DNA of 64,000 nt. Source: a virus. A program made the translations under genes and the position numbers. The notes beneath the pieces are model-generated. The model was not told the origin of the DNA. It saw nothing but the letters and a program-made list of their open reading frames with translations, and did no database searches. Shown piece by piece: positions 1 through 64,000 of the stretch (position 1 is the stretch's first letter; the number at the start of each line of letters is the position of its first letter). The stretch spans positions 62,001-126,000 of IMG/VR virus record IMGVR_UViG_3300024503_000015. One strand, written 5' to 3'.

Positions 1-305
1 ATATGGTGTGTTTATATTATGCCAGCGACAGCGATGGCGGCGATACTGTATTTTTTGATAAAACAGTAAAGGATATTTTAGAAACGCAGGAAATAAAGGC
101 CCAATTAGAGGGCAAAGATCTAACATTTTATGATCAAACTATTCTGGAATTGATCGATAGTCAAGTTGATAAGACTAATTTTAGTGTTATTAAAAGAGTA
201 ACTCCAAAAAAGGGAAGGGTAGCAATATTCAACGGTGCAAGGTATCATAGTGCGGCTAGATGCAATAGCGGTCACCGTTTAGTTGTTAATACGTGTGTAA
301 GATGA
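1..305 (+). CDS. 2OG-Fe(II) oxygenase, prolyl-4-hydroxylase-like (5' end outside window)
   Basis: Only the C-terminal part is present; the frame is open to the left edge, so the ATG at position 3 is probably internal. The visible 100 residues show a YYASDSDGGDTVFFD segment, typical of the double-stranded beta-helix core of phage prolyl-4-hydroxylase-like enzymes. The end carries the distal iron-binding histidine (GARYHSA) and, ten residues on, an arginine (GHRLVVN) that usually binds the 2-oxoglutarate carboxylate. The proximal HxD motif should lie just upstream of the window. Such enzymes use O2, Fe(II) and 2-oxoglutarate to hydroxylate a substrate, which here is unknown. The stop overlaps the next gene by ATGA, so the two oxygenases are probably translated together. 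The family call is fairly safe; the role is not. Confidence 0.75.
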   Translation, partial: MVCLYYASDSDGGDTVFFDKTVKDILETQEIKAQLEGKDLTFYDQTILELIDSQVDKTNFSVIKRVTPKKGRVAIFNGARYHSAARCNSGHRLVVNTCVR

Positions 306-877
306 TAATATCAGTTGGTGCTATTCCTGTAGGAATATTTGAATGGAAAGAATTTACCGATCACAAAGATGCGATTGTTGATCTATGCCTTAGAGAAGAA
401 AAACCTAATGTCATAGAATCTAATATTGCACCTAAGGTTAAAACAAACTTATGGGAATCTAATTTTAGTTTCTTACAGCAACATTCAGAGTTAAAAGCTC
501 TTGATACTTGGTTAAACAGTACTACTAGAGACTTTGTTAATGCTGTAAACAAATCGGATTATCATATAGCAATTACAGAAAGTTGGGCACACGTTACTCG
601 TCCATTGGGTCAGCATGAACCACATAGACACCCAGACTCTACCTGGAGTGGTATATTTTATATAGATGCCGATGAGCCGCAGAGCGGAAATAATATATGG
701 TTTAATATGTTTAAGTTGCCCGAACGTCCCGGGCTAGAATTTTTTGATGAAAATTTCTCTGCAGAATTTATTCCTGGACGCTTAATAATATTCCCAAGTA
801 TAATGTTGCATTATGCAAAACCATACTTGGGAAAAGATAGAAGAATATTAATTGCGTTTAATAGTGTCTGTGTTTAA
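302..877 (+). CDS. putative 2OG-Fe(II) oxygenase (TIGR02466-like)
   Basis: A 191-residue protein resembling the phage-borne 2OG-Fe(II) oxygenases of the TIGR02466 type. A histidine-rich segment (HEPHRHPDSTWSGIFYID, about residues 100-117) supplies the proximal metal ligands. PGRLIIFPSIMLHYAKPY near residues 157-175 supplies the distal histidine, followed by an arginine (KDRRILIAFN) suited to bind 2-oxoglutarate. I chose the ATG at 302, which overlaps the previous stop as ATGA; a GTG at 293 is also in frame. It is a different subfamily from its neighbour, so this is not a simple duplication. It converges with the fibre genes and shares three bases with the stop of the next gene. The substrate is unknown; fibre proteins, DNA or host molecules are all possible. 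Confidence 0.72.
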   Translation: MIISVGAIPVGIFEWKEFTDHKDAIVDLCLREEKPNVIESNIAPKVKTNLWESNFSFLQQHSELKALDTWLNSTTRDFVNAVNKSDYHIAITESWAHVTRPLGQHEPHRHPDSTWSGIFYIDADEPQSGNNIWFNMFKLPERPGLEFFDENFSAEFIPGRLIIFPSIMLHYAKPYLGKDRRILIAFNSVCV

Positions 878-1515
878 TTCACAGATACTGTAACAATGCT
901 ACCTGTATTATCTACTTCAGATACTGTAACAGCACAATTATAATCATTACCTGACAATGTAATTACATCGTTGGCTTTGTATCCTGTGCCGCCAGTTGTA
1001 GCAATAACCTGATACACATCGCCTGCTTTTCTTACTTTAAACTTAGCACCAGATCCTTTGCCACCTGTTCCGCTAACTTCTGAAAATAACTGAACAAACT
1101 GTCCATCAGATGTATACCATTGTGTAGTTGTAGAAGCAATAGGGTTTGCTGGATCGTAGGCTACAGGCTTAGGAATTGATTCTTTTACGGCTAGTATAGA
1201 TTGGAACCAAGCACCGTCTGCTGAAATACCACCAGTATCTCTAATTTCTTTCCATAACATATCCATTTGATCGCCTGCTGGAGGGTATGCACGTTGACGT
1301 TGCATAGTAAATGGCTCTACAGGATTTCCAAATTCGTCTTTAGATGCCGCATGTGGGTCTTCAAATGTTAACTCTTCTGGATCATACAGGTAGTATGTGT
1401 CAGCATCATCGGGACAATCTACCCAATACAATGCTGAGTGTACTTCAAATTCTTCTCCGATGTTAACAATCTGAATTACTCTAGAGTTGTTGCTATCAAT
1501 TAGTGCTCGTTTCAT
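874..1515 (-). CDS. tail-fibre-associated protein with XkdW-like motif
   Basis: A 213-residue protein. Residues about 75-120 contain QRQRAYPPAGDQMDMLWKEI followed by WFQSILAVKESIPKP. This arrangement (YPxxGDQxDMLW, then a short spacer, then VKxxxPKP) is widespread in small phage tail proteins such as XkdW and fibre-associated proteins. The C-terminal third (GSGAKFKVRKAGDVYQV, then GGTGYKANDVITLSG) is a beta-rich module that recurs in both giant fibre proteins of this window. The gene is last in the long leftward fibre cluster. The start has an AAGGA ribosome-binding site. It is probably a virion component at the fibre tip or an accessory protein; no enzyme motif is seen. Confidence 0.55.
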   Translation of the reverse strand: MKRALIDSNNSRVIQIVNIGEEFEVHSALYWVDCPDDADTYYLYDPEELTFEDPHAASKDEFGNPVEPFTMQRQRAYPPAGDQMDMLWKEIRDTGGISADGAWFQSILAVKESIPKPVAYDPANPIASTTTQWYTSDGQFVQLFSEVSGTGGKGSGAKFKVRKAGDVYQVIATTGGTGYKANDVITLSGNDYNCAVTVSEVDNTGSIVTVSVN

Positions 1516-1523
1516 AATAATCC

Positions 1524-2480
1524 TTATCTATATTCATAAACTATACAAATTCCAGACTGGCCGCTTCTGCCACCTTGTCCGTTATGGTTCGGTGCAATGG
1601 CTACTCCGCCTGTACCTGGTGCTGCCGTACTACTTGAAGTACTCCAGTCAGGTCTATCGCCTTGCAAACAACCACCAAAATATGTTCCGCCACCAATTCC
1701 GCCCGAAGCGTTTGATGTGGAATATTGGTCCATATTATTATGACTGCCTCCCATACCTCCATAGGTATTTATACTACCGCCATAACCTATTCCACCATGT
1801 CCACCGCTGTGCTGTGTATTTCTATTTGCGCCGTAACCGCCGCCTGCTGATAGATAAGCACCAAAACTAGTTGTACCACCATCAGGACTAAATCCAAAAT
1901 ATGCTCCGCCGGACCCGCCACCGCCGATAGTAACTGTTACTGTTGTTATACTCGTAGCGGTAATAATACCTTCGCTAAAGCCACCTCCACCTCCACACTC
2001 TGAATATGCACGGGCTCCACCGCCCCCACCACATAACAGAACGTGTAATGTTTGTACTTCTGGCCCACTCTTAGTATAAGTGTATGTACCTGATCCTGAA
2101 TAAACATAAACACCAACCAATCTATCTTTTAATCTGTTATCGGTCATATACTTGGCGCCGGCTTCGCTAACTAACACTGAGTTAGACGTGCCGTCCCATG
2201 CGCCTGTACTTTGTGTTACTGCTGTACCACCTAGTGTTAACTGGCTACCAGTAACTGCTGATGAAGAATAAGTGCTGACGGTAACTGTACCGCCTGAAAT
2301 ACTTACTGCATTACTTTCTTGTTGTGCAACATTACCAATAATTTTAACTGGGTTATTAGAGGCATTACCTGCCCAAGCACGTTGATCAGCAATATTAAAT
2401 GCTGGTTCTCCAGGTTGTAATGTTCCTGATCCTGGTACACTACTAGAAGTTACACTATTTTTAAATTTAATTGTTGGCAT
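1524..2480 (-). CDS. glycine-rich tail-fibre tip/adhesin paralogue 1
   Basis: A 318-residue protein and the most diverged of three tandem paralogues. The N-terminus (MPTIKFKNSVTSSSVPGSG, then LQPGEPAFNI and WAGNASNNPVKIIG) is a small domain common at the start of phage fibre proteins and resembling the Mtd N-terminal domain. The C-terminal half is dominated by glycine runs (GGGGGARAYSECGGGGG, IGGGGSGGAYFGFS, GGYGANRNTQHSGGHGGIG) and ends in GICIVYEYR. Alternating glycine runs with short aromatic or polar loops recall the polyglycine-helix host-binding tip of T-even gp38-type adhesins, but I cannot show homology. It is one base apart from paralogue 2, so co-translation is likely. Confidence 0.62.
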   Translation of the reverse strand: MPTIKFKNSVTSSSVPGSGTLQPGEPAFNIADQRAWAGNASNNPVKIIGNVAQQESNAVSISGGTVTVSTYSSSAVTGSQLTLGGTAVTQSTGAWDGTSNSVLVSEAGAKYMTDNRLKDRLVGVYVYSGSGTYTYTKSGPEVQTLHVLLCGGGGGARAYSECGGGGGFSEGIITATSITTVTVTIGGGGSGGAYFGFSPDGGTTSFGAYLSAGGGYGANRNTQHSGGHGGIGYGGSINTYGGMGGSHNNMDQYSTSNASGGIGGGTYFGGCLQGDRPDWSTSSSTAAPGTGGVAIAPNHNGQGGRSGQSGICIVYEYR

Positions 2481-2481
2481 A

Positions 2482-3963
2482 TTATCTGTACTCGTAAACT
2501 AAACAAATTCCGGCATATCCGTCTGAGCCGTTGTGGTTACCTGCGCCACCAGGTCCGCCACCTCCAGGTGCTGCCACAGGGTTAAAACTGTTGCCTCCGT
2601 GACGCCCTGCTCCGCCACCTCCAAAGAACGTTGCGCCACCTTCGCCGCTCATACCGCCTTGTTGGTTATTATAGCCCGGTGCGTGTCCGCCGCCGCCGCC
2701 TCCGTATGTATTAATTTGACCGCCTGAACCGATGCCGCCGTGGCCACCGCAGTGGCTCTTATTTTGATTAGCACCGTAGCCTCCAGATGCACTTACATAA
2801 CTACCAAAACTAGTTGTGCCACCCTGTCCACTGAATCCAAAGTAATAACCGCCACCAGATCCGCCGCCTACTGTGATAGAAACACTGGAAATATTTGTAG
2901 CGTCAATCCAACGCTCGGCATATCCGCCACCACCACCACTTTCGTGATAGCCACGGCCGCCGCCGCCACCGCCTACACAGATAACACGTAAGCGTTGTAC
3001 ATCGGATCCGCTCTTAGTATAGGTACTGTTTCCAGTATAACTGTATAAGTTCTTTAATGTACCGTTGTACTGGTCAGCATATCCTTTGACAGCCGCTTCT
3101 GTTGGTAGCGTAGAGTTACTGTTTCCGCTGAGAGAAGTACTTGTAGTTACTCCAGTTACCTGAGAGTTTCCGCCTCTGATCCATACTTTAACGTGACTAA
3201 TGTAAAATGCTTCGTCACTTTGTGCTTGATCCAATCCTGTATACATCTTAGCAATGATTGTAGATGTAGTATGTCCAAACCATCCTGTGGTAACTTTTGA
3301 ATAACCGTTAAATCTTGCAGAGTTTTCTGATTGATTACCACCCCAGGGTAAGTAAGAATACCAACGACCACCGAACCATGTATGTTCAGTGCTATTATAT
3401 GTGGCCACATTATATGGCGCAGTTGAATATTGTTTATTCCAAGATGCCATTGTAACATCTGCGCCTGAAGAGTTTTGTAAATAAATTACGTTTTGTTCAG
3501 CGTCCCATGAGTCTACTTGATGAATCAAACATTCAAATTTAATTTCTGTATGAGTCGGTACACCTGTTAGTGTCAACTGATAAGTTCTTGCACTACCGCC
3601 CCAGCCGTGTACTGTTACGTTTCCTAGTCCAGCACAGTCTGTCATGTTATATGTTTCTGTGTAGTTCCAGTTTCCTGTATAGGCACTAGCGTTACCGCCT
3701 TCATCGTAGTACAAACGTTCGCCAGCATTAAGAGTTAATGATGTTAAGTTTACACTAGTAGCAGTTGTAGTTACACCGGACATCGTACCCCCGGTGATTG
3801 CCACGCTGTTACTTTCCATAGCACCTGCAGATCCAATAATTTTTACTGGAGTGTTTGATGCATTACCAATCCACATTTGGTTGGCGCTGGTATTATATGC
3901 TACCTCGCCTTGTACCAATGAAGATGGTGTTGTTGTTCCACGTTTTACTTTAATTACTGGCAT
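2482..3963 (-). CDS. glycine-rich tail-fibre tip/adhesin paralogue 2 with extra central domain
   Basis: A 493-residue protein. The same N-terminal domain (MPVIKVKRGTTTPSSLVQGE) and the same glycine-rich C-terminal half (QGGTTSFGSYVSASGGYGA, ending GICLVYEYR) as its neighbours. Between them lies an insert of about 170 residues (roughly 100-270) rich in Trp and Tyr, containing TEIKFECLIHQVDSWD and EAFYISHVKVWIRGG. Its beta-rich look resembles a jelly-roll or carbohydrate-binding fold. The insert is absent from the other two paralogues, suggesting domain gain. A SLRNxY-type segment, here TLKNLYSYTGNSTYTKSGSD, links to the glycine domain. Likely a virion tip protein; the receptor is unknown. Confidence 0.6.
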   Translation of the reverse strand: MPVIKVKRGTTTPSSLVQGEVAYNTSANQMWIGNASNTPVKIIGSAGAMESNSVAITGGTMSGVTTTATSVNLTSLTLNAGERLYYDEGGNASAYTGNWNYTETYNMTDCAGLGNVTVHGWGGSARTYQLTLTGVPTHTEIKFECLIHQVDSWDAEQNVIYLQNSSGADVTMASWNKQYSTAPYNVATYNSTEHTWFGGRWYSYLPWGGNQSENSARFNGYSKVTTGWFGHTTSTIIAKMYTGLDQAQSDEAFYISHVKVWIRGGNSQVTGVTTSTSLSGNSNSTLPTEAAVKGYADQYNGTLKNLYSYTGNSTYTKSGSDVQRLRVICVGGGGGGRGYHESGGGGGYAERWIDATNISSVSITVGGGSGGGYYFGFSGQGGTTSFGSYVSASGGYGANQNKSHCGGHGGIGSGGQINTYGGGGGGHAPGYNNQQGGMSGEGGATFFGGGGAGRHGGNSFNPVAAPGGGGPGGAGNHNGSDGYAGICLVYEYR

Positions 3964-3969
3964 TCTATT

Positions 3970-4911
3970 TTACCTATATTCATATACTACACAAATTCCA
4001 TAGGTCCCGTCGTAGCCTGCTGACCACGTACCTTGACCGTAACTGTTATGTCCTGCGCCACCTGTTCCAGGTGCGCCAAGGTTTTGAGCCCATCTTTCGC
4101 TATAGTGATGTCCTGAATTAGCGCCACCAAAGAAACTTTGTCCACCGTGTCCTGGATTGTGATACGATGCGCTGTGACAATTTTTGTGTCCTGAGCCACC
4201 GCCACCGTGAATGTTCATGTTACCGCCAGAGCCAACACCGCCGTGGCCTCCACTGTGTTGATAGTTTTGATTAGCACCATAACCACCGGTAGCAGAACAA
4301 TATCCGCCAAAACTAGTTGTGCCACCCTGTCCACTAAAACCAAAATATTGGCCACCGCCTGATCCACCGCCTACTGTAACTGCTACAGTTGATATACCAG
4401 TAGCGTCTAAAATTAATTCAGACATGCCACCACTGCCGCCACTTTCACCGTAGCCACGTCCACCACCGCCTGCGCCAATACAAATTACACGAATTCTTTG
4501 TACATCTGATCCGCTTTTAGTATAAGTTCCATTAGATGTCCAGGTATAAATGTTCTTTAAAGAACCTTTTTTACTAGACACATAAGAAGTAACTGCGTTT
4601 TGTGTAGGAATTAACGAGTTACTAGTACCTAAACTAGTACTGGTACTAACTCCTGTAGCAGTTTGTCCGCCGTTAAGTTGTAAGTTTGATGTAGTCAGTG
4701 TACCACTAGACTGTGTAGTTCCTGTAATTGTTCCGCCAGTAATGCTTACGCTGTTAGATTCTTGATTACCAAACGAGCCAATAATTTTTCTAACACCAGC
4801 ATTACCGATATACATTTTAGCATCAGTAGTATTGACAGCAACTTCGCCATCGGCTAAGGAGCCTGGTACAGAACTTGCTGTGGTGCTAGATTTAAATTTT
4901 ATCTTTGGCAT
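3970..4911 (-). CDS. glycine-rich tail-fibre tip/adhesin paralogue 3
   Basis: A 313-residue paralogue with the N-terminal domain MPKIKFKSSTTASSVPGS, a short middle, the linker SLKNIYTWTSNGTYTKSG and a glycine-rich C-terminal region (GAGGGGRGYGESGGSGG, GGHGGVGSGGNMNIHGGGG) ending GICVVYEYR. The surface-like loops between glycine runs are rich in His, Asn and Tyr (NQNYQHSGG, GHKNCHSASYHN), and these are the positions that differ most among the three copies. That is what would be expected if the loops contact the host. It is separated by six bases from paralogue 2. Function is inferred from composition and position only. Confidence 0.62.
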   Translation of the reverse strand: MPKIKFKSSTTASSVPGSLADGEVAVNTTDAKMYIGNAGVRKIIGSFGNQESNSVSITGGTITGTTQSSGTLTTSNLQLNGGQTATGVSTSTSLGTSNSLIPTQNAVTSYVSSKKGSLKNIYTWTSNGTYTKSGSDVQRIRVICIGAGGGGRGYGESGGSGGMSELILDATGISTVAVTVGGGSGGGQYFGFSGQGGTTSFGGYCSATGGYGANQNYQHSGGHGGVGSGGNMNIHGGGGSGHKNCHSASYHNPGHGGQSFFGGANSGHHYSERWAQNLGAPGTGGAGHNSYGQGTWSAGYDGTYGICVVYEYR

Positions 4912-4924
4912 TTAATTTACCTTA

Positions 4925-5545
4925 TTAATATGTTCCGCCGTCAACAGTACCAAGTCCGCCACTCATAGTGCCATTTAATGTTATAGTGTCACCGGTTGCA
5001 TCGCCCAATGTAACGTTTCCGTTGGCATCTAACGTAGTAAAACTACCTGCGGCTCTTGTAGTTCCGCCAATAGCAATATTATTAATTGTACCAGCAGTGG
5101 CAGGAGCCATTGTTACTGTACCCGTTCCTGATGGACTAATTGTTACGTTAGCATTTGCTGGACTCATTGCTACTGTACTTTGAGCAGTTAGTGTACCAGT
5201 AAATGTACCGCTTGTGGAATACTGTGGACCACCTTCGTTATTAATAATTATGTAATCTGTGCCATCGGACACCACAGTATAGGTTGAGGTTGTTGGAACT
5301 GCTTGGCTAGTTGCCGCAGTAAACCCTGGACCTTTAATTTGACCGCTAGGTGTACTAATGGTAACTGTACCACTAGTAGCATTGTAAAAACTCTGTTGTA
5401 CACCAATATACAATACAGGGCTGGCTAATGTAACAGTATACGGAGCAGATCCAGTAAATGTTGTTACTAGACCCTGCGCTGGTGCAGAAATAGATGCGGC
5501 ACCAGTCGTTGAAGTTGTTGGTGTTATGGTATTATAACGTGCCAT
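4925..5545 (-). CDS. tail-fibre-like structural protein
   Basis: A 206-residue Thr/Ser/Gly/Ala-rich protein with regular beta-strand spacing and no charged or catalytic clusters. The first half (residues 1-110) looks like a small beta-sandwich (PYTVTLASPVLYIG, then STYTVVSDGTDYIIINNEGG). The second half (VTISPSGTGTVTMAP, then TTLDANGNVTLGDATGDTITL) is a fibre-shaft pattern that also occurs in the two long fibres further right (NGNVTLGD compares with GNITLGD). It sits between the small beta protein and the glycine-rich tips in one leftward unit. It is probably a short fibre or connector in the virion; precise role unknown. Confidence 0.55.
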   Translation of the reverse strand: MARYNTITPTTSTTGAASISAPAQGLVTTFTGSAPYTVTLASPVLYIGVQQSFYNATSGTVTISTPSGQIKGPGFTAATSQAVPTTSTYTVVSDGTDYIIINNEGGPQYSTSGTFTGTLTAQSTVAMSPANANVTISPSGTGTVTMAPATAGTINNIAIGGTTRAAGSFTTLDANGNVTLGDATGDTITLNGTMSGGLGTVDGGTY

Positions 5546-5560
5546 TTTTAAAATCTCCTG

Positions 5561-5887
5561 TTATGCTGTTGATGTTTCAATGCCATACACAGTAACGTTA
5601 ACAGCAGATCCTGTGTTAGTCCAGGCTACAACGTTTAAGCCTGGGCCGCCGACTAGACCTGTTCTTTCAAACACGCCCTTAGATACAACTACTGTATCGT
5701 ATTCGATCCATTCTGCTGTACCTGGAGTTCCAGTTGTAGCCAGTGCTAATCGAATTGTTACAGATGATGCACCTGTATTTGTAAATGAAACGTTAAACAC
5801 TGAGTAATAACCGATAGGTACGGTGTAAACTGTGGTGCTTGTGGTTGCTGCCAGTTGTGCTGGCGTTGCTAATCTTCCTGTTGCCAT
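5561..5887 (-). CDS. small beta-rich virion protein (connector-like) 1
   Basis: A 108-residue protein beginning MATGRLATPAQLAATTSTTV and containing VYTVPIGYYSVFNVSFTNTG, then alternating strands to the end, with no enzyme motif. The layout (a VYTVP-type strand, a strand with NTG or NxS, a hydrophobic strand, a C-terminal strand) matches small single-sandwich proteins found next to fibre genes in marine T4-like phages. Two proteins of the same size and outline occur in this window (25888-26217 and 34762-35097), each also beside a fibre gene. It is probably a fibre adaptor or decoration protein; this is inference from size, position and pattern. Confidence 0.5.
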   Translation of the reverse strand: MATGRLATPAQLAATTSTTVYTVPIGYYSVFNVSFTNTGASSVTIRLALATTGTPGTAEWIEYDTVVVSKGVFERTGLVGGPGLNVVAWTNTGSAVNVTVYGIETSTA

Positions 5888-5905
5888 GTTATAATTTCTC
5901 CATTA

Positions 5906-8900
5906 TTATCTTTGCATAAAGAATCCAAGGGCAACGGGAGCCCCGTCTATGCCGCCTGTAAAATTCATCTTAGAAGTTACTTTAATACCTTCCCCTGTTG
6001 TTGTGCTAATGCTGTTGCCAGCAATATACACAATACCCGAAGTCAATGTATTTACGTTCAACGAGCTCTGTCCACCACCGATTTGTGCAGTAATGTACGC
6101 TTTAATAGCTCTTTGAGTTGGTACTACGCTGTCCGAATCTGCTGTAAAGAACGGATCTGTACTGAATTGTGTAATAATCGCAGATCCAATACCTAATTCT
6201 ACTGAGCCCAACTGCAAACTGTTCAATCCGCTTAGGTTAAACGCACTAGCGTTCAATGTAGCAGTACCAGTTGCCTGTTGTACTCCGAACAAGTTACCAA
6301 CGTTAAAGTTACCATCTTGGTCAGTACTTGTAAAGAACACTCGTCCACCTGCTGAGAACTGAGCCTGATTTGCTACGTTAGCAGTTGAAATATCCACATT
6401 TGGATAGTTAGTTTGTTCTTTATTACCAGTACCGATGTACAAGAAGTCGTGTCCAGTTAGACGTACTTGACTGTACTTGATTCGTGTTGTTACTCTGTCG
6501 CCGTGACGTGGTGCTTGTAGTACTGTTAATGCTGGGTTAATCTGGAATTGAGCAGTTTTGTCACCCAATTCACCTAACTCATTAGTTACCACAACCAGTT
6601 TGAAGTAAACGCCTGGTAGGCTGTCAAATTCAACGTTAGCACCTGCTTCAGGAATGTCGTACAACCCTGCAATATTAATAAAGTTGCTTGGTTGATACAA
6701 ATCGCTGTATCCGTCACCTTGTGTTTCAGAAGTAGCAGTTGTATTATCTGCTCCACGATTTACAAAACTTGGGTTACCTAGTGCGCCGTCTGCCATTCTA
6801 ATACGTAGACTTGCTACCTTAACCTTGTTAGGATCTGTCAATGTATAGATTGGTCCTGCACGATATGTCATTCCACTAACTGTAGCAGTAGACAATGTTA
6901 CAGGAGTTGCGCTTCCTTGTGTAGCACTTACCTTAAATTGTGTGCTGGTAATTGTTGAACCGATTACATAGTAAGTCTGTTCTTCAACTAATCCGCCTGC
7001 GCTAGTGCCGTAGAACTCAATTGGCTGACTATCTACTAAGTTTGTAGTGTTGTCAACTGTAATCAAGTTAGTTGTAACAGTAGTTGCAGTTACAGTTCCT
7101 TTTGGATAACCTGATCCAGGTTCTAACATACGAATCTCTGTTACTACACCGCTGGCTACTTTAGCACGACCTGTTGCTTGAGCACCTGTTCTAATGCTTG
7201 CGGCCACTGTACCTGATGTTGCAGATGCCGCAACCCATAATGGGTTACTTGAAATGTTACCAAATTGTACTGCTGTCCAGTTAGAACTGCTTGGCATTGC
7301 ACGTAAAGTCCAAGTTACACCGTCTGGACTTGTTGCGGCTGTTGTTCCGCCTGTGGCTACTGCAAAGAATAAACCTTGTCCATAAGAAATTTTACTCCAA
7401 GTTGTACTTGCTGGTAGACCTGCTGGGCTTTCTAACCAAGTAGTTCCTCTGTCAATACTGTAGGCAACTCTCTTACTACCGCTAGCGATAGCAACAAAGC
7501 GTCCATTACCATAGGCAACACTGGTCCATGATAAACTTGCTGGTAAGTTTCCGCCTGCGGTCCAACTTGTTCCGTTTGAAGAATATGCTGTTGCTAGGTT
7601 TCCTGTAGAAATTGCAACAAACATTTCAGCACCGTAGGCTACTGATGAGTAAGTACCTGAACCTAATGTAGGAATAGTTCTGCTAGTCCATAAACTACCG
7701 CTGGTGCTAGATACTGCACTGGCTGTTCCGCCAACTGCAACATAAACGCCACCACCATAGGCCAATCCTGCTAAGTCTGTCTTACCAGTACTTGTTCCTG
7801 CGGTCCATGTAGAACCTGCTAGTATGCCTGCACTAGTTGTATAGCAGTTATCGCCTGTACTTGTAGCAATTGCCACATATCTTGCACCTGTATCTAATAT
7901 AGAAATAGTAGGTGTTGTTGTGTAACCTTTACCAGTATCTGTAACAGTAAATCCGCTAACACCTTCGTTAGTTCTTGTTGGTGTTAGGACTGCTGTTGTA
8001 CCAGCATAAGTTAATGTTACTGTACCGTTTGCGGCAGATCCGCTGGTATGTATTGGGCCAGATGTTGTAAATGTTCCGCCACTTGTTACATAATACCAGT
8101 TCTTATCTCCAGAATCAACATAATAAATGTAAACTCCAGTTGTAACTGTACCTCCTGAGCTCCATGCTGAACCAGTAAATGGATCTGATACAGTTACACT
8201 TGGTGCACCTGTATAGTTTCTTCCCCAACTATTAACAGTTACCTGAGTCAGTCTGTCAGTGGCTGCACTTACTGTTGGAGGAACTGTGTATCCTGTTCCT
8301 GGAATTGTAACAGTTACGCTAACAATCTCACCGTCAAGAACTGCACAAGTCGCTACTGCGCCTGTTCCGCCACTTACTGGAGTAAACACAATAACCGGTG
8401 GTGTTGTATAACCTTGTCCGCCGCTGATAATATTAACACTGGCAACTTGATCCGCTGTGGCCGCACCAGTTGTATTTGCTACACCTAGAACTGCTTCAAA
8501 TACAGCGCCTTGACCGCCTAAGCCGCCAATAATTGCAGTTGCTCTTGCTCCTTCGCCACCACCATATACAACATCTACCCAACTTGCACTAGCGGACAAT
8601 GCGCCTGCTGTAGCCCAAGTTGTGCCGTTTGCACTATACGATGTAGTTGTTCCGCTACTTGCTATGGCAACATACTTGCTATCACCATAGGTTAGTTCTT
8701 TCCATGTAGCAGTTGCACTTAAAGTTCTTGCTGTTGCTGTATAACCAGGTGCTGTATAACTAATTCTTGGTTCAATGATGTACTGAGTTGTTAAGTCTAG
8801 TGTGTTTTCAATAGTCTTACCAGGTACAGTATGGTCCCAACCTGCTTCATACATAGTCATAGAGCCAGATGCTGTAGACAATGTAATTGGTGTAGAACTT

Positions 8901-11900
8901 CCTGATGTTGCCGCAACTTTAAATTGTGTACTTGTAATAGTCGAACCAATTACATAGTAGGCAGTATTTGCAGAAACTCCGCCAAATGTTGTACCGCTAA
9001 AGTAAACTGGCATGTTATCATACAAGGTTACAGTACTTGCCACTGTAATTAAGTTTGTAGTTACTGTGGTATTTGTTGCTGTTAACGGTGTGAAACTGTC
9101 TTTGTATACCTGTGCAATCTTGCTGCCAGTTTGGTATGTTAAGATGTTAGCATATTGACCAACACCAGTACCGGCAGTTAATTGAATTCTCATGCCAGTA
9201 TATGCCGCGCTTAGTGCAGTATCAGTGGCCGCAATAGTAATGCTGACTTTATCACCACTCTGAGCCGCGTTGCTGGCTGTTACATAACTTGTACCTCCAA
9301 CACCGTTGTCATCATCTAAGTCAATAATTCTTGATTCAAATACAGTATTGTCACGGAATTCGTCGCCGATTGCGTCGATGTTATATCCTGAACCGCTAAT
9401 TGTATATGTTGTATTTGTATAATTTGTACCAGCATTACCAAATTCTAAACGAAGCACTTCTGATAATGCATCTGTTACAGTATTTGTAATTTGTGCCTGA
9501 TATGCTTGGTTGTCAACCGTACCATATAATGGTACTTCGCTAACATCCACACCTTCGGCAATAACACCATATGTACCATATGAGCTGTTGCCGTTGGTAG
9601 CACGGATTCTACCGCCTAGTTCTGCTAGGTAACCTGCATAGCCGTAGTAGTTAAACACAGAAACAAGTTCTGTTAATGAGTCACTACCAGTACACCATAC
9701 ACCAATACCGTCTGACATAATTGTAGTAAAGTCGTTTTTAACCATTGACTTATTACCACGGGCATGTAGAGCCGCATCGATCTTAGCACCTGTACAGCCT
9801 ACACCAAACATTGTAACGTTCTGTGAGTAGTGTGAGCGACTTGTTACCCATACTTTGCTATCCCATGGACCAAATCCTGGGTTAAGGGCTACGTATGCTC
9901 CACCAGTTGGGCGTTTTGTACCATAGTCGTTTTCAGCAGTTAAGTCGCCATTCAATCCGCTTAGAGTACAGTTACGTAAACCAGAAGCGTTACTTACTTG
10001 GAACATATCTGACAATTCAGAACCTGCAACTGCATTGTTGTACAATACGGCAGAGCGTGTTCCTTTGTAGTTACCTGGTAAATTAATATCGTAAATGATA
10101 GAATCAATGTACTCGCCCATATCACGCTTGCATGATGCTTCGTCGTATGAGTAAACTGCTGTACAAGTTCCTGTATCTGTACTTACAGATGTCGGAGTAA
10201 TGGATCCTGCTGTTGTACCAATTGTAAATGTTGTAGTAGATGGAACTGTTAATACGTAGTATTGTGTATTTTCAGCCAACCCGCCAATTACTGCTCCGGC
10301 TACTACAGTCATTTCGCCTGTGCCGGTGCCTACGCTAAACACAGAACCATTATAACTTGCACTAATTGTTATTTCTGTGTCACTTTCAACAGTTAAAATA
10401 TAATATGTAACACCAGATACAATGTTACCAATACCAGTTCCGGTAAATGTAATCTTAGAACCTACTGTCATTCCTGTTGTAGATAGAACTGTAACAATGT
10501 TTCCAGTTGCAGTTGTGTCTGTGGCCACAGTCGATACTTGATTTGCCAAGAACTTAACTGGATCGCCCACAGACAAGTTGTGTGCTCTGGTTGTTGTAAT
10601 AACGTTGCCACTAGAACTTGTACCTGATGTTGGTCCGCCGAAGTTATAAGAAATCCAAGCAGTTGCTTCGTTTTCTAAGAATGTCTTATTAGCACGTAAG
10701 ATTTCTGCGGCAGCAATATGTCCTGGATCGTTATGGTATGTTGTTGTACCCACAACGTCTGGAGTTTCTCCAACACCCTTGTCTAATATTGCAATAATAG
10801 TGTCCATGTTTGCTTTAGCAGATGCTAGTGCTGTAGCATTACTTTCAACTTTAAGATTAACAGCATCTCTTAGATATCTGTAAGCATTCAAAGTTGCTCG
10901 CTTCTGATCACCGATTACTAGTGATGCCTGTGCTTGATAGTAACTCATACCTGCTTTGATTGAGCGGAAGTTACTGCCCATTAGAATATCGTAACGTAGA
11001 GCATCTAAAATATAACCCACGTCTCTAGCACAAGTAGCAGAATTGTAGTCTAAGTTTGGATAGTTAGTGTCAATGTAAAGTGTTACTGCACTCTGAATTG
11101 ATGCTTTGTCTGTTGACAACACTTTTGCCTGTGTTGCTACATTAGTATCTACCCAACTTGTACTTGGCAAGTTAGTAATTTCTACAGCAATAGATAATCC
11201 AGTTCCGTTGGTGAAACTTGTTAATTCTGTGCCGTCGTAGGTTGCTGCCAATGTAAATGTCGATGTCAATGGTGTTGTCTTAACATAATATGTAGTACCA
11301 GCAACTAATCCGTTGGCTGTGGTTTGTGCGATTACTTCATCGCCTACAGATAAACCGTGTGCTGTGCTGGTAAATGTTGTGCCACTAGCAATAGTTGTAA
11401 TTGTAATACGTGGCACACCAGTTGTTAAACCAGTATCAATGATGTTTGTAATAACATCCATTAATGCGCCAACTCTTGTAGAACTTGTAGCATCGCCGCC
11501 TGTGCCTGTAACATAACTTACGTTAGTTTGTAGTGCTGAATAAGAGCTTAAACCTCCGTTAGCAATGTCTGTCACAATAGATTTCATATTAGCATAGGCC
11601 GCTAATGTTGCTGTTTTATCTCCGCTATCAATCTGTAGTGCAGAAGTTAAACGTGAGTAGTATGCAATACCTGCTTGCTTACTTGCAAAATGACCACCGT
11701 AGGTTAAGTCATAGCGTAGTGCATCGATAATGTAACCAGTATCTCTAGCACACGCACTCTTGCTGTACACAATCGCTGGATAGTTTGTATTGATATACTT
11801 TAATGTTTCTGCTGTGATAAAATCTTTGTTATCATAGATTAACTTTGCCGCCGCATAGTTCTCTGCATCTACACCAGTAAAGTCTGGCCATAAGAAGCGA

Positions 11901-14900
11901 GGAACTGCTCCTCCGTCAATTGTACCAACGATATCGTCAACGATTGTACCAATTTGTGCAACTGCACCGCCAACTGCATAGCCTTTTAATTTGTATTTTA
12001 AGAACTTAATTAGTCCAAGACTTGCACTTAACTGGTTTGCCAGCACGATTGCTGTCGAAGATATTGCTCTATGATAACTACGTCCAATAGTGATTGCGGC
12101 AAAATTACTGCCAAACATCATGTCGTAGCCGATACCATCTACCATGTATCCAATGTCTCGACTGCAAGTTGTTTCGTCGTAGGATAGATAGTGATGGAAT
12201 TTCTGTACATAACCAGTACCATCTAGTTGAATTTCAGATTTACGATCTTGTAAAATGTTAAATCCTGCTACTAATGCTGGATCAACCCAACTTGTATCTG
12301 GTGCTATAGCAGTTCCTGCTTCGCCGTTGTTAATCCAATCTATAATATCTTGTACACGAGCCTGTGCAAATGCTGCCGCAGTTGCATCACCGCCTGTTCC
12401 AGATGTTACCTGAGGTGTTGTGTTACCAGACTGTGGAGTTACAGAAATTCTTTGTGCAACATCGTCGATAATGCTCTTTAAGAATGTGTATGCGGCCACT
12501 GTTGCGGCTGTTTCGCTAGAACTAATAGTTAGATTTAAACCACTGTAATATGCACTACCGGCAATTAAAGTCTGTGTGTTACCACCGTAGGTTAAATCGT
12601 AACGAATTGCGTCAAGGATGTAGCCAATATCGCGTTGGCAAGCGGCTTGTCCTGTTGCGCCAAGTGCTGTCCAAACAACAGCATAGTTGTTTTGAATGTA
12701 TCGGCTAACATCTGCTTTAATGAAAGCATAGTTATTTGCAATCTGTGTTCTTGCATTTAAGAAATCTACATCAAGATTAGTTGGATCTGTGATAACTTCT
12801 GCTGGGACAGCATCCAAACCGTTGTTTAGAATGTCGTAGGCTGTGTTAGCACTTAGTTCAATTCTATCAATTGCTACGGAATTACCCACTGAACCTGTAA
12901 CACCAGTAGTAATTTCTTTTACTGATGCTCCAATAAAGCCGATTACACCTATTGTTGGCAATAACTGTTGTGCAATTACTGTCTGTGTTGATGTAATTCC
13001 TCTGTAATAGCTCATTGCGTTCCATGAACTTAGGAAGTTACTACCAAACATTAGGTCGTAGCATAATGCATCAATAATATAACCCACATCTCGTGAGCAT
13101 GTAGATGCTGTATAGATTAAATCTGGATATGTTGCATTGATCCAGTTGATTGCGGCTGATTTAATTCTTGTTTTTGCCGCTTGAATATTAGTATTCTTAG
13201 TTGTAAGATCACTTGCTACCCAAGTAATATCTGGAGCAACTGTTGTTGGCTCTGTTCCTGTATTGATTGTGTCGTACAATTCTTGAATACGTGTTTGTGC
13301 ATCTGTTGCGGCGCCAGCACTACCGGCTGTGCCGCTAGTTACTTGACTTACAACGTTTCCTGAGCTAGGTGTAATTGCAAGACCTTTTGCAATATCATCG
13401 ATAATAGTTTTTACATAAGCCCATAGTGCCAATGCTTGAGATTTTTCACCTACTTCAACTAACACACCGTTGCTATAGTAAGAACGTGCGGCAATTTGTG
13501 TTGCTAGGTTGCCACCATATGTTAAGTCAAAAGTTAGTGCGTCTACAATGTAGCCAACGTCACGTTCGCAAGTTGTTGCATCGTAGATAAATCCGCTGAA
13601 CGGAGAGACAGAACCTGCAATTTGTACATTAATCCATGCTGTAACTTCTGCTTTTAAGAATGCTTTGTTAGCAAGAATTAATCTTGCGGCATGGAAGTAT
13701 CCAGAAGTATAAGCGTTGCTACTACCACCAGTTGGTGTTGGTAGGTCAAAGGTAGGAACTGCGGTTAGTCCTGTTGACAGAATGTCTGTCATTACACCAA
13801 TATTTGATGTAATTGTATCTGTACCTGCGCTGGCTTTTAATACTGCATTCTTAACAAAATCTACAGTACCTAAAGTCTGTGGTAATTGATCTGCTAAAAC
13901 AACTCCGGTTGATGCAAGGCCTCGTTGATATGCCATACCTGCTTTTGCAGACATAAAGTTACTGCCAAACATAACATCGTATGCTAGTGCATCAACCATA
14001 TAGCCAACATCACGTGAACATAATGCTTGGTCGTAATCTAATGTTGGATAATTTGCATTAATCCAAGCAATAGCACCTATTTGAATATTTGTTTTATCTG
14101 CAACAATAGCGTTAAATGCTGTTAACAATCTTGGACGAACCCAACTTGTGCTTGGAGCAATAGTTGTTGGCTCTGTGCCTGTATTGATTGTGTCGTACAT
14201 TTCTTGGATACGTGCTTGTGCAAATGTTCCTGCGGCTGCACCGCCTGGTGTTCCAGAAGTTACCTGTGAAGATGAAGTTGTTTTTGTCCATCCTGCTGTA
14301 TTACCTACAGCAATATTGTCGATAAACGATTTAATTCTTGTTTGAACAGCCAATGCTTGATCTTTTTCGCCTGTTTCAACAAAAATGCCCTTGCTGTAGT
14401 AAGAACGTGCGGCTACCTGTGTTGCTAAATTGCCACCGTAGGTTAAGTCATATACCAATGCGTCTACAATATAACCAACATCTCGTTCGCAGGCTGTTTG
14501 TCCTGCGCCGCCGTATGTAAATCCAACGAATGGAGAGATGTTTCCAGAAATCTGTGCATTAATCCATGCACTAACTTCAGACTGAATAAATGATTTGTTA
14601 GCAAGAATTAATCTTGCGGCATTGTAATAATCTGCATCATAAGCATTACCTGTTCCACCAGTTGGTGTTGGGTATACAAATGCTGGAACAGAACTTAGGC
14701 CGTTTTCTAAAATTGCTTTGATTGATGCAATATTAGTTGTTACAGAATCTAATGCAATAGTTTCTGTGACATTAAACATAAACTCTTGTGTTGCTGTGTT
14801 GCCTTCTGTTGGCACAATAGAGTTGTTTGCTACTAAGTTTGGTGCAACTGCCTTAATTCTTTCTAGTGCAGAAATAGTTTTTGGCTTGTCATTAACTAAA

Positions 14901-17413
14901 TTTGCAATAGCAGGCTTAGGACTGATAACAGTTGAACGTAGTTCATCACCAACAACTGCGGTATTCTTTGGAAGAACGATTGGCAACACTTCGTAGAATG
15001 TACCAGTCTTAACGCTGATTGTTGTGTTTGAAAATACTGCCGCTGGAATTGCTGTGGATGTTCCTGCTAGGATACCGTCAGTAACAATAGTCAATAATGA
15101 TTGTGCTGTAGTTACTGTGTCTGCTTCCGCAGTTAATGTACTGTCAATAATCTGAGCTACTGCTGTGTTTAAAGCAACACCGTTAGCCAATTGATAATTA
15201 ATTTCTGGTGGGTTGTTGTTTAAAACATCTTCCACTAAATCTTTCATGTAATTGTATGCGGCAACAGTTTGAGTAATCTGTTGTCCAAAGTTGCTGTTAA
15301 TATATGCACTACCAGCAGTGGTATAATAGGCCTTGGCTGCTTTAGTTGCTTCTTCATTACCACCGTGGCCGATATCATAAATTAGTGCGTCTACTAACAG
15401 GCCAACATCGCGTTGGCAGAAATCATAATCGTAGGATAATGATCCAGTCATTGATGCTGTTTGTGTTGTTAGTGTAGAAACTGTACCACCTTGTGTAGAA
15501 CTAATTGTAAAGTGTGAGCCGTCTACAACTGTTTTAACAAAATATTTTGTTCCAGCAGTTACACCGCCAACTGTTCCTGAGAACTCAATAGGCATATTTG
15601 CTGTTAAGTTTGTTGTGTCGTCTGCTGTAAATTCATTAGTTGCCGCAGAACTTGCTGTAATTGCTACAGAATATGTGTTAGTAACCCAGTTACTAACTTC
15701 TTTCATAATGAATTGTTTGTTCTTTGCCAACAATTCTGTTGCTTGTCTATTTCTGTAACCTTTTTCAATTTGTTCACAAGCATAACGCACAGTCTTCCAA
15801 GGCTTATCAATTGTAAGACCTTGGCCATCTTCAAGACTATCTGTTCCCAGTGGAGCAACATATACTAGGTTATTAATAACACCGTAGTACGCCCATGTAG
15901 GATAGCCACCGCTAACACGCAATATTTGACCTTCTGTGCCCACTGGCAGTCTTGTTGGTCCTGTTGTACCGTAGTAATATGTGTCGCCTGCTGTGGTTAG
16001 AACTGCTGATTCACTACCAGCAGCCAATAAATTCCAATATGTTGCGGTTGTGTCTGCATCTGGTCTGTTTAATAAACTTGCTGTATGCTCTAATACACAG
16101 ATATAACTGTTTGCACCAAAGAATACTGCATCGCCTTGTACATAATCATGATTCACTGTCCATGTTACAGAATAACCGCTTTCAATAATAATATTATCAA
16201 TTGCGCCAGCAGTTACTCCGTCTACTGTCAATGTTAAATCGTTGGCTGGGCTAATACCACCGACGCTTGTACCAGAGATAACAATTTGATCTCCGTCTGA
16301 ATAATTTGTTCCTGTGTTGTTTTTAACAACTGTATAAACAGTTCCTGTACGTGTAATATCGAAAGTTGCGGCCGAGCCAATGCTTGGGCTAACTGATGTT
16401 CCAGATACTCCAGTATATGTTGTTGACACATTGGTCCACTTAATACCTGTGTTTAATCTGTTCCAATAAGTTAAATTTGGTGGCTCTTGATTTGTGTTGT
16501 CTGCTATTGCCAGGTAAGTATAACTTCCTAATCTTACAACATCGCCTACTTTATAAGCAGTAGACGAAACCCAATCACCGTTAAAATTAAATCCAGTAGT
16601 ATAGACGTCCCAGTATGCTGTCGCTGTACTTGGATTTTGATTTGTATGATTTTGTGTGGCAATATATGAATAACCACCATATGTTACCACATCGCCTTCT
16701 TGGTAGACTGTAGAAGAACTCCAAGAATCTTCAAATTGAAGACCTTCAACAAATACTCCCCACTTAGTATCATCAAAAGTTGTGCTGGAAGTGTGTTGTG
16801 TTGTACAGATCCAAGTGTTGGCGCCGTACTTAACGATATCATTAATTTTGTAGCGTACAGAAGAATTCCATACACCTAGATATTCTAAGCCACTGTTGAA
16901 TACAGTCCACTTACTTTGGTCTGCTTCGAGACCTAATGATGCTGTGGCAGCAGATGTGTGTGCTGTATTACAAATATATGTAATACCGCCATACGAAACA
17001 AAGTCATATACGCGGTAACGAGTCGAGGTTGCCCACTCGCCTGTCCAGTAAAACGATTCTGCAAATGCTTCCCACTTGCTTTGATCTGCTTCTAAGCCCA
17101 GTGTTGTGGTTGCCGCAGATGTATGAGAAGTTAAACAAATATAAACTAAGCCGCCGTACTTAACTTGGTCGCCTTTATTATAATAAGTAGAAACGTCCCA
17201 GTCGCCCTGCCAACTAGTACCGTCACTGACTAGATTCCATTTTGGTGGATTTGCGTCACTATCAGTGACAAATAAACTTGCTGAAGTATGATTTATAACA
17301 CAAATATAACTCTTACCACCGATGTTGACTACGTCGTCAACTACGTAAGAAGTACTTGGTGTCCAATCACCTTTCCAAACAAATTTAATTCTACCTAATC
17401 TAAATTCTGCCAT
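5906..17413 (-). CDS. giant mosaic tail-fibre/adhesin protein, 3835 residues
   Basis: One uninterrupted 11.5-kb frame. Residues 8-465 hold seven tandem units of about 50-60 residues (pattern W..xSTxYxxGDxVxxGG..YIC..HTS...W) like CBM5/12 carbohydrate-binding repeats. Next comes a pectin-lyase-like start (DKPWKTVRYACEQ), then ten copies of a domain marked by CxRDVGYIxDALxYDL (residues about 660-2450). A right-handed beta-helix-like stretch follows (about 2465-2640, GVGCTGAKIDAALHARGN), then a propeller of Asp-box-like units (about 2890-3390, YSSNGTSW, SPDGVTW). The C-terminal region has FFTSTDQDGNFNVGNLFGV and ends ALGFFMQR. It is paralogous to the 2670-residue neighbour in N-terminal, helix, propeller and C-terminal parts. 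A late-type promoter lies 20 bases upstream. Most likely a host-binding tail fibre; it may be cleaved in the virion. Confidence 0.8.
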   Translation of the reverse strand: MAEFRLGRIKFVWKGDWTPSTSYVVDDVVNIGGKSYICVINHTSASLFVTDSDANPPKWNLVSDGTSWQGDWDVSTYYNKGDQVKYGGLVYICLTSHTSAATTTLGLEADQSKWEAFAESFYWTGEWATSTRYRVYDFVSYGGITYICNTAHTSAATASLGLEADQSKWTVFNSGLEYLGVWNSSVRYKINDIVKYGANTWICTTQHTSSTTFDDTKWGVFVEGLQFEDSWSSSTVYQEGDVVTYGGYSYIATQNHTNQNPSTATAYWDVYTTGFNFNGDWVSSTAYKVGDVVRLGSYTYLAIADNTNQEPPNLTYWNRLNTGIKWTNVSTTYTGVSGTSVSPSIGSAATFDITRTGTVYTVVKNNTGTNYSDGDQIVISGTSVGGISPANDLTLTVDGVTAGAIDNIIIESGYSVTWTVNHDYVQGDAVFFGANSYICVLEHTASLLNRPDADTTATYWNLLAAGSESAVLTTAGDTYYYGTTGPTRLPVGTEGQILRVSGGYPTWAYYGVINNLVYVAPLGTDSLEDGQGLTIDKPWKTVRYACEQIEKGYRNRQATELLAKNKQFIMKEVSNWVTNTYSVAITASSAATNEFTADDTTNLTANMPIEFSGTVGGVTAGTKYFVKTVVDGSHFTISSTQGGTVSTLTTQTASMTGSLSYDYDFCQRDVGLLVDALIYDIGHGGNEEATKAAKAYYTTAGSAYINSNFGQQITQTVAAYNYMKDLVEDVLNNNPPEINYQLANGVALNTAVAQIIDSTLTAEADTVTTAQSLLTIVTDGILAGTSTAIPAAVFSNTTISVKTGTFYEVLPIVLPKNTAVVGDELRSTVISPKPAIANLVNDKPKTISALERIKAVAPNLVANNSIVPTEGNTATQEFMFNVTETIALDSVTTNIASIKAILENGLSSVPAFVYPTPTGGTGNAYDADYYNAARLILANKSFIQSEVSAWINAQISGNISPFVGFTYGGAGQTACERDVGYIVDALVYDLTYGGNLATQVAARSYYSKGIFVETGEKDQALAVQTRIKSFIDNIAVGNTAGWTKTTSSSQVTSGTPGGAAAGTFAQARIQEMYDTINTGTEPTTIAPSTSWVRPRLLTAFNAIVADKTNIQIGAIAWINANYPTLDYDQALCSRDVGYMVDALAYDVMFGSNFMSAKAGMAYQRGLASTGVVLADQLPQTLGTVDFVKNAVLKASAGTDTITSNIGVMTDILSTGLTAVPTFDLPTPTGGSSNAYTSGYFHAARLILANKAFLKAEVTAWINVQIAGSVSPFSGFIYDATTCERDVGYIVDALTFDLTYGGNLATQIAARSYYSNGVLVEVGEKSQALALWAYVKTIIDDIAKGLAITPSSGNVVSQVTSGTAGSAGAATDAQTRIQELYDTINTGTEPTTVAPDITWVASDLTTKNTNIQAAKTRIKSAAINWINATYPDLIYTASTCSRDVGYIIDALCYDLMFGSNFLSSWNAMSYYRGITSTQTVIAQQLLPTIGVIGFIGASVKEITTGVTGSVGNSVAIDRIELSANTAYDILNNGLDAVPAEVITDPTNLDVDFLNARTQIANNYAFIKADVSRYIQNNYAVVWTALGATGQAACQRDIGYILDAIRYDLTYGGNTQTLIAGSAYYSGLNLTISSSETAATVAAYTFLKSIIDDVAQRISVTPQSGNTTPQVTSGTGGDATAAAFAQARVQDIIDWINNGEAGTAIAPDTSWVDPALVAGFNILQDRKSEIQLDGTGYVQKFHHYLSYDETTCSRDIGYMVDGIGYDMMFGSNFAAITIGRSYHRAISSTAIVLANQLSASLGLIKFLKYKLKGYAVGGAVAQIGTIVDDIVGTIDGGAVPRFLWPDFTGVDAENYAAAKLIYDNKDFITAETLKYINTNYPAIVYSKSACARDTGYIIDALRYDLTYGGHFASKQAGIAYYSRLTSALQIDSGDKTATLAAYANMKSIVTDIANGGLSSYSALQTNVSYVTGTGGDATSSTRVGALMDVITNIIDTGLTTGVPRITITTIASGTTFTSTAHGLSVGDEVIAQTTANGLVAGTTYYVKTTPLTSTFTLAATYDGTELTSFTNGTGLSIAVEITNLPSTSWVDTNVATQAKVLSTDKASIQSAVTLYIDTNYPNLDYNSATCARDVGYILDALRYDILMGSNFRSIKAGMSYYQAQASLVIGDQKRATLNAYRYLRDAVNLKVESNATALASAKANMDTIIAILDKGVGETPDVVGTTTYHNDPGHIAAAEILRANKTFLENEATAWISYNFGGPTSGTSSSGNVITTTRAHNLSVGDPVKFLANQVSTVATDTTATGNIVTVLSTTGMTVGSKITFTGTGIGNIVSGVTYYILTVESDTEITISASYNGSVFSVGTGTGEMTVVAGAVIGGLAENTQYYVLTVPSTTTFTIGTTAGSITPTSVSTDTGTCTAVYSYDEASCKRDMGEYIDSIIYDINLPGNYKGTRSAVLYNNAVAGSELSDMFQVSNASGLRNCTLSGLNGDLTAENDYGTKRPTGGAYVALNPGFGPWDSKVWVTSRSHYSQNVTMFGVGCTGAKIDAALHARGNKSMVKNDFTTIMSDGIGVWCTGSDSLTELVSVFNYYGYAGYLAELGGRIRATNGNSSYGTYGVIAEGVDVSEVPLYGTVDNQAYQAQITNTVTDALSEVLRLEFGNAGTNYTNTTYTISGSGYNIDAIGDEFRDNTVFESRIIDLDDDNGVGGTSYVTASNAAQSGDKVSITIAATDTALSAAYTGMRIQLTAGTGVGQYANILTYQTGSKIAQVYKDSFTPLTATNTTVTTNLITVASTVTLYDNMPVYFSGTTFGGVSANTAYYVIGSTITSTQFKVAATSGSSTPITLSTASGSMTMYEAGWDHTVPGKTIENTLDLTTQYIIEPRISYTAPGYTATARTLSATATWKELTYGDSKYVAIASSGTTTSYSANGTTWATAGALSASASWVDVVYGGGEGARATAIIGGLGGQGAVFEAVLGVANTTGAATADQVASVNIISGGQGYTTPPVIVFTPVSGGTGAVATCAVLDGEIVSVTVTIPGTGYTVPPTVSAATDRLTQVTVNSWGRNYTGAPSVTVSDPFTGSAWSSGGTVTTGVYIYYVDSGDKNWYYVTSGGTFTTSGPIHTSGSAANGTVTLTYAGTTAVLTPTRTNEGVSGFTVTDTGKGYTTTPTISILDTGARYVAIATSTGDNCYTTSAGILAGSTWTAGTSTGKTDLAGLAYGGGVYVAVGGTASAVSSTSGSLWTSRTIPTLGSGTYSSVAYGAEMFVAISTGNLATAYSSNGTSWTAGGNLPASLSWTSVAYGNGRFVAIASGSKRVAYSIDRGTTWLESPAGLPASTTWSKISYGQGLFFAVATGGTTAATSPDGVTWTLRAMPSSSNWTAVQFGNISSNPLWVAASATSGTVAASIRTGAQATGRAKVASGVVTEIRMLEPGSGYPKGTVTATTVTTNLITVDNTTNLVDSQPIEFYGTSAGGLVEEQTYYVIGSTITSTQFKVSATQGSATPVTLSTATVSGMTYRAGPIYTLTDPNKVKVASLRIRMADGALGNPSFVNRGADNTTATSETQGDGYSDLYQPSNFINIAGLYDIPEAGANVEFDSLPGVYFKLVVVTNELGELGDKTAQFQINPALTVLQAPRHGDRVTTRIKYSQVRLTGHDFLYIGTGNKEQTNYPNVDISTANVANQAQFSAGGRVFFTSTDQDGNFNVGNLFGVQQATGTATLNASAFNLSGLNSLQLGSVELGIGSAIITQFSTDPFFTADSDSVVPTQRAIKAYITAQIGGGQSSLNVNTLTSGIVYIAGNSISTTTGEGIKVTSKMNFTGGIDGAPVALGFFMQR
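6290..6345 (-). other. conserved C-terminal motif shared by four long fibre proteins (copy 1)
   Basis: Encodes RVFFTSTDQDGNFNVGNLFG. The same motif, with the pattern [F/Y]YxSxDxxGxFxVGDxFxV, is found once in each of the four longest fibre proteins: here, near 17910-17945, near 27985-28020 and near 32295-32335. It is always followed by a strand-rich segment with QATG, QASG or ENGTV. The near-invariant acidic and glycine pattern suggests a common structural element, perhaps a trimerisation or attachment fold. Confidence 0.6.
7240..8745 (-). repeat. Asp-box-like beta-propeller region of the 3835-residue protein
   Basis: Six to seven units with a YGNGRFVAIAS-like strand followed by YSxxGxTW, which resembles the sialidase/BNR Asp-box. 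Examples are YSANGTTW, YSSNGTSW, YSIDRGTTW and SPDGVTW. Glycine/threonine-rich modules interrupt the series between the first and second units. The neighbouring 2670-residue protein has the same array at 18620-19690. Propellers of this type often bind glycans; no sialidase catalytic set (Arg triad, Tyr/Glu pair) was recognised. Confidence 0.6.
10070..15430 (-). repeat. ten diverged copies of an RDVGYIxDAL domain
   Basis: Core motifs lie near 15400, 14480, 14000, 13560, 13080, 12630, 12150, 11740, 11020 and 10120. Each has CxRD[VIT]GYI[VIL]DAL.YD followed by either a YGGN/YGGH ending or an FGSN/MGSN ending. From copy 2 to copy 9 the two endings alternate strictly. Copies 2-8 are about 405-480 bases apart, and larger gaps at both ends hold inserted modules. 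The neighbouring 2670-residue protein has one copy (RRDAELIIDALSYDI near 23650). The pattern indicates growth by duplication of a two-domain unit. Confidence 0.8.
16018..17392 (-). repeat. seven tandem CBM5/12-like W-repeats (3835-residue protein)
   Basis: Seven units of 48-60 residues at the N-terminus with W..STxYxxGDxVxYGGxxYIC followed by HTS and a closing Trp. Examples are DWTPSTSYVVDDVVNIGG, SWSSSTVYQEGDVVTYGG and DWVSSTAYKVGDVVRLGS. The Trp/Tyr pattern is that of chitin-type carbohydrate-binding modules. The first unit is the most conserved between the two giant proteins, as expected if it also serves virion attachment. Confidence 0.7.
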
Positions 17414-17431
17414 TTTATATCATCCTCTGAT

Positions 17432-17440
17432 AGTATTTAT
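17432..17440 (-). promoter_or_regulatory. late-type promoter element, ATAAATACT
   Basis: Read leftward the sequence is ATAAATACT, 19 bases before the ATG of the 3835-residue gene. It fits the [A/C/G]TAAATA[T/C] element found before other structural genes here and resembles the T4 late box TATAAATA. A weak 4-bp hairpin (CCCA with a five-base loop, 17446-17458) lies just upstream, after the stop of the previous gene. Confidence 0.55.
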
Positions 17441-17461
17441 CTAAACCCAAAAAATGGGATT

Positions 17462-20400
17462 TTATATTGCTCCTGGGCGGTTCCATGTGTTAACAAAGTA
17501 AGAATACGCCATACCGTCACCGTCCCACCCGCCAAATTGTCCGTCAACTGTTACCTTTGTTGGCATATTAACCACTGCGCCTGTTAAGCCTTCCGGAATA
17601 GTGCTGGCAATTCTGTCTGCGCCACCTACTAAAACTGTACCAGCAATCAACTGTCCAGTAAATGTATTAGCACCACCTTGACTCAAACGTCCAGTTAAGT
17701 ATGCCTTAATTGCTCTCTGTGTTGGAATAATATTATTACTGTTAGCAATAAATGTTTCGTCTGTGCTAAACTGTCTAATAACCACACTTGATCCACCAAC
17801 TGCAATACCGCCCAGTGATAGTGTTTCTAGACCTGTTAGTCCGAATTGTGTAGCACTTAAAGTAACAATACCAGTTGCTTGTTCAACACCAAACAAATCA
17901 CCAACTTTAAAGTTACCGTCTTGGTCAGTACTAGTATAGAACACACGACCAAAGTTAACTTCAACTGCCTGATCCTGTGGAGCAAGAACTGTATCTTCTG
18001 GTAGGTTAGGATAGTTACTTTGAATAGCGTTTCCGTAGCCCACATTTAAGAAATCGTGTCCTGTTAATCTTGCCTGGCTGTATTTTGTTCTAATAATAAT
18101 ATTTGCTTCGTGTGCTGGACTTAATTCCACGGTCATATCTGGAGAAATTTCAATATTTGCTTCAATATTTGGTGCTGTTGTTCCATACACAGGGGTAGCA
18201 TTTGTTACTTTATAAATTTTACTGTTTCCTGAAATAACCAAGTTATCACCAGGAGCAGGTAGTTTAGATAAATTCTTAACTATTAATGTTAATCCGGTTT
18301 GGAATGTATCAGCATAGCCACTGCCATTAATTGTAATAATTGTAGAGTTAGTATTATAATCTTGTCCTCTGTTTACAAAAGTTGGATTTCCTAGTGTACC
18401 GTTGCTAATTCTTAATGAAGTAGTTGCAGACACAGTAACGTTTGGATCTCTAAAAGTTAATAATGGAGTACTGGTATAACCTGACCCTGGCTCCCATAAA
18501 CTAATAGATGTAATAGTTCCTGAAGTAATAACTGCACGACCTTTAGTTCTGCAACCTGTTTCAATAATACTACCAACAGTTTGAGCCGCCACTGTAACAA
18601 ATTTTCCTTGGTCGTTGTTTGTGCCTACAAACGCAAATTTAATAGCACCATATCCGTCATCCGATACTGTGCGTTCTGTCCATGCGTAGCCGTCTTCTGA
18701 TGTATATGCAACTCCAGCAGTGCTAGATAGAGCTAAAAATACACCCTGACCATATTCAATTTTGTTTACACCTGAGATAGTATATGGAGATTGTGTCCAT
18801 GTTATACCATCTCTACTGTAAGCAGGTTTAGCACTACTGCTAGAAACTGCAACAAACAAGCCATTACCATAAGCAACGTCGCTCCATGTTGTAGAGCTAG
18901 GTAATGTTGCTGATGACCAACTTGTTCCGTTTGAACTGTAAGATGCAGTAGTACTTACTGTTGAACTAGCAGTTCCTGAAACAGTAAATGATGTAATAGC
19001 GCCGCCAATAGCCGCTACGCCTGTTACAGTAATTGTAATATCGTTTGCTGTGGTTGCTCCGCCAACTGCTGTACCTAAAACACTAACTATACTAGATGTT
19101 GTATAACTAGAACCACCACTATTAACTGTTACTGTATAGCCACTGCTTCTAGCGGTTACATTAAATGTTGCCCCAGATCCACCGCCTGAAGTAGTAGACG
19201 ATGTAACACCTGTATAGGTAGTTCCATCGGATACTGCAACAAATTTTCCGTTACCAAACGTTAGTCCAGTCCAACTTCTTGCAACTAGTCCTGTACCGCT
19301 AGACCATGTACCGCCATAGTTTGAACTGTATGCAGAGCTAGTAGTTTCAGCGGCTATAGCGACAAATTTTCCGTTGCCGTACGCAACTTTACTCCAAGTA
19401 GTCAACGAAGGCAATGTAGTTGTTCTCCAACCTTCTCCGTTGTTAATAGAATATAGTGCAACTGAACCTGGATCTCCAAGGGCGCCACCGCTGGAAATTA
19501 CAACCCAGCGATTGTTACCGTAGGCAATATCTGTCCAAGTTTTTGGACTTGGCAAAGGTATTGCGTCCCAGGTTGCGCCACCGTCTGTCGATTTTCCAGC
19601 AATAGCATTACCACTTGGTAGAGCAATAAATGTGCCATCGCCATAGGCTAATCCTATCCAACTAGTGCCCGGAGCCAATGTATTAGTTGTCGATGCTGTT
19701 TGTGTCAAACTAGGAGCAGATATTGTAACTCTTGGTTCAACATAGTAAACGGTTGAATTATCTAATAACGCTTCTATAGTAGTTCCTGGATTCATATGAT
19801 CCCAACCTACTGCCGCAATGTTCATAGATCCGGTATCTGTTTTTAATGTACTTGCAGTGCCGCCAGGTGTACCGCTGACTGTAAATGTTGAAGTACTATC
19901 GATCGTCTTGACATAATATGTTGTTCCAGCAGATACATCTCCAAACAAATTAGTCGAATATGTACCGTTCATCGAACCGTAACCAATGGTTAGTGTCGAT
20001 TTTGCATTTGTAGTTGTTCCTGTCATCGATCCTGATGCTGTAGACAATGTAAATGCTGCCGCTGTTGTTTTACCCAATACTTCTCCGGTAGCAGTTGAAA
20101 GGTTTAGCGCACTACCTCCAGGAGAAGAACTAATTGTAAATGTTGTTGCATCATTAACGGCTAGAATATAATATGTTGTTTCGTTGACAATACCGCCAAA
20201 TGTATTTCCTGTAAACTTAATTGGATTGTTTGCAACAAATCCTGCTGTTGAGTCAACAGTAATTAAGTTTGTTAAAGTTTCTGTTTCTGTTACAGTTACA
20301 GAAATAACTGTATCTGTAACTGTAAATGTTGAAGAGTTAACAATCTTATTAACATAATACTTTGTTCCAGCAACAATTCCTCCAAACACAACGCCTGTAA

Positions 20401-23400
20401 ATTCTATTGGATTTAATGGCACTAGCGATGCTGTTGAAGATGTTGTAATGTAATTTGTAGCCGCAGTAGTTGCTGTGGCAGTTATACTTACTAATGTTGT
20501 CGATATTGTAAATTTGGATGCTGAAATAACATCATTAACATAATATGTTGTACCTACTGCAATGTCTCCTATTGAGGTTCCAGTAAACTGAACAGGCATG
20601 TTAATTTTCATATCATTAGTTTGACCTAATACATAACTGTTATAACCTGGGAACGACATAGTCATTGCACCTGTGTCAGAATTTAACAGCCATGCTGTTC
20701 CAAAAGGTTCAGTACTGATAGTTATTGTCGTACCATCGATAATTTCTTTAATGTAATAAGTGTAAGAGTCGGTAACGCCGCCAAAAACTGCGCCGCCAAA
20801 CTTAACTTGCATATTAACACTTAATTTTGCAGTACTAGCCAACGTTAACGTATTAGTTGATCCGCCAATTGTTTCAACAACGTTGACGAAATCAACAGAA
20901 GTATTAGTTACAGTGGTACTGTAATATGTAGGAATAAATTGTACTGGTTGATTCAAATACAATGTATCTGTGGTATAGTCTCCGTCTAAAGTAAGTATTC
21001 CTGTACTGTTATTTGTAGAAATAATGTTCAACGGTTCAAAAGATTCTTTAAGAATCTGTGCTACTTTAGTGCCCTCGTCATATGACGAAATATATCCGTA
21101 TTGTCCTGCTCCTGTTCCGCTGTTAAGGAACACTCTCATACCAATGTAGTTACTTGCAGTTTTTGTATCTGATCCTGCTAAAGTAATAGTTTCTTCGTCT
21201 CCTGCTTGAGCATTATTAGATGACACTAAGTAATTTCTTCCGCCAACTGCACTACCTGTATCTGTAATACGTGCCTGGAATACTGCGTTGGATCTAATTT
21301 CGTCTCCAATTAAGCGAGCATTAGTACCTGCACCTACTATAGAATAATTTGCATAGGCAGTATATTGATCATTCTCTGTCTCAAGGTAGAACGTAGGATC
21401 AGAATTAATCTGAACTTGTGCTCCGTAGAAGCGTGTATTTCCGCTTAGACCTGCTCGACCTCTTGGATAAATTCTAAATTGAAGATTATTATTCAATCCA
21501 ACATTGTCGTACACAGTCATCCATATTCTATACCAACCTTCAGTTAACTCTAGTTTACCGTATGAAACTGGAACTGCGCCGCCAGATGCTGTAGATACTG
21601 CAAGACCTTTAGTGCTAAATGTAAATTCTAAATAAGAATATACTGTTGATGAACCACTGTATATTGCGGCGATGTCAAATGTTGCAGATGATCCTTGTTT
21701 TGCGTAGATGCTAAATGTGTAATTTAAATCGCTGTTTGTTGGAACAACTCCTGAAACAGTGGCGGATAAAATAGAACTTCCCGATAGAGTTGCTACAGTT
21801 AAGAAGCAATCATTTGTTCCGTCTTCGCCGCCCAACGAGCTACCTGGAATTCTTAATTCGTTACCAGTAACGTAGCCGCTACCTCCAGCATTGACTACTG
21901 CTGAGTAACCTGTAGCACCCACAGTAATATCGAATGTAGCACTATTACCTGAACCAGTCACATTAACTGTTTCTACTGCTGTGTAAACTTTACCAGGAGG
22001 TAATACAGAAATATTTTGATAGATATAACTTGAATCGCTACCAGATGTTGCACCTGTCAGTGTCCATGCATCTGATTGTCCAAATGGAGATGTTGTATTC
22101 TTCTGAATAGTAACATTACCGTCTGTAGTCCATGGACTAGTTGAAAATTTATTACTGTATTGTAATAAGTTTGTTGTGTCTGCAACGTAGTTAGAGCCAG
22201 CATTACTAAATTGTATTGCTAATAATTCAGCATTAGTACCAAATGCACTTTGTACACTGGCCTGTACTTGGCTAGATCTGTTGTCAATTTTTCCTGAGAT
22301 AGGAACTTCTGTATTATCGTAACCTTCAGCAATAACACCATATGTACCATATGAGCTGTTACCGTTGGTAGCACGGATTCTACCGCCGTCTTCGGCAAAA
22401 TATCCAGCATAATTGTAGTAACCGAATACTGACACGCACTCAGTTAATGAATTAGAACCAGTACACCATACACCAATACCATCACTGATGATTTGTGTAA
22501 AGTCATTACAAGTTATTGAACGATTGCCGCCGTTGTGTAGTGTTCCATCGATTTTTAATCCGGTGCAACCGACACCAAAGTTGGTAACGTTTTGAATGTA
22601 AGGGCTTCGACGAATAATCCAAGTTCTAGTATCGTCAGGACCATTACCTGGATCTAGACTTACATAGGCACCACCCGTTGGTCTGCGTGTGCCAAAGCCG
22701 TTTGGACTTGTTAAAGATCCTGCTAGACCTGTTAATGTCATGTTACGAATGCCTGTAGCATTACGTACATAGAACATATCTTTCAAACAGTCTCCAGCAT
22801 ACACTGTCATAAATCCTGTGCCAGTTGTTAGTGCAACTACTGAACCTCCTACTGTTTCTGAAATAGTAATTTGACTGCCTACTATTTCTTTAACATAATA
22901 TGTTTGTCCTAGAGTAACTCCACCAAAATCATCATTTGTTGTTGCCGCAGAAAATTGAATAGGCATATTAACTGTGACATTTTTAATAGATCTCAGTGTA
23001 AATCTATTAGTTGAGCTACTTGAGCTAGAAGTTGATGTATAAACAGTTACTTTAGGTTGTACCACAGTTCCACGAAGTTCGTCACCGATTAGAGCAGTAT
23101 TATCTGCAACTATGATCGGTAGTTCTTCAGAATATGTTCCTGTTTTAATCATGATAGAAGTTGTCTGACCTTGATTAATTAAAGGAACATTTTCTGTGCT
23201 GGCATTTTGTATTGCATCGATTACAATGTTCATCAGGCTGGTAATTTCAAGATACGCACCAGACTCTAAAGTTAATCCATTGTTGATATACTGTTGTACT
23301 GTCGGGTCTGCTATTACTTCCCAATTTTGATTTCCAACGGTTTCTGGATTGTTATCGATATTGCCATCAATTAAACTCTTATAAAATATTTCGTTCCAAT

Positions 23401-25474
23401 AGACAATGTCGTTAGTGACATAAGTTTCTGTAGCGTCCCAAACAATATTTTCAACTTGATAGTTAACATCTGGGTTAGAGTTTTGATAGACATAACCAAT
23501 CAAAACTAATAGTCGTTCAAGTGCGGCAACAATATATGGCTGTGCCGCATCTGTTTCTGTGTTAAAGAAAGTAGTAGTGCTACCTTCAGCAAAGAATGCC
23601 TTAGTAGCAATTACTGTTCTACTATTACTAGCTCTAGTAATGTCATAAGAAAGTGCGTCAATAATTAATTCTGCATCTCGTCTAGTCGAGTATTCTTGGA
23701 ATTCCGATGTTGGGCTAAATGGAGAATTACTATTTGCTTTTTGATATAGCATCCACTGATACATTTCTTCAACTAAGAAATCTTTGTTCTCAGTTAATAA
23801 TGTATTGGCATTCTGGAAATAAAATCCGTTCTCAACTTGTTGACAAGCATACGCAATAGTTTTCCAAGGTTTATCCCATGTCTGACCGTGATCTGCATCG
23901 TCTACACCGTCGTTAGATACGTAGTACAGATCTGGAATAACAAACATTTTTTTCCAGTTTGGTTGTCCGTTAGAAATGTGGAAGTGATAATCTTCTGTAT
24001 CTCCGGCAGCACCGCCTTGTGGAATAATTGGAACAGCAACAGTTGATGTTCCGTCAAATGTAACAATGTCGCCTTGAGTATTACCTGCGTTTTCTTTTGC
24101 ATGAACTACATATACTACCCAGAATGCGTTAGCAACATCTAGGTCAGGTCTAAAGAACGAACTAGATGTATGATTTCTAATACAACGATATGTGCAGTTT
24201 TCCCAGATTACTAAGTCGCCGATAATATAATTTGTGGTGTTAGTCCAGAAATTAGTCCATCTAACTGATGGAACAACCAACTTCCATTTAAGATAATTGA
24301 CACCTACAAAGTCAATATTGTCCCCATTGGTCAATGAACCGTTAGGAACTTCGCTGATAATCAATGTTGTACTGTCATTTACAGATACCACAGTCTGGCC
24401 TTGCGTAAATGATGGGTTAACTAAAACCATGCCCTTTGTAATGCCAGCCGTTGAAACTACTTTTAAAGTTGTTCCAGAACTTCCTGTGTCCACATAAGAA
24501 CCAGTTACTGCATAACTTGTTGGATCTTGGCCTGCGCTATCTATCACGGCTGTGAATAATTGTCCGCCTCTGCGTACAACATCACCGACTCTATATTGAG
24601 CACCCGAACTCCACTCGTTCATCATTCTATAACCTTGGGTTATTAGTTCCCAAGCAGATGACGAGTCTTCAGCATTAACTGAAGGAATGATATTTAAGTT
24701 ATTGTTGATTAAACTTACGTAAGTGTAACCGCCATAGATAACAATGTCGCCTTTTTGATACAATGCTGAACTGGTCCAGCCATTTTCAAATTGTGTACCT
24801 GGTAGCCAAACATTAAATGTAGTTGTATCAAATGTAGTAGTAGAAGTATGTCCTTCTGTACAAATATAAACATCTGCTCCTAGTTTAACAAGGTCGTTTA
24901 ATTTATATCTTGTCGATGCAGTCCAAGCACCTTTGTATTCGATACCATTGTTTACTACTTCCCATTTGTAGTTGTCTGCTTCGCGGCCGTCTGTAATATT
25001 GTCAGCAGATGTATGATCTTCAACGCAACGATAAACTATACCGCCATATTTTACAATATCTCCAAAACCATAGACAGTAGAAATAGCCCAAGCAGTATTC
25101 CAGTTATCGAACTGTGCGTATGTGTCCCATTTGGTTAGGTCAATGGTTGTTAATCCACTGGTATGTGCCTCGGTACAAATATAAACAACACCACCAAATC
25201 TAATGATATTGCCGATTGAATAAAATGTGCTCGGTGTCCATTCTTCTCTCCATGCTCGACCATCAATCATTAGTTCCCAGCGAGGAGTGCTTGCGCCACC
25301 GCCTGTTACATAATATAAGTCGTCGTAGAAATTACTAGAGGATGTGTGCGGCTCTTTACATACGTAAGTTTTACCTTCGTATTGAGATACAGCGTCTCTG
25401 TTGTAGAACACGCCATCGTTCCATTGTCCTTTCCAGGTATATCTTAATCTACCAATTTTAAATTCTGCCGCCAT
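17462..25474 (-). CDS. giant mosaic tail-fibre/adhesin protein, 2670 residues
   Basis: A shorter paralogue of the 3835-residue protein. Residues 8-455 hold seven W-repeats of the CBM5/12-like type (EWTPSTFYSIGNIIRFGG, GWTSSALYQKGDIVIYGG). One RDAELIIDALSYDI domain follows near residue 600. Residues 890-1070 form a beta-helix-like stretch almost identical in places to the paralogue (GGRIRATNGNSSYGTYG). Residues about 1500-1890 hold roughly six small modules with GxxxGxxYYVxxI and FTIS. Residues 1928-2285 are an Asp-box-like propeller (TDGGATW, YSSNGTSW, YSRDGITW). The C-terminal region has VFYTSTDQDGNFKVGDLFGV near residue 2510. The ends of the two paralogues differ completely after the IIPTQRAIKAYL segment. 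Likely a host-binding fibre in the virion. Confidence 0.78.
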   Translation of the reverse strand: MAAEFKIGRLRYTWKGQWNDGVFYNRDAVSQYEGKTYVCKEPHTSSSNFYDDLYYVTGGGASTPRWELMIDGRAWREEWTPSTFYSIGNIIRFGGVVYICTEAHTSGLTTIDLTKWDTYAQFDNWNTAWAISTVYGFGDIVKYGGIVYRCVEDHTSADNITDGREADNYKWEVVNNGIEYKGAWTASTRYKLNDLVKLGADVYICTEGHTSTTTFDTTTFNVWLPGTQFENGWTSSALYQKGDIVIYGGYTYVSLINNNLNIIPSVNAEDSSSAWELITQGYRMMNEWSSGAQYRVGDVVRRGGQLFTAVIDSAGQDPTSYAVTGSYVDTGSSGTTLKVVSTAGITKGMVLVNPSFTQGQTVVSVNDSTTLIISEVPNGSLTNGDNIDFVGVNYLKWKLVVPSVRWTNFWTNTTNYIIGDLVIWENCTYRCIRNHTSSSFFRPDLDVANAFWVVYVVHAKENAGNTQGDIVTFDGTSTVAVPIIPQGGAAGDTEDYHFHISNGQPNWKKMFVIPDLYYVSNDGVDDADHGQTWDKPWKTIAYACQQVENGFYFQNANTLLTENKDFLVEEMYQWMLYQKANSNSPFSPTSEFQEYSTRRDAELIIDALSYDITRASNSRTVIATKAFFAEGSTTTFFNTETDAAQPYIVAALERLLVLIGYVYQNSNPDVNYQVENIVWDATETYVTNDIVYWNEIFYKSLIDGNIDNNPETVGNQNWEVIADPTVQQYINNGLTLESGAYLEITSLMNIVIDAIQNASTENVPLINQGQTTSIMIKTGTYSEELPIIVADNTALIGDELRGTVVQPKVTVYTSTSSSSSSTNRFTLRSIKNVTVNMPIQFSAATTNDDFGGVTLGQTYYVKEIVGSQITISETVGGSVVALTTGTGFMTVYAGDCLKDMFYVRNATGIRNMTLTGLAGSLTSPNGFGTRRPTGGAYVSLDPGNGPDDTRTWIIRRSPYIQNVTNFGVGCTGLKIDGTLHNGGNRSITCNDFTQIISDGIGVWCTGSNSLTECVSVFGYYNYAGYFAEDGGRIRATNGNSSYGTYGVIAEGYDNTEVPISGKIDNRSSQVQASVQSAFGTNAELLAIQFSNAGSNYVADTTNLLQYSNKFSTSPWTTDGNVTIQKNTTSPFGQSDAWTLTGATSGSDSSYIYQNISVLPPGKVYTAVETVNVTGSGNSATFDITVGATGYSAVVNAGGSGYVTGNELRIPGSSLGGEDGTNDCFLTVATLSGSSILSATVSGVVPTNSDLNYTFSIYAKQGSSATFDIAAIYSGSSTVYSYLEFTFSTKGLAVSTASGGAVPVSYGKLELTEGWYRIWMTVYDNVGLNNNLQFRIYPRGRAGLSGNTRFYGAQVQINSDPTFYLETENDQYTAYANYSIVGAGTNARLIGDEIRSNAVFQARITDTGSAVGGRNYLVSSNNAQAGDEETITLAGSDTKTASNYIGMRVFLNSGTGAGQYGYISSYDEGTKVAQILKESFEPLNIISTNNSTGILTLDGDYTTDTLYLNQPVQFIPTYYSTTVTNTSVDFVNVVETIGGSTNTLTLASTAKLSVNMQVKFGGAVFGGVTDSYTYYIKEIIDGTTITISTEPFGTAWLLNSDTGAMTMSFPGYNSYVLGQTNDMKINMPVQFTGTSIGDIAVGTTYYVNDVISASKFTISTTLVSITATATTAATNYITTSSTASLVPLNPIEFTGVVFGGIVAGTKYYVNKIVNSSTFTVTDTVISVTVTETETLTNLITVDSTAGFVANNPIKFTGNTFGGIVNETTYYILAVNDATTFTISSSPGGSALNLSTATGEVLGKTTAAAFTLSTASGSMTGTTTNAKSTLTIGYGSMNGTYSTNLFGDVSAGTTYYVKTIDSTSTFTVSGTPGGTASTLKTDTGSMNIAAVGWDHMNPGTTIEALLDNSTVYYVEPRVTISAPSLTQTASTTNTLAPGTSWIGLAYGDGTFIALPSGNAIAGKSTDGGATWDAIPLPSPKTWTDIAYGNNRWVVISSGGALGDPGSVALYSINNGEGWRTTTLPSLTTWSKVAYGNGKFVAIAAETTSSAYSSNYGGTWSSGTGLVARSWTGLTFGNGKFVAVSDGTTYTGVTSSTTSGGGSGATFNVTARSSGYTVTVNSGGSSYTTSSIVSVLGTAVGGATTANDITITVTGVAAIGGAITSFTVSGTASSTVSTTASYSSNGTSWSSATLPSSTTWSDVAYGNGLFVAVSSSSAKPAYSRDGITWTQSPYTISGVNKIEYGQGVFLALSSTAGVAYTSEDGYAWTERTVSDDGYGAIKFAFVGTNNDQGKFVTVAAQTVGSIIETGCRTKGRAVITSGTITSISLWEPGSGYTSTPLLTFRDPNVTVSATTSLRISNGTLGNPTFVNRGQDYNTNSTIITINGSGYADTFQTGLTLIVKNLSKLPAPGDNLVISGNSKIYKVTNATPVYGTTAPNIEANIEISPDMTVELSPAHEANIIIRTKYSQARLTGHDFLNVGYGNAIQSNYPNLPEDTVLAPQDQAVEVNFGRVFYTSTDQDGNFKVGDLFGVEQATGIVTLSATQFGLTGLETLSLGGIAVGGSSVVIRQFSTDETFIANSNNIIPTQRAIKAYLTGRLSQGGANTFTGQLIAGTVLVGGADRIASTIPEGLTGAVVNMPTKVTVDGQFGGWDGDGMAYSYFVNTWNRPGAI
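17910..17945 (-). other. conserved C-terminal motif shared by four long fibre proteins (copy 2)
   Basis: Encodes the YTSTDQDGNFKV part of the motif in the 2670-residue protein. It is followed by GDLFGVEQATG and by QFSTDETFIANSNNIIPTQR, which the 3835-residue protein shares nearly residue for residue. Confidence 0.6.
18620..19690 (-). repeat. Asp-box-like beta-propeller region of the 2670-residue protein
   Basis: About six units with an AYGNGKFVAI-like strand and a STDGGATW- or YSSNGTSW-like turn. One blade is interrupted by a GSGATFNV...GGSSYTTSSIVSVLG module between VAVSDGTTYTG and SYSSNGTSW. The same module type occurs near the start of the 3835-residue protein and in the 874-1515 gene. 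Confidence 0.6.
19800..21000 (-). repeat. tandem small beta modules (YYVxxI...FTIS) in the 2670-residue protein
   Basis: About five or six consecutive units of 60-75 residues with the pattern TNLITVxSTAxLxxxxPIxFTG, then GGIxxGTxYYVxxI, then TFTIS or a variant. Single copies occur elsewhere in this protein (near 22800-23000) and several times in the 3835-residue protein (near 6880-7080, 8880-9080, 10200-10500, 11220-11400 and 15450-15650). This is an abundant spacer-like module that has been copied within and between the two genes. Confidence 0.65.
24105..25453 (-). repeat. seven tandem CBM5/12-like W-repeats (2670-residue protein)
   Basis: Same outline as in the paralogue: W, STxYxxGDxVxYGGxxYxC, an HTS turn and a closing W. 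Unit 6 is interrupted by a GSSGTTLKVVSTAGI module before its closing Trp. The number of units (seven) is the same in both giant proteins although the sequences have diverged, so the array predates the duplication. Confidence 0.68.
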
Positions 25475-25511
25475 TTTTAATCCTTAAATTATCATTAAAC
25501 TCATGTACTTA

Positions 25512-25877
25512 TCACACTATAGAATCGACTGGATAAACATATTCTTTGTTTAGACGTACAACAAATTCGCCGTTGTCGTTGATATAGTAAAACATACTTC
25601 TGCTGTCCCATCTATACTGATCCCACTCTAAATTTGAGTAAGGACGACTATGGTCGAGTTCTAATCTACCTTCAAAGAAATCAACACCGTATTGAAAATC
25701 CGTAAAGTCGTTTTCTGTTAAACCTGGATTGTTGATAGTAATATCGTCTTCATCTTTTAAACCGTCAACTTTAATAAAATAAAGCATTCCGTTGTCATCT
25801 CTTCTTAGCCCGTAGAAAAAACGTATGCTAAGGTCACCTGCTAGGTCTGATGGTTGTGTTCCAATATAGTATGTCAT
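25512..25877 (-). CDS. conserved phage structural protein, unknown
   Basis: A 121-residue acidic, aromatic-rich protein starting MTYYIGTQPSDLAGDLSIRF. It includes FFYGLRRDDNGMLYFIKVD and, near the end, YRWDSRSMFYYINDNGEFVV. It looks like a compact beta domain with paired strand-NDNGE-strand turns. I recall similar short proteins among fibre genes of T4-like cyanophages but cannot name a function. It sits between a small beta protein and the giant 2670-residue gene in one leftward unit with short gaps, so a role in joining or assembling fibres is plausible. No catalytic motif or membrane segment is seen. Confidence 0.5.
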   Translation of the reverse strand: MTYYIGTQPSDLAGDLSIRFFYGLRRDDNGMLYFIKVDGLKDEDDITINNPGLTENDFTDFQYGVDFFEGRLELDHSRPYSNLEWDQYRWDSRSMFYYINDNGEFVVRLNKEYVYPVDSIV

Positions 25878-25887
25878 TATCTATTCC

Positions 25888-26217
25888 TTATGATATTTCA
25901 ACATAACTCATGATGCAGTCTAATGCCGCTTCTTGGCTAGCAGAAATATGAATTGCGTTATTTGGTGCTAAAATTAATTTTTCGCCACCGTTAACAACAC
26001 GTAAACTTGAATTTGGTGCTATAATAATATCTTTAATAAAATAACCTACAGTACTAGCATCGTCTGTAACGGTAATACTGGCTAAAATATTACTGCCTGT
26101 TAAATTTGCCAGACTTAAACCAATGACTGTACCTCTGGTACTTGGTCCAAATTCTAAAACTTGTATAGGAGTTGTTCCTATTTCGTTAACTACTTTGTTC
26201 TTAAAAAAGTTTGCCAT
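25888..26217 (-). CDS. small beta-rich virion protein (connector-like) 2
   Basis: A 109-residue protein: MANFFKNKVVNEIGTTPIQV, a strand GTVIGLSLANLTGSNILASI, then TVTDDASTVGYFIKDIIIAP and NGGEKLILAPNNAIHISA. The strand order and the apolar LILAPNN turn suggest a receptor- or collar-type small sandwich. It is the second of three small proteins of this outline in the window, here four bases downstream of the 1404-residue fibre. The close spacing suggests it is made together with that fibre and may cap or attach it; this is inference. Confidence 0.5.
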   Translation of the reverse strand: MANFFKNKVVNEIGTTPIQVLEFGPSTRGTVIGLSLANLTGSNILASITVTDDASTVGYFIKDIIIAPNSSLRVVNGGEKLILAPNNAIHISASQEAALDCIMSYVEIS

Positions 26218-26221
26218 GTTC

Positions 26222-29200
26222 TTATCCTAATATCAGTGCGTAGGTGATTGCAATATCTTCAGCAGTGGCCGCATTAATACCACCACCAGCACCTGCGGCA
26301 GAGTCCCAAGTAGTTCCATTAAAAATTTCTAACTGTTTTAGTTCTGAGTTGTAACGTGTCATACCGACTACAGCGTATGCTGGACGTTCTGAGCTAATAC
26401 CTGTTGGAACTACGAAACCATTTGTACCTGCAATTTTAAAATATCCAGTTCCGGACTGAGTAATTGTTGTTATTGCTCCAGAAACTGTGTTTGTTATAGT
26501 ATTATCTTTAATAGCAAAGTTGGCCAGTTTGATACTGCCTGTACCTGTGGCATTAAAAATAATGTCTGTGTTTGTTGTACTGCTAATTGTATTGCCGTCA
26601 ATAATAATGTTGTCAACTTCAACACGTGGCACTTGTAATCTAGCACTGGTTAAATCTGCTGTTACAACATTATTGTTGTAAAATCTAATAGTATCATCAT
26701 TTGCGCCAGGTGTTAGTTCTGCTGTGATACGTGTTGTATCATCCAAGTCGCCGACACCACTTAGTTTAATCCAGTTAACTCCGTCATAGCCTTCATAACG
26801 ACCCATCTGGCTATTGAAACGAATCATACCAGACTGTGCTGTTGGACGCTCTGCTGTGTTACCCACAGGAATTATTAAACTTTGATTTGAATTAATGCTT
26901 ACTAGTTTATTAGTTCCTGGTTGGATTACAATGTCGCTGGCAGAATTACTGCTGATAACGTTTGCGTTAACATTAAATTCTTCTAGAACAATGTAGCCTG
27001 TGCCATTAGCACGTAGTTCTAAATTACTGTTGGATACTGTTGTGGCAATGTAATTGTCTTTGACAATTATGTCACCTGTATAAAATTCTTCTGCTGTAAC
27101 TCTGTTACTGGCCAATGCGTTTGTTGAACTGACGTTTCCGCTGACAGTTAAATTCTGTCCCAATGAAACGTTGTTATATGGCATTGTAATAATGCCTGTA
27201 CCGGCTGCGCTTAATTCTAAATTACTGTTAGAAAGTGTTGTTTTAATTGTGTTGCCAGCAATTTTAATATTTTGAAATTGTGCATCGCTGCCAACTGTTA
27301 ATGTGCCCGAAACGCTGTAGTTACCAGTCTGTGTTACGTTACCAGTTTGAATAATATTACCAGTGTAGGTAACTGTTCCGGTAATATTTGTATTACCTAA
27401 TGTAGATGTTCCTAGTACTGTTAGGTCGTTGTTAATTAAAACATTGTCACTAGGTACATAAATTCTTCCTGTGCCGTTAGCACGTAATTCTAAGTCAGCA
27501 TTTGAGTCAACGGTTTTAATTACATTGCCGTCGATATTAATACTGTCAACGTGTAAATTACCAGTGTATAAATTTGCCCACTGTAGTCCGTTAGTTCCTA
27601 GTGTATAAGTTTCTGTTACGCCTGGAGTGATATTGCTGGTAATACCGGCAACAATGCTAATAGTGTCAGTGGGCTGATCACCTAGTGTAATATTTCCGCC
27701 AACTGTTACGTTACCAGTAACATCTAAATTACCAGTAATGTTTACATTATTTTGTAGATTAATTTCATCGTTGGCACTTAGAACGTTAACTACACCGGTA
27801 GTGCTTTCAATAGTGTTGCCACTGATTTTAATATTACCAGTGCTAACTTCTGTACCATCAATATAAGTTGTGTTTACGCCATCAGTAAATGTTACACCAG
27901 TTAAAGAACTAATGTTAAAACTTGTTGTGGTAAATTCTACTGTACCAGAGGCCTGGTTAACATAAAATAAGTCGCCAACTCTAAAGTCACCTTTATGGTC
28001 GACGCTGGAATAATAAATCTTTGCACCGTTTAGTTCAACAACTTCGTTAGCCTGTACTACATACGTTACATCATTATCTGTTCTGTGTAGTACACCAATA
28101 TAGGCTAAGTTCTGTCCAATTAAGTAAGCAACAACACCTAGTCCGTCGCCATAGATACCATAGTTACCATAAACTGCGGCAGATCCAATACTACGAACTT
28201 CTGCACCAAAGTCTGAATAATCAACTAGACTAAATGCTGTGGCTGTGCCTCCTGCATTAGTTCTAATGTCCTGTGGCAATAGAACATCGTCTACAAAAAC
28301 TGTAGAAGTATCTGCGCCGTCAAAGTGCGCTAACAATACGCTGTAAGAATCGTTTGGTAGTGCAGAAGAAGGAGCAGTAAACGAACTAGTGTGTCTAGCA
28401 GTTCCTTTGCTCACTCGGACATCGTCTACATATCCAACAAAATTTGCAGATCCGCTACCATCAGAACCTATTCTAAATGAACCATTATTGCCTACATCTC
28501 CTGCAACAGTATCAGTTGTTCCTAATAAAGTTCCGTTGACAAATGCTCTGATAGTTGAACCACTTCGTGTAAATGCGATGTGTGTCCATGTGTTAATAGA
28601 TATTGTGCCGCCAAAAGTAACAGTACTGCTTCCGTAAAAGTTTCCTTTTAGTGTACCGTTTTCAATCATTGTGGTGTATCTGTCGGCTGCTTCACCACCG
28701 ATGGTAAACAATGAAAATGTGCCAGTTACGTTTGTTGGATAGAACCAACCTTCTAATGCGAAATCTGCATCGAATACAAAGTCAGTTAAACTGTTTACAG
28801 TTACATAATCGCCTGTACCGTCTAGATACAGACTAGCAGTTCCAAATTTTTTCTGTGCTGTTTTAAGTTGTGCATCTCCATTGGCTGTAATAGTTTTACC
28901 GCCACGTTCTGACTGTGTTTCTAATCCTGTAACTTTACCTGTTAGATAAATTTTACCGTCTGTACCAACTTCGTCGATTGTACCTGAGCCTAGAACAGTA
29001 ACTCCGTCTGTGTCATAGTAACTTAGTGTGTTGCCCACAGCAAATGTACCGGAGTTGCCAGTAACTCTAACTTCTGTTCTACCCTGTCCAGCAAATCCTT
29101 CGCTACTGCTGTACAAATACATACCTTTATCAGCAAAGTATGTAAACGAGTTTAACCATTCAATTCTTGCACCGTTTGTAGCAATTAATGTTTCAGCCGC

Positions 29201-30436
29201 TGGTGTGATAAATGTCACTGCGTGGAATAACATGGCCGCTTCAATGCTGTTTGCATTGACAATGCTACCGTCTAAGAATGCACCGTGACCTGCATCACCT
29301 GCGGCATATCCGCGAGGGTCATCTGCTGTGGCTGTACCCAGTCTTACACTACTACCAAAGGTTAAAACTGTAATATTTTTTACATAAGGACTGCGTGTAC
29401 TAACAGTCATACCTGGAGCAAATGTAAATGCGTGTCCAGTGTTGCCAATTGGCTCGTGCTCAAAACCTGTAATTGTAAAGTCTTGAATGGTAGTTTCGCC
29501 ATTCATCTTGAAACAGTCTTGTTGACGTGTTGCCGCTGTAGGACGAATTGTTACAGAACGCAGGTTAGCACCAACAATCGCAACGCCCTGTGGTACTGTT
29601 AGTGGAAAAATTTCTTCGTAATCGCCAGGGTACACATAAACAGTATCGCCTGTAGTTGCTTGGCTAAGAGCATGTTTGATTGTTAAGAACGGATCGTTTT
29701 GGTGTGTGCCGCTGTAACTGTCACTGCCGTTTACAGCAACGTACCAAATGTTCCCCTGACGTAGGTTTAAGTTAATGTTATCTACAACTAAATCACCAGT
29801 ATCGATTACATCAGCAAATAAGTTGTTAGTCCATACGTCTGCCCAACGTTTGCCACTTTCACCTAATGTGTAAGTATCGTCTTGATCTGGAACAATGTTG
29901 CTGGCTACATCTGCGGCAAAAGTAATATTATCTGTATTGGCATCACCTAATGTAATATTGCCGTCTGCTGTGATATTTCCAGTAGCATGAATATTTCCGT
30001 AAACATTAGTGTCGGCAAATACTTCTACTGTGCCTGTGCCATTTGGACGTAGTTCAAGATTGGTGTTTGTGCTGTTTGTGCTGATAACATTGTTTTCTAT
30101 GTCAATGTCGTCAACACGTAATTTTGCTTGATATACTACTGGACTTGCACCGCTAGGTAGCAAGGATAATACATCTTGTGTTGTGGAAATTGTTGTAGCA
30201 GAAATGCTAATGTCTGCAATTTCTGCTAGAGTATCTACTAGTAAGTTAGTAGTTCTAGTTGTACCATTTACGTGTAAAGTATGTGTAGGGTCGTTAGTCT
30301 TTATACCAACTCTGTGGTTGGCGGAGTCTGGATCAGTAACTTTTAAGTAAACAAGGTCAGTCTCAAAGGCTAAATCCACACCCTGGCGTAGAAGGTTGGC
30401 CTTTAAGAGCGGACCGGAAATTCGACCAACGGCCAT
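26222..30436 (-). CDS. long tail-fibre protein with inserted LamG domain, 1404 residues
   Basis: The start MAVGRISGPLLKANLLRQGV is shared with the next fibre gene (GRISGGMLKDNLLRDGV). A segment VGIKTNDPTHTLHVNGTTRT follows, then fibre-shaft repeats (SNLELRANGTGxI, GNITLGD). A beta-helix starts near residue 225 (DPFLTIKHALSQATTGDTVY). Residues about 529-697 form a concanavalin-like LamG domain (DYVTVNSLTDFVFDADFALE, WTHIAFTRSGSTIRAFVNGT, YVDDVRVSKGTARH), absent from the paralogue. Then come YYSSVDHKGDFRVGDLFYV, more shaft repeats and two GxxRYNxxxxxxExxxGxxW units. The end is ITYALILG. A strong AGGAG ribosome-binding site and an upstream late-type promoter support the start. It is probably a long tail fibre; LamG suggests glycan binding. 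Confidence 0.78.
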   Translation of the reverse strand: MAVGRISGPLLKANLLRQGVDLAFETDLVYLKVTDPDSANHRVGIKTNDPTHTLHVNGTTRTTNLLVDTLAEIADISISATTISTTQDVLSLLPSGASPVVYQAKLRVDDIDIENNVISTNSTNTNLELRPNGTGTVEVFADTNVYGNIHATGNITADGNITLGDANTDNITFAADVASNIVPDQDDTYTLGESGKRWADVWTNNLFADVIDTGDLVVDNINLNLRQGNIWYVAVNGSDSYSGTHQNDPFLTIKHALSQATTGDTVYVYPGDYEEIFPLTVPQGVAIVGANLRSVTIRPTAATRQQDCFKMNGETTIQDFTITGFEHEPIGNTGHAFTFAPGMTVSTRSPYVKNITVLTFGSSVRLGTATADDPRGYAAGDAGHGAFLDGSIVNANSIEAAMLFHAVTFITPAAETLIATNGARIEWLNSFTYFADKGMYLYSSSEGFAGQGRTEVRVTGNSGTFAVGNTLSYYDTDGVTVLGSGTIDEVGTDGKIYLTGKVTGLETQSERGGKTITANGDAQLKTAQKKFGTASLYLDGTGDYVTVNSLTDFVFDADFALEGWFYPTNVTGTFSLFTIGGEAADRYTTMIENGTLKGNFYGSSTVTFGGTISINTWTHIAFTRSGSTIRAFVNGTLLGTTDTVAGDVGNNGSFRIGSDGSGSANFVGYVDDVRVSKGTARHTSSFTAPSSALPNDSYSVLLAHFDGADTSTVFVDDVLLPQDIRTNAGGTATAFSLVDYSDFGAEVRSIGSAAVYGNYGIYGDGLGVVAYLIGQNLAYIGVLHRTDNDVTYVVQANEVVELNGAKIYYSSVDHKGDFRVGDLFYVNQASGTVEFTTTSFNISSLTGVTFTDGVNTTYIDGTEVSTGNIKISGNTIESTTGVVNVLSANDEINLQNNVNITGNLDVTGNVTVGGNITLGDQPTDTISIVAGITSNITPGVTETYTLGTNGLQWANLYTGNLHVDSINIDGNVIKTVDSNADLELRANGTGRIYVPSDNVLINNDLTVLGTSTLGNTNITGTVTYTGNIIQTGNVTQTGNYSVSGTLTVGSDAQFQNIKIAGNTIKTTLSNSNLELSAAGTGIITMPYNNVSLGQNLTVSGNVSSTNALASNRVTAEEFYTGDIIVKDNYIATTVSNSNLELRANGTGYIVLEEFNVNANVISSNSASDIVIQPGTNKLVSINSNQSLIIPVGNTAERPTAQSGMIRFNSQMGRYEGYDGVNWIKLSGVGDLDDTTRITAELTPGANDDTIRFYNNNVVTADLTSARLQVPRVEVDNIIIDGNTISSTTNTDIIFNATGTGSIKLANFAIKDNTITNTVSGAITTITQSGTGYFKIAGTNGFVVPTGISSERPAYAVVGMTRYNSELKQLEIFNGTTWDSAAGAGGGINAATAEDIAITYALILG
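27985..28020 (-). other. conserved motif shared by four long fibre proteins (copy 3)
   Basis: Encodes YSSVDHKGDFRV of the 1404-residue fibre. The Asp-Gly core of the giant proteins (DQDG) is DHKG here and in the 1139-residue paralogue, so the two fibre pairs form two subgroups of one motif. Confidence 0.55.
28215..29120 (-). other. domain insertion (LamG plus flanks) relative to the sister fibre
   Basis: Both fibres read EWLNSFTYFA, then resume at GAEVRSIGSAxVYGNYG. In the sister about 27 residues lie between; here about 300 do. The insert holds a short beta domain (FAVGNTLSYYDTDGVTVLGS), the LamG domain with LAHFDGAD repeated at its edge, and a linker. Boundaries are approximate, by eye. 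Confidence 0.7.
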
Positions 30437-30574
30437 ATATCACTCCTGATAACCCCGTGTTTCACGGTTAACCAAGTTCTCATCCCTTGCGGGCTCTTTG
30501 CTGGTTTACCACAGTTTAATCATACAAGAAATTGGTCGTTCCTTGTAATCAGTAGTATTTAGCCGTTTGTATTT
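30437..30574 (-). other. intergenic leader with hairpins
   Basis: A 138-base gap between two fibre genes and the largest in the fibre cluster. It holds a late-type promoter at its right end, a 5-bp hairpin with a three-base loop (CCGTG/CACGG, near 30464-30476) and a CCC/GGG mini-hairpin. Together they would form a long structured 5' leader on the 1404-residue mRNA. No gene is seen. Confidence 0.45.
30555..30562 (-). promoter_or_regulatory. late-type promoter element, CTAAATAC
   Basis: Reads CTAAATAC leftward, about 119 bases before the ATG of the 1404-residue fibre gene. It is the same element as the one before the 140-residue gene downstream of gp23. Confidence 0.5.
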
Positions 30575-33500
30575 TTAACCTAGTATTAGGTTCCAAAGAT
30601 AGGAAATGTCTTCCATATATTGTTGCGTAACAGTTTCGCCCTCACCGCCAGCATTACCCCATTTTGTACCAGTCCACACTTCAACAACACTTTCTTCAAT
30701 GTTGTATCTAGTTTCACCGACTTCTGGGGATGAAGGTTGTTCTGCTGTAGTTCCGTAGGGAATTACTAGACCATTAGTTCCAGTAAATTTAATATATCCT
30801 AGCCCTGTAGATCCAAGTGTTATTGCAGAATTTAACTCGTTTCTAATATCAGATCCATCTGGGGTAATATTTTCAATTCTATTAAGTCCGGTTCCATTGG
30901 GTGCAAATGTTAGATCATTGTTAGTTGTAGTAACTGTGTTAACATCAAATAATGTATTGTCTACTAGTAATCCGTTAGTACGTAATCTTGTGGAAGTAAT
31001 ATCCATTGTTAGGATATTATCTGCTTTAAAGTTTATTTCTTCACTAGAACCAGCAGTTACAGATGTTTGTCTATCTGCTGAATATACTCCGCCAAATGCC
31101 GCGCCATAGCCTTCAAAAATTCCAGTTGTGGTATTAAATCTAACATCACCTTGTTGGAATGTTGGGCGATTTGCCGTGGTACCTTTTGGAACTATTAATG
31201 CCGCAGTAGTATCAAATTTTAAATTTTTACCAGTGTTGGGCTGTAGTACAATGTCATCTGCATTAGAAACAGTACTTCCAGTAAATTTTGTAGTTTCTAA
31301 AAATACTCCGCCTGCAGAGTTTCCTCTTAATTCTAAATTTGAGTTACTGGTAGTTGTAGAAATGTAGTTGTCTTTGATTAAGATATCTGCATTATAAAAT
31401 TCTTCAGCAGTATATCTATTGCTGGCTGTGATATTTGTTGTGTAATAATCACCAGAAATGCTAAGACTTCGTGTAATGCTAACATTATCTACTGGAATTT
31501 GTATAATGCCGGAAGCGTGTGCGCTTAGTTCTAAATCACTGTTTGAATCACTGGTGAAAATTCTATTATTAACTATCTGAACATTGTCAAAATATGCGCT
31601 AGATCCTACAGTTAATGTTCCGCTAATGTCTAAAAATCCTGTGTTAGATTTATCACCAGCGAGTACTACTGCACCGGTATGATTTAAAGTTCCTATAACA
31701 TTTACAGATTTTACAGTAGTTAATCCGCTGACAGTAAGATTTTGGTCGAACGCCGCATAATCTTTTAAGTTTACGATTCCTGCAGAATTAGCACGTAGTT
31801 CTAAGTCACTGTTTGACACAGTAGTTTCTATTACATTTCCTCTAATTCTAATATCGTTAATATTTGCTTCTGATGTATAAGTATCTCGCCATACTTTTGT
31901 ACTTGAACCTAAGTTGTAGGTTTCTGTTACATCTGGTTCAAAATTTTGATTTAATGTTTGTTTGAATGTTACGGTATCTACTGTTTGATTACCTAAAATT
32001 AATTGTCCACCTAGACTAAAATCTCCGGTGATATCTAAATTCTTAGCAACATTAACATCTAAAGTTAGGTTAGTTTCTCCGCTGGCTGATAAAATGTTTA
32101 CTTCGCCAAATAAAGATTCAATTGTATTTCCTGCTATTTTTAAATTGCCTGTATTAACAAAATCTTTTGTAATTGTTGTTACGTCTGCGCCCGTGGTAAT
32201 AGTCAAACCAGTTGCACCTGTTGATGCTAATCCGCTGGCGTCAAAACTAACTGTACCATTTTCAAAATCGACATAAAATTGATCGCCTACACGGAATGTA
32301 CCTTTGTGATCCTGACTTTGATAGTAAACTCTACCGCTGTTTAATTCTACTGTTTCGTTAGTTTGTACAACTAGTGTGTCATCATTAGTAGCATCTTTGC
32401 CTGTACCTATATAGGCAAAGTTGTGCTGAATTAGATACATTAATGTATCTGCACCGTCTGCTACTGCTCCATAATTTCCGTAAACGTTTGCTGAACCAAT
32501 ACTACGAACTTCTGCACCATAGGCCAGTGTGCTACCATCTTCAGTTAATCTACCTGTGCCTTGTATAGCATATAGAGCTCTATTAGCAAAATATGTAAAT
32601 GAATTTAACCATTCAACACGCACACCGTTGGTCATTGTCAATGCATCTACACCAGGTGTGATAAATGTCACAGCATGGAACAACATACTTGCTTCTTTAG
32701 TTAAGTAGTTTGTTTCACTACCGTCTACTAGGGCACCTTTACCCGCATCGCCACTGGCAAAACCTCTTGGATCATCGGCTGTAGTTGTTGTACCTTGTGT
32801 TATAACTGATACATTTTGAATGTAAGGACTGCGACTAGTTACCTGCGCATTTGGAGCAAAACGGAAAGCATAACCTTTGTCGTTAATACTGTCATAGTAA
32901 AAGTCTTTGATTGTTAAGTTATTAACTGTGGTTTCACCATTTAAATGAAATACGTCTTCGCTTTGACTGGCTGTGTCTGGAACAATGGTAACGCTTCTTA
33001 ATTCTAATCCACTTACAGCAACACCTGCCGGAACAACTAATGGTAATAGTTCTGCATAAGTTCCTGGATATATTTTAATTGTGTCACCGGCAGTGGCCAC
33101 GCTTAATGCTTTTTCAATAGTAGCATACGGTGCGTTTTCGTGATTACCTTGATTTAAGTTATCGCCATTTTCAGCAACAAACCATGTTTTGCCCGGACGA
33201 AGAGCATAGTTAACTCCACTAGGAGTTGATAAACTGCTAGTAGTTACTTGTTGCCCGTTGACTAGATTTGTGTACAGGCCGTTCCATCTATTAGATGATG
33301 ATGTTCCTAAACTATAAAATGCATCTGTATCTGGAACAATGTTACTGGCTATGTCTGCATTAAAATCTACAGCATCGTTTTGATCTGAACCAAATGTAAT
33401 CGTGCCGTCTAAGGTAATATCGCCGGTAGAGTGTAAATTACCAGTAATATTAAACTCGTTGTAAACTTCTAACGTGCCTGATCCGTTTGGTCTAATTTCT

Positions 33501-33994
33501 AAGTTAGTATTAGATGAACTTGCTGTCAAGGCGGCATCGCCCAAATCGATAACATCATCAAATGTTGTTGTAGATGCTAGTCCTAAGTCTAAGAAGAAAT
33601 CCTGTCCGCCGCTGGCTGGACCACCGTCTAATTGATCTAATAAAATACTGCTAGTAGTGGCAATAATATTATTGTTAATAAAAATATCGTCTGTAGATAT
33701 AGCAGATGCAACTACACGATTAACTGCGGTAATGTTTAACGATCCTAATGCTGTAGTAATTCTAGAGAAATCTACAGTAATATCGTTATTAGTAAAATTT
33801 GTTGATAGTGTATTGGTACTGCGTGTTGTACCTAATACTTCTAATTCTGTGTTGGGAGAATTAGTTTTAATGCCCAAGCGGCTAGTGCCAACATCGAAGT
33901 ATATTAAATCGGTTTCAAAGGAAAGATCAACACCGTCTCGCAACAGGTTGTCTTTAAGCATTCCACCGGAAATTCGGCCAATATCTACAGGCAT
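30575..33994 (-). CDS. long tail-fibre protein, 1139 residues, sister of the LamG fibre
   Basis: The start is the ATG at 33994, giving MPVDIGRISGGMLKDNLLRD, which aligns with the sister start and has GGAG about ten bases upstream; the frame runs further only through a TTG. Domain order matches the sister: N-terminal GRISGG domain, GIKTNSPNTELEVLGTTRST, shaft repeats (SNLELRGNSAGG, SDLELSAHASGI), beta-helix (ENAPYATIEKALSVATAGDT), YYQSQDHKGTFRVGDQFYV, shaft repeats, and two terminal RYN/RFN...W modules (GDVRFNTTTGIFEGY, GETRYNIEESVVEVW). It ends ISYLWNLILG. There is no LamG domain. Probably a long tail-fibre subunit that shares an attachment site with its sister. Confidence 0.78.
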   Translation of the reverse strand: MPVDIGRISGGMLKDNLLRDGVDLSFETDLIYFDVGTSRLGIKTNSPNTELEVLGTTRSTNTLSTNFTNNDITVDFSRITTALGSLNITAVNRVVASAISTDDIFINNNIIATTSSILLDQLDGGPASGGQDFFLDLGLASTTTFDDVIDLGDAALTASSSNTNLEIRPNGSGTLEVYNEFNITGNLHSTGDITLDGTITFGSDQNDAVDFNADIASNIVPDTDAFYSLGTSSSNRWNGLYTNLVNGQQVTTSSLSTPSGVNYALRPGKTWFVAENGDNLNQGNHENAPYATIEKALSVATAGDTIKIYPGTYAELLPLVVPAGVAVSGLELRSVTIVPDTASQSEDVFHLNGETTVNNLTIKDFYYDSINDKGYAFRFAPNAQVTSRSPYIQNVSVITQGTTTTADDPRGFASGDAGKGALVDGSETNYLTKEASMLFHAVTFITPGVDALTMTNGVRVEWLNSFTYFANRALYAIQGTGRLTEDGSTLAYGAEVRSIGSANVYGNYGAVADGADTLMYLIQHNFAYIGTGKDATNDDTLVVQTNETVELNSGRVYYQSQDHKGTFRVGDQFYVDFENGTVSFDASGLASTGATGLTITTGADVTTITKDFVNTGNLKIAGNTIESLFGEVNILSASGETNLTLDVNVAKNLDITGDFSLGGQLILGNQTVDTVTFKQTLNQNFEPDVTETYNLGSSTKVWRDTYTSEANINDIRIRGNVIETTVSNSDLELRANSAGIVNLKDYAAFDQNLTVSGLTTVKSVNVIGTLNHTGAVVLAGDKSNTGFLDISGTLTVGSSAYFDNVQIVNNRIFTSDSNSDLELSAHASGIIQIPVDNVSITRSLSISGDYYTTNITASNRYTAEEFYNADILIKDNYISTTTSNSNLELRGNSAGGVFLETTKFTGSTVSNADDIVLQPNTGKNLKFDTTAALIVPKGTTANRPTFQQGDVRFNTTTGIFEGYGAAFGGVYSADRQTSVTAGSSEEINFKADNILTMDITSTRLRTNGLLVDNTLFDVNTVTTTNNDLTFAPNGTGLNRIENITPDGSDIRNELNSAITLGSTGLGYIKFTGTNGLVIPYGTTAEQPSSPEVGETRYNIEESVVEVWTGTKWGNAGGEGETVTQQYMEDISYLWNLILG
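32295..32335 (-). other. conserved motif shared by four long fibre proteins (copy 4)
   Basis: Encodes YYQSQDHKGTFRV of the 1139-residue fibre, followed by GDQFYVDFENGTVSFD. It is the most diverged copy but keeps the aromatic pair, the Asp, the Gly and the FRVGD core. Confidence 0.5.
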
Positions 33995-34010
33995 GTGATT
34001 AGTCTCCAAT

Positions 34011-34020
34011 AATATTTATT
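34011..34020 (-). promoter_or_regulatory. possible late-type promoter element, AATAAATATT
   Basis: Leftward AATAAATATT, 16 bases before the ATG chosen for the 1139-residue fibre gene. It fits the pattern but is AT-rich sequence in an AT-rich genome, so chance is possible. Confidence 0.4.
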
Positions 34021-34048
34021 GGATCCTGAATTATTAAAAGTGTTGAGA

Positions 34049-34762
34049 TTAACGGTCGAAGCCGTGAATGACAGTGACTGGTTTACCGTAAGGAACAGCA
34101 CTTGTGAACTCTACAAAACGTCCAACTCTTGTTACAGTAACGCTAACAGTTCCAGATCCGCTAGCATTTGTGTTTAGTGTTAAACTTACGCCAGGACTTA
34201 CACCTGTTACAGTCCCAGAAACACCAGATCCAGATACAGTTGCACCGATCATACTGTCAGTGGCTTCTGAAGTAATTAATGTTGGGTTTCCGTCTGTCTT
34301 TGCTACAGAAATAGTACTTGCGGGCGCATCTACTAGTGTGTAGTTTGTTGTAGAAATTTGATAAACGTTTTCAATTAATACGAATAAGTTCTGTGGGTTT
34401 GTTAGTTCTGGATATGGATAATCAGCATACCCCGAATCCAACGGGCCAAAATAAACTTCGGCAGCGTCACCGTTACCTAGATTTTGTTGTGTAATTAGTG
34501 CTGGTTCTTTAAATCTAAATTTGCGCCATGCCGCTGGAGTTCCTTGACGTCCTTCAAATTCTTGGTCCGTTGTGTTATAACGAATATGTCCTTCGACTGG
34601 ACTAGTTACTGTGCCAGATTCGCCAGGACGACTAGTAGTAGGTCCGTTGGGAATTAACAATACGTTTTCAGTATCTAACTTAACTTCGTCTGTAATTTCA
34701 ACCGCAATACGATTGTCTTTTACATTACGACTGTTTAATTGATTACGTTTTAAAAACTTCAT
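34049..34762 (-). CDS. fibre-associated structural protein, 237 residues
   Basis: I take the ATG at 34760-34762, giving MKFLKRNQLNSRNVKDNRIA. It overlaps the previous stop by one base (TAATG), which signals coupled translation; a longer reading frame to 34825 would run into the upstream gene. Residues about 45-85 hold RPGESGTVTSPVEGHIRYNT and EFEGRQGTPAAWRKF, the same RYN...EG...W module seen at the ends of the two long fibres. The C-terminal region (VSGSGVSGTVTGVSPGVSL, then VGRFVEFTSAVPYGKPVTVI) is beta-rich. It is likely a short fibre or a fibre-attachment protein of the virion; no T4 counterpart is recognised. Confidence 0.55.
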   Translation of the reverse strand: MKFLKRNQLNSRNVKDNRIAVEITDEVKLDTENVLLIPNGPTTSRPGESGTVTSPVEGHIRYNTTDQEFEGRQGTPAAWRKFRFKEPALITQQNLGNGDAAEVYFGPLDSGYADYPYPELTNPQNLFVLIENVYQISTTNYTLVDAPASTISVAKTDGNPTLITSEATDSMIGATVSGSGVSGTVTGVSPGVSLTLNTNASGSGTVSVTVTRVGRFVEFTSAVPYGKPVTVIHGFDR

Positions 34763-35097
34763 TAACTTACTCTCATTGAAGTTAGAGATACACTTAGTCG
34801 TGTATTTGCATCTGCTGTTGCCCAAATTCTTTCTTCTGAACCTAGTACAATTTTTTCTGTATCAAATGTAAATGTTTCACCTGCTGGTATTGTTAAGTTA
34901 TGAATAACTTTAGTAGTGTTAGCAATAGTAGCCGGTAAAGGTGCTAATAACCAAAGATTTAAAACAACATCCGATGTTGAATAATTGCAAAACATCATGC
35001 AGGTCACAGCATATTCTCTGTCATCAGAACCAACAGTGCCAGGGGCAGTATAAATTGCACTGCCTAGTGTAGTTACTAAATTGCTTGTGATTGCCAT
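34762..35097 (-). CDS. small beta-rich virion protein (connector-like) 3
   Basis: A 111-residue protein: MAITSNLVTTLGSAIYTAPG, a strand EYAVTCMMFCNYSTSDVVLN, then a proline-rich turn, then IHNLTIPAGETFTFDTEKIV and IWATADANTRLSVSLTSMRV. The order IYTAPG strand, NYS strand, IPAGETF turn and C-terminal paired strands is the same as in the 108-residue protein at 5561-5887. It is translationally coupled (TAATG) to the next gene, a fibre-associated protein. Role inferred as a small structural adaptor. Confidence 0.52.
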   Translation of the reverse strand: MAITSNLVTTLGSAIYTAPGTVGSDDREYAVTCMMFCNYSTSDVVLNLWLLAPLPATIANTTKVIHNLTIPAGETFTFDTEKIVLGSEERIWATADANTRLSVSLTSMRVS

Positions 35098-35106
35098 GTT
35101 CTATCC

Positions 35107-36123
35107 TTAAAATATCATACTGTAAACGATTGCTTTACGTTTACTTATTAATTCATCTTGCTTGTTCTCTGAGTTTACAAAGAACAATCCTGTGCCACCT
35201 TGGGCTTCATTCTTAGCATAAAGTTTTACACCATCGGCTACGCTTCCTGGATCTTCTGTTTGTAGGTATAATTTAAAATGGTCATCGACACCTACGCAAC
35301 CTGTACCGTCACTGCGTAAAACTAAATCTTCGTTACTTAATCTACTTTCAATAGTAGCATTATAAAACTTTAAATTCTGTACTTCAAATCTGTCTACAAA
35401 CCAAGCGGCATTAATTACATTATCTAAAGTTAATGTTAAATTACTTGGGCCACCATCTGCTTCAAAGTCACTAATTTCCAAATAAGAATCATACAATACT
35501 GTTACGCCGCCAATCTTAGCACTATCTTGTAATTTGTAAGGCGGATTTAATGTAAAGTAACTACCTACATAATCTGTAACTGCTTGAATGTTAGGAATAA
35601 TATCTGGATCAATCGGAGGAAGGCCAGGTGCTGTATAATCTAAAACTTGTTCTTCATAGTTTACTGTGCCAGTAACGTTAACTACAGCCGTTCCTGTTCC
35701 TAACAAGTTTAAATTATATCCAGCAGTAGTAATGGAATTAGTCTGTATTCCAATTAAATCATCAGTTTCATTTTTAGCAACAAACAGTCCGCTACGTGTT
35801 GTACCAGATTGTGTATCTAACCAGTTTTTTGATTCATCAAAAACTAAAAAAACATCAGGTCTTGATCCGCGAGATATTTGAATACCCGCTTCTCCTAGTC
35901 CTGTTGGACTAATACCTGCGCCGCTTTCGCCTCTGTTTAATAGAATAATTTTATCTTCTATTTCAACGTTGACTGTTTGTATGGATGTTGTATTACCTAA
36001 TACAGTTAAATCACCGGTGACAAGAACCGTACCAATTTGATCACCAGTATTCAGCGTAATTGTTCCGCCAGAATTAACTGATATCTTATAATCGGTGTCT
36101 TGTACTTTAACTATTCTTGCCAT
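35107..36123 (-). CDS. fibre-like virion structural protein, 338 residues
   Basis: Begins MARIVKVQDTDYKISVNSGG and contains DLTVLGNTTSIQTVNVEIED, a fibre-shaft start found in many T4-like phage structural proteins (GDLxVxGxTTxIxTxxVxIxD). A region with IILLNRGESGAGISPTGLGE and ISRGSRPDVFLVFDESKNWL follows. The middle has a proline-rich linker (YTAPGLPPIDPDIIPNIQAV), and near residues 245-275 a segment like the shaft of the long fibres (ATIESRLSNEDLVLRSDGTG). The last residues KRKAIVYSMIF may be a folding or attachment tail. It is the first gene of the long fibre unit after the capsid genes and may be the proximal attachment protein; this is inference. Confidence 0.58.
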   Translation of the reverse strand: MARIVKVQDTDYKISVNSGGTITLNTGDQIGTVLVTGDLTVLGNTTSIQTVNVEIEDKIILLNRGESGAGISPTGLGEAGIQISRGSRPDVFLVFDESKNWLDTQSGTTRSGLFVAKNETDDLIGIQTNSITTAGYNLNLLGTGTAVVNVTGTVNYEEQVLDYTAPGLPPIDPDIIPNIQAVTDYVGSYFTLNPPYKLQDSAKIGGVTVLYDSYLEISDFEADGGPSNLTLTLDNVINAAWFVDRFEVQNLKFYNATIESRLSNEDLVLRSDGTGCVGVDDHFKLYLQTEDPGSVADGVKLYAKNEAQGGTGLFFVNSENKQDELISKRKAIVYSMIF

Positions 36124-36158
36124 GTGTAATCCTTAATAAGGGACCTAAGTCCCTTATA

Positions 36159-36581
36159 TTAAACTGCAATCAATACTAATACGTCTGCTGACGAATCGTT
36201 ATCTAAATACCACTTGTACTTGTTACCGCTAAAGTCATAAGCAAGGCGCTTAGTTAATTTAGCAATAGCAGTAGTACCAGGAGTTTGACCAGTTGTAGAA
36301 CCTAAAATACGAATTTCACCATTGGCTGCTGGTGTTCCAGAAACTAGTTTACCAACTTTTAAGTTAGTACCTGTAATAGAACTGATGCTTTCTGCTTCAG
36401 TAAATGCATCATCGGATGTTTTTAAAACAACGTATGTGCTCTTGCCACGTTGTTTAACAATTTGATAGTCACTGGCTAATGAACCGCCGAAGTAACCTTG
36501 AACTAAAATACCTGCTTGTGATGTAGTAAATGAACGAGTAACTTTAGTACCGTATACATCTTTCTTTAATGGACGTCCCAT
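36159..36581 (-). CDS. small structural protein downstream of the major capsid gene
   Basis: A 140-residue basic, beta-rich protein: MGRPLKKDVYGTKVTRSFTT, then QAGILVQGYFGGSLASDYQI, VKQRGKSTYVVLKTSD and, at the end, LAYDFSGNKYKWYLDNDSSA. It is rich in small residues with no enzyme motif. Its own late-type promoter lies 80 bases upstream, just past the gp23 terminator, so it can be made in different amounts from the capsid protein. By position it could be a capsid decoration protein or the first piece of the fibre unit. I do not recognise a T4 homologue; gp24 in T4 is much larger. Confidence 0.5.
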   Translation of the reverse strand: MGRPLKKDVYGTKVTRSFTTSQAGILVQGYFGGSLASDYQIVKQRGKSTYVVLKTSDDAFTEAESISSITGTNLKVGKLVSGTPAANGEIRILGSTTGQTPGTTAIAKLTKRLAYDFSGNKYKWYLDNDSSADVLVLIAV

Positions 36582-36661
36582 TTGTTTTCTCCTTATGTTG
36601 ACGTTTTAGGTCTACGCAGAGGGATTCTGCATAAGTTCGCTAATGCGAATATAATTTAGAC

Positions 36662-36672
36662 ATTGTATTTAG
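36662..36672 (-). promoter_or_regulatory. late-type promoter element, CTAAATACAAT
   Basis: Leftward CTAAATACAAT, 80 bases before the 140-residue gene and ten bases past the gp23 terminator. It closely matches the rightward ATAAATATAAT elements before gp26 and gp6. Confidence 0.6.
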
Positions 36673-36680
36673 CCACAAAA

Positions 36681-36706
36681 GAAAAAGGACTCCGAAGAGT
36701 CCTTTT
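36681..36706 (-). terminator. intrinsic terminator after gp23
   Basis: A perfect 10-bp stem (36683-36692 pairs with 36697-36706). Read leftward it closes a TTCG tetraloop with C-G, an exceptionally stable form, and is followed by a T-rich tail (TTTTTCTTTTG). It lies 25 bases past the gp23 stop. Its A/T-flanked stem could also work rightward, but no rightward gene needs it. Confidence 0.85.
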
Positions 36707-36730
36707 CTTGTTACACTTGTTAAGTGTTGA

Positions 36731-37906
36731 TTACTGGAATGTAGCGTTAGAGATACTAACTGTACCTAAGTAATCAGCCGCGTTACCAAGAGATGATGCT
36801 GTGTTGTTCAACTCAACATATCCATAACGAGTCATGAAAGACACGACTGGTTCGAATGATGTTGGGTCTAATACAACGCCAGAGCTCATCAATGGAACGT
36901 ATGGGCAGTAGAAAGCGGCTGCGTCAGATTCGCTAGAACCTTTGTAACCAACTAATACTGATGCGCTGTCAGATGCGTATGTGTTAACATAGATCTTCAT
37001 AGCATTGTTCAATGTACCAACAAACTTAGTGTTTGTAGGTGCTTCGAAAGTACCTTCTGTTGTTCTTGCGAACGCAGAAGTTGTTGCACTTTGAAGGATT
37101 GTTAATGCGTATGGGCTAACAACGGCCCAGTTACCAGCACCACGACGTGTACGTTGTGCGATAACGTTAGCGGCACGGTTGATTAGAACTGCCAAAGCGG
37201 CGTGTTCGTCACCAACGAATGTTGCTGTACCAGATACTGTTGCCTGGTCAAATGCTTGGTTGTTACCGTTAGATGTTGCAAGAGTTGCTAGGGAACCTAG
37301 AACTTCTTGGTCGATTTCAGCAGTGATTTCTTGAGCAAGAGCAGCCATGATTTCTGCTTCGATGTCAATACCTTGTTGGGCTTGTGCATCTTGAGCAGCC
37401 TCGAATGTCCAACGTGCAGACAATTTACGAGTCTTGGCTTCAACTGTTTGCTTCAAGATTTGGATGCTCATACGCTTACCAGCAACACCTTCTAATGCGG
37501 CAGTTGCGGCGGCTGTAGTAGCAGATCCGTTATTTGCAGAATAACCTTCTGCAATCTTGAATGGGCTTAGAGCCTCTTCACCAGCGGTAGCACCATATGT
37601 ACCACTTAGTGTATCGCTGTAGCGAACACGTAGAGTATGGATTTGACCAACTGGACCAGTCATTGGTTGTACACCAACTAATTCGTTGGCAATAACTGTT
37701 GGCATAACACGACGGATCACTGGAAGGATCACGCGGTTAAGGGTTGCGACGTTACCGGCAGAAGTAGCACCAGTTGACGCAGATTCTGAAAGATACTTAC
37801 GAGTATTCTCTAAAGTAACTCCCATTACGCTACGCTTGGTACCTTGAAGGCCTTCTAATAGTGCCTCTTTAGTTTCTTGCCAGCGGCTTTCTAGTAGTTC
37901 TGACAT
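36731..37906 (-). CDS. 23: major capsid protein gp23
   Basis: A 391-residue T4-type major head protein that assembles into the capsid lattice. Key stretches are VILPVIRRVMPTVIANELVG and VQPMTGPVGQIHTLRVRY near residues 60-105, IEAEIMAALAQEITAEIDQE near 185, and ANVIAQRTRRGAGNWAVVSP near 240. T4 gp23 is cleaved at an acidic site ahead of the homologous VQPM region. Here KYLSE|SASTG at residue 41/42 fits the protease rule L/I-x-E, predicting removal of 41 residues. At 391 residues it is far shorter than T4's 521, so a T4-like insertion domain is unlikely. It follows gp22 with an 11-base gap and ends at a strong terminator. The identification is secure. Confidence 0.95.
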   Translation of the reverse strand: MSELLESRWQETKEALLEGLQGTKRSVMGVTLENTRKYLSESASTGATSAGNVATLNRVILPVIRRVMPTVIANELVGVQPMTGPVGQIHTLRVRYSDTLSGTYGATAGEEALSPFKIAEGYSANNGSATTAAATAALEGVAGKRMSIQILKQTVEAKTRKLSARWTFEAAQDAQAQQGIDIEAEIMAALAQEITAEIDQEVLGSLATLATSNGNNQAFDQATVSGTATFVGDEHAALAVLINRAANVIAQRTRRGAGNWAVVSPYALTILQSATTSAFARTTEGTFEAPTNTKFVGTLNNAMKIYVNTYASDSASVLVGYKGSSESDAAAFYCPYVPLMSSGVVLDPTSFEPVVSFMTRYGYVELNNTASSLGNAADYLGTVSISNATFQ

Positions 37907-37917
37907 TTAAATTCTCC

Positions 37918-39009
37918 TTATTTTAATCCAGCAAGGCGACGGATGTCAATTACATCGGCCTGGCTATTAGCACTACTAATGCTATGGGTTTCTTTGTTGC
38001 CTGTGATTTCTTTTGCCTCTACAAGAGCCTTCTTCTTCTCCGGTGTGCTACCACTCAATACTGCTGGTAAGTACTTGTCGAAACTAGTACGTAGTTTTGC
38101 AGTTTGCACACTTTCTAGTAACTCGCTCATGATGTCTTTTTGGTCCTTGTTTAGAGGATTTAGAAGTTCACTCATTACTTCTTTACGTTCAGCGGCTTCT
38201 TGTGCGCGAGCAACTTCTTGCTCTTTGCTTTCTACCAACTGTTGCTTTTCAGAAATAATGCTCTGTGCTTCTGCGAGTTTTTGTTCTTTTTCTGCGATTA
38301 CTTTGAGTAACTTGCTTGTCTCTGATTTCTCGTTCAACAAACTAGATTGATACTCAGTTGTAAATGCTTCAAAAATCTTACGTCCAAAGTCGTTTTGACG
38401 AGCTTGGTCGATATCTTCTTTAAGTTGAGTAATCTCTTTCTCAAGACCTTGTTTTACAACAGATTCAACTAATTCTGCTGAAGTCTTTACAAACTTGCTC
38501 TTAAGTTGAGCAAATTGTTCTTTTGCTTCTTTAACAAGTTTAACTTTGGTTTCTGCCAAGTCTTTCTTGTCATCATAGAAGTCTGCAATTTCCTTAGCCA
38601 ATGCTTCGACTACAAACTGCTCTAACTTACTAAAATTCTCAGCCATTACTTTCTGATCTTCGTGAAGTTCAGAAATTTCTCTAGCAAGAGAAGTCAATAC
38701 AAACTCGTTAAGTTTACTTGAGTGTTCGCGAATAGCAACAGCATACTTGGCTTTCGCCTCTGCTAGTTGTGCGCGATCTTCTGTAAACTCTTGGATTTCG
38801 ACAGATAAACGATCTTCAATCATGTTATTGATTGCGTCGACCATTACTTGTTTGTCATGTTCGTATTTTTGCGCGAATTCTTCGCGTAGTTGTTGAGTAG
38901 CCTGTTCGCGGTTTTCAGCGATTCTGGCGTTCCAAGCAGACTCGATGTCTGCTTTGATTTCTTCGGAAATCACGTTGTTTTCAAATAATGATTTAAGTGC
39001 ATCCAACAT
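37918..39009 (-). CDS. 22: prohead scaffolding core protein gp22
   Basis: A 363-residue, highly charged protein that is almost all predicted coiled coil (AQKYEHDKQVMVDAINNMIE, KEITQLKEDIDQARQNDFGR, ARAQEAAERKEVMSELLN). It lies exactly between protease and capsid genes, as T4 gene 22 does. Near the C-terminus are LNKDQKDIMSELLESVQTAK and FDKYLPAVLSG, typical of gp22 proteins in marine T4-like phages. It would form the internal core around which gp23 assembles and then be degraded by gp21; L-x-E sites are frequent in it. It is about a hundred residues longer than T4 gp22. Residues 80-190 look like three diverged internal repeats (EIQEFTEDRAQLAEAKAKYA, EISELHEDQKVMAENFSKLE, EIADFYDDKKDLAETKVKLV). 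Confidence 0.9.
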   Translation of the reverse strand: MLDALKSLFENNVISEEIKADIESAWNARIAENREQATQQLREEFAQKYEHDKQVMVDAINNMIEDRLSVEIQEFTEDRAQLAEAKAKYAVAIREHSSKLNEFVLTSLAREISELHEDQKVMAENFSKLEQFVVEALAKEIADFYDDKKDLAETKVKLVKEAKEQFAQLKSKFVKTSAELVESVVKQGLEKEITQLKEDIDQARQNDFGRKIFEAFTTEYQSSLLNEKSETSKLLKVIAEKEQKLAEAQSIISEKQQLVESKEQEVARAQEAAERKEVMSELLNPLNKDQKDIMSELLESVQTAKLRTSFDKYLPAVLSGSTPEKKKALVEAKEITGNKETHSISSANSQADVIDIRRLAGLK

Positions 39010-39024
39010 TGTGATTCTCCCTTG

Positions 39025-39657
39025 TTATTGGAGTCCGCCTATTATTTTTAATAGGCTTTCTTTTAAGTATTGCTGTGCCTTTGCGTCGCCTTGTACTTCT
39101 TGTGCTATTCTTAGTGCCTTATATCCGCCCTTACTATTCATGAGATGCTCATAAATGGGCGTTGGATACGCACCCGGGGCTGATGGTTGAGCTACTACAT
39201 CAACTGTAATAATCTCGAAATCTGACACTTCACCGGATCCGTCTTCTTTGACGTTTCCGGATCCGCGCGAACTAACTCCTAACTTAACACCACTTTCCAA
39301 CATAGTTTTCACTAATTGTCCCATTGGGGTTGGAAGAATCTTAAGTTTACCGTAACCATTTGGGCCATCCATCCACATTTCTGTAATCATATGGCTTACA
39401 CGGTCTAGGTTAATTTTTAAGTCGTCTGGATGATCTACTTCGCCAAGAACTGAATATCCACCAGTGATCTGGTCGTTTAGTGTTTTGACAGCCCTGCCGA
39501 TTTCGCTCACAGGATACACACGCTGATTTGCGTTACGAATGCCGCCCTGGATACAAATACCCTTCATATAAAGGTTTTTGCCTCCGTCGCCATCCGACTC
39601 CACAACCATTCGGGCTTGGTCGAATGTTAGGTTCTCACGTAAGTAGAAATTACTCAT
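39025..39657 (-). CDS. 21: prohead maturation protease gp21
   Basis: A 210-residue protein, the same length as T4 gp21. The catalytic histidine lies in SVLGEVDHPDD (near residue 80) and the nucleophilic serine in KLGVSSRGSGNV (near residue 130), the arrangement of the herpes/T4 prohead protease fold. NANQRVYPVSEIGRAV near residue 40 is also typical. It cleaves scaffold and capsid proteins after L/I-x-E during head maturation. The gene order is acidic core protein, protease, scaffold, capsid, with gaps under 20 bases. The C-terminal segment EHLMNSKGGYKALRIAQEVQ is likely the self-removed tail. Confidence 0.94.
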   Translation of the reverse strand: MSNFYLRENLTFDQARMVVESDGDGGKNLYMKGICIQGGIRNANQRVYPVSEIGRAVKTLNDQITGGYSVLGEVDHPDDLKINLDRVSHMITEMWMDGPNGYGKLKILPTPMGQLVKTMLESGVKLGVSSRGSGNVKEDGSGEVSDFEIITVDVVAQPSAPGAYPTPIYEHLMNSKGGYKALRIAQEVQGDAKAQQYLKESLLKIIGGLQ

Positions 39658-39673
39658 CTAGATTAGACCCTAA

Positions 39674-40456
39674 TTAACCTTTGCTACCAATGATACTCTT
39701 GGTATCAGCGCCGCTTTCGCCTGCGCCTTTCTTCTCTGCGCCATGACCTTTGCTTTGAGCATTAAGTTTTGTCGCATTTTTTGAACCAGGCACATTAACG
39801 TTACCTGAATTCAAATCCTTTGTTGATGGATTTGCTAAACCACCTTGTGTACCACCTTTGTTGCTTTCGCCGCCTTTAGCGATATTAGCAACTGTGCCAC
39901 CCATATCGTTCTTACCGGCTACGATTGACTTAGTGTTAGCACCGTTGTCACCGTGCTTTGGAGCACTTACTTTTTCTACGTATTCTACAACGTAGTCTTC
40001 TTTAGTTTCTTCTTCTTCGCCGCCTTCTTCGCCTTCAGGTGCTTCTGGACCTTCTTCTGATCCACCTGCTGGGAATTCGTCGCCGCCTTCTTCACCTTTG
40101 TCACCACCCATCATTTGTTCAAATTCTGCGGTTAGTGCATCGATAATGTCTTGTTTCATTAGGTCTAGGTCGCCTACAGTTGCTGGCTCTTCATCGCCAC
40201 CTTCGCCACCGTCCATGTCATCTTCTGGTTCATCGGCATCGATATCGCTTAGTAAATCGGCTGCTGGCTCGTCTTGAGCTTCTAAACCAAATGCTTCTTC
40301 TGCTGGTTGATCAAATTGTAGATCATCGTCCAACAAGTTTTCGTAAATTTCGCGAGATTTTGCTACCACTAGTTCGTGGAACAATTCTTCGGCTTTTTGT
40401 TTGTCTTCATTAATTAGATATTCAAGCATCTGCTCGAACTTTGCGCGATCAGTCAT
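39674..40456 (-). CDS. acidic prohead core protein, gp67-like
   Basis: A 260-residue, very acidic protein. The first 50 residues (FEQMLEYLINEDKQKAEELF, VVAKSREIYENLLDDD) have the helical outline of T4 gp67, which begins with a similar short helix pair before an acidic tail. The rest is Asp/Glu/Gly-rich (EPEDDMDGGEGGDEEP, EEGPEAPEGEEGGEEEE). The C-terminal part is Gly/Lys/Asn-rich and carries a repeated tag, NGANTKSIVAGK near residue 170 and SGADTKSIIGSKG at the end. It has its own late-type promoter 50 bases upstream, after a terminator. Likely an internal head protein; the gp67 link rests on position and pattern. Confidence 0.65.
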   Translation of the reverse strand: MTDRAKFEQMLEYLINEDKQKAEELFHELVVAKSREIYENLLDDDLQFDQPAEEAFGLEAQDEPAADLLSDIDADEPEDDMDGGEGGDEEPATVGDLDLMKQDIIDALTAEFEQMMGGDKGEEGGDEFPAGGSEEGPEAPEGEEGGEEEETKEDYVVEYVEKVSAPKHGDNGANTKSIVAGKNDMGGTVANIAKGGESNKGGTQGGLANPSTKDLNSGNVNVPGSKNATKLNAQSKGHGAEKKGAGESGADTKSIIGSKG

Positions 40457-40505
40457 TTATGTTCTCCTATATATGTGATGGGGTTATTCACCCGCAAGGC
40501 TGTCG

Positions 40506-40515
40506 ATGTATTTAC
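40506..40515 (-). promoter_or_regulatory. late-type promoter element, GTAAATACAT
   Basis: Leftward GTAAATACAT, 50 bases before the acidic core gene and just past the preceding terminator. It would drive the core protein-gp21-gp22-gp23 set. Confidence 0.5.
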
Positions 40516-40524
40516 TATGTATAT

Positions 40525-40547
40525 AAAAAAACCGGTGCAAACCGGTT
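40525..40547 (-). terminator. intrinsic terminator after the DUF115-like gene
   Basis: A perfect 7-bp stem AACCGGT/ACCGGTT (40530-40536 with 40541-40547) and a four-base loop, followed leftward by seven T residues. It lies 15 bases past the stop of the preceding gene. Confidence 0.8.
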
Positions 40548-40561
40548 CAAAATACGAAATT

Positions 40562-41137
40562 TTAATAAAATATCACAGACTTAAACTCATCATAAGTCAT
40601 TGTACTATAATTTTTGTATTTCTGCCACCCGAACTCTAATGCACCAGGTTCAGTAATTCTAATGTATTTAGTATCAGTAAATTCTTTAATAACAGATTCG
40701 GTTTGACGTTGCCAGTTACCATGAAATGTAGCAGGTTCTGTACTGCGTCTGTAGTTAGGAGTATCCGAGTAAACGTTGTTTAGTTTATCGTTGATTCCTT
40801 TATAGTCAAAGCCTAGAATATAGATTGTATCGTAGCCGTGTGTACTGGCCAGCCATAGTGCTGTAGGCCCACTACTCCAGCCTTTTGACGGGTTAAAAAA
40901 GTTTAAATCGTAGATATTTTTAAGTTTTGTATTGACGTTAGTCCATACTGGGATACGCCTGTGTACTGCTTTATCTGTGATTTCCAATACCATTTTGGCA
41001 TCTACTGCCACTAGATAATCTGGGTCACAGTCCCTGTACAATGCGTTACAGCCGTATAATTTGCCAAGAGCTTTTAGTCTGTTAGGTTCAATGGCCATAC
41101 GGCTACGACCATTGCCTAACACAAAGGCGTGATTCAT
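40562..41137 (-). CDS. DUF115/GT42-like protein inserted in the prohead cassette
   Basis: A 191-residue protein beginning MNHAFVLGNGRSRMAIEPNR, a nucleotide-binding-like loop (GNGRSR) after a first strand. YGCNALYRDCDPDYLVAVDA near residues 28-47 and, near residues 87-110, SGPTALWLASTHGYDTIYIL followed by GFDYKG complete the pattern. This order (GNG.S, CNxxYRD, SG..A...A...G...IYLLGFD) is that of the Rossmann-like DUF115/MAF and sialyltransferase GT42 superfamily. It could be a glycosyltransferase acting on the virion or host surface, but no activity can be assigned. Its mRNA ends at a strong hairpin just downstream. It has no T4 counterpart at this locus. Confidence 0.6.
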   Translation of the reverse strand: MNHAFVLGNGRSRMAIEPNRLKALGKLYGCNALYRDCDPDYLVAVDAKMVLEITDKAVHRRIPVWTNVNTKLKNIYDLNFFNPSKGWSSGPTALWLASTHGYDTIYILGFDYKGINDKLNNVYSDTPNYRRSTEPATFHGNWQRQTESVIKEFTDTKYIRITEPGALEFGWQKYKNYSTMTYDEFKSVIFY

Positions 41138-41148
41138 GTATTAATTTA

Positions 41149-41388
41149 TCAAGCGGCTGGTGGAGGTGCCGCGTACATTCGAGCGATAAATTCTAGCTCT
41201 GCTTGAGTTTCTTTGACGTGTTGGTCGGATGCTCTACGTAACTCGTTGATTTGACCAAGAGTTAAACGAGTCTTGCGTGTGTCTTCTAAACCATTAAGGA
41301 CATCAGTATCACGTTTAGCCATGTACTTGTCGTCCTGCTCTAGTTCAGCAGTTTCACGATTAAAATAAAATAGTTCGCGTAGGATCAT
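41149..41388 (-). CDS. small protein between portal and core genes, unknown
   Basis: A 79-residue, helical, highly charged protein (MILRELFYFNRETAELEQDD, then TRLTLGQINELRRASDQHVK and ETQAELEFIARMYAAPPPAA). It occupies the place where T4 has the small head-core genes 67 and 68. The alanine/proline tail resembles the C-terminal tail of the portal protein just upstream (APAPAAPPA). The helices and location suggest a prohead core or portal-associated factor; the homology is unproven. The start follows the gp20 stop by eight bases, so the two genes are likely translated together. Confidence 0.5.
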   Translation of the reverse strand: MILRELFYFNRETAELEQDDKYMAKRDTDVLNGLEDTRKTRLTLGQINELRRASDQHVKETQAELEFIARMYAAPPPAA

Positions 41389-41396
41389 ATTATTAT

Positions 41397-43106
41397 TTAT
41401 GCTGGTGGAGCGGCTGGCGCGGGAGCGGCACCTGGTGCTGGCGCACCGCCTTCTGCTCCTGCTTCAGGTGCCATACCTTCGGGTGCTGGTGTTTCTCCTG
41501 CCATAGCACTAGCATCTGCGGCAATGCCCGTTGGGCTTACACCTGCTGTACGCAATTCTCCTGCGGCATCCATTGCGTTAGACTTGGCCATACCGCTTTC
41601 TTCTTTCCACAGACGTTCGTTTTCTGCTAAGTCTTCGTCTGTCATACCTAAGAAACGTTTTAGTGCAAACCGTTTAGCAATAAATGGCAATGCTACTACC
41701 TGTGCAAAAGTACTGATACGTTGATTGTCTAACTCTGCTTGACGATATGCGGCAAAGTTTTGTGGACTTTGGAAACGAATATCAAACAAACTAAAGTCAA
41801 TGTTTACACCTTTGTTATACAAGAATAATTTAAATTCTGTATCAAATGTACTGATCATTAACGTTTGTAAACGCTCGCAATATTTGTTAAAACGTAGTTC
41901 TTGAATGTATGCTGTACCTACACGTCCATCATTAAATGCCGCTTGACTGTCATCTGCGCCTGTAGGCAAGTAACTGCTAGGAATACGTAGAGCTCGCATT
42001 AACTTGTTAGTAAAATACTTTAAGTCGTCGATTTCGCCCAGGTTAGTACCGCCCGGTAGCGTTTCAACTTTACTTCCACGACCTTCTGCTGTCTGTGGAA
42101 AGAAGTAGTCTTCATTGATAGACAACGGATTGTAAGCACTATCAATAGCACTGCCACCGCCTGTACTACTAGGAATACGTCTTTGATGAATCTCATTTTT
42201 AACTCTTTCAACAAAGCTCATGGCCAAGTGACTAGGCATATTGCCTACGTCAATGTAGAAAATTCTACGCTCTGGAGCACGTTGAATACGATAGATAATA
42301 ATAGCATCTTCCAGTAATTCTTTCTGTTTGTAAACTTTAAAAACAGATTCTAACAGCGAATTACCAAAAGGATAATTGTTGTCTAAGCCTTCACTTAGAC
42401 TAAGATGTACAACGTGTTTAGCATCAATAGCAAATTCATTTTGACTTTTGCTAAAACGTGTTCCTGACTGCTGAGGATATGATCCTGTCATACCGCGAGC
42501 ACCGCTGCCGCCTTGTGTATAAGCGGCACCACCAGGCTGTTGATTTTGTGTATTAGGATTAATCTGTGTTACAACTAAATCCTGTAAATTAATGTTTAAG
42601 TCGCGGATAACGTATTGTTCTGGCTTCTTGCCTTCGCTTTCGTTAACAATAATCTTTACAACTTTACCCGGATCAACGTAATACCATTTTTGTGTTTCTG
42701 GATCGCGTACAAAGAATCCGTCGCCGTATTTGAACAAGTTACGTGCAATACGGAACATACGTGTATCAAGTTTTTGTAACTTAGTCCACTGTTGTAGGTA
42801 TTCCTTTAAAATTTTAATTTCAGAATTTGTAGCACGATTTCTAAATTGTAATGTAAACGGTGTACCGTTTTCTTTATTTTTCTGTGTGCAAAACTCTGCT
42901 AGAATGTCCAATGCGGCATTAACTTCGCTGTCCCAATCCATGGTGTCGTACTGCATATAACGCTCAACACGATTTGGACTACCAGTGTAAACATCTGGAA
43001 GATAGGAACTATAGTTGGATCGTGCAGGACCAGGCTTTCCGCCTGCGCCGGATATCGGGCTAACGTTGCCTGTTGTTACTGGAGAGAAATGTCTTTTCCA
43101 ACTCAT
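41397..43106 (-). CDS. 20: portal vertex protein gp20
   Basis: A 569-residue T4-type portal protein, which forms the dodecameric DNA channel at the head vertex. Recognisable stretches are YMQYDTMDWDSEVNAALDIL near residue 50, KYGDGFFVRDPETQKWYYVD near 130, IIYRIQRAPERRIFYIDVGN near 275, and EIDDLKYFTNKLMRALRIPS near 355, all hallmarks of gp20 and of the marker region used in marine surveys. The last 45 residues are an Ala/Pro/Gly-rich tail. A Gly/Gln-rich insert lies near 185-210 (QNQQPGGAAYTQGGSGARG). T4 gp20 is 524 residues. The gene is preceded by the probable tape measure rather than by gp18/gp19 as in T4. Confidence 0.95.
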   Translation of the reverse strand: MSWKRHFSPVTTGNVSPISGAGGKPGPARSNYSSYLPDVYTGSPNRVERYMQYDTMDWDSEVNAALDILAEFCTQKNKENGTPFTLQFRNRATNSEIKILKEYLQQWTKLQKLDTRMFRIARNLFKYGDGFFVRDPETQKWYYVDPGKVVKIIVNESEGKKPEQYVIRDLNINLQDLVVTQINPNTQNQQPGGAAYTQGGSGARGMTGSYPQQSGTRFSKSQNEFAIDAKHVVHLSLSEGLDNNYPFGNSLLESVFKVYKQKELLEDAIIIYRIQRAPERRIFYIDVGNMPSHLAMSFVERVKNEIHQRRIPSSTGGGSAIDSAYNPLSINEDYFFPQTAEGRGSKVETLPGGTNLGEIDDLKYFTNKLMRALRIPSSYLPTGADDSQAAFNDGRVGTAYIQELRFNKYCERLQTLMISTFDTEFKLFLYNKGVNIDFSLFDIRFQSPQNFAAYRQAELDNQRISTFAQVVALPFIAKRFALKRFLGMTDEDLAENERLWKEESGMAKSNAMDAAGELRTAGVSPTGIAADASAMAGETPAPEGMAPEAGAEGGAPAPGAAPAPAAPPA

Positions 43107-43118
43107 TATTAATTCCTA

Positions 43119-45488
43119 TTATGCACTATTATTTGAAGTTTGTCTAGTGTATTTGGCTGTCTTGCTCAAATAATCCACAGCGTCTGATTGATGTGAGACT
43201 AATTGACTCATATTCATATTTAACTGATTTAACAGGTCTACCATCTCTTTGCTGGACGCATCGGATACTTTTACGTTTCCAGGTGCTCCTTCTTTTTGCT
43301 CAGACTTCATAGAGCTCTTGATGGTTTCGCTTAATTTATTAATGTTATTATTCAGTTGATCTAAATTAGTGTTATTCAAATCTTTAAATGCACTAGTTGT
43401 TGTAGTAATTTCTTCTCTAAGATTTTTTAATTTAATAACACCTGCATCGATACTTGAACCCACTGCCTCTGGGAACATTAATTTTGAATAATCTACATCC
43501 TTTAATGCCGTTTTAAGTGCATTAACTTCTTGATTTAACTTTGCTACAGGTTCGGCAGCATTTGTCTCTGGAGGTTTTGGTGCATTTGCTTTTGGTATTT
43601 CTGCACCAGGTACTGTATTTTTAGTATTTTCCGTTTGTGCATTAGCGGCCGCATTTGTTTTTGTCTTTAAAAAGTCTGGAGTTAGAAAATCAACAACTTC
43701 ATCTTTATAAATGATTAATCCTGCTGTTGTTGCTATTGCCCAGGCCCATGGATTCTTTATAGTGGAAACAATTTTTTCTAGTTTTCCGGCTTTTGCAACA
43801 TCTTCTGCGGCTTCTGCGGCTGCTCCTGGCTTAACTGGTTCTCCTTTAGGAGTTTTAGGTTCACCACCTTTAGGTTCACCGCCACCTTTTTTCATTTCTT
43901 CATATTTTTTATAATCCATGCCAGCGGCTTTTGCACCAGCATAACCTATTGCAGTACCTACACCAGCCTTAATAAGAGCATCTGCAATCTCTTTACCTAG
44001 TGCGGCTCCAAACAATACTGGAATTCTTGCGGCTGGATCTAACTTAGCAAATTTTTCAGCGGCTGCTTCTGCACCACTTGCCGCCGATTTTAATCCAGTT
44101 GCGGTTAAATCTAGTACGCCACTTTCAATAAATGACTTCTTAAATGAATTTTGTACATTAGTTAATGTCTGATCTAAACCTGCTACTGCTCTTGTTGGGT
44201 CTGTCTTAGATGCAGCCAGACGTTTTTCTTGTTCTTCCTTGGCCATTGCGGCTGCTTTTTGCGAGTCGCCCATGCCTTGTAATACTGCTTTACCTAACAT
44301 TGGAGTCATTTGACCCATAGTTGCCATTGCGGCGGCTGTTCTTCTTTCGCCTTCGCTGATATTTTCGCTGGCTTTGGCGGCTTTACTAAATCCAGCGTTC
44401 ATATCGTCGACAGCAGACTTAGATCCGTTAAAAATTTCTCGGCCCATTTTACTAGCATCAACGCCTGCACTTTGCATTGTCAATGCAAATTGTCTTGCTT
44501 CAGCAGTTACAGCAACACCACCGCCAGCAATAATATCTTTAAAGCCTGCGGCCATTTTACCAGTTGGATCTAGTTGTTCTAACTGTTTAATTTTAGCATT
44601 AACTGCCGCCTGTTGGTCTGCATCTAATTTGCCTAATGCTAATTTCATTCTAGCATCACGTTGAGATGATTTATTGGCTTCATCTATCTGTTGTCTAGAT
44701 AATCCTGTTGCCTTTGATAGTCTGTCTAGTTCTTCGTTATATTTTTCTTGACCTGCAACAATTTCATCAGTGCTCATCTTTGACAAGCGACCGTTGCGTT
44801 GTTGTTGTTCCATGTAACTAGCATTATATGTTGCTAGTTCATCCATACTAAATCCAAGCGCGGCAAATTTTTGACCGCTCTGTGCCATAAACTTGCCTTG
44901 TGTTTCAGCAAACTTAGTAGCACCAGCAGTGGCAGATCCAAACGCCATAGCCAGCGATTGGCTGTTTTCTTTTACAGTTTTTCCAAAAATTTCTAAAGGA
45001 AGTCTTGCTTCACCTGCTGATAGTTGTGCTTGTAACAATGAATCACCTAAGTCAATACCAGATCCACTTAGTGTTCTAAAAATTTGTATTTGATCTTCTA
45101 ATGTTCCGCCAAATTGCTGAACTACATCGCTAACGCCCTTGATGTTTGCGCCGGGCATTTGTGCCAGTACACCAGAAAAATCTTTAATTGTAGGAGTAGT
45201 ATTTGAAAATGTTTTAGCAAATGAGTCTGCACCAAGAGATACAGCATCTCCTGCTAGTTTCATTCGTGCCTTATATTCTTTTTCAGTTTCAGCACCTTTT
45301 CGCATTTGCTCAGCCCGAGCATCATTGTCTCCTGCGCCACCGCCACCGCCGGGCGTGGCACCAGGTTTTCCGCCTGCAGGTATTCCGCTTTTATTAATTG
45401 CCGCAAGTATCTGTCTAAGAGTCGAGTCTTCGGCAGCGTTTTCTACAATAACTGTTCCTACTCCAGGAACTATGGCTTTTACTGACAT
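43119..45488 (-). CDS. probable tail tape-measure protein (gp29-like)
   Basis: A 789-residue, mostly helical protein. It starts with a short beta domain (MSVKAIVPGVGTVIVENAAE), a Gly/Pro-rich linker (GGKPGATPGGGGGAGD) and long helices (KFMAQSGQKFAALGFSMDEL, EYNEELDRLSKATGLSRQQI). Two apolar stretches follow near residues 490-525 (IPVLFGAALGKEIADALIKA) and 585-600 (PWAWAIATTAGLIIYKD), as in tape measures that enter membranes. The C-terminal region has coiled coils (LNQEVNALKTALKDVDYSKL). Length, helicity, apolar segments and placement beside the gp26-family gene support the call; sequence similarity to T4 gp29 is not recognised by eye. Confidence 0.68.
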   Translation of the reverse strand: MSVKAIVPGVGTVIVENAAEDSTLRQILAAINKSGIPAGGKPGATPGGGGGAGDNDARAEQMRKGAETEKEYKARMKLAGDAVSLGADSFAKTFSNTTPTIKDFSGVLAQMPGANIKGVSDVVQQFGGTLEDQIQIFRTLSGSGIDLGDSLLQAQLSAGEARLPLEIFGKTVKENSQSLAMAFGSATAGATKFAETQGKFMAQSGQKFAALGFSMDELATYNASYMEQQQRNGRLSKMSTDEIVAGQEKYNEELDRLSKATGLSRQQIDEANKSSQRDARMKLALGKLDADQQAAVNAKIKQLEQLDPTGKMAAGFKDIIAGGGVAVTAEARQFALTMQSAGVDASKMGREIFNGSKSAVDDMNAGFSKAAKASENISEGERRTAAAMATMGQMTPMLGKAVLQGMGDSQKAAAMAKEEQEKRLAASKTDPTRAVAGLDQTLTNVQNSFKKSFIESGVLDLTATGLKSAASGAEAAAEKFAKLDPAARIPVLFGAALGKEIADALIKAGVGTAIGYAGAKAAGMDYKKYEEMKKGGGEPKGGEPKTPKGEPVKPGAAAEAAEDVAKAGKLEKIVSTIKNPWAWAIATTAGLIIYKDEVVDFLTPDFLKTKTNAAANAQTENTKNTVPGAEIPKANAPKPPETNAAEPVAKLNQEVNALKTALKDVDYSKLMFPEAVGSSIDAGVIKLKNLREEITTTTSAFKDLNNTNLDQLNNNINKLSETIKSSMKSEQKEGAPGNVKVSDASSKEMVDLLNQLNMNMSQLVSHQSDAVDYLSKTAKYTRQTSNNSA

Positions 45489-45512
45489 AATTTTTCCGTC
45501 AAAAACTGCGTA

Positions 45513-45520
45513 TATAAATA
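45513..45520 (+). promoter_or_regulatory. late promoter, TATAAATA
   Basis: Exact T4-type late box TATAAATA (continuing TAATG), 41 bases before the gp26-family ATG and inside the divergent gap to the tape measure. A GGAG lies about ten bases before the ATG. Confidence 0.75.
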
Positions 45521-45561
45521 TAATGACACAGCAGTATATTATTTAGTTGGAGTAAAAACAC

Positions 45562-46428
45562 ATGGAAAATCAAGTAGCAGTACCGCAAAACCCGTTGAAG
45601 AAGTACTTTAGACAACCGAAGCTCTATGTTCGTTTGCCTAGTTCTGGTAATTTTTATCCACCAGGCACGTTAGAACCTACACAAAATATGGAGTTTCCAG
45701 TTTATGCTATGACTGCTAGAGATGAAATTTCTATTAAAACACCAGACGCATTGTTAAATGGTCAAAGTACTGTTGATGTTATTCAAAGTTGTATGCCTAA
45801 TATTAAAAATGCCTGGGCAATTCCTAGTATTGATATTGATGCTATATTAATTGCTATTCGTATTGCAACATATGGCGAACAAATTGATGTAGATATTGCT
45901 ATTCCAAACATATCAGAAACAAAAACGTATACTACTGACCTACGATTAGCGTTAGATAAACTGTTAGATGCTACATTTGATCCAGAAGTTCGAATTAATG
46001 ATGAATTAACTGCATTTTTACGTCCATTATCCTATGAAGAATTTACTAAAAGTTCTTTAAAAAGTTTAGAAGAACAACGAATTTTTACTATTGTTAACAG
46101 TCAAGAACTAACAGAAGAACAAAAGATTGCTCAATTTAATAAGAGTTTTAAAGCATTAACTGAAATTACCATGAGATCAGTGGCCAATGGATTAGTCAAA
46201 GTTGTTACGCCTGAAGGCGAAGTAAGTGATCCAGCATTTATTAAAGAGTTTATCGATAATGCTGACAAAGAATTTTATACTAAAATCATCGATCACTTGG
46301 AAAAACAACGCATTAAGTTTCAAATGCCGTCGTTTAAAATTCAAACTACAGCAGAAGAGCAAGCTCAAGGTGCTCCTGCTGAATTTGAAACTCCTATAGG
46401 ACTAGACGCTTCAAATTTTTTCGCGTAA
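45562..46428 (+). CDS. 26: gp26-family baseplate hub/tail-assembly protein (zero-frame product)
   Basis: A 288-residue member of the T4 baseplate gp26 family. The N-terminal region has LYVRLPSSGNFYPPG, then VYAMTARDEISIKTPDALL, then DAILIAIRIATYGEQIDVDI, the standard order of this family, in which the middle lies before a large helical C-terminal half (SQELTEEQKIAQFNKSFKAL). Related proteins in many contractile phages act as tail-assembly chaperones. The reading frame ends LDASNFFA just after AAATTTT, where the -1 frame continues into a second conserved-looking segment. It is alone on the plus strand here, with its own late promoter, and diverges from the tape measure. In T4 gp26 is a 208-residue hub component. 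Confidence 0.85.
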   Translation: MENQVAVPQNPLKKYFRQPKLYVRLPSSGNFYPPGTLEPTQNMEFPVYAMTARDEISIKTPDALLNGQSTVDVIQSCMPNIKNAWAIPSIDIDAILIAIRIATYGEQIDVDIAIPNISETKTYTTDLRLALDKLLDATFDPEVRINDELTAFLRPLSYEEFTKSSLKSLEEQRIFTIVNSQELTEEQKIAQFNKSFKALTEITMRSVANGLVKVVTPEGEVSDPAFIKEFIDNADKEFYTKIIDHLEKQRIKFQMPSFKIQTTAEEQAQGAPAEFETPIGLDASNFFA

Positions 46429-46652
46429 AGCTCTTCAGCCTAACACTCGAAGACGCACTAAGAGTAGTTGAGGGGCTAGATAAAGAAGCAAAGTCCATAA
46501 GAACCGAATTGTTTAAATTGTGCTGGTATATGAGAGGTAGCATCACCATAGATGACGCATTTGCATTATCCTATGAAGATCGTGAAATCATATCGAATAT
46601 TATCAAAGAGAATTTAGAAACTACTAAGAAATCAGGATTACCCTTTTTCTAA
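45562..46652 (+). CDS. gp26-family frameshifted product (-1 at 46413-46419), 363 residues predicted
   Basis: At 46413-46419 the frame reads A AAT TTT, a canonical -1 slippery heptamer, with the zero-frame stop seven bases later. After a -1 slip the codons continue as FRVKLFSLTLEDALRVVEGL, IRTELFKLCWYMRGSITIDD, AFALSYEDREIISNIIKENL and KKSGLPFF, then stop at 46650-46652. This tail (77 codons) has amphipathic helices and no ATG until its middle, so it is unlikely to start alone. The layout copies the G/GT tail-assembly chaperone scheme of lambda and many other tailed phages. A single-base sequencing undercall in the T6 run would give the same appearance and must be excluded. I believe the tail corresponds to the small gp51-like protein of related phages, but this is a memory-based guess. 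Confidence 0.65.
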
Positions 46653-46730
46653 TACTTCAAGATTCACTGCGTTCATCTGTTCATCGCTTCGCTCGAACTA
46701 TTTGTTTTATTTTAATTATAGAGCATTATT

Positions 46731-46745
46731 AAGTGCGAAGCACTT
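46731..46745 (+). other. perfect 6-bp hairpin AAGTGC-GAA-GCACTT
   Basis: Perfect 6-bp stem with a GAA loop about 80 bases after the frameshifted product stops. It has no T-run, so a classical terminator is unlikely; it may stabilise the 3' end of an RNA. Confidence 0.5.
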
Positions 46746-47067
46746 TAGCATTATCCAGATTGTTCAGTCACACTTCGCCCGCACAGGGCAAAGTTAAAAA
46801 CATTATCCGAGTTGCACAATGTCACACAGCGTTAGAGCATTACAGTGGCGGTTGTCCGGTACCACGAGCTCCGTCTTATCACAACGGCGGTAAACAAATA
46901 TACGCTATCATACTTGCTTACGTGAGGTTTTTCTCCTCTCCTTGAGCCTTTTCTTCTTAAAACAGCAAAACCGCGGCAATTTGCGATCCTCGTCCTGTTA
47001 AGGATAGTTGCTGAGTACTCTTAACGGCAAGAGAATTCCGTCCCTGCGACCCGAGGTCCAGGTATAG

Positions 47068-47090
47068 AGCGCACGAATTTAGCCTGCGCT
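47068..47090 (-). other. hairpin AGCGCA/TGCGCT
   Basis: Six perfect base pairs with an 11-base loop, six bases past the stop of the GIY-YIG-like gene. It could protect or end that transcript, but no T-run follows. Confidence 0.45.
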
Positions 47091-47095
47091 AGCCA

Positions 47096-47545
47096 TTAAC
47101 CGTTTGATTTTGCCTGTGCTTGTTCTAATAAACGCTGTCTTAGTATATTTGATCCGCCTACTCTAACATTAATAATACCGTTATAGTAGTCGTCAGTTTC
47201 TAAAACCCTACGTTCGAACTGCTCTCTTGCCTCTAGATAAGACATTTCTGCCTTGGATTTGCAAAAATAAAGTATTTCTCTTGTGAATTTTTCTGGACCT
47301 AGTGCGTGGACGTCTGCTTGTAATCTCTCAGATGAGCCCCAATATTCGCGCCAATCGCTTTCTACTGTGCTACGTCTTTTGAGTTTTTTGCCTTTGAGTG
47401 GTGGTTTTGTACGCTTAAACTGTGCTAGTTTTTTGCCTATATATTTCTGTCCAGATTGGTTGTTAGTGATGAGATAAACAAAGCCTATAACGCCTTCGGG
47501 TATTTCTTCAACTAATACATTTTGATAGTGCCACGACATGCACAT
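47096..47545 (-). CDS. GIY-YIG-type nuclease-like protein
   Basis: A 149-residue protein. GFVYLITNNQSGQKYIGKK near residues 21-39 has the spacing and residues of the GIY-YIG motif (here VYL...YIG). SDWREYWGSSERLQADVHAL and FTREILYFCKSKAEMSYLEA follow, the order seen in Seg-like GIY-YIG proteins of T4-like phages. The catalytic Arg and Glu are plausibly in REILYF and SYLEAREQFE. It may act as a free-standing homing endonuclease or have been tamed. ATGs at 47545 and 47539 are both possible; MSWHYQN from the second resembles relatives. It is the last gene of the gp55-47-46 unit. Confidence 0.7.
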   Translation of the reverse strand: MCMSWHYQNVLVEEIPEGVIGFVYLITNNQSGQKYIGKKLAQFKRTKPPLKGKKLKRRSTVESDWREYWGSSERLQADVHALGPEKFTREILYFCKSKAEMSYLEAREQFERRVLETDDYYNGIINVRVGGSNILRQRLLEQAQAKSNG

Positions 47546-47554
47546 ATATACCAG

Positions 47555-47782
47555 TTACTCTGAATCATCTTGTGTCGTTTTGGCCTTTTTGTTTAATCGC
47601 CGCTGTGCCTGTATTTCCATTCGCCTTTTTGTGCATAAATCGCGTATGTCTCGCAGATATTCGCGAGCCTGTTGACTGGATGCAAAGTATCCATAACGTT
47701 CAAATCGTTCGTTCCAGCGTGAATATTCGATAAACGCTTTAACTAACTGGTCGTGAGTGTCGTCTTTGATGTCGTCAGTCAT
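47555..47782 (-). CDS. small charged protein after gp46, unknown
   Basis: A 75-residue, helical, basic protein: YSRWNERFERYGYFASSQQA, then REYLRDIRDLCTKRRMEIQA and a Lys/Arg-rich tail. It overlaps the end of gp46 by eight bases, so its translation is coupled to the recombination nuclease. A short conserved gene of this type is common beside gp46 in T4-like phages of water bacteria, as far as I remember. Basic helices and location suggest a nucleic-acid-binding or nuclease-associated factor; no motif proves it. Confidence 0.55.
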   Translation of the reverse strand: MTDDIKDDTHDQLVKAFIEYSRWNERFERYGYFASSQQAREYLRDIRDLCTKRRMEIQAQRRLNKKAKTTQDDSE

Positions 47783-49556
47783 AAACTTCTATGTCGTTAG
47801 CATAACTTGTGAACCCGTTTTCTTTTATTACCTTGAGCACGTTGTTCACTCGACCCACTAATTCATCCCTATGAGAAATTAGATAGATGTTCTTATTACG
47901 TTCTCTGCCCATTTTCTTCAAAACACCCAGAGAGTTTTCAACGCCATTGGCGTCCATACCGCTATCGATAAGTTCATCTATGAATAAGAGATTAATGTTC
48001 TGGTATAATGATTCCCAGACATCGCGGAACGCCCACGACAATCCTAAGATTAAGCGATTCCTTTCTCCTCGTGACAGGTTATCAAAATCTAAGTCCTGCC
48101 CGAGTTGGGTTATTTCTACCGTTAGGTCATTTTGGAATACAACGGTGTGAGGTAGACCCACCTTATCAAGGTAATAAGTCAGACGGTTATTCAAGTAAGC
48201 AAGATTTTGATCTATAATCTTCTTACGAATAAACGAATCTTTTGAAGTTAACAGTTTTAATAAAAACTCTTGATGCTCTTTCATTAGATTTAAACTGTTA
48301 ACAGAGTCCCACGCTACTTCTTGAAGTGCAGTATTCTCTAATTCAGTAATCTGCTCTTGGTAAGTATCGCGTTCTTCTTGTTTATTTTTTAATTGTACAG
48401 CAAGGCTATCTAAATTAGACCTATGATTATAGGCTTCGTTTAGTGTGTCATAGAAAGTCTGTGGACGACCGTTGATGTCTCCAATAGACTCAAGTTCCTT
48501 TATAATCAACTCGAGATCTCCCGCTACCTTGGACAAGTATGTATCTGCATCAGCGAGATTTTTCTCTGCCGCTTTAATCATTTCTTCATGTTTATGATCG
48601 TGCAGTTCTTGTTCACACGCAGGACAAGTCTTGTGTTCTAGTCGTTCTACTTCTTTCTGATACTTTCGTACAGTTTTATCAGCCTGCATCACAGCAGTTT
48701 CTAAGGTAGCCTTTTCTTTGTTAAGACTTTTAATTCTAGCCGCTTGTTCGTCATATACTTTTAACTTTTCATGCTGTGCAATTTCTGCATCAATATCCAC
48801 GCCAGCCAGCTCATCTATGGCTTTTTGTATTTTACTAATGTCTGCATCTTTACTACGTTGCCAAGCCGCTTGTTTTAATTTTAAACTGTCGATGCTTTCT
48901 TGAATTTTATCATTGCTTTTCTTTACAGCATCAATTCTAGCACTTTCCTGTGTAATTTCTTCTTTAGTAATACGTACTTGCTCTTTGAGAGTTTCTGCTT
49001 TTTCACTTAAAAGTGTAATACCTAGTAATTGTTCAATAATTACACGCTGGTCGTTGGCCCGCATACTAAGAAATGGCTCAGTATAAGTGTTCAATGCAAC
49101 AATGTGCTTGAACATATCATGACTCATGCCTAGTAATTCATCAATATCTTTCTGTGTTTCTCGACTATCGCCTTGACCTTCGTCATCTACATCTGCATTT
49201 TCTTGTTCTTGCTCGTCGACATAGAATTTTAATATGTTAGGTTTGCGCCCACGTTCGATTCTGTATAAACGTCCGTCTTTTTCAAACTCAACAGTAACTA
49301 ACATATTCTTAGAATTAATCTTGTTAATAAGATTATCCTTCTTAATGTTAGTCAACGCCTGTCCGTAAAGCCCATAACTTAGTGCATTTACGATAGTGGT
49401 CTTACCCGTGCCGTTTCGAGAGCCGGAATCGTCACCTCCTTGGTCCAAGTTCTCGCCTAAGACGAGGGTAAGTTGTTCTTTACCAAAATCTACTGCCTGT
49501 GTAGCATTACCTACACTCATGAAATTTTTAACTGTTAAGTCTTTTATTCTAATCAT
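47775..49556 (-). CDS. 46: recombination endonuclease subunit gp46 (Rad50/SbcC-like ATPase)
   Basis: A 593-residue SMC-type ATPase. Walker A is SRNGTGKTTIVNALSYG near residues 44-60. A zinc-hook CPACEQEL near residue 315 sits between two coiled coils. The ABC signature LSRGERNRLILGLSWAF is near 495, and Walker B/D-loop LLFIDELIDSGMD near 525. With gp47 it forms the Mre11-Rad50-like complex that resects DNA ends for recombination-dependent replication and host DNA breakdown. The start overlaps the gp47 stop as ATGA. It is slightly longer than T4 gp46 (560). All catalytic motifs are intact. Confidence 0.95.
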   Translation of the reverse strand: MIRIKDLTVKNFMSVGNATQAVDFGKEQLTLVLGENLDQGGDDSGSRNGTGKTTIVNALSYGLYGQALTNIKKDNLINKINSKNMLVTVEFEKDGRLYRIERGRKPNILKFYVDEQEQENADVDDEGQGDSRETQKDIDELLGMSHDMFKHIVALNTYTEPFLSMRANDQRVIIEQLLGITLLSEKAETLKEQVRITKEEITQESARIDAVKKSNDKIQESIDSLKLKQAAWQRSKDADISKIQKAIDELAGVDIDAEIAQHEKLKVYDEQAARIKSLNKEKATLETAVMQADKTVRKYQKEVERLEHKTCPACEQELHDHKHEEMIKAAEKNLADADTYLSKVAGDLELIIKELESIGDINGRPQTFYDTLNEAYNHRSNLDSLAVQLKNKQEERDTYQEQITELENTALQEVAWDSVNSLNLMKEHQEFLLKLLTSKDSFIRKKIIDQNLAYLNNRLTYYLDKVGLPHTVVFQNDLTVEITQLGQDLDFDNLSRGERNRLILGLSWAFRDVWESLYQNINLLFIDELIDSGMDANGVENSLGVLKKMGRERNKNIYLISHRDELVGRVNNVLKVIKENGFTSYANDIEVYD

Positions 49557-50557
49557 AGGTTATTATAAATCGCGAGTAATACTTTAGGATCGTATGTGTC
49601 GCTTTGTATGCTGGCAATTTGATTACTAACAATTTGATCTACACTTTCAAACTGTTGGACATCAAGGTTAGTGTTAATTTCTACGTCTTTCTTCTCAGGA
49701 ATTAATGTAAGTTCTCTGATATTTTCCTGAGCCATAAATGTTTCTTTAATAAAACTGGCTTCTTCGAAACTAATATCAATATCAATACCTACACGTAGAT
49801 ATGTTTTAGGAAGAATTAGTGTTTCGGATTCGTCAATAAGTTGACTCAGTTTTACAGTCTTAAACTTAGGAGCATCGTTCCAAACTTTATACACAGGCTT
49901 CTTTCCGTGTTCTAAAATCATCATGCCTCTGTCGTCGTCCCAAGCATCTGCATAGTTGTGCGGAAACGCATTACCAATGTAAACAATATTTTCTTTTGCT
50001 TGGCGTTTATGAAAGTGCCCGCTGAATACATATTCAGGGTTCTTAAAGTTGCTGGCCTGTAACTCACCGTGGTCCGGCATCTGCACCATTGCGTTCATCA
50101 TAAACAACGGAAGTTCAAAGTGTCCAAACACATAACGACTTTTTAACTTTTCCATCTTTTTCCACTCATCGCCTACTAACCAAGGAACTAGTGTAACATC
50201 ATCTATGGTAGTAATTTCGCTGATAACAGTTACTCCTGGAATATGTCTGCCCCAGTCAACTGAGTGTACATCACGCTTATCCTTATAGTATAAGTCGTGA
50301 TTGCCTGGAAAGAAGTAAAACTGATCAAATGCCTTGCCCAGTTTTTCTAAACAGCGGATTGAACTGTGCATAGTCAACATATTAAGACTGTTTCGATTGT
50401 GATGCCAATCGCCTAGGAAGATGCCAGTATCACATCCTTCCTTTTTAGCCTCAGCAATAAACCAATCTACGAATTCTTCGCAGTCCTGATTATGTGTACT
50501 AGAGTTCGATTTTAATCCAAAGTGTATGTCTGTAAAACACGCAACTTTTTTAAACAT
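49553..50557 (-). CDS. 47: recombination endonuclease subunit gp47 (Mre11/SbcD-like nuclease)
   Basis: A 334-residue calcineurin-type phosphoesterase. The metal-binding motifs appear in order: DIHFGLK (residues 10-16), GDWHHNRNS (near 50), PGNHDLYYKD (near 95), FGHFELP (near 150) and SGHFHKRQ (near 185). T4 gp47 is 339 residues, so the protein is full length. It is the nuclease partner of gp46 and lies directly upstream of it with a four-base overlap. The upstream gp55 gene is 43 bases away and shares the same leftward host-type promoter. Confidence 0.94.
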   Translation of the reverse strand: MFKKVACFTDIHFGLKSNSSTHNQDCEEFVDWFIAEAKKEGCDTGIFLGDWHHNRNSLNMLTMHSSIRCLEKLGKAFDQFYFFPGNHDLYYKDKRDVHSVDWGRHIPGVTVISEITTIDDVTLVPWLVGDEWKKMEKLKSRYVFGHFELPLFMMNAMVQMPDHGELQASNFKNPEYVFSGHFHKRQAKENIVYIGNAFPHNYADAWDDDRGMMILEHGKKPVYKVWNDAPKFKTVKLSQLIDESETLILPKTYLRVGIDIDISFEEASFIKETFMAQENIRELTLIPEKKDVEINTNLDVQQFESVDQIVSNQIASIQSDTYDPKVLLAIYNNL

Positions 50558-50600
50558 TATAATCCTTTTTGGTTATTATAGCAAAAATACAACAGCCGTG

Positions 50601-51431
50601 TCAATCTTCTGCGGCCGGTGTATTCTCTCGTTTCATTGCGTTATCGTATTCTTGATTAATCATACGGGTGTAACTTGGGTTCATACCATTTTCTTGCAAG
50701 ATATCGTCTCGGATGTTTTGCATTTTCTTTTCGATATTAATGACACGGACAAACGAATTCGTGACTGCCGCGGTAAAATATGCGAAAGGGTTATCACTTT
50801 TGCTTTCATCAAATTGTAATCCTATTTGTGTAAGTTGAAGGATTGCTTGACCCTTCATTTCGTCATTGTAAGTATAACCTCTAACGTTACCTCTGGTAGC
50901 ATATCGTTCGCAGAGTTTGATATACATACGGGCTAGTGTGTCTGTAATTTGACCATGATCTTTACTGAACTTGCCCTTAATCATTCCGCCCTTCCAGTGG
51001 CTTTTACCTACACATATTAGTTCGTCATTGTCGTCAAATTTCCAGTGCTGGAACGCTGGAAAATTTACTTTCTCTCTATGATCCGCCTGACTTTTTGGTG
51101 TACGTTTACGCCCAGGTTCTAGCGGAATGTGATCGTAAGTCATAATTCTAAAAACTAAATCAGTTTTTTCAATTTTCTTATAATCTACTTCAAACTCGGC
51201 TACTTTAACTTTGGGGTTTACGGCTTTAGCCGCTTCAAATGCTTGTTGTTGCTGTCGTTTAGCCTTAACTCTTTTGGCTTCTGCGATGGTTCTAATGTTA
51301 ATTTTTTCTAAACTTGGTAGTATTAAGTCGTATTGATGGTACTCTGGCTTAACAAAACTACAGTAAGAGTTCTTACTTTTGTGTATCTCGGATAACAAAT
51401 CTTTGTTATTCAGGTAGTTAACTTTTTTCAT
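50601..51431 (-). CDS. 55: late-transcription sigma factor gp55
   Basis: A 276-residue sigma factor that directs host RNA polymerase to late promoters. Residues about 160-245 (DTLARMYIKLCERYATRGNV, YNDEMKGQAILQLTQIGLQF, NPFAYFTAAVTNSFVRVINI) match the region-2-like core of T4 gp55. The N-terminal extension of about ninety residues compared with T4 (185 residues) carries a conserved-looking RKRTPKSQADHREKVNFPAF and a WKFDDNDELICVGKSHWKGG segment. Some T4-like phages have similar extensions. A host-type promoter lies just upstream with a GAGGAG ribosome-binding site. The likely late-promoter targets in this window are the TAAATA elements listed. Confidence 0.92.
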   Translation of the reverse strand: MKKVNYLNNKDLLSEIHKSKNSYCSFVKPEYHQYDLILPSLEKINIRTIAEAKRVKAKRQQQQAFEAAKAVNPKVKVAEFEVDYKKIEKTDLVFRIMTYDHIPLEPGRKRTPKSQADHREKVNFPAFQHWKFDDNDELICVGKSHWKGGMIKGKFSKDHGQITDTLARMYIKLCERYATRGNVRGYTYNDEMKGQAILQLTQIGLQFDESKSDNPFAYFTAAVTNSFVRVINIEKKMQNIRDDILQENGMNPSYTRMINQEYDNAMKRENTPAAED

Positions 51432-51455
51432 TATAATTATGACTCCTCACTATAA

Positions 51456-51484
51456 ATTATAAACTATGCACTTAATAAAGTCAA
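51456..51484 (-). promoter_or_regulatory. sigma70-type promoter for gp55-47-46
   Basis: Read leftward: TTGACT (51479-51484), a 17-base spacer and TATAAT (51456-51461). One mismatch from the consensus -35, an exact -10 and ideal spacing. A GAGGAG site follows before the gp55 ATG at 51431. It would be active with unmodified host polymerase, that is before late transcription. Confidence 0.8.
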
Positions 51485-51490
51485 TAAATA
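51483..51490 (+). promoter_or_regulatory. late-type promoter element, AATAAATA
   Basis: Reads AATAAATA rightward, 23 bases before the gp48-like ATG. It overlaps the leftward -35 box by two bases, so the two promoters probably exclude each other. Confidence 0.5.
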
Positions 51491-51512
51491 TGTTTAACAA
51501 GGATAACCAAAA

Positions 51513-52400
51513 ATGCCATTAGACTTAAACAATTTTGTTAGCGGTGCTAGATCTATTGCTGGCTCTGTAGCCGGTACATTGGGTACTATCGGGAATACGG
51601 TAAACACATTAAAAACGGAAGGGTTTGGCGCGGCATTACGTAGCGTTAATTTACTCCCGGGCGGAGAAACAGGCGCAAAAAGTAATCCAGCATCTGCAAT
51701 TTTTAGTTCATCTGCAAGTAGAGATTGGAGAGTGCGTTTAAGCCTCCCAACTAACCCAGCATATAAATCTAGTTCTATTATGCGTCCGTTGATAGAAACC
51801 AATGGTATGGTGTTTCCTTTTACGCCCTCAATACAGATGCAACATACGGCAAACTACCAGCCAATGACACCTGTACACAATAATTATCCTTTCTTGTCTT
51901 ATGAAAACAGCAAAGTTGATGCAATGACAATTACAGGACAGTTTTTCTGCGAAGATGCTGTGGAAGCCGCATACTGGATTGCCGCAGTACATTATCTAAA
52001 ATCAGTAACAAAGATGGCATTCGGTTCTGACACAAATGCAGGAGCACCTCCTCCAGTATTAAAACTTAACGGATACGGAGATTATGTATTCAAAGATGTG
52101 CCTGTGGTAGTTACAAACTTTTCAATAGAATTACCTAATGATTGTGATTATATTTCTACAGGACTATCTGCCGGCGCACCTAGTGCAGGTGTAGTATCAA
52201 AGGCAGCATCTTTAGTTGGAATTAACATTCCAGGATCCAGCGTAGGACAAGGTGTCGCGTGGGCACCAGTTAAAAGTACAATTACAGTTACAGTACAGCC
52301 ATTGTACAGTAGAGAACAAGTTAGAAACTTTAGCCTTGATAAGTTTATCAAAGGAGACTATGTACTTGGTTCAGGTAACAATAAATCAGGATTCATTTAA
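51513..52400 (+). CDS. 48: baseplate tail-tube cap/initiator, gp48-like
   Basis: A 295-residue structural protein. Residues 60-150 hold SRDWRVRLSLP, then ETNGMVFPFTPSIQMQHTAN and TPVHNNYPFLSYENSKVDAM, and FFCEDAVEAAYWIAAVHYLK follows. This is the tube-like domain shared by T4 gp48 and gp54, which nucleate the tail tube on the baseplate. The hydrophobic N-terminal stretch (ARSIAGSVAGTLGTIGNTVN) is glycine-rich and may be an assembly arm. Placement at the head of the baseplate genes and TAATG coupling to gp53 favour gp48. T4 gp48 has 364 residues; gp54 remains an alternative. Confidence 0.72.
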   Translation: MPLDLNNFVSGARSIAGSVAGTLGTIGNTVNTLKTEGFGAALRSVNLLPGGETGAKSNPASAIFSSSASRDWRVRLSLPTNPAYKSSSIMRPLIETNGMVFPFTPSIQMQHTANYQPMTPVHNNYPFLSYENSKVDAMTITGQFFCEDAVEAAYWIAAVHYLKSVTKMAFGSDTNAGAPPPVLKLNGYGDYVFKDVPVVVTNFSIELPNDCDYISTGLSAGAPSAGVVSKAASLVGINIPGSSVGQGVAWAPVKSTITVTVQPLYSREQVRNFSLDKFIKGDYVLGSGNNKSGFI

Positions 52401-52699
52401 TGGTAACGTATAACAATAAAAGCCCGTGGTTTAAAACACAAGAACTTCCAGGATTTCTTGCACCTATCAATGTGCGCCCAGTTAGTGCAGAGCCAGACGA
52501 TTGGGTTTATACAATTGAACCGCAGTACAATCACAGACCTGATTTATTAGCATATGACTTGTATGGCTCTACTAAATTATGGTGGGTGTTCATGCAACGT
52601 AATATGGACACTATAAAAGATCCAATTTTTGATTTTAGATCTGGAGTAAAAATTTACATTCCTAAAAAATCTAGTTTATTCGATGTGTTAGGATTATAA
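52400..52699 (+). CDS. 53: baseplate wedge subunit gp53
   Basis: A 99-residue protein carrying the gp53 core: DWVYTIEPQYNHRPDLLAYD, then LYGSTKLWWVFMQRNMDTIK and DPIFDFRSGVKIYIPKKSSL. The pattern (YNxRPDLLAYDLYGxxxLWWVF...DPIFDFxxGxxIxIPxxxxL) is a LysM-like fold that ties the wedge to the hub. It is about half the length of T4 gp53 (196) and lacks most of the N-terminal part. The ATG overlaps the previous stop by one base. The next gene starts one base after its stop. Confidence 0.88.
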   Translation: MVTYNNKSPWFKTQELPGFLAPINVRPVSAEPDDWVYTIEPQYNHRPDLLAYDLYGSTKLWWVFMQRNMDTIKDPIFDFRSGVKIYIPKKSSLFDVLGL

Positions 52700-52700
52700 T

Positions 52701-55136
52701 ATGCCTTTAACAGACAGTATCGGTATTAAACGAAATGTACTGGAAAAATTTTCTTCCTATAACAGCATTTTTACAATTAGTGCTTTAACTAGTGAACAAA
52801 TAAATTTTCCAGAATCATCTACAAGTTATAAAAATAATCAACTAGGACAGATTATTTTACGTAGCGGTGCAGGCAGACCCGACAACAGAGTTATGACTGC
52901 ATATACTTCAGCGGCAAACCCAACAGGAAAATACGACTTTTATATTGACAACATTGAAATAGGTAGTTTAATAACCTACGATAAAAGAACTAAAGGAACA
53001 AACTCTACAAATATAAGTTTTGAAATATTTGAACCTTATAGTTTAGGAATGTTTTTACAGACATTACAATTAGCCGCCGCCGCACAATCGGATCAAGGTA
53101 TGATGGTTAACTATACAGAAATGCCTTTTTTGTTAACCATAGAATTTATTGGCTATGACAGCGCAGGAAATATTATTCCTGTAGACGACGTTTTAAATCG
53201 ACACATTCCTTTTACTTGGGGACAGATAGAAATGGATATTTCTGCCTCTGGTTGTCGATATAAATGCACAGCCATTCCTTACAACGAATCTGCACTGTCA
53301 GACGAAGTAAACACATTAAAATCAGATATAAAAATCAGCGGCACAACAGTTCAGGAAATATTACAGTCGGGTACTAATAGTCTGCAAAGATGGGCCAATG
53401 AGCGTACAAAAGAAATGGCCAAACAAGGAAGTGAAACAGGCAAAGAAGAATATGTTCCAGACGAAATTGTTATAATCTTTCCTAAAGACGGCGCACAGAT
53501 ATCATCTACAGAAATTCAAGATGATGCTGGACAATCAGCAACAGTTAATCCATCGTCGGAATCAAAAGATAAAAAAGTTCAAGAAAAATTAACATTAAAC
53601 AAAAGTAGTAACTCTGTGGGCGGCACAGCAGGATCTGTAAAAATGCTCGTGCAGAATTCAGAATCTTTAAACGATATAGGTAAATCAAAAATGGGATTTG
53701 ACCTAGACACTGGCGGAGACAGTCAATTAAAACCTAAAGATCAAATACAAAAAGACCCAGACAAGCCTAACTCTAGAAAAGACAACGTCTACGATCCTAA
53801 GGATAAAGTTTTTAAATTTGGCCAAGGCACAACAATAGTTAATGCTATTACAGAAGTATTGTTGATGAGCGAATTTTGTAAAACAAACACAACGGCGCCT
53901 TCAGACAAAATGGGATTTAAAAAATGGTTTAGAATTGAAACACAGGTATTCAATTTAAAGCCACAGCCTGGAAACAATAACAGGGCAAAGATTCCTAAAC
54001 TTTATGTTTTTAAAATTGTTGAATATCTTGTACACGAGCACAGATTTAAACCTCCAGGCGCACAGCCACAGGGTTACGATGAATTAAAAAAGAATGCAGT
54101 TAAAGAATACAATTACATTTACACTGGCAAAAACGTAGATATTCTTACTTTTAATATTCAATTAAAAGCAGGATTGTTTACAACGGCTTATGCAGATAAA
54201 AACGCACTATCCGGCGCGGTGTACCCGCAAATTAATGGCCAAGGCGTAGGTTCCGCAGGACAACCGACCAACGACGAAGCAAACAAAAATGCTGTTGAAA
54301 AAGGTGCTCCAGTTGTTCCTGTAGGCGAAACATTTAGAAGATATAAAAATGCTGGTGGCGGTCCAAACGATGACTATCGTAGTTTAGTTGCTAAAAACTT
54401 TTACGAAGCATTACTAAACAGTCAAGCAGATTTAATGACAGCAGACATAGAAATACTAGGAGACCCTTACTATATTGCCGATAGTGGTATGGGAAATTTC
54501 AGTGACATTCCTGCAAACTTTAATGAAACATCCAGTGGCGCAATGAATTATCAAAGTGGCGAAGTCGATGTTATCGTTAATTTTAGAACACCATCGGATT
54601 ATAATTCTATCACCGGAAACATGGACTTTATGTCTGGTGTTCAAAATGCAGGATTTAGTGGGTTGTATAATGTTCAAGAAGTTACAAACGTCTTTAAAGG
54701 CGGAAAATTTACACAAACATTAAAAGCAATACGCAGACCAATACAAGAACCAGTTAAAGAAGCACCGGCTGAAACTAAACAAGATGTTAAAAAACAAGAA
54801 GTTCCTGTAGCAGAACAAGCAACAAACAAACCTGAACCTCCAAAACAACAAACGTTTGCACAGGCATTTGCATCTGCAAGAAAGAGTGCAGGAAATAGCG
54901 GCGGCAGATTTACTTGGACAGATCCTAAGACAGGTAATACTGGAGTTTATCATACTGGATATAAAGGTGAAAATGTATTACCGCCTAACACAGACGAAGG
55001 TAAATCATTAACACAACGTCCAGGAGAAACTGCTAAGAAGTCAATCGATTCTGTTTCTAAAGGATCGAGAGAAAGTCAAGTTGAATACACTAATACAGGA
55101 ATACCAATTCCAGGAAGACCAAGAGGCGGCGCATAA
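52701..55136 (+). CDS. large baseplate hub protein, gp27 position
   Basis: An 811-residue protein directly upstream of gp5, where a hub partner is expected. The first 230 residues (KYDFYIDNIEIGSLITYDKR, YTEMPFLLTIEFIGYDSAGN, FTWGQIEMDISASGCRYKCT) look like the beta-barrel hub domain of contractile tails. A Gln/Lys-rich linker (residues 290-370) leads to a second beta part (RTPSDYNSITGNMDFMSGVQ, YNVQEVTNVFKGGKFTQTLK) that fits the second hub barrel (tube-like). The C-terminal 120 residues are Pro/Gln/Lys-rich. I propose a gp27-like hub, twice the size of T4 gp27 (391), on position and outline only. It ends by ATG overlap with gp5. Confidence 0.6.
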   Translation: MPLTDSIGIKRNVLEKFSSYNSIFTISALTSEQINFPESSTSYKNNQLGQIILRSGAGRPDNRVMTAYTSAANPTGKYDFYIDNIEIGSLITYDKRTKGTNSTNISFEIFEPYSLGMFLQTLQLAAAAQSDQGMMVNYTEMPFLLTIEFIGYDSAGNIIPVDDVLNRHIPFTWGQIEMDISASGCRYKCTAIPYNESALSDEVNTLKSDIKISGTTVQEILQSGTNSLQRWANERTKEMAKQGSETGKEEYVPDEIVIIFPKDGAQISSTEIQDDAGQSATVNPSSESKDKKVQEKLTLNKSSNSVGGTAGSVKMLVQNSESLNDIGKSKMGFDLDTGGDSQLKPKDQIQKDPDKPNSRKDNVYDPKDKVFKFGQGTTIVNAITEVLLMSEFCKTNTTAPSDKMGFKKWFRIETQVFNLKPQPGNNNRAKIPKLYVFKIVEYLVHEHRFKPPGAQPQGYDELKKNAVKEYNYIYTGKNVDILTFNIQLKAGLFTTAYADKNALSGAVYPQINGQGVGSAGQPTNDEANKNAVEKGAPVVPVGETFRRYKNAGGGPNDDYRSLVAKNFYEALLNSQADLMTADIEILGDPYYIADSGMGNFSDIPANFNETSSGAMNYQSGEVDVIVNFRTPSDYNSITGNMDFMSGVQNAGFSGLYNVQEVTNVFKGGKFTQTLKAIRRPIQEPVKEAPAETKQDVKKQEVPVAEQATNKPEPPKQQTFAQAFASARKSAGNSGGRFTWTDPKTGNTGVYHTGYKGENVLPPNTDEGKSLTQRPGETAKKSIDSVSKGSRESQVEYTNTGIPIPGRPRGGA

Positions 55137-56530
55137 TGTCTAATGAAAATAATAGAAGTAATGAAGTAAGCGGTGGAAGAGTTGATCCAGGCCCTCACTT
55201 GGCAAGAGTAGTTAGAAATGAAGATAACAAATATATGGGCACACTCCATGTACAGTTATTGCGTGATGTTGGTAATATACCAAACAGTGAAGGTAGCACA
55301 TATCCTGTACAGTATCTAAGTCCATTTTATGGTGTTACTAGTTTAGAGCATGTGGGAAAAAATAATACCTATGACGACACACAAAAAAGTTACGGTATGT
55401 GGATGGTGCCGCCAACTGAAGGAGGAATAGTTGTTGTTATTTTTATTGAAGGCGATACTAGCAAAGGTTTCTGGCTAGGCTGTGTTCAGGATGAATACAT
55501 GAATTTTATGATTCCTGGAATTGCCGCAACGGAATTGAATACAAAAATTCCTCCAGCAAAAGAACCTGTAGCAGAATACAATAAAAAACTTAATACAGGA
55601 AATCAACCTGATGCTACACAAATTAAAAAACCTGTACATCCGTTTACAGGAGTATTAAGCACACAAGGTTTACTAACAGATGAAATTAGAGGCATAACAA
55701 CTAGCTCTGCTCGCAGAGAAAGCCCAAGTAATGTATTTGGTATTAGTACCCCAGGGCCTGTAGATAGATTATCTGGACAGGCACGCGGTACAGTTGGAAC
55801 AAAAGAAAATCCTGTTAAAGGAGCCTTTGTTAGTCGTTTAGGCGGCACAACTTTAGTAATGGATGACGGCGATGAAAATTATCTACGAACAGGACATGCT
55901 TCAGAAACTGCTTCTAATTATGTGTCTGTAGATGACAAAGGCGGCAGCAAAGATATACCTCACAATGAATTATTTCGTATTAGGACAAGAACTGGACATC
56001 AGATTCTTTTACACAATAGTGAAGATTTAATTTACATAGGTAATGCTCGAGGTACTACTTGGATCGAATTGACTAGCAACGGAAAGATAGATATTTTTGC
56101 CGAAGACAGCATTAGTATCCATACTAAAAACGACCTAAATATTACAGCAGACAGAGATATTAATATGAAAGCCGGTAGAAATATAAATTTAATTGCCGGA
56201 GAAAAAATGCACACGGAAACGGGTGCAGACTGGTTAGTGTCTGTAGGTGCAGACAGCAAATTAACAGTTAGCGGACAGAGCAATATCAGTGCCGGCGGCA
56301 ACCATGTTGAAACAGCCAGCCAAATTCATATGAACGGCCCTGCGGCATCGACCTGCGGATCGGCTAGTGCGCCCAAGCGAATTCCACAGCACGAACCGTG
56401 GTCAGGACATGAAAATTTAAATCCAGCAGGCCATACTCCTGCTAAAACAGACTCTAGTTCTAGTGCAAGTGTAACAGATGGAACACAGTCTAAAATCGTT
56501 GATACCTTCAAAAAGATATCAAAAAAATAA
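55136..56530 (+). CDS. 5: baseplate hub needle gp5, no lysozyme domain seen
   Basis: A 464-residue protein. The N-terminal OB-fold (LARVVRNEDNKYMGTLHVQL, YGMWMVPPTEGGIVVVIFIE, GFWLGCVQDEYMNFM) is that of gp5/VgrG spikes. The C-terminal third is a regular triple-stranded beta-helix (TWIELTSNGKIDIFAEDSIS, IHTKNDLNITADRDINMKAG), with octad spacing typical of the needle. Between them, where T4 gp5 has a lysozyme domain, there is only a linker (KEPVAEYNKKLNTGNQ to GPVDRLSGQARG) without the glycoside-hydrolase catalytic motif. The peptidoglycan-cutting function is therefore absent or elsewhere. It follows the hub gene with a one-base overlap. Confidence 0.88.
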   Translation: MSNENNRSNEVSGGRVDPGPHLARVVRNEDNKYMGTLHVQLLRDVGNIPNSEGSTYPVQYLSPFYGVTSLEHVGKNNTYDDTQKSYGMWMVPPTEGGIVVVIFIEGDTSKGFWLGCVQDEYMNFMIPGIAATELNTKIPPAKEPVAEYNKKLNTGNQPDATQIKKPVHPFTGVLSTQGLLTDEIRGITTSSARRESPSNVFGISTPGPVDRLSGQARGTVGTKENPVKGAFVSRLGGTTLVMDDGDENYLRTGHASETASNYVSVDDKGGSKDIPHNELFRIRTRTGHQILLHNSEDLIYIGNARGTTWIELTSNGKIDIFAEDSISIHTKNDLNITADRDINMKAGRNINLIAGEKMHTETGADWLVSVGADSKLTVSGQSNISAGGNHVETASQIHMNGPAASTCGSASAPKRIPQHEPWSGHENLNPAGHTPAKTDSSSSASVTDGTQSKIVDTFKKISKK

Positions 56531-56531
56531 G

Positions 56532-56539
56532 AAATAAAT
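56532..56539 (+). promoter_or_regulatory. possible late-type element before gp25
   Basis: AATAAATA eight bases before the gp25 ATG. It matches the pattern but leaves little room for an untranslated leader, so it may be chance in AT-rich sequence. Confidence 0.3.
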
Positions 56540-56547
56540 ATTAAACT

Positions 56548-56991
56548 ATGGCAACTTATAACTCAGTCTCAGGTAGAAGTGTAATCCCTCAAAACGGAAT
56601 ACCAGATGCCGTTCCAACGGGCCGAGCGTACCGCGGACTAAGCACAATTAGCAACCCAACAGGTAGTTTTACACTATATGATTTAAGTCTAATCAAGCAG
56701 GATATTGTGAATCATCTACATATTAGACAGGGTGAAAAATTAGAAAATCCTGAGTTTGGTTGTATTATTTGGGACCTTTTATTCGATCCTTTAACAGAAG
56801 AATTAAAAGATATTATTGCAGAAAACGTTACACAGATAATGAACTACGACCCTAGAGTTAAAGTAGATAGCCTTATAGTAAGCCAATATGAAAGCGGCAT
56901 TCAAGTAGAATGTAACTTAACTTATTTGCCTTATAATATTTCTGAACAACTACGCTTCAGATTTGACGAAGAAAATAACATCCTCAGTTAA
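56548..56991 (+). CDS. 25: baseplate wedge subunit gp25
   Basis: A 147-residue protein of the gp25/sheath-initiator family. Recognisable are FTLYDLSLIKQDIVNHLHIR near residues 50-70, QGEKLENPEFGCIIWDLLFD and NYDPRVKVDSLIVSQYESGI, the standard order around the conserved RxGExxxxPxFG element. It starts sheath assembly on the baseplate and binds gp53 and gp6. The first 40 residues extend the usual start. It is a free-standing gene between gp5 and gp6, the arrangement seen in cyanophage-like T4 relatives. T4 gp25 has 132 residues. Confidence 0.9.
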   Translation: MATYNSVSGRSVIPQNGIPDAVPTGRAYRGLSTISNPTGSFTLYDLSLIKQDIVNHLHIRQGEKLENPEFGCIIWDLLFDPLTEELKDIIAENVTQIMNYDPRVKVDSLIVSQYESGIQVECNLTYLPYNISEQLRFRFDEENNILS

Positions 56992-57015
56992 TAATCTACC
57001 CACTTTTTAGACTTG

Positions 57016-57026
57016 ATAAATATAAT
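57016..57026 (+). promoter_or_regulatory. late-type promoter element, ATAAATATAAT
   Basis: Reads ATAAATATAAT, the same 11 bases as at the gp26 promoter (45514-45524), 15 bases before the gp6 ATG. The short AGGGCTG leader after it contains a weak ribosome-binding site. Confidence 0.6.
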
Positions 57027-57040
57027 ATCGAGGGCTGATT

Positions 57041-60000
57041 ATGGCAAGTGTAGATAGACAAAATAAACTAATAGCGGCAGAAGACTGGAAACGAGTATAC
57101 CAGAGCTTTAAAAACGCAGACTTTAAATCGTACGACTTTGACAACCTTCGTCGTACTATGATCACGTATCTACGTGAAAATTATCCAGAAGATTTTAACG
57201 ATTATATTGAGTCAAGTGAATACTTGGCCCTTATTGACCTTATTGCTTTCTTGGGACAAAACCTAGCATTTAGATTTGATTTAAACGCTCGTGATAACTT
57301 CCTTGAACTAGCAGAACGTCGTGAAAGTGTGCTACGTCTAGCACGTTTACTATCCTACAACCCTAAGCGCAATCAGCCAGCCAACGGACTTTTAAAGTTC
57401 ACTTCTATATCTACAACAGAATCTGTTATTGACAGCAACGGCAGAGATTTATCCAATCAGACTATTGTATGGAATGACAGTGCTAACAGCAATTGGTACG
57501 AGCAGTTTATTAAAGTAATCAATGCTTCGTTGCCAGAAACCAGCCAATTTGGAAAACCAACAGACAGCGCAACAATTAGTGGTGTTCCTTGCGAACAATA
57601 TCGATTCAACGCATCAAATACTGAAGTGCCTATCTACGGATTTAGCAAAAATATTGATGGTAGAAATATTGATTTCGAAGTAGTATCTACATCATTTTCT
57701 GGAGCAAACTTTATCTATGAAGAACCTCCGTTTCCAACAAACAGTCTAGCATTCTTATACAGAGATGATGGCGGCGGTCCTCCTAGTAGTAACACAGGTT
57801 TCTTTGTACATTTCCGTCAAGGTACATTACAAGAAAGTACATTTACAATTGAACGACCAAGCACTAGTGAAACATTAGACATTGACAGTCCTAACGTAAA
57901 CAACACAGACGTGTGGTTATACGGACTTGACAGTATTGGTTTTGAATCCACACTATGGACTAAAGTTGATTCTGTTGAAGGCAACAACATCATTTACAAT
58001 AGTCTTTCTAAGAATATTAGAGATGTTTACTCTGTGCTTACACGTTCATTGGATCGTATTAGATTAATCTTTTCTGATGGAACTTTTGGAAATTTACCAC
58101 AAGGTAATTTTAAAGTTTATTACAGAACAAGTAATGGACAGTCTTATTCTATTAATCCAGCAGATATTAAAAACGTTACCATTGATATTCCTTACATCAG
58201 TCGCTCAGGAAAGAAGGAAGTTGTAACCGTTGCATTAGGATTAAAATATACAGTTACTAATGCGACTATTGCAGAAACATCTGACGAAATTAAAAACAAT
58301 GCTCCTGCAACTTATTATACACAGAGTCGAATGATCACCGGTGAAGATTATAATATTCTTCCACTAAGTGTTAATCAAGAAGTTGTTAAAATTAAATCTG
58401 TTAACAGAGTTAGCAGTGGTATTAGCCGTTATTTTGACCTAAAAGATTCTACAGGAAAATACAGCACGACTAATTTGTTTGGTACAGATGGAGTTATCTA
58501 TAAAGAACCGATAGTAGATATTTTTACCTTTAGCGTAAGCACACGTTCTGATATCGAAAATGTAGTATTAAATCAAATAGAGCCTATACTTGCTCTTAGA
58601 AAAACTATTGATTTTTATCTTGACAGATATCCAACAGTTACACTAGCACCTAATTATAGTGCATTTTATCAAAAGACTAATGCAGTTAATTTGTCTACAG
58701 GTTATGTAGGCGACATTGAAAATGCAGCCACAAAGAAGTTAGGATCTTTTACCAGTTCTAATTTGAGATACTTAATTCCAGGTGCCCTTGCAAAATTTAT
58801 TCCACCGACAGGAAAAGTATTTGATGCAGATAATAATATTATAGATGCAACAGCGGCAGATGAAAATTCAAAAACATACATTTGGAGCAAAGTAATTAAT
58901 GTTATTTCTGATGGTACTGCTTCAAATACAGGACAATTAACTGACGGAACCGGACCGGTTATCCTTAACGATGTTATTGCTACCGGATCATACATAGATT
59001 CTATATTACCTAAATTTGTAACAGGTTTAGAATCTAGCGTAATTACCAGAATGGTTGATTTAATATTTGCTAATAAAGAATTTGGTTTACGTTACGATGC
59101 TAATCTTACTACATGGAAAATTGTTACAGACACCAACGTCGATAAGAAAAACGATTTTAGTTTAGGTAAAGCAGGAGATGTAAGTAACCAACAATTAGAC
59201 GCCAGTTGGATTATTTTATTTGAAACTAACGGTGAAACTTATACTGTTACAAGTCGCGGCACTCGCTACGTTTTTGAAAGCGAAAAAGAAATTAGATTTT
59301 TCTTTGATAGTTCAGACAAAGTATACGACACTAGTACAGGAAAAATTGTTAGAGACAAAATTTCTGTATTAGGAATCAACCCAGAACCAGATGCCACAAC
59401 ACCGATTAATCAAGATGTTAATTGGGAAATTGTTGACGAATATAAAGGATCTGACGGCTACATCGATAGTAAAAAGATTTCAATTAGTTTTTACGATCAG
59501 GACGAAGACGGTGTAGTTGACAACCCAGAAATTTTTGATGTTATTGTTGCACCAGATGTTAACCCAGAACAAAAATTTATTTTTCAAAAGAGCAGAGTTA
59601 GTATCGATGGTATAACAGATTACTATTATATTAAGAATGAAAATAATCTAATTAAAATTTTTACGACACAGGGTGTAGTAGACAGCAATCTGTTAGACAA
59701 CCAACAATTAATCTATATTATGGATGAAAACGTTGTTAAAGTTTTCTATAAAGAAAGTGTAAGTTTTGTAATCACTACAGAGTACAGAGCATTTGTGGGC
59801 AGAGACATGTTAAAATTCCAATACGTACACGCCGCAGATGAAAGTGCAAGAATAGATCCGGCAGCAACAAATATTATTGATGTATTCATGTTAACAAAAA
59901 ACTATGACACGCAATATCGCTTGTGGCTAAACGGTGACATAACAACCAAGCCACTGCCTCCAAGCAGTGATGCACTATTCATTAATTTTGGTGCAGAGTT

Positions 60001-60472
60001 AGGAAAAATTAAAGCAATTAGCGACGAAGTAATCTATCATCCTGTAAAATATAAAAATTTATTTGGATCTAAAGCAGATATTAGTCTACAGGCAACATTT
60101 AAAGTTGTTAAAAATAGTTCATTAGTAGTCAGCGACAATGATATTAAGACTGGAGTTGTTAGCGCAATTAAGGAATTCTTTTCTATAGATAACTGGGACT
60201 TTGGAGATACATTCTACTTTGGAGAATTAGCAACCTATATCATGAACAGAATGAGTCCAAGAATTGCAAATATTGTTTTAGTTCCTAAAAATCAAAACTT
60301 GTCATTTGGCAGTCTTTATGAAATTAAAGCAAATCCGGATGAAATATTTGCCAGTTCTGTGTCTGTAGATAATGTTGAAATTATTTCAGAAATTACAGCG
60401 GCAAGATTAAACACAACAGGAGTTGTGCTAACATCTAGCACCACTTCAGCAAACGGCATAGTAAGTAACTAA
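57041..60472 (+). CDS. 6: baseplate wedge subunit gp6
   Basis: A 1143-residue protein. The N-terminal 110 residues (ADFKSYDFDNLRRTMITYLR, YLALIDLIAFLGQNLAFRFD, NARDNFLELAERRESVLRLA) match the gp6/gpJ wedge start that forms the inner baseplate ring. The rest is beta-rich, with the gp6-type element EDYNILPLSVNQEVVKIKSV near 440 and a C-terminal helical clamp (KEFFSIDNWDFGDTFYFGEL, YIMNRMSPRIANIVLVPKN). T4 gp6 has 660 residues, so this is much enlarged, with extra modules around residues 560-960. It has its own late-type promoter. The identification is secure at both ends. Confidence 0.92.
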   Translation: MASVDRQNKLIAAEDWKRVYQSFKNADFKSYDFDNLRRTMITYLRENYPEDFNDYIESSEYLALIDLIAFLGQNLAFRFDLNARDNFLELAERRESVLRLARLLSYNPKRNQPANGLLKFTSISTTESVIDSNGRDLSNQTIVWNDSANSNWYEQFIKVINASLPETSQFGKPTDSATISGVPCEQYRFNASNTEVPIYGFSKNIDGRNIDFEVVSTSFSGANFIYEEPPFPTNSLAFLYRDDGGGPPSSNTGFFVHFRQGTLQESTFTIERPSTSETLDIDSPNVNNTDVWLYGLDSIGFESTLWTKVDSVEGNNIIYNSLSKNIRDVYSVLTRSLDRIRLIFSDGTFGNLPQGNFKVYYRTSNGQSYSINPADIKNVTIDIPYISRSGKKEVVTVALGLKYTVTNATIAETSDEIKNNAPATYYTQSRMITGEDYNILPLSVNQEVVKIKSVNRVSSGISRYFDLKDSTGKYSTTNLFGTDGVIYKEPIVDIFTFSVSTRSDIENVVLNQIEPILALRKTIDFYLDRYPTVTLAPNYSAFYQKTNAVNLSTGYVGDIENAATKKLGSFTSSNLRYLIPGALAKFIPPTGKVFDADNNIIDATAADENSKTYIWSKVINVISDGTASNTGQLTDGTGPVILNDVIATGSYIDSILPKFVTGLESSVITRMVDLIFANKEFGLRYDANLTTWKIVTDTNVDKKNDFSLGKAGDVSNQQLDASWIILFETNGETYTVTSRGTRYVFESEKEIRFFFDSSDKVYDTSTGKIVRDKISVLGINPEPDATTPINQDVNWEIVDEYKGSDGYIDSKKISISFYDQDEDGVVDNPEIFDVIVAPDVNPEQKFIFQKSRVSIDGITDYYYIKNENNLIKIFTTQGVVDSNLLDNQQLIYIMDENVVKVFYKESVSFVITTEYRAFVGRDMLKFQYVHAADESARIDPAATNIIDVFMLTKNYDTQYRLWLNGDITTKPLPPSSDALFINFGAELGKIKAISDEVIYHPVKYKNLFGSKADISLQATFKVVKNSSLVVSDNDIKTGVVSAIKEFFSIDNWDFGDTFYFGELATYIMNRMSPRIANIVLVPKNQNLSFGSLYEIKANPDEIFASSVSVDNVEIISEITAARLNTTGVVLTSSTTSANGIVSN

Positions 60473-60482
60473 AGGACAGTAA

Positions 60483-63400
60483 ATGGCATTTACTAAAGAT
60501 CAAAAAGAACCAAGTCTGCCAATCGGTACAGATACAACTAGAAGCGCGGTTAATTTTTTACCTAGATATTTTAGAACTAGTACCAATCAGAAATTTTTAA
60601 ACGGAACATTAGATCAGTTAATTTCTGTTGGCAATGTTGATAAAATTAATGCGTATATTGGTAGAAAAAATAGCAAAGCCTATGTGCCTTCGGACAACTA
60701 TGTTGATGAAATATCTGTAGAACGTTCTGCCTACCAACTTGAGCCAGCAATTATTGTCAAAGATAGTTTAGAGAATGTAACATTCTTCAGTGATTATAAC
60801 GACTATATCAACCAACTTGTATATTTTAATTCTTCTGCGGTAGACCATAGCAAGATTAACAGTCAAGAGTTTTATAGTTGGAATCCTAATATAGATTGGG
60901 ACAAATTTGTTAACTATAGAGAATATTACTGGCTACCAAAAGGTCCGCAGTCTATTGCAGTTAAAGGACAATCTCGTAGTATTATTAGCACATATACTGT
61001 GACTACTGTCAGCGATGTTGACAATATTGCCTATGTTTTCAGTCCAGACGGATTAACTCGCAACCCAAGTCTAAAATTGTATAGAGGTCAAACTTATAAG
61101 TTTGATATTAATTGTCCAGGTAATGCAATCGCATTTAAGACAATCAGAGATATGGCCGATTCTTATATCTACACTGATGGGGTTATCAGCGATACTCCTT
61201 ATGTAGAAGTGGGAACTATTACTTTTACAGTTCCAGACGATGCACCAGATTTATTATATTACGTTAGTGCTAACAATATTAATACATCTGGATTCTTTAA
61301 AATTTATGATATTGCCGAGAATACATTTATCGATGTCGAAAAAGAAATACTAGGAAAGAAAACATATAATATTGACGGTACAACAGAGTTGTCCAACGGT
61401 ATGAAAGTTTATTTTATAGGTAATGTTACTCCGGCGAAGTATGCTACAGACAACTGGTATGTTGAAGGTGTAGGTGATAAAATTAGATTAATTGCAGAGT
61501 TTGATTTACAAACTCCATCATCTTTTGCCTTAGACAGCGACATCGAATTTGATACAGAAAACTTTGATACACAAGGTTTTGATGTTAATAGTAACTATCC
61601 TGCGGAAAAAGATTATATCACTATCAGCAGAGCAAGCAGAGATAGAAATCACTGGTCGAGATATAACCGCTGGTTCCATCGTTCAGTCATAGAAGCCAGT
61701 GCAACATATAATAATCAACCTGTTGAAATAGATCAGACTGCTAGAGCTAAACGACCTATTATTGAATTTAAACCAGACTTACAATTATGGAATTTTGGAC
61801 GTCAGGCAAAGCGTAGCGTTGATTTAGTTGACTTGTATACTAAAGATGCGTTTTCGACTGTTGAAGGTAGTATAGGTTATAATATTGACGGTGTATTATT
61901 ACTAGAAGGCATGCGTGTTCTGTTTGCCGCTGATACTGATGCCATTGTAAATGGTCGTATTTTTAAAATTGGATTTATTACACACCTTGGTGTTAAGAGA
62001 ATTACACTATTAGAAGAAACAGATACTACTCCTATTGACGGTGAAACTGTACTAGTTACAGACGGCGACAATTTTAAAGGAAAAATGTTCCACTATTCTA
62101 GTGGTGCGTGGGTAGAGAGTCAGGACAAAACAGCAGTTAATGTTGCACCATTGTTTGATGTAGTTGATGTAAACGCCACAAGTTTTGGAGATAGAACAAC
62201 TTATATTGGTTCTTCATTTATCGGATCTAAAGTTTTTAGTTACCAGCCAGGCGACACATATGATAATATTTTAACACAAAATATTTCTTATAGAAACATT
62301 GGTAATATTGGAGATATTGTTTTTGACTTCAATTTACAAAAAGATTCATTTACCTATCAAGGCGAAGTTGAACTTATCACACGAGTGCTTGACCGAGGGT
62401 ATCTTCGAATTAATGATAGTCTTTCAGACTATAGACTTGTTAATGGATGGGTCAAATCTGAGTTTCAAACAAAACAACCGGTTATACGACAAATCAATGT
62501 CCAGGCAGATTTGTTAAATTTATTCCCTATTGACGTCTATGCAAAGAGCGGAATGTTAGACGACTTAGATGTTAAGGTTTTTGTTAACAATAAGAAACGT
62601 ACAGATTATGAAATTTACAGACAAAATAGTATTGCTTACATTCAGTTTACCGCAGATTTAACTGTAGACGATGTTGTAGTTATAGAAACAATGTCTTCTG
62701 CTACTAAATTAGATAACATCGGATATTATAAATTCCCAAGTAATCTTGAAAGCAACCCGCAAAATTTAAGTTTAGAAGATTTGACCTTAGGTCAAATTTC
62801 TAATCATTTAAAAACTATTTCAGAAAATTTTGTTAAGTTTGAAGGTAACATTCCAGGCATTAGTAATCTGCGCGACCTAGGAAACATATCAGGATATGGT
62901 ACACAGATAGTTCAGCATTCTGGACCTTTAGCACCAATCATGTATAGTTTTACAAATAAAAACGTTAACATTATTAAGAGTTTGCGTTATGCCAGAGACG
63001 AATATTCTAAATTCAAACGTAATTTAATTAGAACTGCAACTACATATGGTTACGATGGTATAACTCGTACACATTTAGATTTGGTGCTTAAAGAAGTAAC
63101 CAAAGATAAAACAGTCGAGTCTCCATTTTATCTAAGCGACATGGTTCCGTTTGGAGTTAATTTTGTCTATGAACAAGAAGTTATTGATAATTCCTTCACT
63201 GATTATCCACTGACATTCGATTTTAATTTAGACGAAGCAAGTTCTAAAGCAGTAATGGTATATGTCAACGATGATCTTTTACTGCACGGCAGAGATTACA
63301 TTTTCGTCAATACAAGTTTTGTTAGAATATTATCTGCAATACAAACTGGCGATATATTAAAAATTTATCAATACGATCAAACTGCGGGCTGTTGTGTTCC

Positions 63401-64000
63401 ACCGACTCCTACTAAGTTAGGATTGTATCCATTGTTTGAACCAAAGATTTTTGTCGATAACACTTATGTTACTCCTACAAAAGTTATACAAGGTCACGAC
63501 GGTAGTATTACTGTTGCATTTTCAAAACCAGATGAGCCAAATGAATTTAGAGACGAGTTATTACTAGAATTAGAAACACGTATCTATAATAATATTAAAA
63601 TTCGTTACAATCCAGAATTGTTTAATCTTGATACATTAATGACTGGATATTTTAGAAATGCCGATATTACTGTTGACGAATTGAATTCTACACTAAGACA
63701 AGAGTTCTTAAACTGGACTAGTTTAATCAACGACGATTATACTAAACACAGTTTCTTTGATAGAAACGAGCCGTTTACTTATAACTATAAGTCATTTGCT
63801 GACCCGCAAGGAAATCCGTTGCCAGGTTTCTGGAGAGGAATATACAAATATTTCTACGATACAGATCGTCCGCACACACATCCATGGGAGATGTTAGGAT
63901 TCAGTATTAAACCAAAATGGTGGGAGACTACCTACGGTCCAGCACCTTATACTAAAGATAATTTATTACTATGGAATGACCTAGCAGAAGGCCTTGTAAG
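60483..64000 (+). CDS. very large virion protein in the gp7 position (cut by the right edge)
   Basis: The ATG at 60483 opens a frame (MAFTKDQKEPSLPIGTDTTR) that runs to the window end without a stop, so at least 1172 residues. Recognisable stretches are NFLPRYFRTSTNQKFLNGTL, FYSWNPNIDWDKFVNYREYY, SRASRDRNHWSRYNRWFHRS and RPHTHPWEMLGFSIKPKWW. These resemble the giant baseplate-region protein found right after gp6 in many marine T4-like phages; T4 gp7 is 1032 residues. It follows gp6 by ten bases in the same transcription unit. Likely a wedge or peripheral baseplate component. The protein may be several thousand residues long. Confidence 0.68.
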   Translation, partial: MAFTKDQKEPSLPIGTDTTRSAVNFLPRYFRTSTNQKFLNGTLDQLISVGNVDKINAYIGRKNSKAYVPSDNYVDEISVERSAYQLEPAIIVKDSLENVTFFSDYNDYINQLVYFNSSAVDHSKINSQEFYSWNPNIDWDKFVNYREYYWLPKGPQSIAVKGQSRSIISTYTVTTVSDVDNIAYVFSPDGLTRNPSLKLYRGQTYKFDINCPGNAIAFKTIRDMADSYIYTDGVISDTPYVEVGTITFTVPDDAPDLLYYVSANNINTSGFFKIYDIAENTFIDVEKEILGKKTYNIDGTTELSNGMKVYFIGNVTPAKYATDNWYVEGVGDKIRLIAEFDLQTPSSFALDSDIEFDTENFDTQGFDVNSNYPAEKDYITISRASRDRNHWSRYNRWFHRSVIEASATYNNQPVEIDQTARAKRPIIEFKPDLQLWNFGRQAKRSVDLVDLYTKDAFSTVEGSIGYNIDGVLLLEGMRVLFAADTDAIVNGRIFKIGFITHLGVKRITLLEETDTTPIDGETVLVTDGDNFKGKMFHYSSGAWVESQDKTAVNVAPLFDVVDVNATSFGDRTTYIGSSFIGSKVFSYQPGDTYDNILTQNISYRNIGNIGDIVFDFNLQKDSFTYQGEVELITRVLDRGYLRINDSLSDYRLVNGWVKSEFQTKQPVIRQINVQADLLNLFPIDVYAKSGMLDDLDVKVFVNNKKRTDYEIYRQNSIAYIQFTADLTVDDVVVIETMSSATKLDNIGYYKFPSNLESNPQNLSLEDLTLGQISNHLKTISENFVKFEGNIPGISNLRDLGNISGYGTQIVQHSGPLAPIMYSFTNKNVNIIKSLRYARDEYSKFKRNLIRTATTYGYDGITRTHLDLVLKEVTKDKTVESPFYLSDMVPFGVNFVYEQEVIDNSFTDYPLTFDFNLDEASSKAVMVYVNDDLLLHGRDYIFVNTSFVRILSAIQTGDILKIYQYDQTAGCCVPPTPTKLGLYPLFEPKIFVDNTYVTPTKVIQGHDGSITVAFSKPDEPNEFRDELLLELETRIYNNIKIRYNPELFNLDTLMTGYFRNADITVDELNSTLRQEFLNWTSLINDDYTKHSFFDRNEPFTYNYKSFADPQGNPLPGFWRGIYKYFYDTDRPHTHPWEMLGFSIKPKWWETTYGPAPYTKDNLLLWNDLAEGLV

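Follow-up and report, generated by a model that had tools for sequence, protein, structure and literature searches.

A gp26-family gene of a T4-like jumbo phage probably extended by programmed −1 frameshifting at a conserved T_TTT_TTC heptamer

Why should a gene of the gp26 family end at a stop codon when the frame one base back stays open and conserved for dozens of codons beyond it? The question is raised by a locus in a 64,000-nucleotide stretch of viral DNA (hereafter, the window), which comprises bases 62001-126000 of a virus record of 270,181 bases, probably belonging to a jumbo T4-like myovirus. An ORF on the plus strand (45562-46428, 288 aa) had been described in this DNA as ending in ...LDASNFFA-TAA, and the sequence confirms it, with the stop codon TAA at 46426-46428, while the −1 frame stays open between 46389 and its stop at 46650-46652. 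Judging from sequence comparison, we consider it very probable that both frames together encode a tail assembly chaperone pair like lambda G/GT, made by programmed −1 ribosomal frameshifting. The frameshifts of lambda G/GT and of other tail assembly chaperones were reportedly described by Levin in 1993 and Xu in 2004; in these systems, a short chaperone is lengthened by a −1 frameshift near the 3′ end of its gene, as would be the case here, where overlapping ORFs predict a short form and a long form with a −1 extension. Lambda slips on G_GGA_AAG, and its tape measure gene follows within one operon.

The zero-frame product, which we propose to be the short chaperone (TAC-N), belongs to a known family. 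It matches the Pfam family PF12322, T4_baseplate (gp26/gp51), with 33.5 bits (gathering cut-off 24.5), as well as the baseplate hub family phrog_150 of PHROGs. Additionally, when its AlphaFold2 model (mean pLDDT 83.6) was compared with predicted viral structures, T4-like baseplate hub assembly proteins were among the matches (best E 2e-21). Against the PDB, Foldseek returned nothing for the model at E ≤ 0.001, and the gp26 profile had no match to PDB sequences at E ≤ 1. The alignment with the HK97 tail assembly chaperone 2ob9 (Z 5.6, rmsd 4.8, 101 residues, target length 107) was not above those of unrelated entries, and no significant sequence similarity to lambda-type chaperones emerged.

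The junctions between the two frames were collected in two scans of IMG/VR, one with each half of the gene, which retained the best 80 of 126 loci and the best 80 of at least 569 (159 loci, one of them shared) and gave, together with the window, 119 distinct family junctions. A third scan, with the protein of cyanophage Sf-FS3 (best 80 of at least 591 loci), produced 57 distinct junctions when Sf-FS3 itself was included; these are referred to below as cyanophage-type. As only the best 80 loci were kept per scan, the samples represent the closest relatives rather than all of them and, because sequences within one family are related, junction counts are not counts of independent events. Two family junctions, L057 (upstream stop) and L136 (an N), lay outside the scripted counts and were added by direct reading. 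The three loci found with the Munch protein and L129, whose contig begins inside gp26 and whose slip site is visible, were left out of the counts. Finally, 20 annotated phage records were picked from the match lists, not at random, and their junctions were read.

What the junctions share is the heptamer T_TTT_TTC, located at 46416-46422 in the window, where the T run (46416-46421) has six T. In X_XXY_YYZ register and followed by G, it was found in 119/119 distinct family junctions (117 of them scripted) and in 57/57 of the cyanophage type. At other Phe-Phe pairs of the same ORFs, the form nnT TTT TTC is used in 2/37 cases in the window family and 0/57 in the cyanophage type, the expectations from codon usage being about 10% and 18%, respectively. 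The zero-frame stop follows the heptamer at 3 nt in 100/117 family junctions, as in the window, at 12 nt in 16 and at 18 nt in one.

The extension that begins at this site comprises 78 codons in the window, slip codons included (46416-46652), and has the same length in 115/117 family junctions, with one of 79 codons and one ended by the contig end. The arrangement is not due to chance, as the T6-C-G motif is present in 117/117 scanned junctions and the length of the extension is nearly constant. Its translation is predicted to be all-helical (pLDDT 88) and opens with FFR, ahead of any start codon and invariant in 21 aligned sequences, in agreement with the preliminary description of this frame as a conserved-looking helical domain. 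When the window type is compared with nine relatives, change within the −1 frame is greatest at third codon positions, including those of codons ahead of any start; in the more distant of the nine, the changed codons ahead of any start are mostly non-synonymous. In 8/117 family and 2/57 cyanophage-type junctions, a −1 stop lies immediately 5′ of the slip codons and, therefore, these extensions have no entry from upstream. Searches of Pfam and PHROGs with the window −1 domain gave nothing useful, and the only isolate records found by tblastn were three, Phosso and two Atu_ph07 entries. In public annotations, the extension is a separate hypothetical protein in Phosso (L001 3010-3240), begins in the middle of the domain in Atu_ph07 (L002 3115-3237) and is unannotated in PA5oct and RaK2. 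Read as the C-terminal region of the long form (TAC-NC), as we propose, it would complete a tail chaperone whose second half has been split off, started mid-domain or left unannotated in public records.

The cyanophages offer a second version of this junction. Their gp26 and “baseplate hub assembly catalyst” gp51 (phrog_150 and phrog_634) are joined by T_TTT_TTC_G and a −1 extension, as in the window, although the extension is shorter (63-68 codons from the slip in 56/57, with one ended early). In these phages, GGAGG precedes the heptamer by exactly 10 nt in 48/57 junctions, while the remaining ones have GAGG at that place (five), AGGA 8 nt before the heptamer (three) or neither (one); the rest of these genes (37,620 nt) contains GGAGG 7 times. 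Shine-Dalgarno (SD)-like sequences about 10 nt upstream are known to stimulate −1 frameshifting, as in dnaX. By contrast, an SD-like element is absent from 111/117 junctions of the window family, where the downstream fold is stronger, and cyanophage-type junctions have a start codon soon past the stop. Helices of at least 8 bp are also found in 46/57 cyanophage-type junctions, against 13% of 513 control positions.

The start codons are relevant to the alternative that survives best, which we nonetheless regard as highly improbable, namely, that a small gene of its own lies downstream and is reached by independent initiation or by stop-start re-initiation. The annotations of Phosso, Atu_ph07 and cyanophage Sf-FS3 treat it in this way. 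In some relatives there is an ATGA, a TAATG or a TTG or ATG close by, and the first start is 3 or 6 codons past the slip in 51/117 family junctions and 3 or 5 codons past it in 57/57 of the cyanophage type. One phage, Cygsa01, has TAATG and no slip site. However, the heptamer is invariant even in those junctions that have a nearby start, and the cyanophage GGAGG, being 10 nt before the slip and, thus, about 25 nt before the ATG, is too far away for ordinary initiation. In 38/117 family junctions there is no ATG, GTG or TTG for at least 20 codons past the slip. The window is one example, as 31 codons precede its first start, a TTG at 46509, and the first ATG, at 46530, falls within a conserved WYMRG motif; the earlier observation that this frame lacks an ATG until its middle was thus correct.

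A smaller probability still is given to slippage on A_AAT_TTT (46413-46419), the heptamer that the preliminary description had put forward. It is indeed present there in the proposed register, and it occurs in 57/117 distinct family junctions. It is missing from the other 60, where the codon that precedes T_TTT_TTC is different or an AAT has no A before it, whereas T_TTT_TTC is present in all 117. This codon is AAT in 66 junctions, ACT in 20, AGT in 16, GAT in 12, CAT in 2 and CGT in 1, and its final T is the part kept in 117/117. As T_TTT_TTC is invariant and the preceding codon is variable, the conserved slip site is the one at 46416-46422, one codon 3′ of A_AAT_TTT, and the latter was rejected for that role. 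By reading, slippage at either position would yield the same ...SNFFRVK... peptide.

Frameshifting at T_TTT_TTC would be expected to have a stimulator at a suitable spacing and, at the family level, this is found as a downstream helix or as the cyanophage GGAGG. In the window, 46429-46439 pairs with 46467-46477 in an 11-bp hairpin that begins 6 nt past the heptamer. Taken alone, this hairpin has a z of −1.40, and 19/200 shuffles fold equally well. For the 80 nt past the heptamer, mean z values against shuffles are −2.74 in the window family (66/117 below −2) and −1.22 in the cyanophage type (6/57 below −2). A helix of at least 10 bp whose 5′ arm starts 3-8 nt past the heptamer is present in 80/117 family junctions, compared with 1.6% of 1276 control positions in gp26 and 3.0% of 232 in the extension; after synonymous-codon shuffling, a mean of 7/117 was obtained, with a maximum of 11 in 20 rounds. 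No uninterrupted helix of at least 8 bp was found in 25/117 junctions.

The 92 junctions with a helix of at least 8 bp were divided into far, mid and near subsets (46, 29 and 17, respectively). The helix 3′ ends cluster at about 36, 54 and 73-76 nt. The alignments contained 46 far, 27 mid (without L043 and L048, and with the window in place of the identical L003) and 16 near sequences (without L037). Paired-cell percentages are biased in these subsets because their members were chosen for having a helix. Cells with compensatory changes numbered 42 in the far set and 16 in the mid set, against 20.6 and 6.5 in shuffles, and both values were above all 500 shuffles; compensatory change is, thus, supported in two of the three subsets, the exception being the near set, where the number of such cells is not clearly above shuffles (34/500). 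Other measures did not exceed shuffles, namely, the count of doubly changed pairs for the far and mid sets (reached by 193 and 149 of 500) and, for the far set, how many pair types occur. Among the nearest relatives of the window, co-variation is not clearly above shuffles either (62/500 reach the score).

A shorter stem, GCGT/ACGC with CTTC/GAAG, had been suggested earlier as the stimulator. It exists in the window, with 8/8 pairs, yet it is not the minimum-energy structure. Among 13 near sequences (window included), the 11-bp stem is complete in seven and keeps 5-8 of its 11 pairs in six, while the shorter stem keeps 7-8 of its 8 pairs in eight and 3-6 in five. For instance, in L093-L097 the 11-bp stem fails (5-7 of 11 pairs) and the shorter one is kept (7-8 of 8). 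Taken together, the family favours a hairpin longer than the stem first suggested, while the 12 nearest relatives of the window keep both about equally well. The hairpin formed by 46429-46439 and 46467-46477 is likely to be the stimulator, with weaker support for the window's own stem than for hairpins family-wide; the shorter stem is a possible alternative.

The same features bear on transcriptional slippage at the T6 run, which would produce mRNAs of shifted length and to which we assign a very slight probability. Runs of six or seven T are conserved in 16 of the 20 phage records. Nevertheless, slippage by RNA polymerase requires neither the X_XXY_YYZ register, nor a helix spaced for the ribosome, nor an SD-like element, all of which are kept, and six T is shorter than the runs known to slip efficiently in transcription. 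As for an indel of sequencing or assembly, or a broken gene, the homopolymer does sit at the junction, yet this is next to impossible, as the arrangement recurs in 119 distinct junctions, in many contigs and in isolate genomes, and the exact 55-nt junction of the window is found in 9 further IMG/VR contigs (16 loci: L003-L010, L015 and L083-L089).

Programmed −1 frameshifting of the gp26-family gene, as first suggested for this locus, is supported by the invariant T_TTT_TTC, the fixed length of the extension and the helix enrichment, and explains the data far better than the alternatives. In such a mechanism, most ribosomes would terminate at 46426, giving the 288-aa TAC-N, and a fraction of them would pause at T_TTT_TTC, aided by the hairpin that starts 6 nt downstream. 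The two Phe-tRNAs would then shift back by one base to pair with TTT TTT, and translation would go on in the −1 frame through the conserved helical domain to 46652, producing the longer TAC-NC. If lambda and T4 gp26/gp51 are a guide, both forms together may chaperone the tape measure protein during the assembly of the tail and the baseplate hub. The slippage itself and its rate, the ratio of the two products and their binding to the tape measure are inferred.

The likely distribution of this device can be judged from the 20 phage records, 16 of which have a run of six or seven T in the corresponding register. T_TTT_TTC is found in Phosso, Atu_ph07, PA5oct, Hallingskeid, Vibrio 2.275.O, RaK2, PBECO4, BF, XaC1, Munch, cyanophage Sf-FS3, phiAS5 and IC12, while XacN1 and RAS14 have T_TTT_TTT and RL38J1 has T_TTT_TTG. 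The remaining four are T4, Stupor and Aes508, with a separate gp51, and Cygsa01, a Pseudomonas phage in which TAATG is found instead of the T6 slip site (L176 3309-3482); a switch from frameshifting to stop-start coupling is possible in the latter. T4 gp26 ends without a T6 run. Both T4 gp26 and gp51 match PF12322 (9e-64 and 4e-52), the family of the window zero frame, and gp51 has an added C-terminal part, so that in T4 the short form and the long form come from separate genes. These are paralogous and divergently transcribed, the long one being fused in frame, whereas the window has one gene and a −1 frameshift. The C-terminal part of T4 gp51 and the cyanophage −1 ORF both match phrog_634 (1e-23 and 1e-26), and the −1 ORF is matched to gp51 by hhalign (92%, E 6e-7). 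The window-type extension gave no significant hhalign match to either T4 gp51 (probability 1.4%, E 0.037) or the cyanophage-type extension (2.4%, E 0.02) and, consequently, its tie to them is based on its location and on a common slip site. One slip site is found across jumbo T4-like phages, cyanophages and Rhizobium phages, with T4 having two genes instead.

Frameshifts of this kind are already known, as passages of the papers on PRFect (PMC10885494) and Adele (PMC12846349) cite Vladimirov et al. 2022 for tail chaperones of T4-like phages encoded by one short gene and one long, fused gene, and also for slip signals of poly-T type in these phages. The Adele passages give GTTTTT as the tail chaperone frameshift site of Adele and the Vandenendeviridae, and the paper on the Sf14 structure (PMC11821841) uses the term “tape measure chaperone”. 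A literature search on ribosomal frameshifting and the baseplate hub in myoviruses or jumbo phages found no papers. Relative to these citing passages, rather than to the 2022 paper itself, the present analysis would add the locus itself, the spread among jumbo phages and both types of stimulator.

The stimulators form a natural set of exchangeable elements around one invariant slip site. It may be that, in T4-like phages, the slip site U_UUU_UUC was frozen while its stimulator was swapped repeatedly (the jumbo phage hairpin, the cyanophage GGAGG 10 nt upstream and, in T4, substitution of the entire device through duplication and fusion of the gene), a reading for which we find the arguments evenly balanced. 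As part of it, the 5′ arm of the jumbo phage hairpin would have been fixed, and the 3′ arm would have moved between about 36, 54 and 73-76 nt. If true, it would amount to a natural experiment on how the ratio between chaperone forms is kept.

The surroundings of the gene differ in part from those in lambda. The gp26-family gene had been said to lie beside a probable tape measure gene, as in lambda G/GT. The adjacency holds for a 789-aa ORF (43119-45488), whereas a same-strand arrangement does not, as this neighbour is on the minus strand and divergent instead of following on the same strand. All Pfam matches of this ORF are below cut-off, and its two weak PHROGs matches are both to families of unknown function. 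It is a putative tape measure or virion structural protein by its position, as a structural protein occupies the corresponding divergent place in RaK2 and PA5oct, the one in RaK2 being annotated as similar to a tape measure protein. A divergent structural gene adjoins gp26 in several jumbo phages (e.g., PA5oct, RaK2 and PBECO4), while Atu_ph07 has different gp26 neighbours and the neighbours in Vibrio 2.275.O are on the same strand. Beyond the 789-aa ORF, a portal protein (phrog_213) is encoded at 41397-43106, and SbcC/SbcD-like genes and a late sigma factor are found farther along the window.

Three further observations concern other parts of the window. About 300 nt past the stop of the extension, on the minus strand (46960-47094), there is a match to the Rfam Polynucleobacter-1 sRNA (RF01718, 119 bits). 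The same RNA was found downstream on the minus strand in 11/18 loci scanned (11/16 of the IMG/VR relatives), and not in the scanned stretches of Phosso and Atu_ph07; jumbo T4-like phages are thereby linked with an RNA family that is listed as “sRNA”. Next to it, the ORF at 47096-47545 (minus strand) matches phrog_447, “NAD synthetase”, as well as three homing-endonuclease families; the “NAD synthetase” label seems open to doubt. Finally, the Rfam freshwater-2 cis-regulatory RNA (RF02980) is matched at 36579-36650 on the minus strand, with 55.2 bits against 49.9.
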